Assembly (NCBI RefSeq): GCF_026151205.1
Contig: NC_087078.1
Location: forward strand, 3,737,675-3,801,674
Length of the DNA: 64,000 bases
Direction: 5' to 3'
Source: Bolinopsis microptera
Taxonomy: Eukaryota; Ctenophora; Tentaculata; Lobata; Bolinopsidae
The notes under the pieces were generated by a model, which saw nothing but the letters and a program-made list of their open reading frames with translations, did not search any database and was not told the origin of the DNA. The translations under genes and the position numbers were made by a program. Positions 1 through 64,000 of this stretch are shown one piece after another. How positions within the stretch are numbered: the stretch's first letter is position 1; the number at the start of each line of letters is the position of its first letter.

Positions 1-272
1 ATTGTAACAGCATTGTAACAGCATTGTAACAGCATTGTAACAGCATTGTAACAGCATTGTAACAGAATTGTAACAGCATTGTAACAGCATTGTAACAGTA
101 TTGTAACAGCATTGTAACAGTATTGTAACAGCATTGTAACAGTATTGTAACAGTATTGTAACAGCATTGTAACAGCATTGTAACAGCATTGTAACAGCAT
201 TGTAACAGCATTGTAACAGCATTGTAACAGCATTGTAACAGCATTGTAACTGCATTGTAACTGCATTGTAAC
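1..272. repeat. 11-bp minisatellite (ATTGTAACAGC)n
   Basis: About 25 head-to-tail copies of ATTGTAACAGC with single-base variants (GCATTG or GTATTG, AACAG or AACTG). The array runs off the left edge of the window and stops about 18 bp before a splice acceptor, so it lies in the last intron of the cyclase gene that follows. Confidence 0.97.
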
Positions 273-290
273 AGTATTTAATAACTGCAG

Positions 291-548
291 GGTAAAGGGA
301 TGATGAGGACGTACTTCCTGCTAGGTACTAAAACAACTCCCCAGCAGCCCACTAACCCAGCGTTACTGACCCCGCCCACTCGACCCCGGACTCTGGCTCC
401 ACTTCACCACAAACCAGCCGAGGTGCTGACTGTAGAGCACTCCCACAATCCCACACTGGTCGTTACCCCAGTTAACACTGGTAAACAGACTGGTACTGTC
501 AGTATTAACAACACTGCTGGCACCCACCCAACACCAATCTGTGCATGA
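291..548 (+). CDS. Last exon of a class III adenylate/guanylate cyclase
   Basis: Follows a clean acceptor (ATAACTGCAG) and opens with the residues GKGMMRTYFLLG. A G-K-G-x-M-x-T-Y-F-L segment is the conserved final strand of the class III nucleotidyl cyclase catalytic domain, the enzymes that make cAMP or cGMP from ATP or GTP. About 70 residues rich in Pro, Thr and His follow, ending in TGA at 546-548; such tails vary freely between family members. Only the C-terminus is in the window, so receptor, transmembrane and soluble types cannot be told apart. The catalytic exons must lie to the left. The family call rests on this short motif plus correct splice phase. Confidence 0.72.
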   Translation, partial: GKGMMRTYFLLGTKTTPQQPTNPALLTPPTRPRTLAPLHHKPAEVLTVEHSHNPTLVVTPVNTGKQTGTVSINNTAGTHPTPICA

Positions 549-1395
549 TAAACACCACCTGAGTGTATACTGTGGCTAGATTGTAGCAAGTACTATTCAG
601 AAACAACTAAGTCACTTCAAGTCACTTAAATATGGGTTAATTCAGACTAAGAATTAGACCAATAAGCAACTGAGCTCCATTTCTTCTAAACTGATCTGCA
701 AATTTGTAAAGAATCTGGTTCGGCCCCGAAATGAGGTGTGTTTCAGTTCTGACCCAACAGTGGCGTTACGAAGTGCCTTGCTGACCAGGACTGTAGAAGT
801 TTTGTTCTGATGTTTTCAGGATGGCAATGGTAGAGAAGGAAAGTGTAGCCAGCATACTTATACGCAGTCTAAAGAAACAATGACTGAATGACCGATATTT
901 ATTGATATAATAATAATATGCAACATATTTTTGTTTATTTCCGCAATTTTTCCCGGCCCCAGTATCAATAAGAGGCATGATGATTAAATAAAACAATAAA
1001 TTATGATTCTATAGTCACATGCATTGTATATACCTGTTACTGCTTTTTAGTCTAACAAATGTCAATATAAAATGATGAATCTAAATTTAATAAAATATAA
1101 TCAACATTTTATCGGGCCAAGAACTGTGGGTTTTTAGATTTCTAGCTGACAAGACTGAGTTGATCCTTCAATTTTCATTCTTCGGATTTTACCTGAAAAA
1201 TTAATGTTTTCAGTGCTTCAAGATAGGGGGCGCATTTTAAAAAATGTTAAAAAATGCAACATGACCTTTAAATTGATATTCCGGTGACAAAAGATAAGTC
1301 ATTACTTGCCAGTCCTTCCAATTCACTTCAGCTGAAAAAGAGTTAATAACTATTGATCGTGACTTAGAATAACATTAACCGGTTAATATAAAATA
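549..1395. other. Intergenic: 3' flanks of two converging genes
   Basis: Lies between the stop codon of the cyclase gene on the plus strand and that of the minus-strand gene. AT-rich, with AATAAA at about 987-992 that could serve as a plus-strand poly(A) signal. No further exon could be supported. Confidence 0.5.
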
Positions 1396-4300
1396 CTAAA
1401 GAATAAAGAGAAGATAAAATGATGAAAACAGACCGTTTTGTACAGCGTACACTAGCGGTCCTACATCATCCACAGCCACTTTGATAGTAGGCCCCACTTC
1501 ATCATCCCAGCAATTAGCACGAGTATTAGCCCTCCCTCTCAGTGACACCTTCCCACTCCTCTTCCTCGGATAGATATCCCTCATGTTGATCCTGTACTGG
1601 GGAGGCGGAGGTCTGGGGCCCGTGTGGAATGTGAGTGGGGTTTTGCGGGGTCTTCTCGGTTTTGAAGGTTGGTATAGACAATCTGGGTTAACCTGAAAGT
1701 TTTTATGACGAGGAATATAAATTATTATGCTAACCTTGTGTTATAACAGATAATTTGAACTATGCTAAGTTGAACTCATTAACAGATAATGTGAACCTGC
1801 TGGTACTACCCCTGACCTACGTTGGGTATGACGAATTTCTTTTTCTTGATCTTGTTCTGCTTTGCATTGTTATATTTTTGAACAAGACTGAAGGATCTGG
1901 GACCAGCTGGTTTTGCAAGACTGCTTGGTGGTGAGTACGCTTTCTCCGCTAGAGTTTTTGATTTGTCTTTCAGTCGTGTCATTCTGTTTCGAGCATGCTC
2001 TGAGAGGGGATTGGTTCACTGCTTCAGGGGACAAAACAATATCATTGACAGGTGAAAGTTAGCCAGTTCCACTAGAAATAAGGGCACTTGAAACCCAAAA
2101 GCTTTGAGATACAGCTGTCAGCTGTAACAGAACTATCTTATCTTATCTTTACTTACGATAATAGCATGAGGGGAGAAGTATCTGTTCAGAAGTATCACAA
2201 TCTTTATCTTTATCAGTATCCCTTTTACAAATTCTATTAGTATCAGCAGTTCCACAAGTAGCTTTCTTAGGAGGCGGCCTCTCCTTCTGAGGCACCAGGG
2301 ATATCATTTCTCTTGCACTTTTCGTTTGCGATGTTTCACTTTCACTTTCACAACTCTCTCCTGAACTTTATAATTAGCTGAATTGTTGTTTTCTCTCTCG
2401 AATGGAAACTTCTCTCCGGTTATTTTTGATTTGAAGCAGTTCAATTTATAAAAATTTAGAAACAGTTGAATTTATAAACAATCTCAAAAACACTTACCCA
2501 AAATAGAGGTCCTTCCGCAGTTTGGGTTGACACATTTAACCTTTATATTATCAGAAAACGTCACTTGCTTCTTCAGCCCTTTTCTTTTCTTAACTTGGTC
2601 TCCATAAGTAGTTAACTTGGCAGAACTAAGTTTAGCATCTGGTGTCCTAGCAACTACAATCTGTTTGTCAATGTTTTGTTTGGTGTCAGGAGTGTAGGCT
2701 AGAGCAGCTGGAGATAGAGAAGGGGTGGTGGTGGTTGTGGTCCGTGGTGTGGTGATCCGTGTTTGAGTGGTGGCAGGAGTTCCGTGAGTACCACAATCAC
2801 CTGAAAAGGAGCAAGTTTAACTGAAACCTTGACTACTTTTTAGAAGTCAGCTGTTATGATGAATGTGGATTGTGGGGTTAATATCCCAAGGATTTGTTAA
2901 ATTTATTATAAACCATAATATAACCACTACATTATTACAGACCATGATATAACCACTATAATAAGAATACATTTAAAGAATTTAAGATTTTACCGTTGCA
3001 GTTACTGTGAGCCTCACATTTGTCTCCATATTCATTGTGACTGTACCTGAAACACTCTCGTATTTAGTAAAACTGCTGAGTTATTGTTGCGTTACAACTA
3101 CACACGGGTTATCTGAGTAAAACAAGGATATCTCTGACAGGAATTATCACGTACCTTTGATTGGTGGCATCTCTAGAGACACTCTGTTCAGCATTAATAA
3201 CTCCACCCATTACACCCTGCAAATATCCCCGTAAACAATACCCGCCACAATTTGTTCAAATTCTAAAGCTAGTAAAACCATACGATGTACCTGCAGCATG
3301 AAGCTGAATTAATAATTCTAACAGATAATAACCTGCTCGTAAAGGTCGATCACAGTGCGACATTGGTCCAGCTTTGAGACTTCAAATGCGGACGGTTTCG
3401 TCAGCTTATGGATACTGAAATGCGACTTTAATTGAAATCATATTGTAATATGGGACATCGAGCTTCATATCTACAAATGAAGAAACAGTGCTGTGGGTAA
3501 ATTTTGGCTTAGTGGTGTTACCTGGTGGAGCTCACTAAATTATTGCAGCTCTGCATCTATCTACTAAACTAACTAACTAATTTAACTTACTAATCTAACT
3601 AACTAAACTAACTAACTAATCTAACTAACTAACTTAATTAACTAATATAACTTACTAATCTAACTAACTAAACTAACTAACTAATCTAATTAACTAATTT
3701 AACTTACTAATCTAACTAACTAAACTAACTAACTAATCTAACTAACTAACTTAATTAACTAATATAACTTACTAAACTAACTAACTAATCTAACTAACTA
3801 ATCTAACTAACTAATCTAACTAACTAACTTAATTAACTAATATAACTTACTAAACTAACTAACTAATCTAACTAACTAACTTAATTAACTAATATAACTT
3901 ACTAAACTAACTAACTAATCTAACTAACTAACTTAATTAACTAATCTAACTAACTTGCATTTTCCGGGGTGTTCGCACGTTATGTGCCCGCTCTTGTCAG
4001 TTGCGTGATGACACAGAAGAGTTCTCGGAGTGGGAGGAAGAGAGTCAGGGAACAACGTCTTGGTTTCTCTGTAGGGAGATTATTAGGTGGTAACCAGGTG
4101 GTAACTAGTTGGTTGCTGAGTGGTAACTAAGTGGTAACTAAGTGGTAACTAGTTGGCAACTAAGTGGTAAATAAGTGATTACTAGGTGGTAACTAGGTGG
4201 TTATTAAGTGATAATTAGGTGGTAACTAGATGGTTACTAATTGATAACTAGGTGGTAACTAGGTGGTTACTAATTGATAACTAGGTGGTAACTAGGTGGT

Positions 4301-6813
4301 TACTAAGTGATAACTAGGTGGTAACTAGGTGGTTACTAAGTGATAACTAGGTGGTTACTAAGTGATAACTAGGTGGTTACTAAGTGATAACTAGGTGGTA
4401 ACTAAGTGGTAACTACCAGTGGAAATCTAGTCAATTCAAATATCTGCTTGCTTGGTACTCATGGTCGATACAATCACAGCCCAACCAACTATACTTGATC
4501 AGACCGATTCACCTACATGTGCATACGCCATCTGGGAGCCGTCAGTTGAGCTTGCTCTCTGACTCGTGGGTTGAAAACATCGTGTACAATACTTCGTGAG
4601 TAGTACAGTACTTCACAACGATAACCCGCCTCCCCAACCAAATCTCTTAAATTAATAACATTACACACAGTATGCACACTCACAAATATGGCAGTGAGTA
4701 TCCCAGCTGCATATAATGCAGTGTACTAATAGCAGCAGATATGAGATAACAACACGATTGCTTACTGATAGGCGTGCAAGAAATTCCTGAGCTGAATAGG
4801 GCCGGTAGCTCAATTGGTAGAGCACCAGGCATGTAACTCGGAGGTTGGCGGATCATACCCGCCCCGGCACTATGCCGGCCCATGATTTTCCGAATCGCTT
4901 ACCAGTGGAAATCTAGTCAATTCAAATATCTGCTTGCTTGGTACTCATGGTCGATACAATCACAGCCCAACCAACTATACTTGATCAGACCGATTCACCT
5001 ACATGTGCATACGCCATCTGGGAGCCGTCAGTTGAGCTTGCTCTCTGACTCGTGGGTTGAAAACATCGTGTACAATACTTCGTGAGTAGTACAGTACTTC
5101 ACAACGATAACCCGCCTCCCCAACCAAATCTCTTAAATTAATAACATTACACACAGTATGCACACTCACAAATATGGCAGTGAGTATCCCAGCTGCATAT
5201 AATGCAGTGTACTAATAGCAGCAGATATGAGATAACAACACGATTGCTTACTGATAGGCGTGCAAGAAATTCCTGAGCTGAATAGGGCCGGTAGCTCAAT
5301 TGGTAGAGCACCAGGCATGTAACTCGGAGGTTGGCGGATCATACCCGCCCCGGCACTATGCCGGCCCATGATTTTCCGAATCGCTTACCAGTGGAAATCT
5401 AGTCAATTCAAATATCTGCTTGCTTGGTACTCATGGTCGATACAATCACAGCCCAACCAACTATACTTGATCAGACCGATTCACCTACATGTGCATACGC
5501 CATCTGGGAGCCGTCAGTTGAGCTTGCTCTCTGACTCGTGGGTTGAAAACATCGTGTACAATACTTCGTGAGTAGTACAGTACTTCACAACGATAACCCG
5601 CCTCCCCAACCAAATCTCTTAAATTAATAACATTACACACAGTATGCACACTCACAAATATGGCAGTGAGTATCCCAGCTGCATATAATGCAGTGTACTA
5701 ATAGCAGCAGATATGAGATAACAACACGATTGCTTACTGATAGGCGTGCAAGAAATTCCTGAGCTGAATAGGGCCGGTAGCTCAATTGGTAGAGCACCAG
5801 GCATGTAACTCGGAGGTTGGCGGATCATACCCGCCCCGGCACTATGCCGGCCCATGATTTTCCGAATCGCTTACCAGTGGAAATCTAGTCAATTCAAATA
5901 TCTGCTTGCTTGGTACTCATGGTCGATACAATCACAGCCCAACCAACTATACTTGATCAGACCGATTCACCTACATGTGCATACGCCATCTGGGAGCCGT
6001 CAGTTGAGCTTGCTCTCTGACTCGTGGGTTGAAAACATCGTGTACAATACTTCGTGAGTAGTACAGTACTTCACAACGATAACCCGCCTCCCCAACCAAA
6101 TCTCTTAAGTGGTAACTAGGTGGTGTTGTAGTAAGAGAGTCAGGAAACAATGTCTAGGCTTCTCTGTAGGTAATAATTCCAAATAGTTGATGGTTCTAAG
6201 TCCACATAGTCACACTGGGATAATAAAATAAATTAACGTTAAGAAAGTTATTTTACGTACGCGATTTCATCTTTTGGGTCTGCATACTTTTTAATTATCG
6301 TTATTTTAGGTTTAGGTGATATGAAGTTGTCGTAATTCCCTCTCCATACGTCTACTGTACTCGATCTTTTGGGCTGTGCTGCCTAAGAAAGGGACAATAT
6401 TGTGTTTCAGAATAAAATAAAACCAATTTTGTAATTGCTCATTCTATTCTGGATATTTTGATGATTACGAGATGCTTATTTTGTTAATTAATGATAATAT
6501 TCTTTATTCCCCAGTTTTATTCTGGGTTTCATAGTGTAATGAAGGTTTAAAAATGTTAACTGCGGACGAAATTAACATTAGAAGAATGTTGGCTACATCT
6601 TGGTTGCAGTTATCATATTGATAAGCTGTGAAAATGTACCTAATGTGATCAAAATTATCTAATATCTGGAAGTTCTGCTGGAAAGAAACAGAAAGCACCA
6701 ACCTGCTTGCCTCCGAGGTTTCTCAAAAGGAGGGCCAAATTGTCAGGATCATTGTTTCTAAAGGGGTTCTCGAACCACATCACAAATTCACATGCTATAT
6801 TTACATATACCGG
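1396..6813 (-). CDS. Unrecognised seven-exon gene with an RVxF-like motif
   Basis: Seven minus-strand exons join in one frame: 6703-6813, 6261-6382, 3333-3414, 3155-3216, 2994-3046, 2498-2800 and 1396-1682. All internal donors are GT (gtaagtg, gtacgtg, gtaaaat and similar) and all acceptors AG, and every phase agrees, which is strong evidence of a real gene. The visible product is about 330 residues and lacks its N-terminus. In order it has a segment with MWFENPFRNNDPDN, a basic stretch, a Cys-bearing segment (GDKCEAHSNCNGDCGTHG), a Thr-rich run, KKQVTFSDN, a CVNPNCG pair and a basic Pro-rich part. KKQVTF fits the RVxF docking consensus for protein phosphatase 1, but that alone proves nothing. 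The last exon is taken to a TAA at 1396; a donor near 1430 is possible instead. No family was recognised. The third intron from the 3' end of the visible gene aside, the long second intron (3415-6260) carries the tandem arrays described separately. Confidence 0.75.
3541..3957. repeat. CTAA-based tandem repeat
   Basis: Runs of CTAACTAA with higher-order blocks containing TTAATTAACTAATATAACTTACTAAA that recur about every 70 bp. Intronic in the minus-strand gene. Confidence 0.92.
4083..4412. repeat. 11-bp minisatellite (GGTAACTAGGT)n, left block
   Basis: Degenerate 11-bp units alternating GGTAACTAGGT and GGTTACTAAGT, about 30 copies. The 486-bp array interrupts it at 4415, and a short remainder (GTGGTAACTAGGTGGT) resumes at about 6107-6125. 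The larger array therefore sits inside this minisatellite. Confidence 0.9.
4799..4871 (+). ncRNA. tRNA-like segment, copy 1
   Basis: Has a 7-bp acceptor stem with one mismatch, a D arm of GCTC/GAGC (fitting an A box), an imperfect anticodon stem with loop CATGTAA, and a perfect 5-bp T stem GGCGG/CCGCC. Against function: position 33 is A instead of U, the anticodon stem has an A-C mismatch, and the T loop ATCATAC departs from UUCRANY, so the B box is poor. I read it as a tRNA-derived pseudogene or a SINE-like head. By position the anticodon would be TGT (Thr), which is unreliable. Confidence 0.4.
5285..5357 (+). ncRNA. tRNA-like segment, copy 2
   Basis: Same sequence as the segment at 4799-4871, one 486-bp unit later. 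Confidence 0.4.
5771..5843 (+). ncRNA. tRNA-like segment, copy 3
   Basis: Same sequence as the segment at 4799-4871, two 486-bp units later. The fourth, partial unit ends before this part. Confidence 0.4.
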
Positions 6814-7915
6814 CTAAAAATACAAGTTTTTAGTCCGATAGAACTAAAATCAAAGCGCCGAGAATAACAAGCAAATGAGAAAAGTAATCGTGAATGACAA
6901 GTCTTGTTGTACAGATCACGTGACCACGTGTATAACGGTAGCTGTTGTCTTGCTTAACAGGCAATTGATTTTAGTTATAGCTTCCAATCAATAGCAGTGC
7001 TCCATTTCATATACAAAACGCTCTAGTTTTTATATACGAGACAAAAGCAGCGGTGTATACAGTTTAGCGCTGCAAATGCTAAGTTGCAAAAAACAAACAA
7101 AGGATGCTCCTGAAAATGAATGGAACAATTTAACAATGACAAATTGTACGCAATCAGTTTATTTACTGCTGAATGAGCTATTGAGTGAATACAGTGGTCT
7201 CTATGACTAGTAGCCACATTATGGTTCATTGTAGTCAGAAATCCAATCCAGACTCTCTAGACTCTAGTCTTTAGGTTTTTAAAATTATCCACAATTCTAA
7301 TAATATATATTACTCACGGAATGGTTGATGACCTGGCTAGCTAAGTGTACTAATTAAAGGCGTTACATGTTAGTTGCATGATTGTACTACTCTAATATGG
7401 TACTAATATCTACTACAGCAGTCTGCTTATCTCAACAATTAGTTCACAGCTGATATATTCTGAATAAGTTAAAAGGGGTTTAAAGCTCGAAAGATACTAA
7501 CATCCGTGGTTTAACCGCAGAACTGTGTAGTTGATGTACAACAATCACAGAGGACAGAAAGAAGCTGGGTTTACAGAGCGCTATAAGTCAGCTTGTGGTA
7601 TTACCTGCATGTTATTTGTTGTAGGACTAACTATCAATAACTTCTGGTAATATCATCAATCATCATGAGGGACCCGCGCGCTAGGAATTACTTCTCACGC
7701 ATCAGCTGCTTTTGGTCCCATGGAAAAATATTGTTCCTAGCCGATATTATCAGCGCTCAAAAGTCAGTGGCTAAATATAATTGTATATAGTATTGCGGTA
7801 GTGATTTTCAATCGCCCGCTCTGAAAATCGAGTCTAAAAATCTATCTTCTCTTACATTTTTTGAGCAATAACCCTCAAACTTTTAGGATATGTTCTTAGG
7901 ATCAATATTGATATA
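6814..7915. other. No supported gene
   Basis: AT-rich DNA upstream of the first visible exon of the minus-strand gene. The missing 5' exon(s) of that gene or of the zinc-finger gene could lie here, but no exon with matching phase was found. Confidence 0.4.
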
Positions 7916-8753
7916 CCTTATCGGACCTTATTTGGACGGACATTACTTGAACGCTGGAGGCCCTAGCGTTCATCTTAATGTCCGTTCAAATAAAGTCCGT
8001 TCAATTAATGTCCGTCCATGTTAAAGTCCGTTGAATTTTTTTCAAAATTTGTTTCATTTCGAACTTTTTGTCCAGAATATTACAACAACTATTATATGAC
8101 AGCTTTTTAATTTCAGTCAATTTCAATAGCTATCATAAAAGTTAAACTAAACTATATCGTTGGATTAATAAAAACAAGGTATCATAAAATTTTAACAATC
8201 TGAATTGTAAATATCACATTATTGCATGATCACTATCTTGAAGTTGATCTTTGGCTTCTTCTACCTCCACATTTTCTATTACAACTGGTTGTCTGTCCAA
8301 CTCGTAGTCGTACCGGGCAATGGACGATCCCAACTGCTCTACTAGAGAGATACTTGAATGCCTAAAGTACAGCTTAAGCTTTATCTCTAGCCCCCCACTT
8401 GGTATAGGCGACCTTCGGTGGCTTAGCCTTATGTAAGCTACGATACCTTCTACCATACCACCCATCTCGATAAAGTAGAAGACAAACCGGGATATCTCCC
8501 TATAAGGTATGTGACCGACGGTATCTAATTTAGTCCTGTAGGTACCTTCGTACCTTATCTGCACAGCGCAAGATAGGCTTATTGTATGAAAAACATGGAT
8601 TTAAAATCATTTGCTAAAATTAAAAAAGCGTCAAAAAATGATGAAAAAAAATCGGATTTTTGATGGTTTTGATTGCCTTCTAGCGTTCATATTAATGTCC
8701 GTTCATAATTATGTCCGTTCAAGTAATGTCCGTCCAAATAAGGTCCGATAAGG
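7916..8753. mobile_element. TA-flanked TIR DNA element, copy 1
   Basis: Starts CCTTATCGGACCTTATTTGG and ends with its inverse complement, flanked by TA on both sides. Both ends carry repeated ATGTCCGTTCAA-type motifs just inside the TIR. A minus-strand open frame (8214-8564) shares most of its sequence with copy 2. No recognisable transposase domain, so it is probably a non-autonomous or decayed DNA transposon. It lies 44 bp before the first visible zinc-finger exon. Confidence 0.85.
8214..8564 (-). CDS. Open frame in TIR element, transposon-derived
   Basis: 116 codons inside the TIR element; the start is arbitrary. The segment from about LSHRRSPIP to the C-terminus (about 75 residues, including LVEQLGSSIARYDYEL and an acidic end DSDHAIM) is nearly the same in the second copy at 17385-17627. 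Two copies keeping the frame suggest descent from a real element-encoded protein. No catalytic motif is visible and I cannot assign a family. Confidence 0.4.
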   Translation of the reverse strand: MQIRYEGTYRTKLDTVGHIPYREISRFVFYFIEMGGMVEGIVAYIRLSHRRSPIPSGGLEIKLKLYFRHSSISLVEQLGSSIARYDYELDRQPVVIENVEVEEAKDQLQDSDHAIM

Positions 8754-8797
8754 TAATAGTATATTTAACAGCTTATATCTACTACTGTATATTTCAG

Positions 8798-11441
8798 ATC
8801 GTGACATAATTGATGTATGTGGAGGAATCCTGAAGGAGGGACAAGAAGTGATGAAAGTTCCTGGCCAGAGGAACCATAGCATAGCAAACCGTAAGGGAAA
8901 ATGTCCAGTCGTTAATGATTTACCCTTGCTAATTTAGATTTGGTAATCATGGTTTTTTTTAATTTTGAGATGATAAAACATAAAGAGCGAAAAATTTACG
9001 ATCGTTATTTTACCGCAATAATCATTAAGGTTGATTTTCTACTCATTTCAGTGATTGCCCAGTTATCACGACTAAAAAAAGAGCTGGCACCCTGTCCAGG
9101 GCTCTTCCCAAGTCCCGTCTCCTTCTTCACCACACCACTGCAGATGCCCCTCCCTCATTCAATCTCCCTCCATGATCGCTCCACCCCCCTTCCTAACATA
9201 TCTCTTCCATTAACTTACCCTAGACTTCCTGTTATCATCAGTACATCTAGTCTATCTCCGGCCTCGTGGCTCCAAACTGAAACACGGAACACAAAGGAAG
9301 CTGCTGAAAAATATGTTCAAGATGTTCAAGATGTTCAAGACAGTAATTCATTAAGCAACTCAACGAAGACCAATATCGAGGACAACCAAGTTGGATTTCG
9401 AAGTTTGTGCCCTGGTTTGCGCTCGCGTTATGGTACGTTCACTATTGATAACATGAAAGGTCTCCACATTTTGAAATTAAGTTTTCTCCGGTTTAACTGG
9501 TTTAAATCATGAATATCAGATTATCATACTGGTGCTCATACAAATCAGGATCTCTTTGAAGAACATAAATATTCCCTAAACATTATTTGAATCTGTTTCT
9601 CATTATTGCAGGGTCCCTCTCCCCTATAAATACGACTGCGTCCTCCTCCACAGCAACCACTGTTCTCTCTGACCAGACACCGGTATTTCTCACCACCCCA
9701 ACTGCAACCACAACTCTAAAGACCTCTTCAGGAACCGCTGTGGCGCCTCTAGCGACGGCCCCTCTGGGAACCATTGTGGCGCCTCTAGCGACAGCCCCTC
9801 TGGGAACCATTGTGGCGCCTCTAGCGACGGCCCCTCTGGAAACCATTGTGGCGCCTCTAGCGACGGCCCCTCTGGAAACCATTGTGGCGCCTCTAGCGAC
9901 GGCCCCTCTGGGAACCACTACAACAACACCCCAACAAGGAGCCACTCCTCACATTAACAAGATGATTGGTAGAACTCTGATAAGTAGTAACTCAGTCTGG
10001 TCACCCTATTTGAAAGAGAAGGAGACTAGGCATATTACAAAATCATGGGATGTTAGAATGACAGAAGGTAAGTAAGTTAGAACTAGGAAGTTATATAGTA
10101 TGAGCCTGGGATTCTAATGGTGAACCTGCAATTATTCAAGCTGTACACGTGACAAGTTACACGTGACAAGGTACACGTGACAAAATACACGTGACAAGGT
10201 ACACGTGACAAGGTACACGTGACAAGGTACACGTGACAAGGTACACGTGACAAGGTACACGTGACAAAATACACGTGACAAGGTACACGTGACAAGGTAC
10301 ACGTGACAAAATACACGTGACAAAATACACGTGACAAAATACACGTGACATTGATAACGGTGCTCCTGGCTCCAGTGCATGCATGTGTCACTGAGGATCA
10401 GGATATGCTGGATCTGTTTGTTGCCTCTTGACCTTCATCGCCCGGTATTTTCAGAATATCGTCCAAAATCAGAATCTCCTAGATACAACTACAATCTAAA
10501 AGACGAGAAATCGTTTGAGTGCAAATACTGCGACTACCAAGCTAAGCAGTACAATCAGTTAGGAGAAACAATAAGGGCTGGACACTATAGTTATAAATCA
10601 TAATTTACATGCCCCTGAATCCTTGAAGAAGACAAAACATTTGAAATAAGTGGTTATAATAACGCTTTAATCATTTAAATTGGTTACCTTATTTTCAATG
10701 TACAAACTGTGGTACCCCAGCTCGCCACTGTAGTATATTATTATTGGTAACATGTAACCATAGTAACATGTAACCAATAACCATGGTAACGATTAACCCC
10801 AGCTCGCCACTGGAAGACACACAGTGGAGAAAGACCCTACCAGTGCGGTATGTGCGACTATAGTGCGGCTCTTAAACACAATCTGGTTCAACATATGTGG
10901 AGCATACTGCCCGGAAGAAATACCAGGTTATTAAGCTGTTATTAATATTAGTTGACTTATTGATTGTAGGAAGTAGGAACATTGCTATATTTTACCACAA
11001 ACTGTAACTACTATTACTGACATCTTGATTCAAGAATTAGAAGTGATTATAACTGATTAACGCGGCTGGTGATGCACATTTCAGAAATCATGATAACTTC
11101 TTTGTCTGTTGATCGAAAGAACGAATTCACTTTTAATTTATTAACCGACTCATTATACCTCTCCTCCTACTGAACTACTTAAAAATTAGACAATTAACCG
11201 CTTATTTAATTAGAAACTAATTATTTAATTAGAAACCAATTAACAGTAACCACGGTGACCACCCCAGTGCTCAGAATGCGACTACTCCGCGACAAGACGA
11301 GACTACCTAGCAGCACACCGGACCCAGCACACCGGCTACAAGCCCTTCACTTGTCCACACTGCAGCTGGGAGACTGGACTGAAGAGCAATATGACACAGC
11401 ACATGAAACGGAAACACTCTGCTAAATCTGATGATGTGTGA
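8798..11441 (+). CDS. C2H2 zinc-finger protein (5' end missing)
   Basis: Exons 8798-8890, 9052-9432, 9612-10067 and 10455-about 10562, then 10803-10926 and 11268-11441. The first four join by GT-AG sites in phase. The N-terminal part is Ser/Thr/Pro-rich and holds five copies of a 12-residue repeat (APLATAPLGTIV). Fingers follow: FECKYCDYQAKQYNQL... completed by ..HWKTH in the next exon, then SGERPY-QCGMCDYSAALKHNLVQH, CSECDYSATRRDYLAAHRTQH, and CPHCSWETGLKSNMTQHMKRKH, ending KSDDV-TGA. SGERPY matches the TGEKPY-type interfinger linker. A nuclear DNA-binding role is inferred from the family. Odd: the two junctions between finger exons cannot be joined in frame with GT-AG; see findings. The second finger also lacks a clear final His. 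Confidence 0.8.
9745..9915. repeat. 36-bp in-frame coding repeat
   Basis: Nearly five copies of a GC-rich 36-bp unit (12 codons) inside the third zinc-finger-gene exon, so copy-number changes would not shift frame. The opposite strand is also open through it (MVPRGAVARGAT), an artefact of the repeat. Confidence 0.95.
10144..10350. repeat. 14-bp minisatellite with CACGTG in each unit
   Basis: About 15 copies of TACACGTGACAAGG or TACACGTGACAAAA in an intron of the zinc-finger gene. Each unit contains a palindromic E-box CACGTG. Confidence 0.95.
10715..10818. repeat. Duplicated acceptor region (16-17 bp direct repeat)
   Basis: ACCCCAGCTCGCCACTG occurs at about 10714 and again at 10796, 82 bp apart, enclosing short GTAACATGTAACCA repeats. 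The second copy contains the acceptor and start of the fifth zinc-finger exon. Confidence 0.7.
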
Positions 11442-13369
11442 TTTTAGTTCCACTTTATGTGTGTGGCCACGTGTTTGATCACGCGCCACGTGTTTGATGG
11501 TTATCACGTGCCGGAAAGATCACGGGATACAATGATCATATTCAGTTATATCCAGCATTGGTGGACTAAAAGTGGAACATGTTAAATCATTTTATTAGTA
11601 AATAATTATTGATTTAAATTTAATGTCAGCCTTTTGTGTTTACTTATTTCGTGTTTAACATTTGATTTAAGGGTTATTGTTTAAGACCTCTTGATTATAA
11701 TACATCATGACTTTATGAATGATTTGTATCGATATTCTCCGTTAAATCGATCATAATGTTAAGTTAGTAAGTTAATGGAAATCTTTAGTATTAGACTTTA
11801 GTATTATACTATTAGTATTACTGAGTTACTGATTAATCACAGATTTTTTAGTTAGTTACATTTTTTATTCTTTATAGGTATTATAATTATATTTTTTTTG
11901 GGTAATCTTGTTTTAGACCTGTTGGAACTTCAGAATTTTTATTATTTTACTTTGTATTTAAATAGGTGAATTTTTGATAAGTTCAGCAATATGAGTTCAT
12001 TTATTTTGACTTACGAAATTTTAGAAACCCATGGTAGTAAACTTAATTTTGCGAAAAACTTATAAAAAGTAAAGCTTCCAAAAGTCTGATCTCAAAGTGG
12101 CCCTGAAAGTTTACACAATATAAGCAACATAATGCGTGGGTTAAATCTGAAAGTAAAACCTAATTGATTTGATTAATTGATTTAATCAATTGATTTGATT
12201 AATTGATTTAATTGATTGAATTATTTAATTGATTAATTACTCTCGTGTCTCGTAGCTCATTTCAATATTTCTTATCATATTGGCTAAGGAATTTTTATGT
12301 TATAAAACCTCATAAACCCTAGCGATTTTGCAAATTATTAATGAACTTAGAACTAACAGTTTTCTTCTGATTATGATTTAAAGTTTAAAAAGTAAGTAAA
12401 ATTTAGTCACTGGAGGAGCAAAGTGCAAAGAAACTGCCACAAACGTACACTGGTACTAACTGCTACAAACTAGCACTAACTGCTACAAACTGGCACTAAT
12501 TTTGGATTTCCAACTATATAATTGCATTGTTACCGTAACTTTGAATGAGTGGATGCGGTGGAATAATATACATCTCCCTCTATATACTTATATAGTAGAC
12601 ATTACATAATATGATGCCGTTGATGGTTGATGCGATATGCACCGATCATTATATAATAGAAGATATGGACTTCTTATAAGATATCTGTGTTAAATCTGAA
12701 ATATAATCTGTAAATGAAACCAAAACAGTAGTAGTTATAATTATTTGACGATGTCAATTCATCGCAGCTCGGCGCGGCATGAGTAACGCATCTCGCCGAT
12801 CTAGCGAGAAGCATAATTGAGTGCGCGGCGCGGCACAGTAACGCATCATGCCGACAGTAAGCCGCGCGTGCCGACTGGTAGGATGGTTTTTAGCGCTAAT
12901 TTCGCGGGCCAGCACAAAATTCTTGAAACAAATGCGTATTGCAAGTAACCTTCCCTTGGTCTAATTTTAACAAAAATTGGTAAGCTTACTAATATACTTA
13001 CAAGGAAAGTGTCCGAAAAATTTAAAGCATATCCAACCATTACACATTATGTTACAGCTAAAAGCAGCGTATTTTTTCCATTTCCCCCATTTTGATCACT
13101 ATATTAACTAGAACTCCAATATCCACCAAATTTTTCGGACAGTTGTAAAAGCCCTAAGCTATTGGAAGGTCTTCATCAATTTTCAGAATGATCTCATTCA
13201 AGGAACCGAAGATATGACAGGATAATACGACAAAAATCAATGAATTTCGTCAAATTACGCAACTTTTACACCTACTTTTGCTCCAAAATCCGCGCACCAT
13301 CAAAAATTAATTTTTTGATGGATGAAAATATTGTACACATCCAATCATTGATGATCTTAAAATGAAATA
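11442..13369. other. Non-coding; 3' flank, dispersed repeat, GC-rich patch
   Basis: No exon supported. The 3' flank of the zinc-finger gene has three CACGTG sites at about 11465-11506. A dispersed repeat (separate entry) covers 11958-12600. At about 12765-12880 a GC-rich patch of CGCGGC-type repeats stands out from the AT-rich surroundings. Confidence 0.5.
11958..12600. repeat. Dispersed repeat, uninterrupted copy A
   Basis: The left part (11958-12161) matches 15142-15346, and the right part (about 12296-12600) matches about 16911-17109, with about 90% identity by eye. Between them is only AATTGATTTGATT-type low-complexity DNA and a short unique stretch. No TIR or long ORF seen; element class unknown. 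Confidence 0.75.
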
Positions 13370-14083
13370 TTAACTGAAAATATTAATTGTTAACATACCT
13401 GCACCAAATGTCATTATTTCTTTCATGTGAATGCATGCTTTGACGGCGTAGCTGCCAGGGTCATGTCTCACCGTCAGCTTCACTTCATTGCCACACTTCA
13501 GATGACAAGGAATTCTATACGTTTGGCCCTCTATAGTCAAAACAGAACTGATTTCGAGAACTCCGCAGAGATTCTCAATTCCTGTATCTGTGTTGACTAC
13601 AAATACTTTCGTATCTTGCATACGAGTAGCACTAGCACTCAAGGTGAGATGACCCTAGATAATCACCACTCCAAAGAAGCAGAAGACTTCATCAAACTCA
13701 TTTGAACCAAAAATCAGTGTTCCATCCACACTGAGTGTGAGATTTTGTTTCCAGATCACCGTCAGTAGCATGCTCTGCCTTATTTGCATTGAAAGTGCTG
13801 CTTTGGGAAACTGATGCAGGTTCAACTTTCCCTGAAACATTTTAGAGTGTTAACTTGCGCTATAAAGGACTTTTATCTTAGGGAGCAGTTGTTAAATTCA
13901 GGATTATATTACCACTTCTATAACGAATCCTTCAGTGAAACGTATCAACAGTGAAATAATATAAGGTTCTCTCAAACGTTTACCTGCGATAGTAACATCA
14001 TTTTCCACCATCAAGATAATCAGAAGATGAAGGAGGATGTTCCGATTTGTCCCCATTATAGGTCGAATAATTCGATTGAACAT
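13370..14083 (-). pseudogene. F-type lectin (F5/8C fucolectin-like), disrupted
   Basis: Exon 1 (13984-14083) encodes a hydrophobic signal peptide: MGTNRNILLHLLIILM after an upstream Met, ending ACTATCGCAG/gtaaacg. Exon 2 starts at 13831 in matching phase and reads GKVEPASVSQSSTFNANKAE, then a DGD and a KSHTQCGW segment, which is the start of a fucolectin-type domain (SQSST...A.DG....SHT...WW). This frame stops at TGA 13698-13700. The adjacent frame carries the expected next part (FDEVFCFFGVVII), stops at TAG 13655-13657, and continues in the same frame as LTLSASATRMQDTKVFVVN ... KACIHMKEIMTFG, matching the domain's C-terminal half. So one frameshift and one in-frame stop break it; the Arg-containing loop that binds fucose falls at the TAG. 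Either a pseudogene or sequence error. Family members are secreted carbohydrate-binding proteins. Confidence 0.62.
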
Positions 14084-15403
14084 CAAGGATGTTCAGAAGC
14101 ATGCAAAATAAAACGTAGATAGGTTGTATTATGCCCGCCTACAACTAGAGCACCCTCTTCCCTGACCAAGTGACCACGTGACCAAGTGACCACGTGACCA
14201 ATTGTAACCTATGCTACCTGGGTCACGTGACCAAGTGTAACCAATGTTACGTGGGTCACGTGTTAAGCCCAATTTAACTCTTTAAAGACAGTCTTGAGCA
14301 TTGAGCTATCCTTAGTAAGGTCTATTGTCGATTAGATGAATAATGCAATAGAAACTAGGTTAGTCGCTGGGTTAGCCGTCCGACAGTCTTATAGAACTGT
14401 AAAGTTCCGTAAGACCGTTTGACGATAAACTACCTATTTCAATTTGGGGCATCTCTTTATTCATTAGGTAGCTTGCGGAAGCCGGGGGATCGCGGTCTTT
14501 AGCCTTGACAAAATGACTTTTTACTGCATCATGACTTATACTGCAAGCATGATACTGCCTACCGCATAAGTAAGGCAGCCGTAGAGAGCGCATAATCGAC
14601 ACGAATCTACACACCAAAAGACAGTACTGTATAATGGAAAATAACTCTTTTTTTGCACGAGTTAATATGGAGAAGAGGTATGGAATCACTTGATCTGATA
14701 CTGAGGATATCAAACTTTACTGTATGATACTGTATATCGTAGACTCAACTCGAATCTTCCCTCACCACTGCTTTCGTCTCCCTAGTGCTGACTGTTTTAG
14801 CTGCAGTGGTCTGATCTTCTAGGTCAGCTTATTACAAGACGTGCGAGTAGCTCGTTGTTTAGGGGTCGTACACATATTATTACGTTATCACTTTTTGAAT
14901 TTTTACCCCCCCCCCCCCCGACCCCTCTGTAATCAGTTTTACACATAGCTATTGTGCCAAAATTACACTAGCGTTATCATTTGAAAACCCCCCCCCCCTC
15001 CTATTGTATTTAGGTACGTACGTACGAACGTTTTGGAATTTGGTACGTTTTGGTGAGTTTGGCAGGGCATGCTCAGGACAACTGCATCGAGTGTTTCCTC
15101 CTCCAGCTCAGCATTGAGTTATCGTTTGTTGGAGTGGTGGATTAAATAGGTGAATTTATAATAAGTTCAGCAATATGTGTTCATTTATTTTGACATACGA
15201 AATTTTAGAAACTCGTGGTAGTAAACTTAATTGTGCGAAAAACTTGTAAACAGTAAAGCTTCCAAAAATCTGATTTCAAATTGGTACCTGAAAGTTTACA
15301 CAATATATGCAATAAAATGCGTGGGTTAAATCTGAAAGTAAAACCTTGGCCCACTACACTTTTAACACTAGCTTATTTATTGTCTATTTCTCTTTGTTTC
15401 CAG
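14084..15403. other. Non-coding: E-box cluster, poly-C, repeat copy B left half
   Basis: 14165-14272 holds repeated GACCACGTGACCAA and GGTCACGTG motifs. A 113-codon minus-strand open frame (14372-14713) has no recognisable content. Poly-C runs lie at about 14906-14919 and 14989-14998, and a TACGTACGTACG run follows. The left half of the dispersed repeat is at 15142-15346. Confidence 0.5.
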
Positions 15404-17109
15404 TAACCACCTGCATTTTAACTCGACATGGATTGGAATATGCCCATAAAAAGGTTGTTCCCTCCTCTCAACCTGCCATTCAGACACAACTTTCTGTGTG
15501 GACAGATATACCCACCGGTACGTTAAATGTCAGCTTACTAACCGTGCACTAGATTTAGTGTATACCTAAAAGTAATAATATTAAATCTGTGCTGGGCTGG
15601 TTCTCATAAATCCAAACTAAATCCAAATAATTGTGAGTCAATGCTTGTCTGTCGTTGTGTTAGGAGCTTTGAATATGCTTTACTCTAATATAAATAGTGG
15701 AAAAGGTTAACTTTAGTCGAGGTTTCAAGTCTCTAGTAAACTAGTGATATGACGCTTCATATTAACAGTTGATAGACGGCAACGAGATACACAGAACATC
15801 AAACTACGAGCTGAGAGATGACGATGTTATTTTGGTAACCTATCCTAAGTCAGGTTAGCAACCTGTTTGGAGCCATCTACTTAGGACGTCCGCCAAAATC
15901 CCAGATTTTCAGACCACCCCCGGACCCCCTCCCCCTGTCCGGGTGTGTCCGAATTTTCAAAACCATCTCCCCCCAACTCAATTATTCATTGTTAATAAAA
16001 TTCAAAGAGTTGAAATAAAATTTAAAAATTTAAAATAAATGGGACTTTTTTGTTAATTCTGCCAAAATTCCGGACTTCCAGATTTTTAGAAACCACACCC
16101 TCTCCCTGTCCGGATTTTTCGGAAATTACAAAACCGACCTCTTCCTATTTGCTGGACGTCCTAACTCCTAAGTAGTTGGCCCCTTTGGTTATTTTTATTT
16201 ATTATTTAAATTTTCAATGGCCTTCCTTAAATTACCTCACAAAAATCATTTCCAGTCGAACACCATCAACCAGATAATATTAATAATTTGTAACTAATTA
16301 ATACTTAGTTATTAATTAACTTATAAACAGGGACTCTATGGGTACAGCAAATACTGAAATGTTTATACGAGAAGAACGGTGTGAACAAGGACAGCAGGAT
16401 TTCACTCAGAAACAACCTTTCCCAGGCAGTGCCCTGGATTGAGCTGTTAGATATTGAGGTACTGTAAACAGTTACTTAACCTCCATATATAATGAAGGCA
16501 CAGTTTTTAACCTCGATATGATTGAGGCACAAAAACTTGTGTGATAGTTACTAGCACAAGTCACTTTATCGTGGGTTTTTTCCTTCCGCATATTTGAAAT
16601 GTTTGAAATTTAATGCAAGCGCTATCATATAATGCACCTGCTTTGTCATTTATGATGAAATCTATTGATCCCTTGTTTAAACAGGAATTTAACGCTATGA
16701 CATCGCCCCGAGTTATGACAACACACGAAACATACAATAACTTAGCCTGGAGACCCGGTACTAAGACTAAGTACATCTACCTAACCAGAAACCCTAAAGA
16801 TGTTCTGGTCTCTTACTTTCATCACATGTCCGGCTATAGGTACTCATTCAATTAATTGTTTGATTTAATTAATTGATTTATTTGATTGATTTGATTGATT
16901 AATTGATTTAATGTTATAAAAGTTAAAACCTCATAAACCAGCGATTTTGCAAATTTTTAATGAACTAACAGTTTTCTTCTGATTGTGATTTAAAGTTTAA
17001 AATGTAAGTAAAAGTTAGTTTAATTTCGGATTTCCAACTAATTGTTACCGTATCTTTGAATACGTGGATGTGGTGGAATAATATACATCTCCCTCTATAT
17101 CATTATATA
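15142..17109. mobile_element. Dispersed repeat copy B carrying sulfotransferase exons
   Basis: 15142-15346 matches the left half of copy A and about 16850-17109 matches its right half. In copy A these halves lie about 130 bp apart; here about 1.5 kb of sulfotransferase exons and introns separates them. The right border coincides with the insertion of the TA-flanked TIR element at 17110. Whether the repeat captured the gene piece or two repeat copies flank it by chance cannot be settled from this window. Confidence 0.55.
15404..16839 (+). CDS. Sulfotransferase (Sulfotransfer_1), partial gene
   Basis: Exons 15404-15517, 15776-15853, 16331-16458 and 16685-16839 join in phase. The product reads ...VWTDIPTDGNEIHRTSNY, RDDDVILVTYPKSGTLWVQQ, then SPRVMTTHE and YIYLTRNPKDVLVSYFHH. 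YPKSGTxW is the 5'-phosphosulfate-binding loop and RNPKDVLVSY the 3'-phosphate-binding segment for PAPS, so this is a sulfotransferase that moves sulfate from PAPS to a hydroxyl or amine acceptor; TTHE supplies the catalytic-His region. Missing are the N-terminal start and the C-terminal part (the G-x-x-G-x-W/K-N region). The last exon ends with GT but the dispersed repeat begins about 10 bp later and no further exon was found. No stop or frameshift in the four exons. Most likely a gene fragment, unless remaining exons lie far downstream. Confidence 0.85.
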
Positions 17110-17936
17110 CCTTATCGGACCTTATTTGGACGGACATTACTTGAACGCTGGAGGCCCTAGCGTTCGCGTTGATGTCCGTTCAAATAAAGTCCGTTCAATT
17201 AATGTCCGTCCAAGGTAAAGTCCGTTGAATTTTTTTCAAAAATTTTTCCATTTCGAACTTTTTGTCCAGAATATGACAACTTTTTAATTTCAGTCAATTT
17301 CAATTGCTATCATTAGATTAAACTATATCGTTGAATCAATAAAAACAAGGTATCATAAAATTTTAACAATCTGAATTGTAAATATCACATTATTGCATGA
17401 TCACTATCTTGAAGTTGATCTTCGGCTTCTTCTACCTCATTTTGTCTTACAACTGGTTGTCTGTCCAACTCGTAGTCGTACCGGGCAATAAACGATCCCA
17501 ACTGCTCTACTAGAGAGATACTTGAATGCCTAAAGTACAGCTTAAGCTTTATCTCTAGCTCCCCACTTGGTATAGGCGACCTTCGGTGGCTTATGTCAGC
17601 TACCATACCTTCTACCATACCACCCATCTCGATAAAGTAGAAGACAAACCGGGATATCTCCCTGCACGAAAACCCATTTGATGAAGATGATATGTGATAT
17701 TAGATAATGATCATGTACACATATTTTAACATTTTTACTTATTATAGACTGCTTTTCTTGCTTAGTGTATGAAAAATGGATTTAAAAATAATTTGCTAAA
17801 ATTAATAAAACGTCAGAAAAAAAGTTGAAAAAATTCGGATTTTTGATGGTTTTGATTGCCTTTTAGCGTTCATATTAATGTCCGTTCATAATTATGTCCG
17901 TTCAAGTAATGTCCGTCCAAATAAGGTCCGATAAGG
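17110..17936. mobile_element. TA-flanked TIR DNA element, copy 2
   Basis: Same TIR as the element at 7916-8753 (CCTTATCGGACC...), TA on both sides, about 830 bp and close in sequence. It keeps repeated GTCCGTTCAA motifs near both ends and a shortened minus-strand open frame at 17385-17627. Confidence 0.87.
17385..17627 (-). CDS. Open frame in TIR element copy 2
   Basis: 80 codons, nearly matching the C-terminal 75 residues of the frame at 8214-8564. A few residues are missing near VADISHRRSP compared with copy 1, where VAYIRLSHRRSP is read; the frame is kept. Function unknown. Confidence 0.4.
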   Translation of the reverse strand: MGGMVEGMVADISHRRSPIPSGELEIKLKLYFRHSSISLVEQLGSFIARYDYELDRQPVVRQNEVEEAEDQLQDSDHAIM

Positions 17937-20196
17937 TACGCCTTTAATAATAAAGATTTTTCATTCGAATTTGAAAAATTTGGACCTCGCTGATAGGTGA
18001 CCTGGTGACTCTAGCGCTGCATGGAATGGCACTATTGTACTTGTAGCACTTTCTTAGTCATGATAATAACGTTCGACTTATCTCGTGCGGAAGATTTAGT
18101 CAACTATGTGAGGGGGGGGGGGGGGGGGGGGGGTTATGTGGTAAAAATTACTTGGTCAGTGAATCTTCGAGGAACTCATGCTCAACATTTCATTGAGCTT
18201 AAAAATTATGGTATAATGGCAGAGGCTGCAGTACCACAACCGTCGAAGATGTTAGCCAATAATCACTGAGCCCCCCCCCCCCCCCCTCTCTCTCTCTCGG
18301 AGCGTTTGCTAAGTTACCCCCCCCCCCTCTCGGAGCGTTTGCTAAGTGACCCCCTCTTTCATACCAACAACAATACAGTGTGTAGTACATACACGCCTCA
18401 CACAAAATAGTTTCGCTGTAGCTCTTGGTTCAGCTAATTAGTGCTGTTAACCTCACGTAATTGGAATTATTCTCGTCAAATGTTTTGACTGAGCTTATAT
18501 TTCCTTTAGGTTCATGTTGAATACAGCGTTACTGTATTGTTACCTGTAATGATACCAGTTACCTGTTGAGTTGAGTCATTTAACACGTTTTGTTTACTGT
18601 CGCATTCTTGAGAGCATGACCATTGTACACTAAATCAATTTGAGATGCCTGACATTGTTTAGCGGCTAATTGTTGATTGTAATGTAGCTGCTCCTCGCAA
18701 GCACCGAACATACTGGCAAATTGTACAATTTCTAATCCTACACAAGAACATATGTTTTGTTAAACGTCGATGATAAATATATTTTTTCCCGATCCATGAC
18801 TCAAAGTGCCGAAGGCACAAAAGAGTCAAGGACAAGGGTTAGCGAACGAGGTTTTTTTTGTATATGGTAGCTTTGCGACCGTACCTGCGAGCGACCGTAC
18901 CTGCCTGCACACACTGTAATCGCCCACGTGACTACCTGCGCAAAGTTATTTTGCGGAATAATCCGAATTAGCTAATTGTTGGCGCGCGGCGCTGAACTGA
19001 CCAAGTACATTGTTAATTTCACCATGTACATATCCCACTAGGCACTAATTGATAGCATACTATTATTATTTTGAGTTACTTATACTATTTTGCACACATC
19101 CGTGTCGGGTGTCAGGTTGCATAAACAATAAGCATATGGTTTTTTAAAATATACACGATTTTCAAATTCAATATGGAATTAGATTAACTTGGTGGCGCTC
19201 GGCCTGTCACTTCGCCATATCTGCATACTTATAAACAGTAAAAACTGGGGTCCCCAGGTTGTATAGAAAATGATAAAATACGCCATCACGGATCGGGAAA
19301 TTGAGCGGCCATGCACAAAAAAAGCGGCCGCATTTCTTGTTTATTTTATATATTTTCAGTAAAATTTAATGAAGTGTTACTGAACGTTTTGTCATCAGGG
19401 AGCTAGAAAGAAATGAGCTTATCATTATAATAAGTGATTTATAAGTGGTTGATACACTGTACTCCACACCGTCCGTATCAGTGGTATAGGTGGAGTATAC
19501 GTGGTAACAATAAGCTGTAAAGCTGACTCAGACTGAAGTAATGTATCCTGGCAATTATCACGTATTCTAGTTCCTAGGCAACCCGTATCTTATATCAACC
19601 CGCTAATATTTCTCTTTGTGTTACTTTCATTTCGCTGTACTCAGTATTGTTTGTGTTAGCTTACCTCTATCTCGCTGTGTCAACAGCTTGTATACTAGTA
19701 TTTAGGGTGTTAACTTTAACTGAACCTTAGTGTTCAAATAGTATAGAAGCTTGTAATTGGTGCGGTCATTTGATCACATATTTACGTTCATAATTGAAAT
19801 ATTTGTTTGATCATATTAGGTCGATTGGTTCGTGCTTCTTAACATGCAACAAATATTATACTCCATTTGTCCATCTTATTGTGTTCTTGCTTCGTTTCAT
19901 TCACCACAATACCATAACACACTACAGTACATTGGCAAAGCTTTACAAGTAGAGAGAGGGTAGGTAGCTTCTAAAAAGCTAACTAACATACTAGAGTTTA
20001 ATTAATTAATTAATTAACATACTATATTAGTCAAACTAAAGAATTACAGTGAAGACATGACAAACCTGAAGTTGACAAAGTTTTCAATGCACATCTTGTT
20101 TCAATACATAACACTAGTTTTGTTATACTGAGACTGCTGACATTTTATACAAAACACGTCTCCGAACTGTTACAGTATTGTATTGAGCAGACCGAG
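17937..20196. other. Non-coding; G22 and C16 tracts, possible MITE
   Basis: 22 G at 18112-18133 and 16 C at 18271-18286, followed by a twofold GGAGCGTTTGCTAAGT repeat. A possible short TIR element spans 18786-19300. No exon supported. The C-terminal exons of the sulfotransferase were looked for here and not seen. Confidence 0.5.
18786..19300. mobile_element. Possible small TIR element
   Basis: TTTCCCGATCCATGA at the left is matched by its near inverse (TCACGGATCGGGAAA) at the right, 515 bp overall. Just inside the left end is a hairpin GACTC..GTGCC-GAA-GGCAC..GAGTC. No clear target-site duplication. Confidence 0.35.
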
Positions 20197-20312
20197 TACA
20201 AGGCGGCCAGTACAGCGGCCAGTACAGCGGCCAGTACAGCGGCCAGTACAGCGGCCAGTACAGCGGCCAGTACAGCGGCCAGTACAGCGGCCAGTACAGC
20301 GGCCAGTACTCC
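20197..20312. repeat. 12-bp minisatellite (CAGCGGCCAGTA)n
   Basis: About nine perfect copies of a GC-rich 12-bp unit in AT-rich DNA. Both strands read open (VQRP and YWPL repeats) only because the unit is a multiple of three. Confidence 0.95.
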
Positions 20313-20470
20313 TCCCTCACAACGCTCAGAGTATGCTTCTGAAATACAGTCACGTTGTTTACATGCTCACAATTATATAATCAGTTTAATTGTAAATACT
20401 TTCACTGCACTTTTTACTGATTTTATCAATGTTGGAGTAGTTCGCTGTTTATTAGTCTCATGATTGAAAT

Positions 20471-20660
20471 ACTGATGGTTGGATAATATCCGGTTGAAAG
20501 AGACAAGGACAAATGAAACAGGAAGTTAGGAATGTAGGCAAATTTTCGGCGTCAACGCCATCTTCAGGCTCAAATCATTTGTTATATAGTAGTGTTGAAG
20601 GTATTAAAACTGTTTCATTTGTCCTTGTCTCTTTCAACCGGATATTATCCAACTATCAGT
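20471..20660. repeat. Inverted repeat, about 48-bp arms
   Basis: GGATAATATCCGGTTGAAAG...AAATGAAACA at 20471-20520 is inverted at 20610-20660 with one or two mismatches, separated by about 90 bp. Probably a fold-back element or the remnant of a larger transposon. Confidence 0.8.
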
Positions 20661-21094
20661 ATTTTTACTGATTTGTTTTCTGTTTTGATTATTGTCGTGA
20701 TACTCTTCACTTTATGGCTGTTTGCCAATCCCCAGGGCTGCATGAGGGGTTTTTGAATATAGCCAGGGCTGTACTGGACTGTTCGTTAACAATTATTAAT
20801 ACGAAGGACTTTAGTTTTTAAACAAAAGCAATGTTGAAGAAATAAACACGATACAAATTGTGTTATCGTTTATAAAGTTATAAGTTATTCAGAAACCGAG
20901 TAAGGAGGTGCGGCTACTGATGAGAAGCCTCATTAAAGTTTATTTGGGTTAGAAACGATATCTGGGTCGACACCCTCGCACAAGATTATTTTCAATTTTC
21001 TTGTTGTGTTCCACAACAGTTCCACAACTGTTATCGTTTATAAAGTTATAAAGTTATTAATCCCGCTATAATATTATCGTGCATTACTATTAGA
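20661..21094. other. No supported feature
   Basis: AT-rich sequence between the inverted repeat and the 2.5-kb TIR element. A short direct repeat of TTATCGTTTATAAAGTTATAA occurs at about 20863 and 21032. Confidence 0.4.
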
Positions 21095-21096
21095 TA

Positions 21097-23595
21097 TGGA
21101 CACGTTCATTTGAGTTTGAGGATATTGGTAAATATAAGTGACCCTATTAAAAGGCACAGTGTAGTTGACTTTGTCACACTATGAAATTACACAAACCCTT
21201 GATGGTTAGGATAATCGTCTCATCCTCTAGGCTAACTTTGTCACTTAACGATATCTTAATCAGCTGATAAGATATCGCTTAAATACGGCCGGCACGGAAA
21301 TGGTTACATTGTCACACTATAAACATGTGACGGAGTAAATATGGACCCCTTACTGCCGTTTTTGACCAAATTTTTGAGTGTCCAGTTGATTGGATGGGTA
21401 CATATGACCATTACCTACATATTTGACGAGTTTTTTCGTTAGATGGTGCACTCAGGTTTACTCTGTCACACATTTAAGAAAACATGTGAAGAATGTTTAG
21501 GGCACCCTGATAAGCAATGCTGAGTAGTGTAGGTTTATTTGATGGCCTGGAAGTGCTAGGAATTGTTATTATATCATATAGTCGTAAGGAATTAAAACAC
21601 AGAAGGCACAAACAAGTTTACTTTGTCACATAATCTTGATGATATCTGAACATGTGTGAAATTGAACAAATAATGATATACCAGCTTAAACCCCTTATAT
21701 TACGTACTATGGATCAAACAAAACTGCTAGTACCACGCACCAGTCACATAAATCATTATCGGGTGGTAATATGTTAATAGTGTCACAATTAAACTACCGC
21801 AACATGGTCAAAAATAGGGTAATTTCGTCACAAAAAATTATTATAACTCTGTTAGCTCCTTGCTGGCAAAATAACTAGTTCATTGATGATAAAGTTACAT
21901 AGTATTCTAATAGAGGTATAGCTCTTCAAAATAGGGGCAAGACATGTTTACTTTGTCACATCAGTTATTATACGAGTTAGGTAATCGTCATCAGATTAAC
22001 AGATCTTTTTCGTAGTTTGGATCGATTAATATAGGCAATAAAGCATCATATGCCAATTTTAACACACTATCTTGATATTGTTGGGGCAGGGAAAGTTAAT
22101 TTTGTCACATTTTCAGCGTTTTTGACAAATTAATCTAAAATTGTTAAACTTGAGCTCTGATGTTCTGGACAATATTCGACCAATCGTTTCTGAAAGAATG
22201 CTGAATTCTTATAGAGTTATAGATCTTCAAAATAGAGGCAAGACATGTTTACTTTGTCACATCAGTTATTATAAGAGTTAGGTAATCGTCATCAGATTAA
22301 CAGATCTTTTTCGTAGTTTGGATCGATTAATATAGGCAATAAAGCATCCTATGCCAATTTTAACACACTATCTTGATATTGTTGGGGCAGGGAAAGTTAA
22401 TTTTGTCACATTTTCAGCGTCTTTGACAAATTAATCTAAAATTGTTAAACTTGAGCTCTGATGTTCTAGACAATATTCTACCAATCATTTCTGAAAGAAT
22501 GCTGAATTCTAATAGAGTTATAGATCTTCAAAATTGGGGCAAGACATGTTTACTTTGTCACATCAGTTATTATTAGAGTTAGGTAATCGTCATCAGATTA
22601 ACAGATCTTTTTCGTAGTTTGGATTGATTTATATAGGTAATAAGGCAGCCTATGCTAATTTTTACACACTATCTTGAAATTTTTGGGGCAGGAAAAGTTA
22701 ATTTTGTCACATTTTTGGTGACTTTAACAAATTTAATCTAAAATTGTTAAACTTGAGCTCTGATGTTCTGGACAATATTCTACCGATTTTTTTCTGAAAG
22801 AATGTTGAATTCTAATAGAGTCATAGAATATATAGATCTTCAAAATAGGGGCAAGACATGTTTACTTTGTCACATCAGTCATTATAAGAGTTATTATAAG
22901 AGACTATTTCATTCTATAATCATTGTTTTTAACCTATTTACGATTTCGTATCATTTTTTGTGACAATGTAAACATCAACTGATCTTAACTTGCATCAACT
23001 ACATTGTCATCATGTAAAGTTTTCCCGCCTTTCAAACCAAAATCGGATATAAATAATTCGCCCAAAATTTAAAATTCCATATATTGTGACAGAATTAACC
23101 TCATTTCCCAATAACCAAGTGCCTGTATTAGCTAACTATTCGAAACAACATATGTTAGGGCTATGATTGGTAGATCAACCATCAAATAATGAGTTAAAAG
23201 GTTTTTGAGGACACCTCACAGTAGAATAGAGGTTTGGTATTCTGAGTGTGACAAAGTTACCCAAATATTGCCTTGTAACCGTTTGATCCGTGCCCTTTAA
23301 CCAATGTTGTATCATAATTGTTAGATTGACCTAATCTACTATATTTTAGGCCAAGTAATTATAATTAGACAACTGCAGTTAACTAAGTCACACAAAATGT
23401 GACATTTGAACCATTATAGTGCCTAACAACAATAGATTTTCTTTCTGAGCAGTGCATATGGGAGTATGGGTTACGTGGCTAATGTTCAGAACTTCTGAAC
23501 GTGCTAAGTTAATAGATGTCAAAATTAAGCCACTATCGTTGAAAACGCTATCATTTTTGTTTACCAATATCCTCAAACTCAAATGAACGTGTCCA
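21097..23595. mobile_element. 2.5-kb TA-flanked TIR element rich in TTTGTCAC
   Basis: TGGACACGTTCATTTGAGTT and the following 16 bp at the left recur inverted at the right end (about 36-bp TIR), with TA on both sides. The interior carries TTTGTCAC many times, mostly forward in the left two thirds and as GTGACAAA or TGTGACA toward the right. It includes three 302-bp tandem units. No ORF above 70 codons looks coding, so it is non-autonomous. It ends about 55 bp upstream of the ankyrin gene's ATG. Confidence 0.8.
21885..22900. repeat. About 302-bp tandem repeat, three copies and a part
   Basis: CTTCAAAATAGGGGCAAGAC begins units at about 21923, 22225, 22526 and 22838. Units differ by scattered substitutions. 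Each contains two TTTGTCACA motifs. Confidence 0.92.
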
Positions 23596-23649
23596 TATAC
23601 ACAGCTGACAATCTTTTGGTTTATCTAGAAAGGGAAGTGGCCGAATAAA

Positions 23650-26405
23650 ATGACAGGACGCCTCCGGGCGTTTATGGGATTAGATCAGAAAGCCTCGAGC
23701 TCCAAGCAGCATCAGTCACCTAGCAACCAGCACCAGTTACCTAGCAATCAGCACCAGTTACCTAGCAACCAGCACCAGTTACCTAGCAACCAGCATCAGT
23801 TACCTAGCAATCCCCTACAAATAGAGATCAGTTCAGATAAACCTGACACACTACAAGTGCCTTGTGCAGACTCAGCGGGCGAGTCGGGAGAGGAAAGTGT
23901 AACTCCAACTTCTAGATCTGAACTGGACTTTAACGTTCCAGCTGTGACGCCCACTACTGGTGAGTATATTTCAATATCTGGTTAGTTTTAAGTGTAGTTT
24001 TATTCGCAGCTTATTTGGAATGTGAGGTGATAATTTGATTCGAACATTTTGAAGTTAAGCGAACTCTTATATCAGAAAAGAAACAGCTACGGAGAAAAGT
24101 AACAGCAAAGAACCTGGATGCACCAGAGAATGGCACACTGAAGAAAAGAGGCAGCAAAAGCAGACTCAGTCCTAGAGTTCCTCGCAAGGTCAGTTGTTAC
24201 AAAATAATAATTAATACATAATTTCATAATTAATTATCATTAGGATACCCAGCCACAGTGTGTGAAGCCTAATGTATGCACGTGGCAGAGTTACCAAATA
24301 GCTGCTGGGCATAATTGGCTACAATTAAAAGATAATTAAGAGATTAAGAGAAATGTTTACAGCTGCCATGCAGAATTTACGTCATATCAATCCTTTTTAA
24401 AATATTGCTTTCTCTTTGGTAGTGTTTTGGTAATGTTTAGAAACTCTCTTGCTACTCCAAGTCCCCTAAGATATCTGGTATAAAGGTTCTGCTAATTATA
24501 TATAAAATATATTTTTGTTTGCTTTAATTGATACTAAATAAAATTGTTGTTTTCTTGAAATTGTTGTTTTCTTGATACCGCTCCTCCCCGGGGTGTTGTA
24601 GGAGTAGAAGTAGGATTGCACATTCTGCCTGGCAGGAGAATGGAGATAACCGTGCTCAATCCATCCGTTAAGTTGTGAACTTAGCTCATTGGTATAAGTT
24701 ATAACCTTCAATAACTGTACATTAATATAAATAACTTGCTTTGTTTGTTTTCAGTTATACCAGTCTAACGTTTTCCGGAATAAATACATTTTCAGTCAAT
24801 AAATTTTCAACAAGCCTTCGTTTATAAATAATGACCGTTATACTTATAATTTTGGTTAAATTTACAATTTGCTGACGCTCTCAAGTCTACTCGTTACAAC
24901 CCGAAGTACTGTTATTTGTTGATATTATGGCGAGGACCTGAACAAGTGGTCAGAATCAGATAATTAAATTTAAATGTCTGTCTCAGAAGGCTTATATCGG
25001 GCACCCTTAGATCAAATGACTAAATATGGAAGACTATCGAGAATCAAGGTACATTTTGTTCACAAGTCATCACTACTTATTAGCAGCGACAAGGGACATT
25101 TATAGCCTGTCATAGAAGAAACCTTTGCAATGAGCAGAAGTACAATAAATACTTTGTATCAACATTCAACAAGTCCATTATTGATTATAAGCCATCAACA
25201 AGTATGTTAATGTTTCTAAAATAGGTGTATATTTCCACAGTAAACGAGTTGTCTGTAACAAACGCTAATAGAGATATTATAATACTTCAGGAGGCAGAGG
25301 ACGCAGAAGAAACACTCAGTGAAAGTTCAGAAGACGACGACTTTGACGATGAAGTAGGTCTATTTCCGATCATGTGATCAAATAATGGAGATCATGCTTA
25401 TTGCTTATCTGAAAATTTATTTTCACGAGATGTGTTTACTAGTAGTGCCCAACAACACAAATAAAATAAGATTCACTATTTGATCGTTCATTTCAGCAAA
25501 TAATCAAGGCTGCAATCCAAGCGCAGGACTACGAAGCATTAGAAGACTTTCTGAGTGTGGACGATGCTATCGTGAACGAGTTCACCTCTGAAGTTCGTAT
25601 ACGTGGGGGGGGGGGGGGGGGGTATACGGTATAATAGGGGACTTTATATTAATACGACCAATATTAGAACAATAATATGCTAAATATTACCTAAATAATA
25701 TGCTAAATATTACCTATAGAGTACGAGGAGTCCTAACTCTCCTCGCGTCCTAAGATGACGTTTCTCTTGTCTCATATATTCAAGAATACCTGGTCACTAT
25801 CTTACGCGACAGTTACAGCAAGCCAGCCGCCCTGGTCACTATCCCTGGTCACTATCTAACCCACACCTGTTCAGGGAAGAAGGTATCTACACGAGTGTGT
25901 AGTGTATGATGACCAGGACGCTTGTGATATAGTCATGGAAGCTGGGGGACTGATCAACTCTAGAGACCTACAGGGCTGGACAGCGCTACACTACGCAGCT
26001 GCCTTCGATCTTACAGAGATGACTCAGTACCTCCTGGACAGAGGAGCTGATCCGAGGAAGAAGTCTAAGGAAGGTTTGTTTTTAAAATGAGAGTCTCCAC
26101 TCACTGTTTATTTGTTTTAAAAATAAGAAGACAGAAATCTATTGTGATTTCAAATGAAAGATTTAGTTAATTGGACGGTACCTGATTGGTAGCACTCTGA
26201 ACTATAAGGTCCCTCACCCCCGTCAGGAGAAACCCCGGAGGACGTGGCAGATGACCCGGATATTATCCAGAAGCTGCAGGTAGCCAGAGCTAGACGGGGG
26301 CTCCGCTCCATCTCCACTGTCAGTACTAGCGAAATAGAGGCTGCTCAGGAGGAGTTTAAGCGGAGGACCGCCGAGAGACGGAAAACCAGTGTTCAAGCCA
26401 GCTAG
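23650..26405 (+). CDS. Ankyrin-repeat protein, six exons, complete
   Basis: Exons 23650-23959, 24076-24188, 25291-25353, 25497-25592, 25875-26073 and 26227-26405 all join in phase through GT-AG sites and end in TAG. The product is about 319 residues: an N-terminus with five copies of a Gln/Pro-rich NQHQLPS repeat, a Ser/Glu-rich segment, a basic stretch (KKQLRRKVTAKN), an acidic stretch (ESSEDDDFDDE), then ankyrin repeats including NSRDLQGWTALHYAAAF and LLDRGADPRKKSKEGETPED, and a basic helical tail (EEFKRRTAERRKTS). Ankyrin repeats mediate protein binding. The three-to-four-repeat layout resembles small PP1-associated ankyrin proteins, but I see no decisive marker, so partner and location are unknown. 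Start: first Met after an in-frame TAG; 'tctag' just upstream could also be an acceptor, making a 5' exon possible. ATTAAA at about 26523 may be its poly(A) signal. Confidence 0.87.
23712..23815. repeat. 21-bp in-frame coding repeat
   Basis: Five units encoding NQHQLPS (first unit variant) in exon 1 of the ankyrin gene. Confidence 0.92.
25606..25622. repeat. Poly-G tract in intron
   Basis: About 17 consecutive G, 14 bp after the donor of the fourth ankyrin-gene exon. Confidence 0.9.
26085..26107. mobile_element. Solo TIR related to the element at 60693
   Basis: AAATGAGAGTCTCCACTCAC and the next three bases match the end of the element at 60693-61613 but stand alone in the last intron of the ankyrin gene. 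Confidence 0.5.
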
Positions 26406-26713
26406 CTTCGTGAATACAAGTTCAGGAGTTACCAGATAGCTTCGTAAATACAAGTTCAGCAGTCACCGAAATTCCCAGATTTGATGAGGAATACAAGACT
26501 GACGACTAGTACACTTTCCGTCTATTAAAGCTGTTAAGGGAATTTTCTTTGAGAGCAAAATAGACGATCATTCGCGATTTTTGGCTATTCAAAGTAAACC
26601 AGTTTTTAAAGTTTGTATGTAGTTTGGATTTTGTTTATCATTTCAGTTTCAGAGATACGTTTATCCGAGGTCAGTTTCGGACCGTTTGTTCTGCATTTAG
26701 TGTGGTAAACTAC

Positions 26714-27000
26714 CACAGTTAGAGAGATATTAGAGGTTACCACGACAGTTAGAGATATTAGAGGTTACCACGACAGTTAGAGATATTAGAGGTTACCACG
26801 ACAGTTAGAGATATTAGAGGTTACCACGACAGTTAGAGATATTAGAGGTTACCATGACAGTTAGAGATATTAGAGGTTACCACGACAGTTAGAGATATTA
26901 GAGGTTACCACGACAGTTAGAGATATTAGAGGTTACCACGACAGTTAGAGATATTAGAGGTTACCACGACAGTTAGAGATATTAGAGGTTACCAGGCCAG
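26714..27000. repeat. 28-bp minisatellite, left block
   Basis: About ten near-identical copies of a unit made of AGTTAGAGATATTAGAGG plus TTACCACGAC. It resumes at 27541 after an inserted element. Confidence 0.95.
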
Positions 27001-27537
27001 TTGGTAGATCACCGACCGGCTATTAGCCGGTTATAAGCCGGCTATTAGCCGTTTAGGTATCGAAAGTGGTTATAAGCCGGTTATAAGATATTAACTCAGT
27101 TCAGTACGATGAAGTTAAGTTAATATCTTATAGCCGGCTTATAGCCGGCTTATAACCACTTTCGATACCTAAACGGCTAATAGCCGGCTTATAACCGGCT
27201 AATAGCCGTTTTCGCTGAATTTCTTATAGCCGGCTCCTGACTATCGTTCAGTACGATGAAGTTGAGTTAATATCTTATAACCGGCTTATAACCACTTTCG
27301 ATACCTAAACGGCTAATAGCCGGCTTATAACCGGCTAATAGCCGTTTTCACTGAATTTCTTATAGCCGATACCTAAACGGCTAATAGCCGGCTTATAACC
27401 GGCTAATAGCCGTCGCTCAACAACAAATGTAAGCGGCTACTAACCGGCTATAAGCCGGCTTATAGCCGGCTATAAAAATTGTAGCCGGCTATAAGCCGGT
27501 TTATAGCCGGCTTATAGCCGGTCGGTGATCTACCAAT
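27000..27537. mobile_element. Palindromic TIR element inside minisatellite
   Basis: TTGGTAGATCACCGACCGGC at the left is inverted at the right end. The interior is built from GCCGGCTATAAGCCGG-type palindromes and a repeated AGTTAATATCTTATA segment, about 540 bp in all. No ORF. A similar GGCTATTAGC patch lies at about 38110-38175. Target duplication unclear. Confidence 0.7.
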
Positions 27538-27540
27538 TTC

Positions 27541-27625
27541 CCGGTTACCACGACAGTTAGAGATATTAGAGGTTACCACGACAGTTAGAGATATTAGAGG
27601 TTACCATGACAGTTAGAGAGATAGT
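27541..27625. repeat. 28-bp minisatellite, right block
   Basis: Two to three further copies of the 28-bp unit, continuing the array that was split at 27000. Confidence 0.92.
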
Positions 27626-30600
27626 AAAGGTAGAGATAGCAGAGGAGCTATTAGTACGTCACTTTATATTAGCGCCTTGTTTGTCAGTATTGAAACTGTT
27701 ATTGTGGCCTATTTGAGCAGGTGGTGCGGTCCTATCTATAGGAGGGGCCTCTTTGACGTAGAACATGTGTTACAATAATATGCGGAACATGTGTTACATA
27801 GGCTCACTATTTTGTATATTACGTTGACAGAGTTTAGTGCTGTAAGATAGTTTGATACCACACTGGCGATACAATAACAGATAAAATTTAAAAGATTGTG
27901 AAGTTTAATTTGACATCAGTAAAGTAGCGTGAGAAAGAACTGTATGTGGAGTGTACTTTTAACAGTCTGTTTTATCCGATATACTTTTATAACACAACCG
28001 AAGTTTACTTTTGTATTTCTTGTTTTTGATATCCATACTTTTATCTATCAGTCAACTTAAAACGATGAGTTGTTACTGAGTTGTGAGGAAAGTGGAACAG
28101 AAAGTGAATACACAATTCATTGAAGGAACCGAATGAACTTCTAGACTAGACTGTTAAAAGTTCGTTTTTTGACAAAACATTTAAAACCTCTTTAATTTTA
28201 TTTCTGTTTTAGTTACGCATTTGATTTTTGGTATGCGTATAGAAAATCGATACGGCTTTTAAATGATATGTTCGGCAACCTCCTAGCTTACTCACTAGAC
28301 TCAGTAGGAGTGATTGAACTGCGAGCGACAATTGAGGCTAACGAATTAGCCTCATCACTTTCAAAAAAGAACTTTCTCATGTTACGTCCATGATATCCAA
28401 GTTGCAAGTATAATCAATAGTGATTATACTTGATCGAGATCTAAGCTTTAAATATCCGTGGTGAAAATGAGGCTAACCACCTTTTGAGGGGGTGAAATGA
28501 GGCTAACAAGTAATAGTATACTTTTGTGTATATTTTCGAGTAGGTTCAGTATTGTGACTATCTAATGTGTCAACAATAAAGATTGATTCATCCTCTTCAA
28601 GCTCAAAATTTCAGAAATCGCCGAGTCTACTTGTAGGAGGCCAAAATAAGGCTAATAAAGAATTCGAGTTTTGACCCTCTCTTCGGGAATCGGGAGGCGA
28701 AATTGGGACTAACGTCTAACAGATATTGTTGATCTTCAGTCCCTAGATATTGTACTGTCACAACTCACAAGTTACTTGAAACTCCTTGGGATTATACTTA
28801 ATGTCTTAATCGATATCTAAGCTTCAAATATTCAAGGTGAACATTACGCTAACCATCTTTTGAGATGGTGAATTGAGGCTTTCAAACAATTTGAAGGGCT
28901 AGTCCGAAGAAGCAGTAGAACAAGTAATGAACAAAAACCTTAAACCTTGATAGTTAGCTTTATTTTATCCTCCATCAAAAAGACAGAAAGGGTAGGTGGA
29001 GTCTACCATCGACCTAAAGTATCCATATAATATATACCAGGTCAAAGGATAGTTTAAAGAACGTTATTGTTCAAACATAATTCAAAAATTAGAAATGATC
29101 TGTTAGCCTCATTTTTCCCTCAATAAGCGAAAAAATTTCCCTCTTCGCTCCGGATTCTGAAATAGTTCGATCTGATGAATCGATTAAACACGTTTAAACT
29201 TTTATTGCATGCTTGAAAGCTGTCATTAGAAAACAAAGTGTAAAATGACTCGTTAGCCTCAATTTGTCCTCAACTAAATGCTTCAAAAATTTTATTAATC
29301 GAAACTCAATTAGTTGAACTATAAACTTGTGAAATATCATATGCCTATCTTAAAATTTCTTCCTGTGACAATCTTCTAAAATTAATTAATTGGGAAAAAC
29401 GTGGTGCATCTCGTGCGAACTTTGCCATTTCCTAATGACTATAAAAAACTTATACTTATAGGGTCAGCAGCTTCCTTAGTTTTCGATGCAACTACATTTT
29501 CTTACAGTTCAACAAATCAACATGTCTCGGTCAGTTTCAAAACTTAGGATGGGAAATGTGTTGATTTGTTAACTACAGAGATGTTAAAAGTGTTGTAATT
29601 GTATCCTTCAGGCGATATTGTAAGGTAACGTCTTGCTGTCTTTTGAGTATGAGCTATTAGTCATAATAAAAGTTATGGGCGTACAAAGTACAAACATAAA
29701 TAAAAAATAAATTAAAGATGCAAAATGCCTCTTATTTTGAAATTTTTTCGCTTCCTCGTGTTATATTATTATTATGAAATTTAATAATTATAAACAGTTT
29801 GTTAAAAAGCAACAAAAAGAAAAATAGACATGCACTTATGCACAGGACCAAGATTTTGTTACAAAGGTGTTTTGCGTGGTGTTATGCACGGTGTTATGCA
29901 GTACCGGTAAACCTCACGACGCTTTAAAGTATGGTGACGAAAAGTAAAAGTATATCGAACAAAATCTGTTGATTAAATAATGCAGTTCCCAGCTCGTTTT
30001 ATTTAAGGCGTGAAATTTCTTTTCATTTCCTCGGAACGATTTATACCTCTGCTAAGCCTACAAATGTTCGTTTCTTATAAGTTATAACTTTATAGTTTAT
30101 ATTGTGTGGAGGATGATGCAGTACTAATAGCTCAGTGTGGAGATTTTGCAGGAAGTAGTAACTAATTATTGGGTGAACTATTGCAGCCATTAGGTGACAG
30201 TCATGTCAAGCTGTGGGAAAGCAACCTGGAGCATATCAGGCAGGATTTGCGGCATATTGATCTGTAGATTGATAGTTTTAATCGATGGTAATGATATTTC
30301 TCATTTTTAACAACTTCCAGCAACTTTTGAATCCAGAGTTCCAGTTGAATTTGCTAAGTTGCTAGAATAACTTTTCATCTTTCATTTCTTCATTCTCAGT
30401 GATCCAACCAAAAATAAAACCAAACTAAGCGGTTATGGCTAACCACAGGCAGTATAATAAAGTAATGAATCCACAGTTTACATTAAAACTTTAAAAGCTC
30501 ATTTTTAGTTCAGCGCCAGCATGTCTTAGTGAATCTATACTATTTAAGAATATAATATAGTAAACCTCCACTAAAATTATTATAACTAATATGGAACTAT

Positions 30601-30850
30601 CCTATTGAATAGTACCTATAAAACTACTACTAGTAATAGTTTACCTGTGCAATATAGACTAAACAGTAAACACGCCCTCTCTACAACCCACTATGTTTTC
30701 TGTATAATTCCATGTGCTATTCTCCTCTATCTCTGTGTAATTAAGCTAAGGGGAACAGCTTGGTAGCCTAATGAGCGTATACTAGTCTTAACTAGTGTTA
30801 ACACAGCTTACATGTAGTCTTAATGAGCAGGGTGGTTATCTTTGGAAACG
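27626..30850. other. No supported gene; GAGGCTAAC motif cluster
   Basis: AT-rich with no exon seen. From 28334 to about 29275, GAGGCTAAC (forward on the left, inverted GTTAGCCTC on the right) recurs about eight times. A diverged tandem duplication of about 370 bp is visible (compare 28441 and 28808). This looks like the interior of another transposon, but no TIR was found. Confidence 0.45.
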
Positions 30851-30854
30851 GTCA

Positions 30855-30990
30855 TTTGTGGCACTAGCAATCCTCCTCTCTTCATTTGTGGCATTAGTAA
30901 TCCTCCTCTCTTCATTTGTGGCATCAGTAATCCTCCTCTGTGTTCTTAGTTGGGGTTCTAGAGACAGTATTAGGCATTAGCAATCCTCCT
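30855..30990. repeat. 30-bp tandem repeat
   Basis: Three to four copies of TTCATTTGTGGCATTAGTAA plus TCCTCCTCTC. The short open frame through it is a by-product. Confidence 0.88.
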
Positions 30991-31129
30991 AGAGGACCTG
31001 GGGGTGTTGTAATCAGGATTTAGCAAATCGTTATGTTTTTATAGAGATGGTGAGTAAAGTTCTACTATCTATTGGGAAGACTGGAAGAGAAAGATTAGCT
31101 TTCTTAACTATGAATATCGAAATTAGGAG

Positions 31130-31480
31130 CAGTAAACTATACTACTATACTAGTAGTAGTATAACTACTATATATATATACGCGCTAAATTAAGTCGCTC
31201 ACAGAGACCTTTATATGACCATTACTTTATTGTAAATACCCATATTGGTAGCTCCTGATTGAAATTAGCCTCTAATGATAATGTAAATGATAAGGTACAG
31301 GTGGTTACACAAGGGGGGGGGGGGTACACCTATACTAAGGAGCAGTACCCATATTTCAGTTTCACCTGCTTACATTTCCATGTATTCTCACTATAGTACT
31401 AATACTACTATTAGTACTAGTAGTATAAGTAGTAGTAGTAATACTACTATTAGTACTAGCAGTATAAGTAGTTAGTAGTA
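31130..31480. repeat. TAGTAG/ACTACT microsatellite cluster
   Basis: Trinucleotide-based runs (ACTACTATTAGTACTAGTAG) in both orientations, with TATATATA and a 10-G run at about 31313. Confidence 0.8.
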
Positions 31481-32215
31481 GTTACATGTAATAAAGTTAT
31501 AACCGTTTCTTTTGATAGCTATCATGTTGATTTGTCCACATTAATCTTATCGGCTACTTTTCGATTTAAAATCTGCAGTTTGTGACGCGGTCTTACGTTC
31601 TTATGTTGTCTGTTACTCTAAAGCTCTAATATGATGAAATCTAATGTATACTGTTTCTTAGTTTGGATAAGTAAGTAGTGCTACTAGTAGTAGTAATAGT
31701 ATGAGTAGTAGTAAGGATAAGTCAGGAGGAGCAAATGTTCAATTTTGGGAAATTTCCACTGATAGTTGTGTTAGATGACAAGCCATTTAACATCAGGGAA
31801 CAGGTTTCAGAATGCCTAGCGTGAATATACGCAATCTTAGCAAATGAAAATTTTTGGGGTTAACTGCCGACTATCGCAGCAACCATATTTCCCGTAGTCA
31901 GAGAGTACCCCTCCATAACGCGGTCTCTATTTATCTTGACCTGACAACTCAGACACCCACAGAGGCAATATTTAATACCCATCCAGTGATAATAGGCTCT
32001 GACAAAAATAATACTTTGAACAACGGTATCATAGTATTGTTATATTCCATAAACGAAATCTTATCATTGACAGGTTTTACCGACAATTAATAGTCTCGTT
32101 AATTGTTGACAACAGCATGCCACGTAATTGTCTAGACTGTAACGCTTATCATAAACAAGGTTTATAAGCACTGGAAGTATTCGAGAGTAGTATATACTGC
32201 AGTGAGTGCAGCTGT
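31481..32215. other. No supported gene
   Basis: Non-coding by inspection. TTTAATACCCATCCAGTGAT at about 31970 recurs at about 32328, showing a local duplication. Confidence 0.4.
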
Positions 32216-32346
32216 AGTGTTGTTGTTCAATATTGCTCTTCAATAAAACCCCGAGTTTGGGGGAAAGGAAAGTGGAAACATCGGGGTTTGCGGTAAATCG
32301 GGGGTTTGTTTGTTTACATTATGTATTTAATACCCATCCAGTGATA

Positions 32347-32532
32347 ATGTAAAGCCCTATTTGGGGGAAAGGACTAATATATAACAATGTACAAGGAGAT
32401 GCCGGGATGGCCGCGGTAGTAGTATATACTGTAAAACCCCGACCTTACTGCGCCCCGATCTGCCGCTGCCATCCCGGCATCTCCTTATACATTGTTATAT
32501 ATTAGTCCTTTCCCCCAAATAGGGCTTTACAT
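32347..32532. repeat. Fold-back with 65-bp arms
   Basis: 32347-32411 is inverted at 32468-32532 with about one mismatch; the 56-bp loop is GC-rich. The arms include CCTATTTGGGGGAAAGGACT. Confidence 0.9.
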
Positions 32533-32627
32533 ATTTTTTTTATCAATAAACTTTCAAATTGTTACACAAATACATCATTTTATTTCAAAGAAAATATCGC
32601 CGAATAACCTTACAATTACATGCCTTG

Positions 32628-33291
32628 ATAGTCAGTGTAATAAGCGCCAAGCGCGAGCACAGAACTTTTTTTCTCCGATTTCGATAAATTTGGTACCAAA
32701 AGTTGTCTAAAAATGTGAATAAAATAAATCCACCGTGTAGCAATTTTCGCTAAAAATGCTACACGGCGCTTGTTCGCCGCGCTCGCTTTTTTCGCGCAAA
32801 TTTTTAGTTTTTGGCCTATAACTTTCACATTTTCAATTATTATCACATAGTTATTATGGTATCGTAATCAACTCATCGAGACGAAACTTTTAGTACTAAT
32901 ACTTTAAGATTTAAATTTTTTTTTTTTCAAAAGTTTTTAATCTGAACACCTTGTGTAAAATTTTGAACAAATTTTCGAAAACTTTTGTGCTTAAAATATT
33001 ATAATTTTGGTACCAAAAGTTGCGTCTGATTAAGTTTATTACGATCCTGTAAGATTTATTTCAAAATATTCAATATTTTAGGAGTTATAGGCATTTTAAG
33101 CAATAAATTAACCATTTTTCGTCCTTTGTACACTTTTGCAATGCACAGGAGGCCCACATACATCTCGACGTTATCGTGCTACACGGTGAATTTTCATTAT
33201 TCACAGTTAAAGGCAACTTTTGGTACCAAATTTATCAAAATCAGAGACAAAAAATTCTGTGCCAACTCATGGCGCTTATTACATAGACTAT
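32628..33291. mobile_element. About 660-bp element with long imperfect TIRs
   Basis: The ends match inversely for about 110 bp with mismatches, including TGTAATAAGCGCCA, TTTGGTACCAAAAGTTG and CACCGTGTAGCA. No coding content; looks like a MITE. Confidence 0.8.
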
Positions 33292-33356
33292 GACGAGTGA
33301 CCGAGTGTAAACAAAATTAGGGACACCGAAACACCAGTTGACCAGTAAACTGATCA

Positions 33357-33480
33357 TAGCAATTACATCGGGCCCTAAAATAGCAATTACATCGGGCCCT
33401 GTAATGTAAACAAACAAACAAACTGTAATGTAAACAAACAAACAAACTGTAATGTAAACAAACAAACAAACCCCCGATTT
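33357..33480. repeat. 21-bp (x2) and 24-bp (x3) tandem repeats
   Basis: ATAGCAATTACATCGGGCCC twice, then three CTGTAATGTAAACAAACAAA units that run into the right outer arm of the composite. Confidence 0.88.
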
Positions 33481-33529
33481 ACCGCAAACCTGTCGTTGTT
33501 CAATATTGCTGTTCAATAAAGTGGGTGCT

Positions 33530-35857
33530 CTATATCGTTATATGATGATATAGCGAAGAGTGAAATTATTATAAATCTGTGGCACCGCGCCTATCGTACC
33601 TTCATTTGCTTTTCGAGTTTTGAATTTCGGATATGACCAGATTTAGCCGGATATAGCAAAACATAAAAATGTTTATTTTTCTTAAACCGACCATTTAACC
33701 GATAGTTATCTTCCATTGTGTTTACATTCTATGTGTTTTCAGCTTACACAATCCGGATTTAAACAGATTTAACTATTACGATACATGTAGATTTGTCTGG
33801 TACTGCCACATGAAACTTGTCAATACTCTTTAAATTGTTTAAACTGTTGCTATAACAGTTGATAGAGTATCTATCAGTTCTCATGCATCCTGCTTACGTT
33901 ATTGCTTAAGCTTAATAAGAAACACGCTGTCTAACATTTGTTGGTATTCAGCCTAATCTGAGAGAGTGAGAGGGTAGCATGAAACATCAGTAATACTGAG
34001 TCAGTATTGACAAACATGCAATGTTACGCCACTCTTTATTTGTCAAATCCTCCTCAATCTGAGGACCGTGGTAATATTTTGCTTGCTCAGTGTATAGTTG
34101 AAACCAGCTGTTCTATGGAGCCCATATTTGATTGATATACATTTGATTGATATACATAATACATTATACAAGTGCAATTTTAATTGGTTGATCAAATTTT
34201 TGCTCTGCTAAATTGGTACACTTTATCTAACGTGATTCAAAACATCAAAATACCTAATCACAGTGCTGGCAAGCACGACCGTTGCATTTATTGTGGGTAT
34301 ACTATGTTCCCCATTTACTATTATACCCCCTTTACTATTATACCCCCTTTACTATTATACCCCCTTTGGTACACGTTACAAGCCTCTTTTGTGCACGCGA
34401 AGCGTGCACTCCGGCCGGAGGCGGCGGCCGAAGGCCGCCGCCTCCGGCAGGAGTTTTTCAGGCATTAAGACTCATCGGAAGTCGTTCAGCAGATTTATTT
34501 TTAGTTCAAAACATTCTAATTTGATGTCAAAGATGACAGGAATAAAAAATAGTTATGTTGAGATTTTTAAGAAATTTGCATAAAATACTCGCCAGCACTG
34601 TTATACGAAATTCGGTAAAAAACCCAAAATCGCCATATTCAGGTGCCTTAAAAACCATCTTAAAATTGAGTTAGAGATCTGAAATTTTTCAGGGCGTCTA
34701 GACGTTGACCAAATCGACTGCAAAAAAAGTTTCAGGTTTCAGGAGCATCGGGAAATGGGTTTTCTAGAACCCCTGTTTTACGATAGATTGTCGTGATACA
34801 TACATACATACATATATATACATATACATATATTCAGGGATAGACGCTTTGCCAGTCAATTGTAGCCTGTATTTAGGTGTCCATAGATTTAAAAGTATAA
34901 AAGATACAGCCATTTCCGACCACAGGTCTTGCAAATAATTGTTTACACTTTAGTTTACATTGTATAAAAAAATTATTTGACGTCATAAACACCCCTTGAT
35001 GACGTCATCAAGTTAACCGTTTTTAAAACTTGATTTTTGACAAAGTAATAACTTTTAAAATTAATTTTAAACCATTAAGGAGTAATTGTATTCAAAATCT
35101 GAGGAAATTTTCATCTTAGATAATTGTTCAAGCATTCTGAAAATCTGCCGGAAAGTTTTTCTAGCTTGCTCCTTCATAAAGATATTCGTCATTGAAGTTT
35201 GTGCTTTTTTGAAGAATTATTTTATAAAAACGTCAATTTTGCGATTTAGTATTCTCTGGTGTTGGGCCATGCCTTGGGTTGTGGAGCTCAGTTCAGCTTC
35301 CTATAGGTATAAATTGTGCATTAGGCTAGTTTTAAAGTTGAAAATCGAAAAGTTGCACACGTGGGGACACGCCCAAATTGATAGAAAATTGCTAAAATCA
35401 CTGAAAATTGCTGTTTTCGTCATTTTCTGTCTACTTTAGAGTGCCGTTGTGATTACAGTTCTTCTTGAAATAATTTGAAACTTTGCATGCCTATTAAACT
35501 ATATATAATACAATTACATGCAAAAATTTACGGCGATTCAATATTGGATGCGCACGCAACGTCCGCTCAAAGTTTGCACGTGCGAAAGGTGAGAATTTTG
35601 CTCATTCGTGATTTCCAACAAATTCTGCTTTGCCACGACAGTTTAATGTCATTATATATGAATTTAATGCCAACTTGAATGAGTATTAAGTGGCATATTC
35701 AGTCAGTGATCGACCGATATGCTTCCCTAAACACAAGGAAATGTTTTTTAAAGGAAAAATTTCGAAATCGTTGAAACTTCCTCCTTATTAATGAATATAT
35801 CAGTTTATGTTTCGACTTTATAAAGTACCCTGACATTATAATCAAAAAGAGATGATA
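33530..35857. other. No supported gene; contains GAA-loop hairpins
   Basis: AT-rich apart from the GC-rich hairpins at 34391-34447. A 16-bp TACTATTATACCCCCT repeat (x3) precedes them. AGTGCTGGC at 34262 is inverted at 34591, hinting at a 340-bp element. A 117-codon open frame at 35086-35439 shows no recognisable domain. Confidence 0.4.
34391..34447. repeat. Two adjacent perfect GAA-loop hairpins
   Basis: 34391-34409 has 8-bp arms GTGCACGC/GCGTGCAC around GAA. 34415-34447 has 15-bp arms CCGGAGGCGGCGGCC and its inverse around GAA. Both use the same trinucleotide loop, and GC content is extreme relative to the region. Confidence 0.92.
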
Positions 35858-36376
35858 TTTTACCAAAACCCATAATCATGGGTAGAGTGGACCGCTGCCA
35901 GTGTCTCTCTTTCCCAAACAAAAGGAAATGATATTAATTTGATTGACCGTTCTCAAATGCAAAATGATACCGAGAATGAAATCGGTCGCTCGCTTTTCCC
36001 ATTCATTTACAATTGTAATACTAATAGATTAAGAAGAACTACCCCAAGGCAGCTGTACTCGGCAATGAAGATTCAATAAACTTCAGCTTGTTCAATAAGT
36101 AATAACTACCACCCTTGTCCCTTACCCCGAAATACTAGGTATCGACCCGAACGCAACCCAAAGAGATTTTTACAGCATCTGATTGACATGTAATCAATCG
36201 AAAATTATTACAATTCGTAAGCCGTGAATGAATGGGAAAAGCGAGCGACCGATTTCATTCTCGGTATCATTTTGCATTTGAGAACGGTCAATCAAATTAA
36301 TATCATTTCCTTTTGTTTGGGAAAGAGAGACACTGGCAGCGGTCCACTCTACCCATGATTATGGGTTTTGGTAAAA
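35858..36376. mobile_element. 519-bp fold-back element with ~150-bp arms, TA TSD
   Basis: 35858-36009 is repeated inverted at about 36226-36376 with virtually no differences. Ends are TTTTACCAAAACCC, flanked by TA on both sides. The loop (about 215 bp) has no ORF. Near-identical arms suggest recent origin or ongoing homogenisation. Confidence 0.92.
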
Positions 36377-39300
36377 TACAGTAATATAGTCGTATTCAAG
36401 ACTTTTAATAGAACGAAACACTAATGTAGTACTAGTAGGTCACGTTTGTCCAGTTTGCTGTTTTATGATTGCTAATTAAGATATCAGAACATGACTTTAC
36501 ACCTAATTCTAACTAATTTAGTCATTTCATTTCATCAGATCAGGACAGCCAATTATTTTCTAAATGACTCCACATATTAGTTAATTCCGTTTTACCGGAG
36601 CCCCTGCAGGAACAGTACCATATCTTTAGTTATAGTCTGTTATATGTGACATACTGTTTCAACGTTAAACTGTGTTTACTGTATATAAACACACTTTAGC
36701 AACACCCTGATAATCAAATATGGGTTGTAAAGAAATAATAATGCAATTTAAGCAATTAAGAGGAAAAACATATTCCTATAGTTAGATGTAGTAATCTAAA
36801 TTTCCATTTTAATGTTGTGAAATTTACTGTAACTGTAACATAGGAGACACGGTATTGTATCATCCTCTAAATCAAAAGTTAGTCTATGTTGTACTTGTAG
36901 TGAAATAATGTTGAAGTACATAATTAATCATCTAGATGAACAATATGGGCGATGAATTGAGCTACTTAACTGTATTTAAATTTTAGTTGGAAGAAGCAGT
37001 CAGCCACTCGGCCACTGGACTTGTAGATGAATCTTTCGAGCATCCTTAATTTTCAGTAAATACTTAAACTCTTGGTACGTTGTTGCTCTCAATTACATTT
37101 GAAACCATTGCAATGCTGTTCACAATTATGTATTTGTAGGGAAACGAGCCACTAAAAGGCCACCCTGGTTTTATTTTGCTTCCAGTTTGGGTCTTTAAGA
37201 ATTTGGAACAACGTGAAAATACTTTCTAGTATTCCTGTAATTTGTCCGTGCCACATATCTTTAAGTTCGTGGTAGTGTTTAGGGTAGAGACCACAGTTTA
37301 TATTAGTATATTAGACGTATGGGAGAGGGAGCCAGTTGTATCTAAGTATCTATTCTACATTCTTTCATACCACATATGGATACAATTCACAGCTATAACA
37401 CCCATTAATAAGTCTGATTTCCACTGTCAGCAGCATTGTGACATGTTCTTATAATGAAATATTATTCACTGAATCTACATGAATAAGCGAAGAAGGATCC
37501 CGTCTAGACCTCATGGTATCATTGGTTAGAAGTTACTTTACAGTCTACTCTGTAATCTGTTAGACACTGTTAGACTCGTGTGACTAAATCTGCTTTTTCC
37601 AACACACTATTAGGTGCTTCTTCTCCTGTCTTGTATCGTCAGTTTCTCTTTCAGTTTCTCTTTCTATACTTCAGCAAGTTTGGCAAGGTCGGTGATCTAT
37701 CATATAAAGGGGTATAGCTGGAGCACAGAGAAGGTGAACTAATGAATAAGATCCTTGACAGGTTATAAAGCCCCTCATACAACAGGTCAAACTTGTGGTC
37801 TATTATTAGTCTATTCCTGCTTTATTGTCGGGTGGTTCACATCAGTAAGAATACCGTACAGTGAGACTCCAGTTAAAGATACAAAGTCCAACAAATCTAA
37901 CTTTTGACAGGACTCGGGGACTTTAAATTTGGTTTGGTATTAGTTAGCCTGGAGTTATGTTTCATTGTAACCAGGGCCAGCATAATGCATTTTATTTACA
38001 TGTTCCATACCCCTATTTTGGACGGAACGTATTAACTAAGGGTAGCGGGCTGACTCTTTTAATCGACCTAAATATCGAGTCTGAAGGTTGGATTGTTTTA
38101 TAAGTTGGCTAAATTCCGGCTTTAAACGGGCTATTAGCTGGTTTGCATTTTCACAGAAACTATTAACCGGCTAACGGCTTCAACACCACTCTGACAACGT
38201 GGGGATCAGATATTTTGAACATTTTTGTAAATGTGACTCACCAATAATATTCCTATTCGGAGATTGCGAACACATCAGAATTCCGAATCAGGTCGATTAT
38301 CAAAATTGGGCAAGCAAACTCAGTCGTTTTAAACGAATAAACATTCCCTAGCATCTTAAATTCTCTGTTTTTTTGTTATATAATTTCTCGTTTTCCTTTG
38401 TTATTCCTGATAAAACGCATCATTCCAGAATAGATGCTCTGCTACAATGACATAACTCTTGTAATGGTGATAGCTGGACTGTAGAATGTAGGTGGAGGTG
38501 ACCGTGAAGTGCAACTTGTAATTGCAGATTCATGTCAGAGTAATAACACGGTAATAACGTATTGTCGTATTGCTTGTCTGAGTCGTCTCATCGTCCAGCA
38601 TGCAGCTTACAAATGTGTAGTAACATTACTTGTAATGTCAGTCCTTGTGGGATACTTTATTGTAGGTCATAATTAACGCTGCTTTGTTCTGGCATTATAT
38701 GATTATAAACGAGAGCTAAAGATTCAATTGCTGGATTCTTTGAATACTTCACGCACTTAGGTCTGATATATATTAAGACGCAATGAAACTATCGGACCAC
38801 GATGTATGGGGACTTGCCACCGCATGGCAACATTAAGATATATCGACTCTGTTACATCGTTTCCTGTTTATAATAATATAAAACTGTTAATAAAAAAATA
38901 TAGTATCAATGTTGCAATTCATATCTTTTTATCGTCGCTTTGTGTTGTTAAAGTTGCACACGTACTTTGAGCTGATTGCTTTTGTAAGTAAAATTTCCTA
39001 GCCTCAATCCTCATCCATCACTGTAAATAATCACTGAAGGAAATTTAACTTGAGAGAGATTAATTTAACTTGTTTGGAAGTCCCAGAGTGCAATCAATTT
39101 GATCATTTTGCTCAAAATGTTCGGCGTGCGGCCAGCATTGCTATCCGGTGATGCCTTACCACCTAGTGATCATCTCCAGAGGTAATTCGGACTTCCCAGT
39201 CAGTCCCTCGTAGAGGTTTTATTCAAAAGTCCGGGTGATCGTTATTTGGGTGGATACCTTGCCCCTTTGCTCCAGACTCATGACGGGCCGACTGCGCCCT

Positions 39301-40445
39301 GATCATCTTGTCTCAGCTGGAATATGGAGAAACCCCTAGAGAGTTGCGGAACATCATTTTAAAATTCAGGGACTACCCTAGCCACAAAGGTAAATATTTC
39401 TCCAAAAAAGCCACCTATGGCCTTACCACTCAACTGTGAAGCAAATTTCGTCACTTTTAAACAAATTATTTATTATCAGCTCAATTTCTTCAAACTGTGT
39501 CGCCTCAACACGGCTCCCCAACATTTACAGTAGACAAATTCACTAGACATACCCACACAGTGGATCACACCAGTCACTTGGGGAAGCCAGCACAGTTTCA
39601 ACTCTAACTCCCTATAGACTCTAACTCCCAGTAGACATATACCTATAGGGGGTCTCAATACACCATATACCCACAATAGTTGAAGAGCGGCATTAGTAGC
39701 GGCATTCTTACCTTCTCCATTGGTTTAATTAAATCAAACTTAGTTATCATATTTATATGATTTATATGATTTATATAATTAAAGTTTTACTGTATTTTGT
39801 TACTTTGTAGAGATGAACGGTAATCTTCTGTGAGACATTGAAAACACCCTCAACAAGGATTGATAAACAGTGTGCCACCTGTCGTAATAACGACAAGGAG
39901 ATCATCTGTTTAAGTGGAGTTAAAATCTACTGTCATAATTTTTTAACATTTGTTGACATTTGTAAACTGATTTTTGAATGTTTAACAATTCAAAAATAAC
40001 AACCTTTAAACACCTATTCAAATTTTGAATAATTCATTGTATTGACATTCTTCGGCTATTTTCGTATGTTATTTTCGTATGTGATGCAGCGGTTTAAAGA
40101 TTTGATCAATAATCAATATTACTATGTCATGCTTGATGCTACATGTTGCGAGTTGTACGGATAACGGAAAAGTCAGGCAATATCAGCAACTTTTATAAGA
40201 AATTCCACGACATTGCCCTGTGACATTGTGACATTACCACAAGCAATAGTAAGCACTTTACTCATATCTTGACATTGTCCAAGTACTCTCTGCTCTGATC
40301 ACTAAAAGATATTACTCATCAGACACAGCTTGCATGCACCACCTCCTAGTCAGTGCGCTTATTCAGCTACTGGTAATTGGTGGGCAGTTCTGTGACGTCG
40401 TGCAGCAATTGATATAGCTTAGAAAGCATGCACTGGTACTCACAA
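36377..40445. other. No supported gene
   Basis: About 4 kb in which no exon with matching splice phase was found. At 38110-38175 there is a short GGCTATTAGC/ACCGGCTAAC patch resembling the palindromic element at 27000. At 39120-39360 the sequence is less AT-rich but has no coherent frame. Confidence 0.4.
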
Positions 40446-40449
40446 AGGC

Positions 40450-40850
40450 ACATGTTACGGGTGTTACACTGCTGGTGTTACGGGTGTTACACTGCTGATG
40501 TTACGGGTGTTACACTGCTGGTGTTACGGGTGTTACACTGCTGATGTTACATTCGTTACACTGTTGGTGTTATGGGTGTTACACTGCTGATGTTACGGGT
40601 GTTACACTGCTGATGTTACGGGTGTTACACTGCTGATGTTATGGGTGTTACACTGCTTATGTTACGGGTGTTACACTGATGGTGTTACGGGTGTTACACT
40701 GCTGATGTTACGGGTGTTACACTGCTGGTGTTACGAGTGTCACACTGCTGGTGTTACGGGTGTTACACTGCTGGTGTTACGGGTGTTACACTGCTGGTGT
40801 TACGGGTGTCACACTGCTGATGTTACGGGTGTTACACTGCTGGTGTTCAT
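40450..40850. repeat. 23-bp minisatellite
   Basis: About 17 copies of TGTTACGGGTGTTACACTGC plus TGR. An open frame (CYGCHTADVTGV...) through it is a repeat artefact. Confidence 0.95.
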
Positions 40851-41870
40851 GCAAGCTTTTCAACTATCGTAGACGTATCTCCAAAGTATTGTGTTCAAAT
40901 AGTCGAACTCTTGTCTTGTCGTGATGGACCATTTCTCAATATTCGTATGATTTATGCTGTGATGATTGAACACGTATTGTTTATGCTTAGCTTTTATGTG
41001 ATGCATATTTACATATTTAATTTTATATGCTGAAAAGTCACCACACCGCGTATAACCACATTCAACATTGTTAAACTGTTCTTTTTGTGGCTGAGAAGAA
41101 TCCGCATCAAAAATGCCGCCAACCTATAAGGCAGGAATTTGTGGATAATTCTGACTCCGAGCCATATGACAATTAAGAAAAGGTTTGGATTAAATACCTC
41201 AATTTATCGTGGGTATCGTTTGGTTATAATAATGAGATGTGAGATGTGGAGGAGGGTTTCTTTCCTTATCTTAAGATATCATTATTGAATTATTTTCAGT
41301 GTTTGATATTTGTCCGTATTTTTCACTAACCGTAGCAGTGTATTGTAAAACGCTTGTTTCTTGTTTTGCAGAACTGAGGACTTCAGGAGTTACAAACATT
41401 AGTGGAAATTTAAGTTTTATGAGTAAATATTACCCTAGTCCTTTGAAAATTCCTTTACGATATAGATATTGATAAAAAGTTATGTCATGCAGCCCGAAGA
41501 AAATAAATTGAAATCGTTTAACTATGTTAGGAGATGAATCCTGTGTGCTGAAAGTTGAACAATATCTAGAATAAAGTTGAATAATATCTAGAATAAAGTT
41601 GAATAATATCTAGAATACTGACATGCATCTGATTCATCCAAGAATTGCATATTATTCCTTACAGCATACATAAGAACGTCGCAATTAAAATTACACCATA
41701 GTATAGTGGGCTCGTTCGTTTCAATATTTTACAGTTAGATTTAAATTTCTATCCTCTTAGAAAGTAGATGGAAGTGATGTTGGTACTAAAAGAGAAGGGA
41801 GGATGATTTGTACTGATGGTGCAAGAGAAAAGTAACACTATTCTTGTCTCCCCCCTTGTTATTTCCCCTT
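40851..41870. other. No supported gene; 22-bp repeat
   Basis: TTGAATAATATCTAGAATAA occurs three times at about 41555-41620. An AG-bounded stretch at 41761-41832 resembles an exon, but its phase does not fit the exon at 42102. Confidence 0.4.
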
Positions 41871-42101
41871 TAGGCAGAAAGGATGCCAAGTAAGTGACAA
41901 ATCTAAGCAACTTTCTTTAGCATTAGCAGATCATAGATTATAACTACTTTATCTTTAGTTAATAGATCCTATACTAGGTTATAATCAATTTCTAGCTTTA
42001 TATCGTGAATTATCCTAAAGTGTTCATGGCTGAAGCGAATGACTAGGAGTTTCAGCTCACTATTTTAATAGAACCACTCCGTCAACACTACATATTTGCA
42101 G

Positions 42102-42257
42102 GGAGCCTGATTTAGCGACAATAGACGAGGAAAAGGAGATGCCTCCTTCTTTCAACACACCTGAGAGAGGAGACAATCCCACGGAGGAAACTTCACAGGG
42201 TACACAAGCTCCACCTCCTAAGAAGATGAGGGATCTGTGGATCAAAGCAGCTATCAA
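42102..42257 (+). CDS. Isolated coding exon, product unknown
   Basis: Acceptor CATATTTGCAG, donor CTATCAA/gtgagc. Encodes EPDLATIDEEKEMPPSFNTP, a charged Pro/Thr/Gln-rich part, and PPPKKMRDLWIKAAIK. A 16-nt micro-exon at 41874-41889 (ccctttag/...CCAA/gtaagt) would join in phase, giving RKDAKEPDL, and is tentative. No family recognised. The next exon in phase was not found. Confidence 0.55.
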
Positions 42258-43040
42258 GTGAGCACCTTTATCAGTGGTACTGTTTATATAGAGCACCTTT
42301 ATCAGTGGTACTGTTTATATATAGAGTTCCCTGCTGTCAGATGTGGAACTGAGAAGGCTATTTAATAAGTTCCTCTAGCTCTGTACTGATAAAAGTTCCT
42401 CTGTACAGATAACAGTTTCATTTTTTATGTGTTTATAGAAAAAACGGAATTTTTATAAAAAATACTTATTTTCTTCCTCCCCTCTAGTAAAATTTTTATT
42501 ATAATAACGTTTATGATCCATTTTCTAACATCAAAGGTAGATTTAAATTCAGAGCTGTGTTATGTGCACTGTGCATTGTGCATTAGCATATCTTTGAACA
42601 TGCCAATAAATGAAAGGGTAATCACAAAAGGTGATCTATCCACAAATTATTGAAATTTGTCCAGAAATCGGAGCTTAAATAGTAAAAAACGGCGCTACCG
42701 ATAATTATTTAGAAAGATGTTTAAATTCAAATTACGTCGCCTCCATTACACGTGAGGACAACTCATCCTGAAACGATAATAACTTCAAATTATACAATAA
42801 TTACAATGAACAAAGGTTATGAAGTAAAACATAGCTTAAATCTGTCCGAGACACAGTTTCTATTAAAGGAACAAAGTGGGAACATGTTACCAAATTAGAA
42901 GACTAGACTTTAAGACCAGACTTGCAATTTATCCTGAACAATCCGTGTCATCAAGTTCCAGTTAGAATGATTGTTAGCTGAAACCTAATTTGTAGTTCTG
43001 AAGTTCATTTTCCTTGCTCTGATTGTTTGCTTTGTTTGGG

Positions 43041-43315
43041 ATGGGAAACAAGCCATCTGTCACCACACGTGGAGTAGAATCCACGTTCAGAGTTACCATG
43101 CTGCCAGTAATCGTGCACTTTGAGTCCTCTCCACAATCTTACAAAGGGAGGGATGTGGAGGCCAGGAGGATCTCCCCACTGGATGGGGGGTTGCAGGAGT
43201 TCATGGGGACTGTGGAGGAGTTTACTAGAACAATAGAGCAAGAAAACAGAGTTAATTTGGAGACAACCTGGGATGATGGGACGATAGACTATACCTGCAG
43301 CCAATTCTGTGATCA
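43041..43315 (+). CDS. Probable first coding exon, MGNKPS start
   Basis: ATG at 43041 comes shortly after an in-frame TGA and runs 91 codons to GATCA/gtgagtac. The start MGNKPS fits the N-myristoylation pattern (Gly2, Ser6). The rest includes STFRVTMLPVIVHFESS, RRISPLDGGLQEF, TVEEFTRTIEQE and a Cys pair near the end. Not recognised as a family. Its frame cannot follow the 42102 exon, so it is either a new gene or an alternative first exon. The opposite strand is open here but looks like a shadow. Confidence 0.55.
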
Positions 43316-44171
43316 GTGAGTACTAGAAGTCAACTTTATTAATAATAATGATATCACCTACTTTAGTCGCACTTGTCACTACAGAGGTGACACTAATAAT
43401 GGTGACACTTGTCACTAGTAGTGACACTTGTCACTAATAGTGGCGTGTAGTCACTCACTACACCTAGTATTCTCTAATAAACTCCTTGTCAAAACATTAT
43501 TAAACAAGACCCAGGGGGCTACAACATATCATGGATCGAACAACACTCTTATTAGATTTATTATTCGAGAACTTTGTTTAATTTTGAAATTTGAAATGCT
43601 GAGTATGAAAACGCATATTGTTTTCATTCGGAGTCTTCATGGAGGGGAGTCGTATATTTTAACTATTTTTCTTGGGTAAGATCCAAATGGTAAAAATGAG
43701 TCATGGTAACTGGATAGTGGTTTGAGGGTGACAATTTTGCTTGCTTATCAGAGTTTTCTTGTTTTTCTACCGACAGCAACATGTCTGTCTGCAAATAATC
43801 GCAACCCCTTCAAACTTAGATACAAGATAATCGCGATTAGTAATTATTTTGTATAATTACTAAATAATTTAGTATAAATAATAATGACGCAGGCATCTTA
43901 TTATGTTCATCTGTTGTGGAGGGATCGCGGCTACATTCAAATCAAGGGGGTCTAGCGTCATCGCGGCAGAGGTAGGAAATTACTCACGGCTTCGGTTCAC
44001 GAAATTTCGAAACCTGTTCATATGTTCCACTATGTACCGTTCATATGTTCCACTATGTATTCGGCCAGTTTTCTTGCCCTCGCGTGAGTGCATATACTCG
44101 TCTTGTATGTAAAATAAAAATTGCGATGTTTTCAATTTTAATTGATAGGAAAGGATAAACTTTTTGTAACA
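43316..44171. other. No supported gene
   Basis: GTGACACTTGTCACTA repeats at about 43370-43440. TCATATGTTCCACTATGTA is a short tandem duplication at about 44020-44060. No continuation exon of the MGNKPS gene was identified. Confidence 0.4.
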
Positions 44172-44173
44172 TA

Positions 44174-44662
44174 CCTTAAGAACGACAAATTTAGTCTACC
44201 ATAAATTTAGTCAAACTTTTGACTAAAAGTAAAATTATTGTAAACCAAATTCCATGAGACTAAATGTTTCAGTAGAGCAAATATGACATGAATATTATTA
44301 AGCTAACATTGTTTATAATTAATATATGACATCACCGCTCCTACTGCACAAAACCGTACCAAATTCCTATTGCATTTAAAGGGTTAGAGCTCCTCTTGGA
44401 CATTACATTTTTAATCGATCCATCCCAATGCATGCTCTGTTGAAACAGCTGAAGGATCATATCGACATAAACTACGTCATTCCGACAAAAATGGTAAATT
44501 CGAAAAAGGGTGAAAAAGAAACTGAACAGTGTACTGAAGAACTTAATGATACAGAGTCACAAACTCTGGATCTGATGTTATTGAAATTCCTGAGTAACGC
44601 ATTGCAGCTTAATTTGTAATGCTCAGACGGCGCGGGGTAGACTAAATTTGTCGTTCTTAAGG
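44174..44662. mobile_element. TIR element (CCTTAAGAACGAC), copy 1
   Basis: CCTTAAGAACGACAAATTTA and the next bases at the left are inverted at the right, flanked by TA. GACTAAAT/ATTTAGTC motifs repeat near both ends, and further GACTAAAATT units with another CCTTAAGGTA at about 44810 hint at a nested or extended right end. Contains an element-derived open frame. Confidence 0.82.
44428..44619 (+). pseudogene. Element-encoded protein fragment
   Basis: Encodes LLKQLKDHIDINYV, a Lys-rich middle and a Leu-rich C-terminus. The same protein is read on the minus strand at 53375-53614, where an upstream part (IPIAFKGLELLLDITFLIDP) is joined in one frame; here that part is in another frame, so this copy is frameshifted. 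Function unknown; probably a remnant of a transposon protein. Confidence 0.5.
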
Positions 44663-44664
44663 TA

Positions 44665-46576
44665 AGTGGAATGGAAAATGGTCTCGAAAAGTCGGAAAAT
44701 GGGACTAAAATTGTTGTAGACTAAAAATTTGCGAAATTTGTGACTAAAATTATGGTAACCAAAATTATGGAAACCTAATTTATTGTGAACCCAATTTATT
44801 GGCCTTAAGGTATTCTTAAGTCACAGTATATAGCAGGATATTCAGTACTATTGAAGAGCCTGGTCCAGGTTTGGTGTATGCTTGTTAACTTGAAGCGGTG
44901 GCTGATTTCCATCACAATTTCCATCACAATACTACCGGCTATCTCATCGGATATTACCGGCGCGATGTTAGCCTGTATTTACTCCGCAAACCATAATAAC
45001 ATGTGGCGGTATATTATACTAACATGTGTTCTCACAGTCACTGTGTTGGGACCTAGTAATACGTCCTATTTGCCACTCCTCGAAATTTGATTTGATGACC
45101 AGAGTTTTCTGTAGTTCAATACGAGCGAATATTGTCCTGGTAGTTACATGTCAATCAGTCACATCTATCAGAATACCTTCTCCTAATTAAATGTTTGTCC
45201 CATGCAGGCCCTGTAGTGGTAAATGTTGTGTTTTTCATCGTTGTATAAAACTTGTTCTGTTTAGACGGTCCGGGAGGTTATGACAATGAGGGTATCTTCT
45301 TTTATAATCAGTGGTAAAAGCAGAGAGATGGTGACAGCTGATGGAGGAGGTGTTATTCTTGCTACTGTGTTCACTATCATAAATATGTCTTACAAGTGGG
45401 TTTCAACTTAATTTCAGTAGCGAGATTCAGCAACAATGCGCGGAATGAGCTTGATTAGAACTGTAGTAATGAGTGATAGTAAGCTGTATATAACCCCCTA
45501 GCCTGCTTGAGACTTGTTACAAAATGAATTGAACAAGCAAACATAATTACCGAACGTAATTTACCGTACTCTAGTATTAGCTGGTCTCAAACAAGACAAT
45601 GATGACGATCATAGTTGAAGTTCAATCGTCTGTACCCAACAATACAACCCCTAAACAGTAAACAACGATTCATTAAATCACCACCTAAATAACCTGCTCC
45701 AGAAGCAGTCAGTATTGGTGTGGTATATAGTAGGAATCACTACTATAACTAGCAGGAATCCCTGTAAGTCCCACACAATATCATACACACCACCCCACAC
45801 AACCTGAACACAATGGAGCAGGTAATAGCCGTTATATGTATTGTGGGGGGTTGTTGGAGAGTCCTCCCTCAACCCTCCCTTCTAGCGGGGGTCATGAGTA
45901 GTAAAGTTTTTTACACCTTGTCGGAAATTACTCAGTAGTACGTGGTTTCAACAAGCTTGTTGTATTATGAGCTTGTTCTCTGCTTTACAGGACCTAGTGA
46001 CACCTCATACAGTACCTGTTATGGTTATTTAATAGACGGAATGTGCACAGTAGGATACAGCCACCTGAATAAATATGAGACATTGAGCCTTTGTGAGGTT
46101 CACATTGTGAGCTGTTCACATTCAGGGCTGAATTAACTTGTTCATTCATATAACGTAATGTATAGTGTGGTTATTTGGCTCTCGTTTGAACTGTTCTAGT
46201 TCATTGCAACTGTGTATATAATGCGGTTGTTTGGCTCTTGTTTGGATAGTGTTAGTTTATATCGCCGATTATCATACTTTGATAATTGATTGACATTTGC
46301 ATTTTAGCTGTGCTTATATTTCATTAGAGCTCGGTAGTCCGATAAACAACAATATTTTAGCGGTCTTTTTTCAAGTTCCCCCTGCACGGTATTCTCTTTT
46401 CAAGTTCCTCCTGCACGGTGTATGTTTATTTGGGGACTGGTTTATTAGCCAGTCAATGTTTACGAAAATGATATCTTTATTACATAATTACAAATGTATA
46501 TCATAAATAGATCAAATCTTAAACCGAAATTTGCACGCGATTGATAAATTAAAAAAAAGAAAATGAAAAGAATGGT
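44665..46576. other. No supported gene
   Basis: Short open frames only. GACTAAAATT-type motifs continue to about 44820. A diverged duplication lies at about 46150-46260 (TGGTTATTTGGCTCTCGTTTG and similar). Confidence 0.4.
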
Positions 46577-47120
46577 TTATTGATTAAAACAAAATAATTG
46601 AGTATATATACCATTGTCATCGAAAAATTGTTTTGTGTGCTCTGACAGTCGACCTTTTTTGTAAAAATAATTAATGTAACCTGGCAGTACTGCCCTGATA
46701 CCCTGTTTTTGTCGTGAGAAGAGTGATTCAATGTGATTTGCAGTTGCTGCAAACCCCCTTACAATTGAACAGAAGTTTAAATGCGATTGAACAAAACTTT
46801 GATATATCTTTAGCCTTATTTGTATCGATAGGCGACGTTTTATTTTATACATAATTCCTACATACCGCATCATTTTTGATCTAACAGCTGCGATATGCTT
46901 AGACCATGTTAATGTATCATCCATTATAACGCCTAGAAACCGTGCTTCCCTTTTACTTTCTAATTGGGAGTCTGCAATACGAATATTTGGAGTATTATCA
47001 GTATTTCTAACACCGAAAAGCATATAGCAGGTCTTTTTTTAGATTAAGTGCAAGTCCATTACAGTCAACCCAACGTACAAACTCGTTGGAGAATTGGTTG
47101 AATTTGTGTATAACATCGTG
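46577..47120 (-). pseudogene. Non-LTR retrotransposon reverse transcriptase, 3' remnant
   Basis: The minus strand reads FVRWVDCNGLALNLKKT, then after a frameshift in an A-run YMLFGVRN, ARFLGVIMDDTLTWSKHI, a KIKRRLSIQIRLKIYQSFV segment and HLNFCSIVRGF. The order NGLxLNxxKTxxMxF, FLGVxxDxxLTWxxHI and the following thumb-like segment is typical of LINE (jockey/CR1-like) reverse transcriptases. The catalytic palm core upstream is absent, so this is a 5'-truncated, frameshifted copy. Confidence 0.85.
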
Positions 47121-47486
47121 TGCATTAGGTAGGATTTAAACCATTACATAGCTTGCCCACGGATTCCATAGTGCTGGAGTTTGTCAATCAGTATATGAAT
47201 ACTGTTTAGGTCGATATATATATAACTGCTCCTCAAAATCTCATATTAAGACTCCAATTAAGAGTCCAGACAAGATACTCCGAGTTTTGTTCGAATCAGT
47301 TTGTTTAAAGTTTGCCTTGATTTCAGATAAGATAACCTTTAGATAACCTGATTAAATAACCTTTTGTATTTCCGGTAGCTGGTAGTACCCATGATCGGAC
47401 AGGGTACGTGAAAGAAGACAGCTGGTTAGCTGCTGAGCGGACAGTAGGTGTGAACTAAGTAACTACTGAACTAAGCAGACAGTAAA

Positions 47487-48653
47487 ATGAAGATGACAGC
47501 TCTAGGAGAAGAGAGTCAAGTGGTCGTCCCAGACATCCAGACTGAACACAAAGAAACATGGGAAGTAGAGCTGAAGAAGAAGACGTCCTCAGAGGTGCTG
47601 GACGATAAAGACAATACAGACACCGGGGAGAAGAGATGGGAGACTCCTTCTCGTCAGCACATATACGTGACAATTCATAACGAGGAGAACGAGGGAGCCT
47701 GGTATGATCCCTCTCTCCTAGAGCAGGATTCAGAGAGCACTTGGCTCGACTTCAAGTCTAACGATCTGGAGGTGTGCGATCTAACACGTGACCTAACACG
47801 TGATCTAACACGTGATCTGTCGCTTGAACTGCCACGTGATCTAACCTGGGAAGAAGTGGAGAACTGGGAGGAGGAGGAGAAGGAGGAGGAGAGTTTGTTG
47901 GAGGGGGAGATCAAACACCTGAAAATGGACCTGCCTGTCATCCAGTGTCAGTTAGTGTTTTATCTGTTTTTATCTTTCTCGGGGATTGTTTCAATTCGTG
48001 GTGATATCAGTAGACTTGAATAATTTCCGAATGGAAATCGGCCTGAAGTTGTAAATAAGAGCCGTGGTGTGGTGGAAATGACCCGCACCTACACTAAGAC
48101 ACTCTATCAGTGACTATATACTGAGTGATACGACCAGTAATAAGATAGATCAGGTACACTTGTTACACCTTCTAATAAGAGAGACTGATAATTTGACAGG
48201 TCCCCCCCGAATCGTGATTGCTTGAGGGGTGATGGGTCCATGTACCCTTTGCTTCTCAACTGATATTTGTACAATTATCTCCGGTGTTGTTACCCTGACA
48301 ACCCCTGTTACTGCTGCTTGTAGTTCTGCTTGTTTTGTAAAGATATCAATAGCAGTGTCCAATGAGGGAGGATGAGCCTGTATGAGCCGAGCACATGTAG
48401 TATTAGGTAAACTATTATCTCTTCTAGATCCTGGGTAATCCCGGGTGATCCTAGGTGATCCTGGGTGATCCTGGGTAATTCTGTGTAATCCTGGATAAAC
48501 TATTCCCCATACCAGGATTACACAGGATTACACAGGATTACACAGGTAAACATTCCCCGACTGTCTGCTAACCATTTTCTAACCCTATGCTCTGTGTTGC
48601 AGTGAGAGTCTACACGGATTGCCGCTGTCCGAAAGCAGATGGGATCTCGTTAG
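47487..48653 (+). CDS. Acidic protein, unrecognised, two exons seen
   Basis: Exon 1 (47487-47950) opens MKMTALGEESQVVVPD and ends in GTGTCA/gttagtg. Exon 2 (48603-48653) follows ttgcag in phase and reads HESLHGLPLSESRWDLV before gtaaagc. The product is strongly acidic, with a DLTR repeat (12-bp units, 47780-47845) and a Glu-rich stretch (NWEEEEKEEESLLEG). No signal peptide or domain recognised. Further exons would be needed downstream; none was found. Start chosen as the first Met. Confidence 0.62.
48425..48545. repeat. 10-bp repeats in intron
   Basis: CCTGGGTGATCCTGGGTAAT units followed by the inverse-like ACAGGATTACACAGGATTAC; the two blocks could pair imperfectly. Lies in the intron of the acidic-protein gene. 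Confidence 0.8.
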
Positions 48654-49160
48654 GTAAAGCTTGTGTTCGTTAGCTGAGAATGCTGACAGTGAATAGCTAC
48701 CATTTATTTTACTTACTGATTTGAATGCTGCTAAAATACTAGATATATATCCCGCGTTGGTTGAGTACATGACGGTGCACTACAAGCACTCAACCTGCGA
48801 GTGTACATAATGAGTTAAGTGTTAAGTGTACTCTTCCCACAACTGTTTTCACAAAGTACCAACCTTTAAGTTTGTACATGAGACTTCACATCTCTGATCT
48901 GGGAAATACCAACAGCTGTGTTTTATCCGGGAGATGTTTTACAAGCATAACATCACAAAGCTTGCTTGTTTCAGCGTTATTAGTATTTTACAGCGGCAAT
49001 CGCTGAGAGCTACCAAGATCAATCCCAATCTTTGAGTTCCAGTCGGTGCTGTTTATTAATTTAGTAACTTGTGAGTTGTAGTCGTTGTTTAGAGCTAATG
49101 ATGTATGATGAAGACGTTAACTGGTTTATACGGTAAACAATTTTCTTTGATCCAACATAC
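48654..49160. other. No supported feature
   Basis: Non-coding by inspection, between the last exon seen of the acidic-protein gene and the SINE. Confidence 0.4.
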
Positions 49161-49519
49161 GGCCAGGTAGCGCAGTTGGTTAGAACGCCTGTCTTACAAT
49201 CGTTAGGTTGCGAGTTCGAAACCCACTGACTGCCTGGTCGTGGGGTGAGCGTCGTCGACGTTCAGCTAAGGATCATGAGTGGTCTATGCAGCCCCCCGGT
49301 CTACTCAGCCGAATACTCGAGAAATCGGGTGTGAGGGTTAAATGAGGAGCTGCACATTGCAGCAAAGTCTCGGACGAAGAAAGTATGGTACACACTACCT
49401 TAACCGTCACTGGCCAAAAAAGATCCTTCGGCTTCCTATAATTGGCTGGTTGCACTTGTGTAACATTGTGGCTGTTGGAATACACCGAAGTAAAATAAGT
49501 GTCTAGATAAAAAAAAAAA
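49161..49519 (+). mobile_element. tRNA-derived SINE
   Basis: The 5' head GGCCAGGTAGCGCAGTTGGT matches an A box, and GCGAGTTCGAAACCC is a good B box about 40 bp later; the loop CTTACAA suggests descent from a tRNA with a UAC anticodon (Val). A tRNA-unrelated body of about 280 bp follows and ends in an 11-A tail at 49509-49519. This is the classic SINE layout. Target-site duplications are not clear. Confidence 0.82.
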
Positions 49520-52500
49520 CACTGAAAACCCTCAAGTCTTAAATAAAACTTCATATTGAACTACTGTATAAAGTTACAACTATTAATTTATTAATTGAAT
49601 ACTTCACTTGCGCAGTATGAAAACCAACAAAGACGCGAGCTTCATTTGATACATTGTTTTCATTTCCCCAAATCCAAAAATGGAGAAAATATTTGATTGT
49701 GTATTGTCGCGTAGGTGAATCTGATTTTCCTAACTTTACATTCTAATAGTTAGCTATAATTAAAGAATTAAGAACGCGACAGCTGAATTATTGTAACCTC
49801 CCGTGCCAATCGCATACAATGGTACCCATGGAAACTCCCCCCCCCCCCCCAGACTCCGTTCTATGGGATGATGGGGAAGTTGGAATTGTTAATATATTAA
49901 ATTACTTTATAAACAAGGGTTGTGAGAGACGTGATTCTAAACTTAATGTGTCTCTCCTCCTACCAAGGTATAGTATAGTATACTTTATTTAGAACTTTAT
50001 TTAGAACCTTATTTAGAATATTTACTGTATAGTTATAAACTCATAGCTACGTACTCGTTCTGGTAAGGGTTCGTAAATAAATGCATCTTAACTATGCCAT
50101 GCAAAATAGATCGGTCTTGTTTTTATACGTGAACAATGAACATCACAATACTGTGACTGCGATTGTATATGATGTGTCAAAGCATTTAGACAATCGTAAG
50201 ATGCCAATAGACGATAAATTTGCATAAAGATCTTTCTTTATAATTATTTTACCGATGGAATCCCGGGAATGCCCAATTTAACACACCTGTGATTATTGGA
50301 TATGGCACGTGGGCACTGGGCAGTGGGAACGTGGGCATGTATGTACGTGGTGTCTTCTAAAATGAACACAATCACTGTAGAATTATGATGAATGTTAGGC
50401 TTATCATTCATCTTCTCATTTTGATTATTGTGTTGTATCAGTTTACGATGAATAACCCATCAAATGTTGCTCGGAAAAAATGCAGTGATCGTCGATCGAG
50501 CTGGACGGACTAATTTTCTTGTATTTGATGCTTTGTGATTTCTTATAAGAAAACCAAAAATATAACAAATGATTACGAATGAGCGGGTGCTATCATCGCT
50601 TCCTGTCACGCCCACAATAGAAAGTTTACGATTATGTTATAACGATTGCATAATTATTGTAAAGGAATGAGCAGGTTCCCAGTTTACCAGGAGGTTACCA
50701 GGTTACCACCCACCAGGCAGCAGGTCCCATGATAAGTTCCCACTCATCACCTTACCACACACCCACTGTCTAACACTGTAGCAGGTAGCTGTGGTTTATC
50801 ACACAGATACGCGGTATCTCAGTCCTTCAAGACAAGAGGTGGTCTTCAAGACTGGCGGTGCCCAGCCTTAAAGCAACAGTTTCCTCATATTTCATCGTCA
50901 CTTATCGTTCATTAACTGGAGAATATGTGCAAAGTGCTGTCCATACTTTCGTCTCTGGTAGCATCTTGTTTTAACACTCCCATAACCTACCATTATTTTG
51001 TGCATAACTGGCGGTTCTTTAATTTAATTTCGTTAAAAACTCAAAAAGTTACAATTTGAAAAAATTAGATCACAATTTGACACTCACAAAATGAGTGATA
51101 ATCGAATCTTCTTATTCAAGAATAGTCTTATTAAAGTTATTTTATCACGACAATAAGTGACATGTGCTTGTACACGACAAGTGGCCGCTGGAAAATAAGC
51201 AGAACAATCTGAATGAGTATTCAAATAATGAGTATTCAAATGATTACACATCACTGAAGTGATGGATCTATTTAAAAACATAATTTTTATTGGCCAGTAA
51301 AAAAGAGAATGCTGATATACTAAGATACTGAATCTTGTTTCGTACCTGTACTTTACTTGCTCTTTTGTTTAACGAATGTAACAGTGATTGTCTTGTGGCA
51401 ACTAAGAGGGCTGTTATTATAGGGCCGGGTCGGAGTATTACAAGGTTTACAAGGTTTAGTATTATGACATCACCATCATTAGCTTTGAGCAGCTCATTTT
51501 AACGATATAATCTTGATGTTTCCGAGCAAAGCGAGCCCTTCTATTTGTCTATATCCTCTAATAGAGGACCTCACAGTGGCTGTACGAGTAGAGGCACGAG
51601 TTTACTATTAGAATCAATGCTAAAAGGGGCTGTTAGAAGCTTTCTTTTTTACGTATGTTGATAAGATCTTCATTATAATTGAGCTGTACAGTGTAAATGG
51701 ATTATTTAGAGCAGGTTTTGGAAATCAAGGTTCCACAATTTGCTTTTCCGAATTAACTGGTGATGATCATCATCCGCACATTTGAGCTATTTTGATCTAA
51801 TCCAACTATAGGCACGGCTGGCACATATTGATACTCTTTATTCTTCATGGACAGTGGCCACTAGTTACTGAATATATACTACAGAGCCACTCACAGCGCA
51901 AATCCTGTGGAGTCAGATAGACTCTTAAAACCACACTGCATTCCCTCCACCACATCTCTGGAATGCTACTTTCAAAGATCTTGTTAATTTGAAACGGCTG
52001 CAGTTGAGTTAGTTTCCTGCAAGCCATTACTTTAACTTATGTACTTATAAACGGAACAAGTAATGTAGTTATGATTCATGATTTTTATGAGCCATGATAC
52101 GATGTAACTATCCAAATGTTTAGTTATGACGTTTAAAAAAAGAATTAGAGGATTTGATCGGGTTTAACTATTTCCGTGATGCAAAATATTTAATTTGTTG
52201 AGCTCTCTTATGTTATGAGATACTAGATCATACAATTTTAACATCAAATTTACAAGATACAAAATAATTGTGAATTGCGCACCTAAGTCCTAAGGCATTG
52301 ATATGCTTTCTCAAGTGATCTTCTTTATACACGGTGATATGACTTCATATTCGCTCCGTCTAAGCTGCTGTTTTCCAGCTTTCTTATCTATTTTTATAGG
52401 GTTCTATTTCTAAAATTTGGTCAATACTATTAATAGTAGGGGGTTTAAAGGTCTTGTTCTGCCTTTCATTAGATTTAACGTTGAAATCTTTCGTTAGTTC

Positions 52501-52705
52501 CGTGATTCAGATTGTCTTCTTATGTCGTATTTTTTATGACCACTTCTTACCAATACGTACTACGTATGCCATAACTTAATTCACTGTTGAGTGAAATTTG
52601 AATAAAAATAGCTAAAAGGGTGTGCTTTATGGAACAAAGTCATTATTTACGCACCGACGCACAGTTCGGCAATTAGCTAACAGTCAAAGGCGTCCAACTC
52701 AGCTA
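49520..52705. other. No supported gene
   Basis: About 3.2 kb without a recognisable exon. Contains a poly-C run at about 49839 and short GGTTACCAGG repeats at about 50680-50720. Confidence 0.4.
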
Positions 52706-52795
52706 TAAGAGTATACGTAAGTATACGTAAGTATACTCTTATACGTAAGTATACTCTTATACGTAAGTATACGTAAGTGTACGTAAGTAATCGGT
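52706..52795. repeat. TACGTAAGTATAC tandem repeat
   Basis: Six or so units of TATACGTAAGTATACTCT with variation; the units are partly palindromic. Confidence 0.85.
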
Positions 52796-53321
52796 TTACC
52801 CTCTCTCCAACATGAGGCTCTCACAAGTGCAGAGTTTCTTAACAATTGTCAAGAAACTTTTAAGAAAACAATTTTACAGTACCTTGTGTCTACAGTTAAC
52901 AGTAGCTTATGCCTTGCATCTAGAGTTAAAAGTAGCTTGTACGGTGTACCTTACATCTAGAGTTAATGATAATAATCAATCGAAGTTAGCAAGGACTTGT
53001 GAGATAATAATAAGATTTTGAATGCAATCCTTTTCTTTATATAGTTATATCCAACCAGTGAATATTGGTCAGGTCATCCTCAAGATGGTCGTGTTTATAT
53101 TTCCCAGCAGTACTTTGTAGTAACTTTAGCTGATGCAGAAGCTTCTCGCCAATTCCAAAGTATAACTACCTTTAGCTGTTTTTTTTCCGATTTCGCATAT
53201 AAAGTCATACTTTATAGTTTAACGTTAGGCATGTTGATTAAATGATTTGTTGCAATAAAGAAATAAAACAAATAAGTTGTAAAATAAAATGCTATCTATC
53301 AATTCAGCAATGAGCACCCTT
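52796..53321. other. Short repeat family, no gene
   Basis: 52880-52970 holds GTACCTTGTGTCTACAGTTA-type units, about 30 bp each, related to ACCTTGTGCCTTGCATCTAG units at 54420-54510. Confidence 0.5.
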
Positions 53322-53826
53322 CTGAGCATTACAGATTAAGCTGCAAAGCATTAATCGATCCAGAGTCTGTGACTCTAAGTATCACTAAGTTCTTCAGTAT
53401 GCTGTTCGGTTTCTTTTTCACTCTTTTTCGACTTTACCATTTCTGTTGGTACGACGTAGTTTATGTCGATATGATCCTTCAGACGTTTCAACAGAACATG
53501 TTGGGATGGATCGATTAAAAATGTAATGTCCAAGAGGAGCTCTAACCCTTTAAATGCAATAGGAATTTGGTACAGTTTTGTCATTCGTAGTTTCACAACG
53601 GTGATTCCTCCCAATAAAGTAGTTCAGCAGTAGGAACGGTGATGTCATTATATTAATTATAAACAATGTAAGCTCAATAATATTCATGTCATATATGCTC
53701 TACTGAAATTTTGGTCTCCTTTAAAATTAGTCGCCGAAAAATTTAGTCTCATGAAATTTGGTTTACAACAATTTTAGTCAAAAGTTTGACTAAATTTATG
53801 GTAGACTAAATTTGTCGTTCTTAAGG
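53322..53826. mobile_element. TIR element (CCTTAAGAACGAC), copy 2, truncated
   Basis: Inverse orientation relative to 44174-44662. The right end has the same terminus (GTCGTTCTTAAGG followed by TA). Similarity stops on the left near GAGCATTACAG, before the expected second TIR, so this copy is truncated. Confidence 0.8.
53375..53614 (-). CDS. Element-encoded open frame, copy 2
   Basis: Reads LYQIPIAFKGLELLLDITFL, then LLKRLKDHIDINYVVPTEMV and a Lys/Glu-rich end. Closely matches the frame at 44428-44619. The start is arbitrary. No domain recognised. Confidence 0.42.
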   Translation of the reverse strand: MGGITVVKLRMTKLYQIPIAFKGLELLLDITFLIDPSQHVLLKRLKDHIDINYVVPTEMVKSKKSEKETEQHTEELSDT

Positions 53827-53829
53827 TAT

Positions 53830-54640
53830 AAGCCTTTACAGTAATCTAGATATGCCACAACTAAACTGTTAAGGGCGACCTTCATCTGTTTGGGACTCAC
53901 TAGGAATCGGATTTTCTTATATTGCGTAAATGGGAAAGTGTGGAAACATCTATTTTTGAGACTTACTATCTCTTTATCGAATACCAGCTGATTGACCATA
54001 ACAACCCTAAGGTTCTTAAGAGTAGGCACTAATATTACCTACGTATTAGAGTCAATTTCAACCCCATGAAGTTTTATCTCATTGAGCTAGGTCCAAAGAC
54101 TATAAGTTGAGTTTCAGAATCATTTAGCTGCAGAGAGTATCGAGACATCTAATTCTTTATTCTCAAGAAGCAATTTCTCAGTTGGTTAGCTAAGGCTGGT
54201 GAGCCAGTATAAAGCAGTTCCTCTGATTCCTATTTCTTGCAGAGTAATAAATTATTGTCCAAAGTATCTTATATGAGGCAACACTCAGGTTTAAAAGAAT
54301 CACCACTGTAGCTGTGAAGTGTCTATGTACTAAGATGTTTTCTATTCCGACTTAATTAAGTCTTTTTAAGTTTTTAGTACTACTCTTCAGTTAGCTTTCC
54401 CAAGAATGTGAGGTTTGAGATTAACATTACCTTGTGCCCTGCCTCTAGAGTTAACATTACCTTGTGCCTTGCAGTTTGCATCTAGAGTTAACATTGCCTT
54501 GTGCATTACATCTGCAGTACTGTGTGTTCCACTATATCCAGAGACCTACATCCTAATACCCACTTTGGGAGATACGCTACTGCCCTACTGGTTCAGTAAA
54601 ATTTGCGTTCTCATTATCATCCAATAATGAGCTATTGAAG
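53830..54640. other. No supported gene
   Basis: AT-rich; contains the 30-bp GTTAACATTACCTTGTGCC units at 54420-54510. Confidence 0.4.
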
Positions 54641-54644
54641 TGGA

Positions 54645-55395
54645 TAAAAAGTACGATAGGGTGAATAGTCACTGAAGACTCATGATCTGTTAGATACGTC
54701 ATACGATAGGATAAAGCCTCATGATCTGTTAGGTACGATAGGATAAAGACTCGTGATCTGTTAGGTACGATAGGATGAAGACTCATGATCTGTTAGATAC
54801 GATAGGATGAAGACTCATGATCTGTTAGATACGATAGGATGAAGACTCATGATCTGTTAGGTGCGATAGGATGAAGACTCATGATCTGTTAGGTGCGATA
54901 GGATGAAGACTCATGATCTGTTAGATACGATAGGATGAAGACTCATGATCTGTTAAGTACGATAGGATGAAGACTCATGATCTGTTAGGTGCGATAGGAT
55001 GAAGACTCATGATCTGTTAGATAGGATAGGATGAAGACTCATGATCTGTTAGGTGCGATAGGATGAAGACTCATGATCTGTTAGATACGATAGGATGAAG
55101 ACTCACGATCTGTTAGATACGATAGGATGAAGACTCACGATCTGTTAGATACGATAGGATGAAGACTCATGATCTGTTAGGTGCGATAGGATGAAGACTC
55201 ATGATCTGTTAGATACGATAGGATGAAGACTCATGATCTGTTAGGTACGATAGGATGAACACTCATGATCTGTTAGATACGATAGGATGAAGACTCATGA
55301 TCTGTTAGGTGCGATAGGATGAAGACTCATGATCTGTTAGATACGATAGGATGAAGACTCATGATCTGTTAGATACGATAGGATGAAGACTCATA
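54645..55395. repeat. 32-bp minisatellite, about 23 copies
   Basis: Units of GATCTGTTAGATACGATAGG plus ATGAAGACTCAT with recurrent GATACG/GGTGCG/GGTACG variants; the left end is more degenerate. About 750 bp. Confidence 0.96.
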
Positions 55396-57868
55396 TGATC
55401 TGTCGATCTGTAAAATACCCATCGTTCACTTAAAATGGACTGAGAGTTAAAAACACAGCGAATCGGTTACTTTTAGATTTCATAACCTGTCCAATCTCCG
55501 ATACACTGGCAATGCGAGGGGTTTAATCAGTAGCTTCACTTTTCGCTGAACACGATTGTGATACACTTCTAAACGCTTCTTAGGCGCTTTCAAAAAATAT
55601 GATCGCTTTCCCGTATAAAAAAGCGATTATAAATGTTTATAAGCGATTATTTTCGAACCGCTTATAATCGATCCAGGAGCAATTTTAAGCGGAGTTTTTT
55701 TTTCTTCTAAAGAGCGCTCTAAAAGCGCTCAATAAGTGATTACAAGCTTCGATCAGACAATTTCATTTGTGCTAACCTGCCCACTTTTCTATCGAACTGT
55801 TAAAGGAAGTTTGGTTATGTGAATTATGTCCTAAACTATCGCTCTCTCTTTGATTTTCATCTCCGGTAACCTCGCTGAATTGACCGGTGGAATAGTTAGT
55901 GTTACTGAATGGCCGGCTGTTGGACAGCCTAAGTAAAGTGAACTAAGTTTACAATTTACATGGGTAATTTCATGAAAGTATCGAAGTCTTAGAGTTCCTA
56001 GTTACAGTTTCACGCTAAGTAGCCTTCCTTTGACTTGTCACTGCGACTGTAACGCAAGGTAATTAGGTAAGAAGTTGTTTTTTACTCGACTGTATCATTC
56101 TTAAGCAGTTATACGGTTTCCCCGCAATCGTGTTATTTATCTTTAAAGTTGTTAAACTAAAATTTCCCTTAATTCATAACTTGACGCTAACGTTTTTTGA
56201 CGCACAGTTTTTAAACTTCAAGCATGATTCAGATTATAGCGCTAAAAGAATTGTCCATTCTTTCCGAGATTTTTGATGGGTTTTCCAATGAGGAAACTCA
56301 CCTCATCCATTTCTAAATTTATCACTAATACATCATATAAATGATTTATAGTATATACCGATACTGCTATCAATTAATAAGAAGTTAAGGAAAAATTGGG
56401 TATGGAATAATATGGAGTATATCGAAATTGGAAGTCGAATAAATGCAGTTAAAGTTAACGCTTTCTGCAGAATCAGAATCAACATTCAACATGATTTAAT
56501 TGATGGATAGAATGCTATAACCTTTTCATAACAATAATAGTAATCTTTCGTAATGAGTTGTGAAGCTATTCTCCTAACACCCTCCAGCAATTTCCGTATT
56601 CTCTAGTTCTTTAGACCCTCTTATTGGTGCATACTTAGATAATAAATACTTGGCCTTAGTCTTAGGTCGAATACTTGTCCACACTTCTCAAATATAAATT
56701 CTCCAAGACATAAGTCGACACAATCGACTCAGTGACAGCACAATTTTCTTGTGACTTAGTGTCAGGGACCTTTTTATTGACCAGTTTCACCTTTTCGAGC
56801 AAGTTCTCTGGTATGCAGTCAAATTAAACACCGTTTTAACTTGCCGGTAAAGTTTTTCACATAATCAGGATTGCTCGTTCCTCTATTCTTTTCGACGGTG
56901 TACTCTGTGTAAATTAATATCCCTATATTATACGGCTATAGCTTTAGCTATCTTTCTTCACTAAATCGATCTCTATACATGTCGTGATATTGTCGAGTAT
57001 CCTATCATGCGCTCAAATATTCATCATATGAGCGTATAAATTATAACTGAGTGGTAAAGTGGACACAGTGTATTTAAATCCTTAAATAAACTTTATTCCC
57101 GTCTTTGAAACCAAGGAAAGTGGTTATTAGCAGCTTATTTATCCTTCAAAATATGTTAATTGGATTACAGAATTAATACAGTATTTGTGGAGATATATGT
57201 ATATATTCGTCACTTCTGGTCGCCACAATCACTGAGCCATAACTCCGCTTCCCAACAACTATTTTAAGTATTCAGAAAGGATCATACAGGGAAAATTCTG
57301 AATATTTGTTGCCCGGAAAAGGTTTTGCCAACTTTAGCCCTTTGAAATAGATGAGCAAATCAGAGGTTTTATCTTAAAACCCTGGTAGATTGCCCAGTGG
57401 CCAGTATGTACAGATTTTATTTTTCTGTATATAAATGCATTCCTCATCAAAAGTTTATTCTATTTATTTATCCGCCCAAAAGTAATTCTGGAAACTGCGC
57501 AGAAGTGTAAACAGTTTCCAGTGCACTTAACGCTGTTAATTGGCAGAGCATTACATCACGCACTTCACATCTGGTCGCAGTGCATATCTGGTATCGGTCT
57601 ATGTATAACAGTATATAAAGCATCATCTGATATATATCCATAAATTTCAACTTGTTAATATTGATCACTTTTGAAATTAGTACAATATCATGAATCAAGA
57701 TTAAAAGCGGAATCATTTCTTTGAACATTCTCCTCTTATTTTTACCTCATTTCAAATGCAATTTAGCTTTCACAAATTAGTTTGATAAAGCTAATTAGGT
57801 CCACCGTGGAAGTGTGAAAGCGTGAGATCTGTTGTTTGCTTGCGGAGGTTTGCTTGTTGTTTTGTATA
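55396..57868. other. No supported gene
   Basis: 55560-55760 contains AAGCGATTATAA-type motifs in both orientations (a GCGCTT/AAGCGC cluster) that could form hairpins. The rest shows no exon. The end of the interval is the 5' flank of the gene starting at 57869. Confidence 0.4.
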
Positions 57869-59114
57869 ATGTCGCGGTTAAAGCAACGTCTAACATTACC
57901 TCTAGTAGATGAAGATGTGATTTTAGACCAGGGTCCTGGTTCAGCTAACTCAACATCTCTCCTCATACCACCCGACTTTGGAACTGTCTACTACTCGGGA
58001 GATCAGATAACAAACAACTACATCAACAGTATTACTACTAGTTCTAGCAGAGACACTACTAGTAGAGACACTACTAGTAGAGACACTACTAGTAGAGACA
58101 CTACTAGAGACACCACTAGTAGAGACATGTTCCCTCCACCCCGAGGTAGTCTGTTGCCAGTGTTAGCTGACGGAGCCGGCACCAGGAAGAACCTCATGTA
58201 CAACGAGTACGAGAACTTCATGAAAAACTCAGTCCCTATGTCAGAGTAAGTCAACTAGATTAGTTACTAATAATGTAAGTAATGACTACTACTATAATGG
58301 CGTCGTGTTTAGTGTTGGTTTAACAAGTGGGACTCAGTATTTTATAAGGCTTCCTTAATGTCACTTAATGTCACTTAATGTCACTGTAGGAAAAGTTTAT
58401 CATTATTATTATTTGCTCGTTTTGCAATCTAGTTTGGCACAGCATGTCCATTGTCCATACAGTTTAACCACAGTTTGAAGAAACTAAGAACCAATGTCCG
58501 CCACGGTTCGAGTCACCCTCGGACCTGACCACGTACACAGCTCATAGTAATTATTAACTAATGATATTTTAATTAAATATGGTCTAACTCTAAATCTTGT
58601 TAAAGTAGGGCGGAAGATGGTATTAAAACTATGTTAATCCTACCCATAGTGATAATTTGATTATAGAATAATGCTAATATATGAGCACATTTTATCCAAA
58701 AGAGACACCTGACAGATACACTTAGTTTAGTGCACTAGTTACTGAGTTAGTGAAGTTCTGAACTGCTTTTGATTTAACCTTTTCACAAATTAATCATTTG
58801 CGTCTGTCACATCTGATTTTGTGTGTCCACTTTCCAACCGTGTCCACTCTCAGTACAGTAGAGATACGAAGGGAAACCTCTCCTATAAACGGGCACAGTA
58901 AGGAGAAGAAGAAGAGAAAAGGAGAAGACAGTAAGCAACAACAGAAAACTAAGAACAAGTACAAGGAGCAGCATGTAGCTTTACTAGACTCCCCTGTTAG
59001 TCAGATACAGGAGCAGAGCAGTATGGGCAAGGAACCGGAGTCGGAGCCAGAAGAGGAGACAAAAGCAAAGAAAGATTTCAAGAGGATGGTTTTAAAAACA
59101 ATCGTAGCTGAGCA
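57869..59114 (+). CDS. Unrecognised gene, two exons seen
   Basis: Exon 1 (57869-58245) starts MSRLKQRLTLPLVDEDVILD and ends TCAGA/gtaagtc. Exon 2 (58854-59114) follows CTCTCAG in phase and ends GAGCA/gtgagtaa. Exon 1 holds a Ser/Arg/Asp/Thr repeat (TSRDT, 15-bp units). Exon 2 is highly charged, with Lys-rich (KEKKKRKGEDSK) and Glu-rich parts, then KKDFKRMVLKTIVAE. No signal peptide or known domain. The open donor shows it continues, but no third exon was identified. Confidence 0.62.
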
Positions 59115-60692
59115 GTGAGTAATTATCACCTTATTATGCCATCGCAGCATTTTTATAGTTACCTAACATTTACCGATATCTAGCTACTTATTAAAATTTT
59201 GGTAAAATCATGTTATTAAATAAAAAATTTGGTGTCCCCTCACAATTGTCACAAACAGTGGAGAAGGGTGGTAGTGAGGATACTATATGACTTCAGGTAT
59301 AGTGATCTATTTAACGACAATCCTATGGTAAAAAGTTCGTCTACATAACAAACCTGAATACGTGGTACCCAGGTGTCTTCATCCATCCAGCACCGATTAA
59401 GGATTGATATCCTTCATTCCGGAATCCTGTCGGAGAATGGTTGGCAATTTGTCTAATTCCAGGCAGCACTACAGTATGCAGCTGAGTAACACTACCTGCA
59501 TGTTGTTCAGCTGTAACAGTGAGCTTTAGGAACCTGGTTCACTTCAACAGTAGTAAATCAGAAACCTGGAGCGTTGTGAATACTCATACCCACACGGAGA
59601 TATTAATTAGCTTTCTTTATCTGTTTTTAATCAGTAGTCAGCTTCTTGTCAGGTTCTAGTCTCGAGGCTGAGTGCTCGGTCTGTGCTCAGGGAGCAGTAA
59701 GATAAGTGTGCGGGCCCATTAGGGTGGGGCTGGGGAGCTATTCTATAGGGGGATCTGGTAGATATTAGATAGGTCTAGACACTAGCTGCTATAAACAATG
59801 TTTGGTAAGTAAGGATCACTTCACTAAGTTGTACATGTTATTAACTTATTAATCTTATGCTCGCGTCAACGCGTGGCCGAATATCATCAGATATTGGCCG
59901 GTGGTCACTATTTTGCGGTGGTCACTGTTTTGCGGTGGTCACTGTTGGACGGCCACTCTGCAGTTGGAGCCCCGCGTCATACGAAATCAAATTATTTGTG
60001 TTCAAAGTACTGTGAACAAACTTTGTTCTTCAATCGTTTTCTTGCATTCAAATCTTTACCAGTTGTTTACACTACTTTTAAGCAACAGTGAACAGTAAAG
60101 CAAAAATAAAATCAGCTGCAGACAACATTTTATATTAATTACCACAGCAAAAGCACAGTTGAAGCAATGCTGGAGGGCTAGCCAACCTCCAGAGGCAACA
60201 GAGCCGTTAATACTTTAATACAAACAATGCGATGCGTCTATAGTTTTAGTTGTATCTTGGTTTTCACTGCGAAAATATGTGTTTAGACCAAGTTAGATTT
60301 CAGCTATTATTCAGCTTCCAAACGTCCAGTATTTTTTGTTCCAACAATTTACACGTCTAGTTCATCTGAAAAATGCCTAATCGATACAGAAGATACAACA
60401 GAACAAATACAGAGAATAAATACCCCTGTGCTTCTTTGTTCTAATGTCTGTATTCTATGAATTGCTTGCAACCACAAGAAAGCTTAGATTGGTAGAAAAT
60501 AATTGTTTAATTCCCAGTAGCCGCAAGCAAATTCCTTAAAATTAGTCGTGATAATGAAAAAGATAATCACTTTGCTGTTTAGGCTTTTTACTTGTCACAA
60601 CTTGGTTGGTTCATCGCTTTTCTTTTCTTACAATTTGTTTCGTGTTTCGCTCTCTTGAGTGGGTCGATCATGATAGATTACTGGGGAGGAAA
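59115..60692. other. No supported gene
   Basis: Probably intron or 3' flank of the preceding gene. TATTTTGCGGTGGTCACTGT-type short repeats at about 59900-59945. No exon in the right phase found. Confidence 0.4.
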
Positions 60693-61613
60693 TGAGAGTC
60701 CCCACTCACTGTAAAACAAAATACATCAATATGTATTGTCGACGTTTCGGCTACATACCTTTGCCATAGACATATTTAACAAAAATCAATACAATCGAAA
60801 AAATTACAAGCAATAATTATGTGAAATATCTTCAAATTATACAAAATTCTATATAATTGAAGTATAACTAGCAATTATATCATATATGAAATAACAACTA
60901 CAAATTATAAAATAAACAAAAGTAAGGCTAATAAGTAGGTTTATAAAATCTACAACGTAAATAAGTATAAACGTAACTAGTAACTAAGTATAAACTAATA
61001 ACTAGATCGGCTACATAAATAAAAGTTCCTTACATTAATTTATATTTTAAGTGTATTTTATCCAATCTCCCACACTTATAAACTCGGATGACTGTGTGTA
61101 AATTAATAATTTCCGGAATTTCGTGATTGATAAGTACTGACTGCCACAGGCACAACTGTCGATCCACATAGTCTGTGTCTCACGCTGTGGAACAGCCAGG
61201 AAGAGATGTTTCAATAAAAGGGCTGATTTAACAACAAGCTTGATCTCGGAGATCAATGATCTCCCGACGTGAGACATCTTTTGCGTGCAATGTACTGAAA
61301 AGGTTGTACAATGTAAGTTGTAAGGGCGTGGAATGTCTGAAATTTCCTCTTATCTAGGTAATGTTTTCTGACGGCTGTTCATTTGTGGCCGTCCCTCACT
61401 GATTTGTAGTGTTCATAGGCTATATTTCTTTTGAACCTTTTGTAGGTTTTTCACGTTATTGCTAGTTATATTTTATTTTAATAGATATATTTTAACAACT
61501 GCTTGTTGCAACTATGTAAAGAGTAATCTGGACGTTTCGTCTATGATAAAGGCATGTTAGCCGAATGGTCGATGATACATGATATTTTGTTTTGAAGTGA
61601 GTGGAGACTCTTA
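60693..61613. mobile_element. About 920-bp TIR element
   Basis: AGAGTCCCCACTCACTGTAA and the next bases at the left match the right end inversely with few differences. The next inner blocks are inverted too (GACGTTTCGGCTACATACCT versus GACGTTTCGTCTATGATAAA). The minus-strand frame at 61047-61277 includes SCACGSQYLSITKFRKLL but no clear domain. A solo TIR of this family sits at 26085. Confidence 0.65.
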
Positions 61614-61968
61614 TTTCGTCGTCAGTATAATATATCTCTTACAAAAACAATTTGTTTCAAAAATTTTGAACTATAAAGACTTTTACGACATCAAGGGAAA
61701 ATTTGAACGTTCAGGTTGCTTTTAAGCTTCAGAGTTTTGACCCAACTAAATATCTGATTAATTATATAGCCGGAGCGTGGCCAGGATATTAACACCTGTT
61801 ATAGTGGAGTAGTGGTTAGCTGCTGGATATTATCACTTGCCAGTTGCTAATGGTGCCTTGTTGTTTGCCACTTAATTCGTTAATTAAACAGCTACCTTGT
61901 TCTACACGAAATAATTTAAATTGTCTCCTTTGAGAAGTTCACCCTTTAACAGGAAGTGAGAGAGAGAG

Positions 61969-62656
61969 ATGATGACAACAGACAGACTACACCCCCTCTG
62001 TCCACAGCGGTCTCCAGAGCCACATTACCTCCCCACTATAAAAACACCCGACCCTCAAGCTGGTCTCAGGACCCCATTCAGAACAACAGACCCACTTGAC
62101 TGTAACCCTGGTAATCCTGGTAACCCTGGTAACCCTGGTAACTCTGGTAACCCTGGTAACCCCCTGGTATCCTCAGCTTGTGTCACCAGGAGCCCAACAC
62201 CTGCTAGTCTTGTCTTACGGAGGATCAGTGCTACCAGCAACAGCCCAGCTCTAAACAGCACTATAACCGGTCTGAGTCCAGTGGTGGAGGAGCAGCTCTC
62301 CAGACAGAAGAGTGAAACGTTCGAGGTGGTGGACTCGGATAACACAAAGTTTACCTTCAGTATTATATCAGAGATAGCAGCAGCTGGACAGGACGCCCTG
62401 GGTAATTGCGTGGAACCTAATGGTCCTATCCAGAAAACATGCAGAGCTATCTCAGAGTGCATCAGGTACGACTTTTTAATCAATATATATCAGGTACCTA
62501 CTTCACTTTAATCAATATTCAATTGTGGCTTTGATTAATTGCGATTGTTTGTCAGGTCTGCAAAGAAAGGGGACACATTTACCCGTTTTGTTTTTTTATA
62601 AAATTTATTCCTCTTGCAGGTGTATCACTATATGTATCGGGTCGGGCTCACGCTAA
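61969..62656 (+). CDS. Unrecognised gene, one long exon plus probable last exon
   Basis: ATG at 61969 follows an in-frame TGA. Exon 1 runs to TGCATCAG/gtacgac at 62465. A short exon at 62620-62656 (ctcttgcag) joins in phase and ends in TAA, reading RCITICIGSGSR. Exon 1 is Pro-rich with a PGN repeat (9-bp units, 62105-62163), then VVEEQLSRQKSETFEVVDSD and NTKFTFSIISEIAAAGQDAL. No family recognised. The second exon is less certain. Confidence 0.55.
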
Positions 62657-63894
62657 CTGATACTACCTGTGTATATGTATGGGTAGAATCACGTGGGGGT
62701 CTGGAGGGGGGGGGTCTGGGGCTGTTTCGTAATAGTGAGTAATAATGCCGGAATGGTCACGGTATAAAGAGTTTCGCGGTATGAAGAAGCACAATTTACA
62801 AGGCTTTTATTGTGTCGCCGACTAGGGATTACCGATTGTCGACTGGTGCCACCCGAGTTGCAAGATAGCGCAGAAAATGATAACCTCATTCGCGTTTTGT
62901 TTATCTTCGGAAGAATGGTTCAATCTCACAATCAACACCAAAGTCTAGGTTCCCACTTAGAGACGCAACTTGTTCAATGGCAAAATTTTACTCTTCAAAA
63001 TTTTACTCTTCAAGCATTAGTGACTTATCCATAAATTCAAAGAGTTAGGTGTTGAGTATTGTGCTCTCAAGTGTGAGACGTGAGACACACACCATGTCAC
63101 AACTGCTACTACTACAAATCTACAACTCTCCCTGGCCCTTGTTCAAGTACATCGTTACACTGCGTTACTTTTTGTTGCCTTCAACTCGGTGGAGCCCTTA
63201 TTTAAGTTATATATTAAGCCATTCTGGTGACATCAAAATACAGAGTAATGGACTTTCTAAAACCCATTAGTGGCTATTTTCATTTATAATATCTTGAATG
63301 CTATTTATCGAAGAAGAATTCACTTTTCGTTACTGTATCAGAATGTTTCAACCAATTTGTTCTCTCTAACGAAAAGAATTAAAGACCTTTAGGACATTTA
63401 AAATATTTTAAGGCCTTTCAGATTGAACTTTGTTGCAGAGCGTGAATATATCAATAAATTTGTAACGCCTGCGAGTTTGTTCTCCTTTAGTCCACGGAGC
63501 AAGGACCTGCTTGTTTTGATGCGCCCGATAAAGAGCTTGCAATTTATATGTCTCCAATTTTAATGGGAAAATGACAGGACCGTAAATAAAAGAGTTGTAA
63601 AGATGTAGTAAAGTAGTAAACTGTAGGAAGCCATTAAACAGATTTTTTAGATACTCCGACGGTTAGCATTTATTTGCATTTTGTTAAGATAATCAGAACT
63701 CGGATAATTTCATTAAAAATTAAGCTACATTTTAAAAAGTAAATTTCTTGTAAGTTTCAGTCAGGAAAAAGATTACTCTCGTATTGTAGTATTGTAGTAT
63801 TGTAGTGTTGTAGTATTATGTTGTGTGTTTCACTGTTCAGCTCCTAATCTCAAACCAATCTCGGTACACTGTACCGGGCATTATTAACAGCCAT
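62657..63894. other. No supported gene
   Basis: Contains a G-run at about 62706, a duplicated AAAATTTTACTCTTC at about 62984, and TAGTATTGTAGTATTG repeats at 63785-63815. No exon found. Confidence 0.4.
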
Positions 63895-64000
63895 ATCCAA
63901 GAGACACAGTTTGGTGCCTCAAGTAACAGAGACACAGTCTGGTGCCTCAAGTAACAGAGACACAGTCTGGTCCCTCAAGTAACAGAGACACAGTCTGGTG
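63895..64000. repeat. 28-bp tandem repeat at window edge
   Basis: Nearly four copies of AAGTAACAGAGACACAGTCT plus GGTGCCTC, continuing past the right edge. Confidence 0.93.

Follow-up and report, generated by a model that had tools for sequence, protein, structure and literature searches.

We analysed a 64-kb window of genomic DNA (C7:3737675-3801674, where C7 is contig NC_087078.1) against the genome to which it belongs (264.65 Mb in 232 contigs). The forward strand of this window carries part of a sulfotransferase (SULT) gene, here called unit 2, which we delimited by comparison with an intact source gene elsewhere on C7, setting exon borders and phases by eye. The 5′ flank and 5′ UTR (15142-15427) are followed by the coding part of exon 1 with the start codon (15428-15517), exon 2 with its TYPKSG motif (15769-15853), exon 3 (16331-16458), exon 4, the last exon present (16685-16839), and the 5′ part of intron 4 with a TTGATT microsatellite (16840-17109), which a transposable element cuts at a TA. 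The four exons together match PF00685 (E 2.5e-27), in agreement with the sulfotransferase assignment of the original prediction. Read from the ATG at 15428, exon 1 gives MDWNMPIKRLFPPLNLPFRHNFLCGQIYPP and is in phase with exon 2; another exon 1 frame, beginning VTTCILTRHG, was discarded as out of phase. The start of the gene, previously described as missing together with the C-terminus, is thus present, and the C-terminus is indeed lacking: tblastn with source exons 5-7 found no match in the whole 64-kb window (best E 0.42, compared with 6e-33 for an exon 4 control), ruling out a SULT gene that continues downstream within it. The window copy accordingly covers only the first 111 of 255 positions of the Sulfotransfer_1 profile and has no full-length domain, whereas the source gene spans positions 1-250 of 255. 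Intron 2 of unit 2 also holds a dispersed repeat of roughly 320 bp (15866-16186) that is found in none of the source units A, B and C and has dozens of copies among the matches listed genome-wide, mostly 71-88% identical.

As originally reported, the SULT exons lie between two stretches that recur together near position 11,958: the left part of that repeat returns at 15142-15346 (92% identity over 205 bp, E 2e-78) and the right part, in main pieces of 87-91% identity, at about 16850-17109, restarting about 6-10 bp past the last donor, with exon 4 ending at 16839. The repeat had been taken for a dispersed mobile element, a Helitron or Pack-type element, that captured the exons between its halves. 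A genome search for all copies placed the left half at only five sites, two in the window and three on the minus strand at C7:11.163-11.183 Mb. The repeat is therefore not dispersed but confined to two loci on C7, both of which also carry matches to the right half and to the coding parts of the exon block. The parental locus proposed for the fragment was found there as an intact gene at C7:11.16-11.19 Mb, in which the same 5′ flank and intron 4 surround the exons. By this comparison, the left half is SULT 5′ flank and the right half is SULT intron 4; because both are the gene's own sequence, in the same positions at the source, they did not enclose or capture the exons, which rules out the repeat as a capturing element.

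Although the repeat halves do flank SULT exons, a mobile repeat is thus barely credible as an explanation, since the halves were found nowhere other than as the gene's 5′ flank and intron 4, and since the exon-less repeat copy at 11,958 corresponds by order to a source unit that keeps exons 1-3. Nor do the halves behave as unrelated intronic insertions in a full SULT gene running past the region, the outcome named as fatal to the capture idea, given that exons 5-7 are absent and the halves belong to the gene. What survives of the captured gene piece is that the fragment is displaced and lacks exons 5-7; its carrier had been misidentified, and its extent (15142-17109) had been drawn too small, as the SULT feature is part of a larger duplicated block. 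An apparent sulfotransferase captured by a repeat can therefore be an artefact of viewing only part of a tandem array.

We read the source region from C7:11158000-11188000, with one base (11168000) left out. On its minus strand lie, in order, a zinc-finger gene, unit C, a small opposite-strand gene, unit B, an insertion, unit A, a small gene and exons 5-7, an arrangement in which the SULT gene is tandemly duplicated. Unit C consists of the 5′ flank, SULT exons 1-3, a long insertion with retrotransposon-like sequence and an intron 4 remnant; unit B contains the 5′ flank, exons 1-4, the TTGATT microsatellite and intron 4, and unit A is built alike. Joined to exons 5-7, unit A forms an intact seven-exon sulfotransferase of 302 amino acids (PF00685, E 4.7e-56). 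The window copy is truncated and without exons 5-7; compared with it, the locus at 11.16-11.19 Mb is therefore more complete and probably older. The source thus presents three tandem SULT 5′ halves (5′ flank plus exons 1-4, one damaged) upstream of a single set of exons 5-7, and its units A and B differ at 1 of 152 residues. UGT1A is the familiar case of alternative 5′ halves on shared 3′ exons, and the source arrangement could allow alternative SULT 5′ halves in the same way.

The duplicated block in the window extends over 8.36 kb (8754-17109, forward strand) and is collinear with C7:~11.1668-11.1858 Mb on the minus strand, as established by genome searches and alignments. It opens with a copy of the C2H2 zinc-finger gene (8798-11441, forward strand) that lacks source exon 1 (this exon and the exon borders were read by eye) and, relative to the source, has a 4-base deletion in a finger exon at about 10901. 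Next comes unit 1 (11958-12594, forward strand), in which SULT 5′ flank is joined directly to intron 4 sequence, the exons having been lost; by its order in the block it corresponds to source unit C. A copy of the small opposite-strand gene (approximately 13370-14080, minus strand), which has no Pfam match and also lies between units at the source, separates it from unit 2 with exons 1-4 and intron 4, so that the order of the window block is the source order. The exon block, the zinc-finger segment and the intergenic segment all match the source collinearly, which identifies window 8754-17109 as a segmental duplication of the SULT/zinc-finger cluster lying 7.4 Mb away on C7 in inverted orientation. 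In other words, the interior of the block duplicates a stretch of chromosome that also exists at another place. Its identity to the source varies, at 99.3% (969 of 976 aligned bases) over 8755-9730, 95.8% (1737/1813) over 9990-11985 and 92.7% (2265/2444) over 12580-15135, with gaps uncounted and the minisatellite at 9731-9989 excluded. The difference between the 99.3% stretch and the adjoining 95.8% stretch possibly reflects gene conversion between the loci or a recombinant source haplotype.

In unit 2, relative to source unit A, 10 of 458 coding bases differ and the 152-amino-acid translations are identical, as against 48 differences in 883 aligned non-coding bases; units B and C differ from unit A by one and two amino acids, respectively (exons 1-3 for unit C). 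One of the ten coding differences was script-scored as non-synonymous, at codon 70 (TTA/CTT), where bases were changed one at a time; both codons encode Leu. The case for coding constraint is made from these raw difference counts. A freely drifting fragment should show amino-acid changes and none is seen, suggesting that the SULT gene probably lost its 3′ end only recently, measured against the time since unit 2 diverged from source unit A. Such a recent truncation fits a move from a diverged yet functional haplotype, and it fits a misassembly as well.

Both edges of the block are occupied by a TIR element of one family. The left border element (7916-8753, 838 bp, subtype I) is flanked by TA at 7914-7915 and 8754-8755, and the right border element (17110-17936, 827 bp, subtype II) by TA at 17108-17109 and 17937-17938; both lie on the forward strand in the same orientation and are complete at about 0.83 kb, with perfect 40-base ends when the TA is counted. 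The left element ends about 6.4 kb upstream of the SULT feature as first delimited, and the right one starts directly downstream of it. At the left edge, homology to the source begins at the TA beside the element end (window ...GATAAGG|TAATAGTATATTT; source ...GTTA|TAACAGTATATTT), and at the right edge it stops at the TA preceding the second element, so that both edges of the block match termini of a single transposon family with single-base precision. We estimated by hand that both edges of an unrelated duplication would fall within 2 bp of a TIR end of this family with a chance on the order of 1e-10, before allowing for other families and for clustering. TA also stands on both outer sides of the element pair, a match of only 2 bp that each single element shows by itself, as do 5 of 5 other copies.

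Outside these edges no similarity to the source was found. Beyond the right element, the window bears no resemblance to the sequence that follows in source units A, B and C, and source sequence beyond the left edge had no match in the window region among the 59 matches listed (40 of 245 candidates scored). The outer flanks of the window likewise returned no place in the source locus among the matches listed (best 40 of 2982, 2747 and 1684 candidates), a set crowded by dispersed repeats that could hide short or weak matches. At the source locus in the present assembly, neither edge carries a border element, and no excision footprint could be recognised there from the present sequence. We found no empty insertion site.

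The family to which the border elements belong is large, with 401 forward and 402 reverse exact copies of the 32-mer TIR (803 ends) in the genome, and its members are numerous and sometimes clustered among the ends listed. No full transposase was found for it. A 104-amino-acid open frame in the right border element (17385-17699, minus strand) is recognisable in other copies and has no Pfam match. A relative with similar ends on contig C1 (L064; L064 and L065 together cover C1:8091900-8098160) encodes a 74-amino-acid DDE_1 fragment (E 1.1e-6), DDE_1 being what we take to be the mark of pogo-like transposases. TA flanks were present in all five copies that we read, as expected of a pogo-like element with a TA target, and TA is given as the TSD of the Tc1/mariner group in the cited section of a published account (PMC7325037). 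The uniform TA flanks and the DDE_1 fragment of the relative together point to pogo-like border elements of the Tc1/mariner group.

Within the family, the right element represents an established subtype, with 12 other copies at 92-97% identity over positions 1-831 among the best 40 of 1669 candidates. At 85 columns, three subtype I copies have in common a base that the right element lacks, and at 81 of these the left element has the subtype I base; the two border elements are 94-97% identical across the 5′ part that they share. By these comparisons neither border element looks like a hybrid. Two further arrangements of family ends were considered and set aside. The interval C2:8021283-8031780, 10.4 kb from TIR to TIR, was a candidate autonomous element until the open frame in its left 6 kb (L062) was judged by eye to look retrotransposon-like; this 970-amino-acid frame (L062 2742-5654, minus strand) lies between opposite family TIR ends at C2:8021333-8031730. 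C1:8094500-8098160 was a candidate second composite, and was rejected on finding that elements 1 and 2 share their left flanking sequence and differ in their right flanks; to judge from these flanks, the C1 pair (C1:8091900-8098160) reflects a duplication of which one edge falls at an element end, and so differs from the composite proposed for the window.

The window contains several other repeats. A very homogeneous dispersed repeat at 21094-22000 recurs in at least 39 other places on many contigs at 95-100% identity and is adjoined by a 301-bp satellite at 21904-22893. A second homogeneous dispersed repeat, about 560 bp long (18778-19341), has dozens of copies at 89-99% identity among the matches listed. 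At 4414-6108, a 486-bp unit is repeated 3.5 times, and the 100% matches reported between its tandem units imply very recent tandem amplification.

We consider it slightly more likely than not that the block was transposed together with its two elements, as a composite insertion or macrotransposon. A haplotype of the source locus would have carried one element in intron 1 of the zinc-finger gene and another in intron 4 of the SULT gene; a transposase would then have used the outermost ends of the pair, or acted by alternative transposition with re-replication, and the whole 10-kb unit of element, block and element would have inserted into a TA site at 3.745 Mb. The product would be a 5′-truncated zinc-finger gene together with a 3′-truncated SULT gene consisting of the 5′ flank and four exons, the SULT fragment being cargo with no part in the movement. 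Because the source in this assembly has no element at either edge, both elements would have to have been on another haplotype or have since gone. The outer TA pair is only 2 bp long and each element has TA by itself, so these flanks are equally compatible with one composite move and two single insertions; the uneven identity (99.3%, 95.8% and 92.7%) means that a single event under a uniform clock needs gene conversion or a divergent source haplotype. We therefore describe the block as working like a composite insertion or macrotransposon rather than as an established member of that class. Duplication by a transposase acting on two neighbouring elements is known mainly from maize Ac/Ds, and Huang and Dooner 2008 is cited for the composite insertions and macrotransposons of that system.

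The same product, with elements in the same orientation at both edges and TA outside, would also arise if a source block with an element on each side had been excised (a circle carrying one element is one possible form) and had then recombined with an element already present at 3.745 Mb, so that an element copy was left on either side. The 94-97% likeness of the shared 5′ part would be enough for such recombination, yet a crossover inside the elements would tend to leave hybrids, and here the right element follows its subtype from end to end while the left keeps with the other subtype at nearly all diagnostic columns; a crossover near an element end would escape this test, in which three subtype I copies were compared. 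We judge this route unlikely. A false join is slightly less likely still: the block would be the other haplotype of 11.16-11.19 Mb with two polymorphic elements, misplaced at 3.745 Mb through a shared element. False joins are typical of repeats, and a repeat copy stands at either edge; an uneven identity of 93-99% with unchanged coding sequence would suit an allele of the source. Against this, the window is free of any N, the edge elements are non-hybrid and of different subtypes, long reads, if the assembly used them, would be long in relation to a 0.83-kb repeat, and unit 1 has lost all four exons while the source units have differently placed insertions.

The elements might instead have arrived after a larger segmental duplication, with recombination between elements, or other deletions, trimming both sides back to element ends. 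The abundance and occasional clustering of the family would make this easier, but it requires two independent trimmings that both stop exactly at element ends, and no remnant of source sequence was found outside the block in the window flanks among the matches listed; we hold it to be improbable. Composite movement between the two elements remains the reading that we prefer.

Pack-type elements and Helitrons move host gene pieces with their introns, and the window resembles them in this respect. A standard Pack-type carrier, as originally suggested, would hold its cargo inside one TIR pair, whereas the window cargo lies between two complete elements, each with both TIRs; a Helitron carrier, which would insert between A and T, is at odds with the block edges, where our examination of the edges alone found TIR ends at TA on both sides and no Helitron-like edge. 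In the bacterial composite transposons Tn5 and Tn10, genes are transported by the pair of same-family elements that flank them. The window shares with them a one-family pair and its cargo, and differs in that the block exists as one copy only and its cargo is under no known selection. Closest are the maize Ac/Ds composite insertions, which the cited excerpt presents as segmental duplications bounded by transposon termini of one family (PMC4270019), as is the window block; maize macrotransposons of 10.3 kb and 28 kb are described in a second excerpt, where the 28-kb one was seen to excise (PMC9910405). Unlike the Ac/Ds cases as portrayed in those excerpts, the window elements are non-autonomous and pogo-like with a TA target, lie in an animal genome, are both complete and have a current source that is element-free, and their movement is inferred from sequence. 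With Sleeping Beauty 'sandwich' vectors, a Tc1/mariner transposase can mobilise a stretch of over 10 kb that is framed by two complete elements (PMC4229213, PMC2874221); that pair is engineered, head-to-head and mutated at its inner ends, whereas the window pair is natural, in the same orientation and intact at its inner TIRs. Among the top-ranked open-licence PMC papers of our literature search, we found none that describes pogo-like elements forming a natural composite in an animal; Teratorn (PMC10175614) and KolobokP (PMC9587614) are called 'composite' in another sense.

Segmental duplications are usually put down to errors of recombination or replication, whereas the edges of this block suggest that a transposase of the cut-and-paste kind used a pair of nearby elements. 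We propose, tentatively and with slightly less than even confidence, that the block is a natural composite transposon in an animal. On this view, a multi-gene block of 8.4 kb would have been moved jointly by two pogo-like, non-autonomous elements that differ in subtype, taking with it a SULT 5′ half on which amino-acid constraint acted until lately, and element pairs of this kind may have duplicated genes repeatedly in this genome. Since the assembly contains 803 exact TIR ends, the frequency of gene duplications bounded by element pairs is directly testable.
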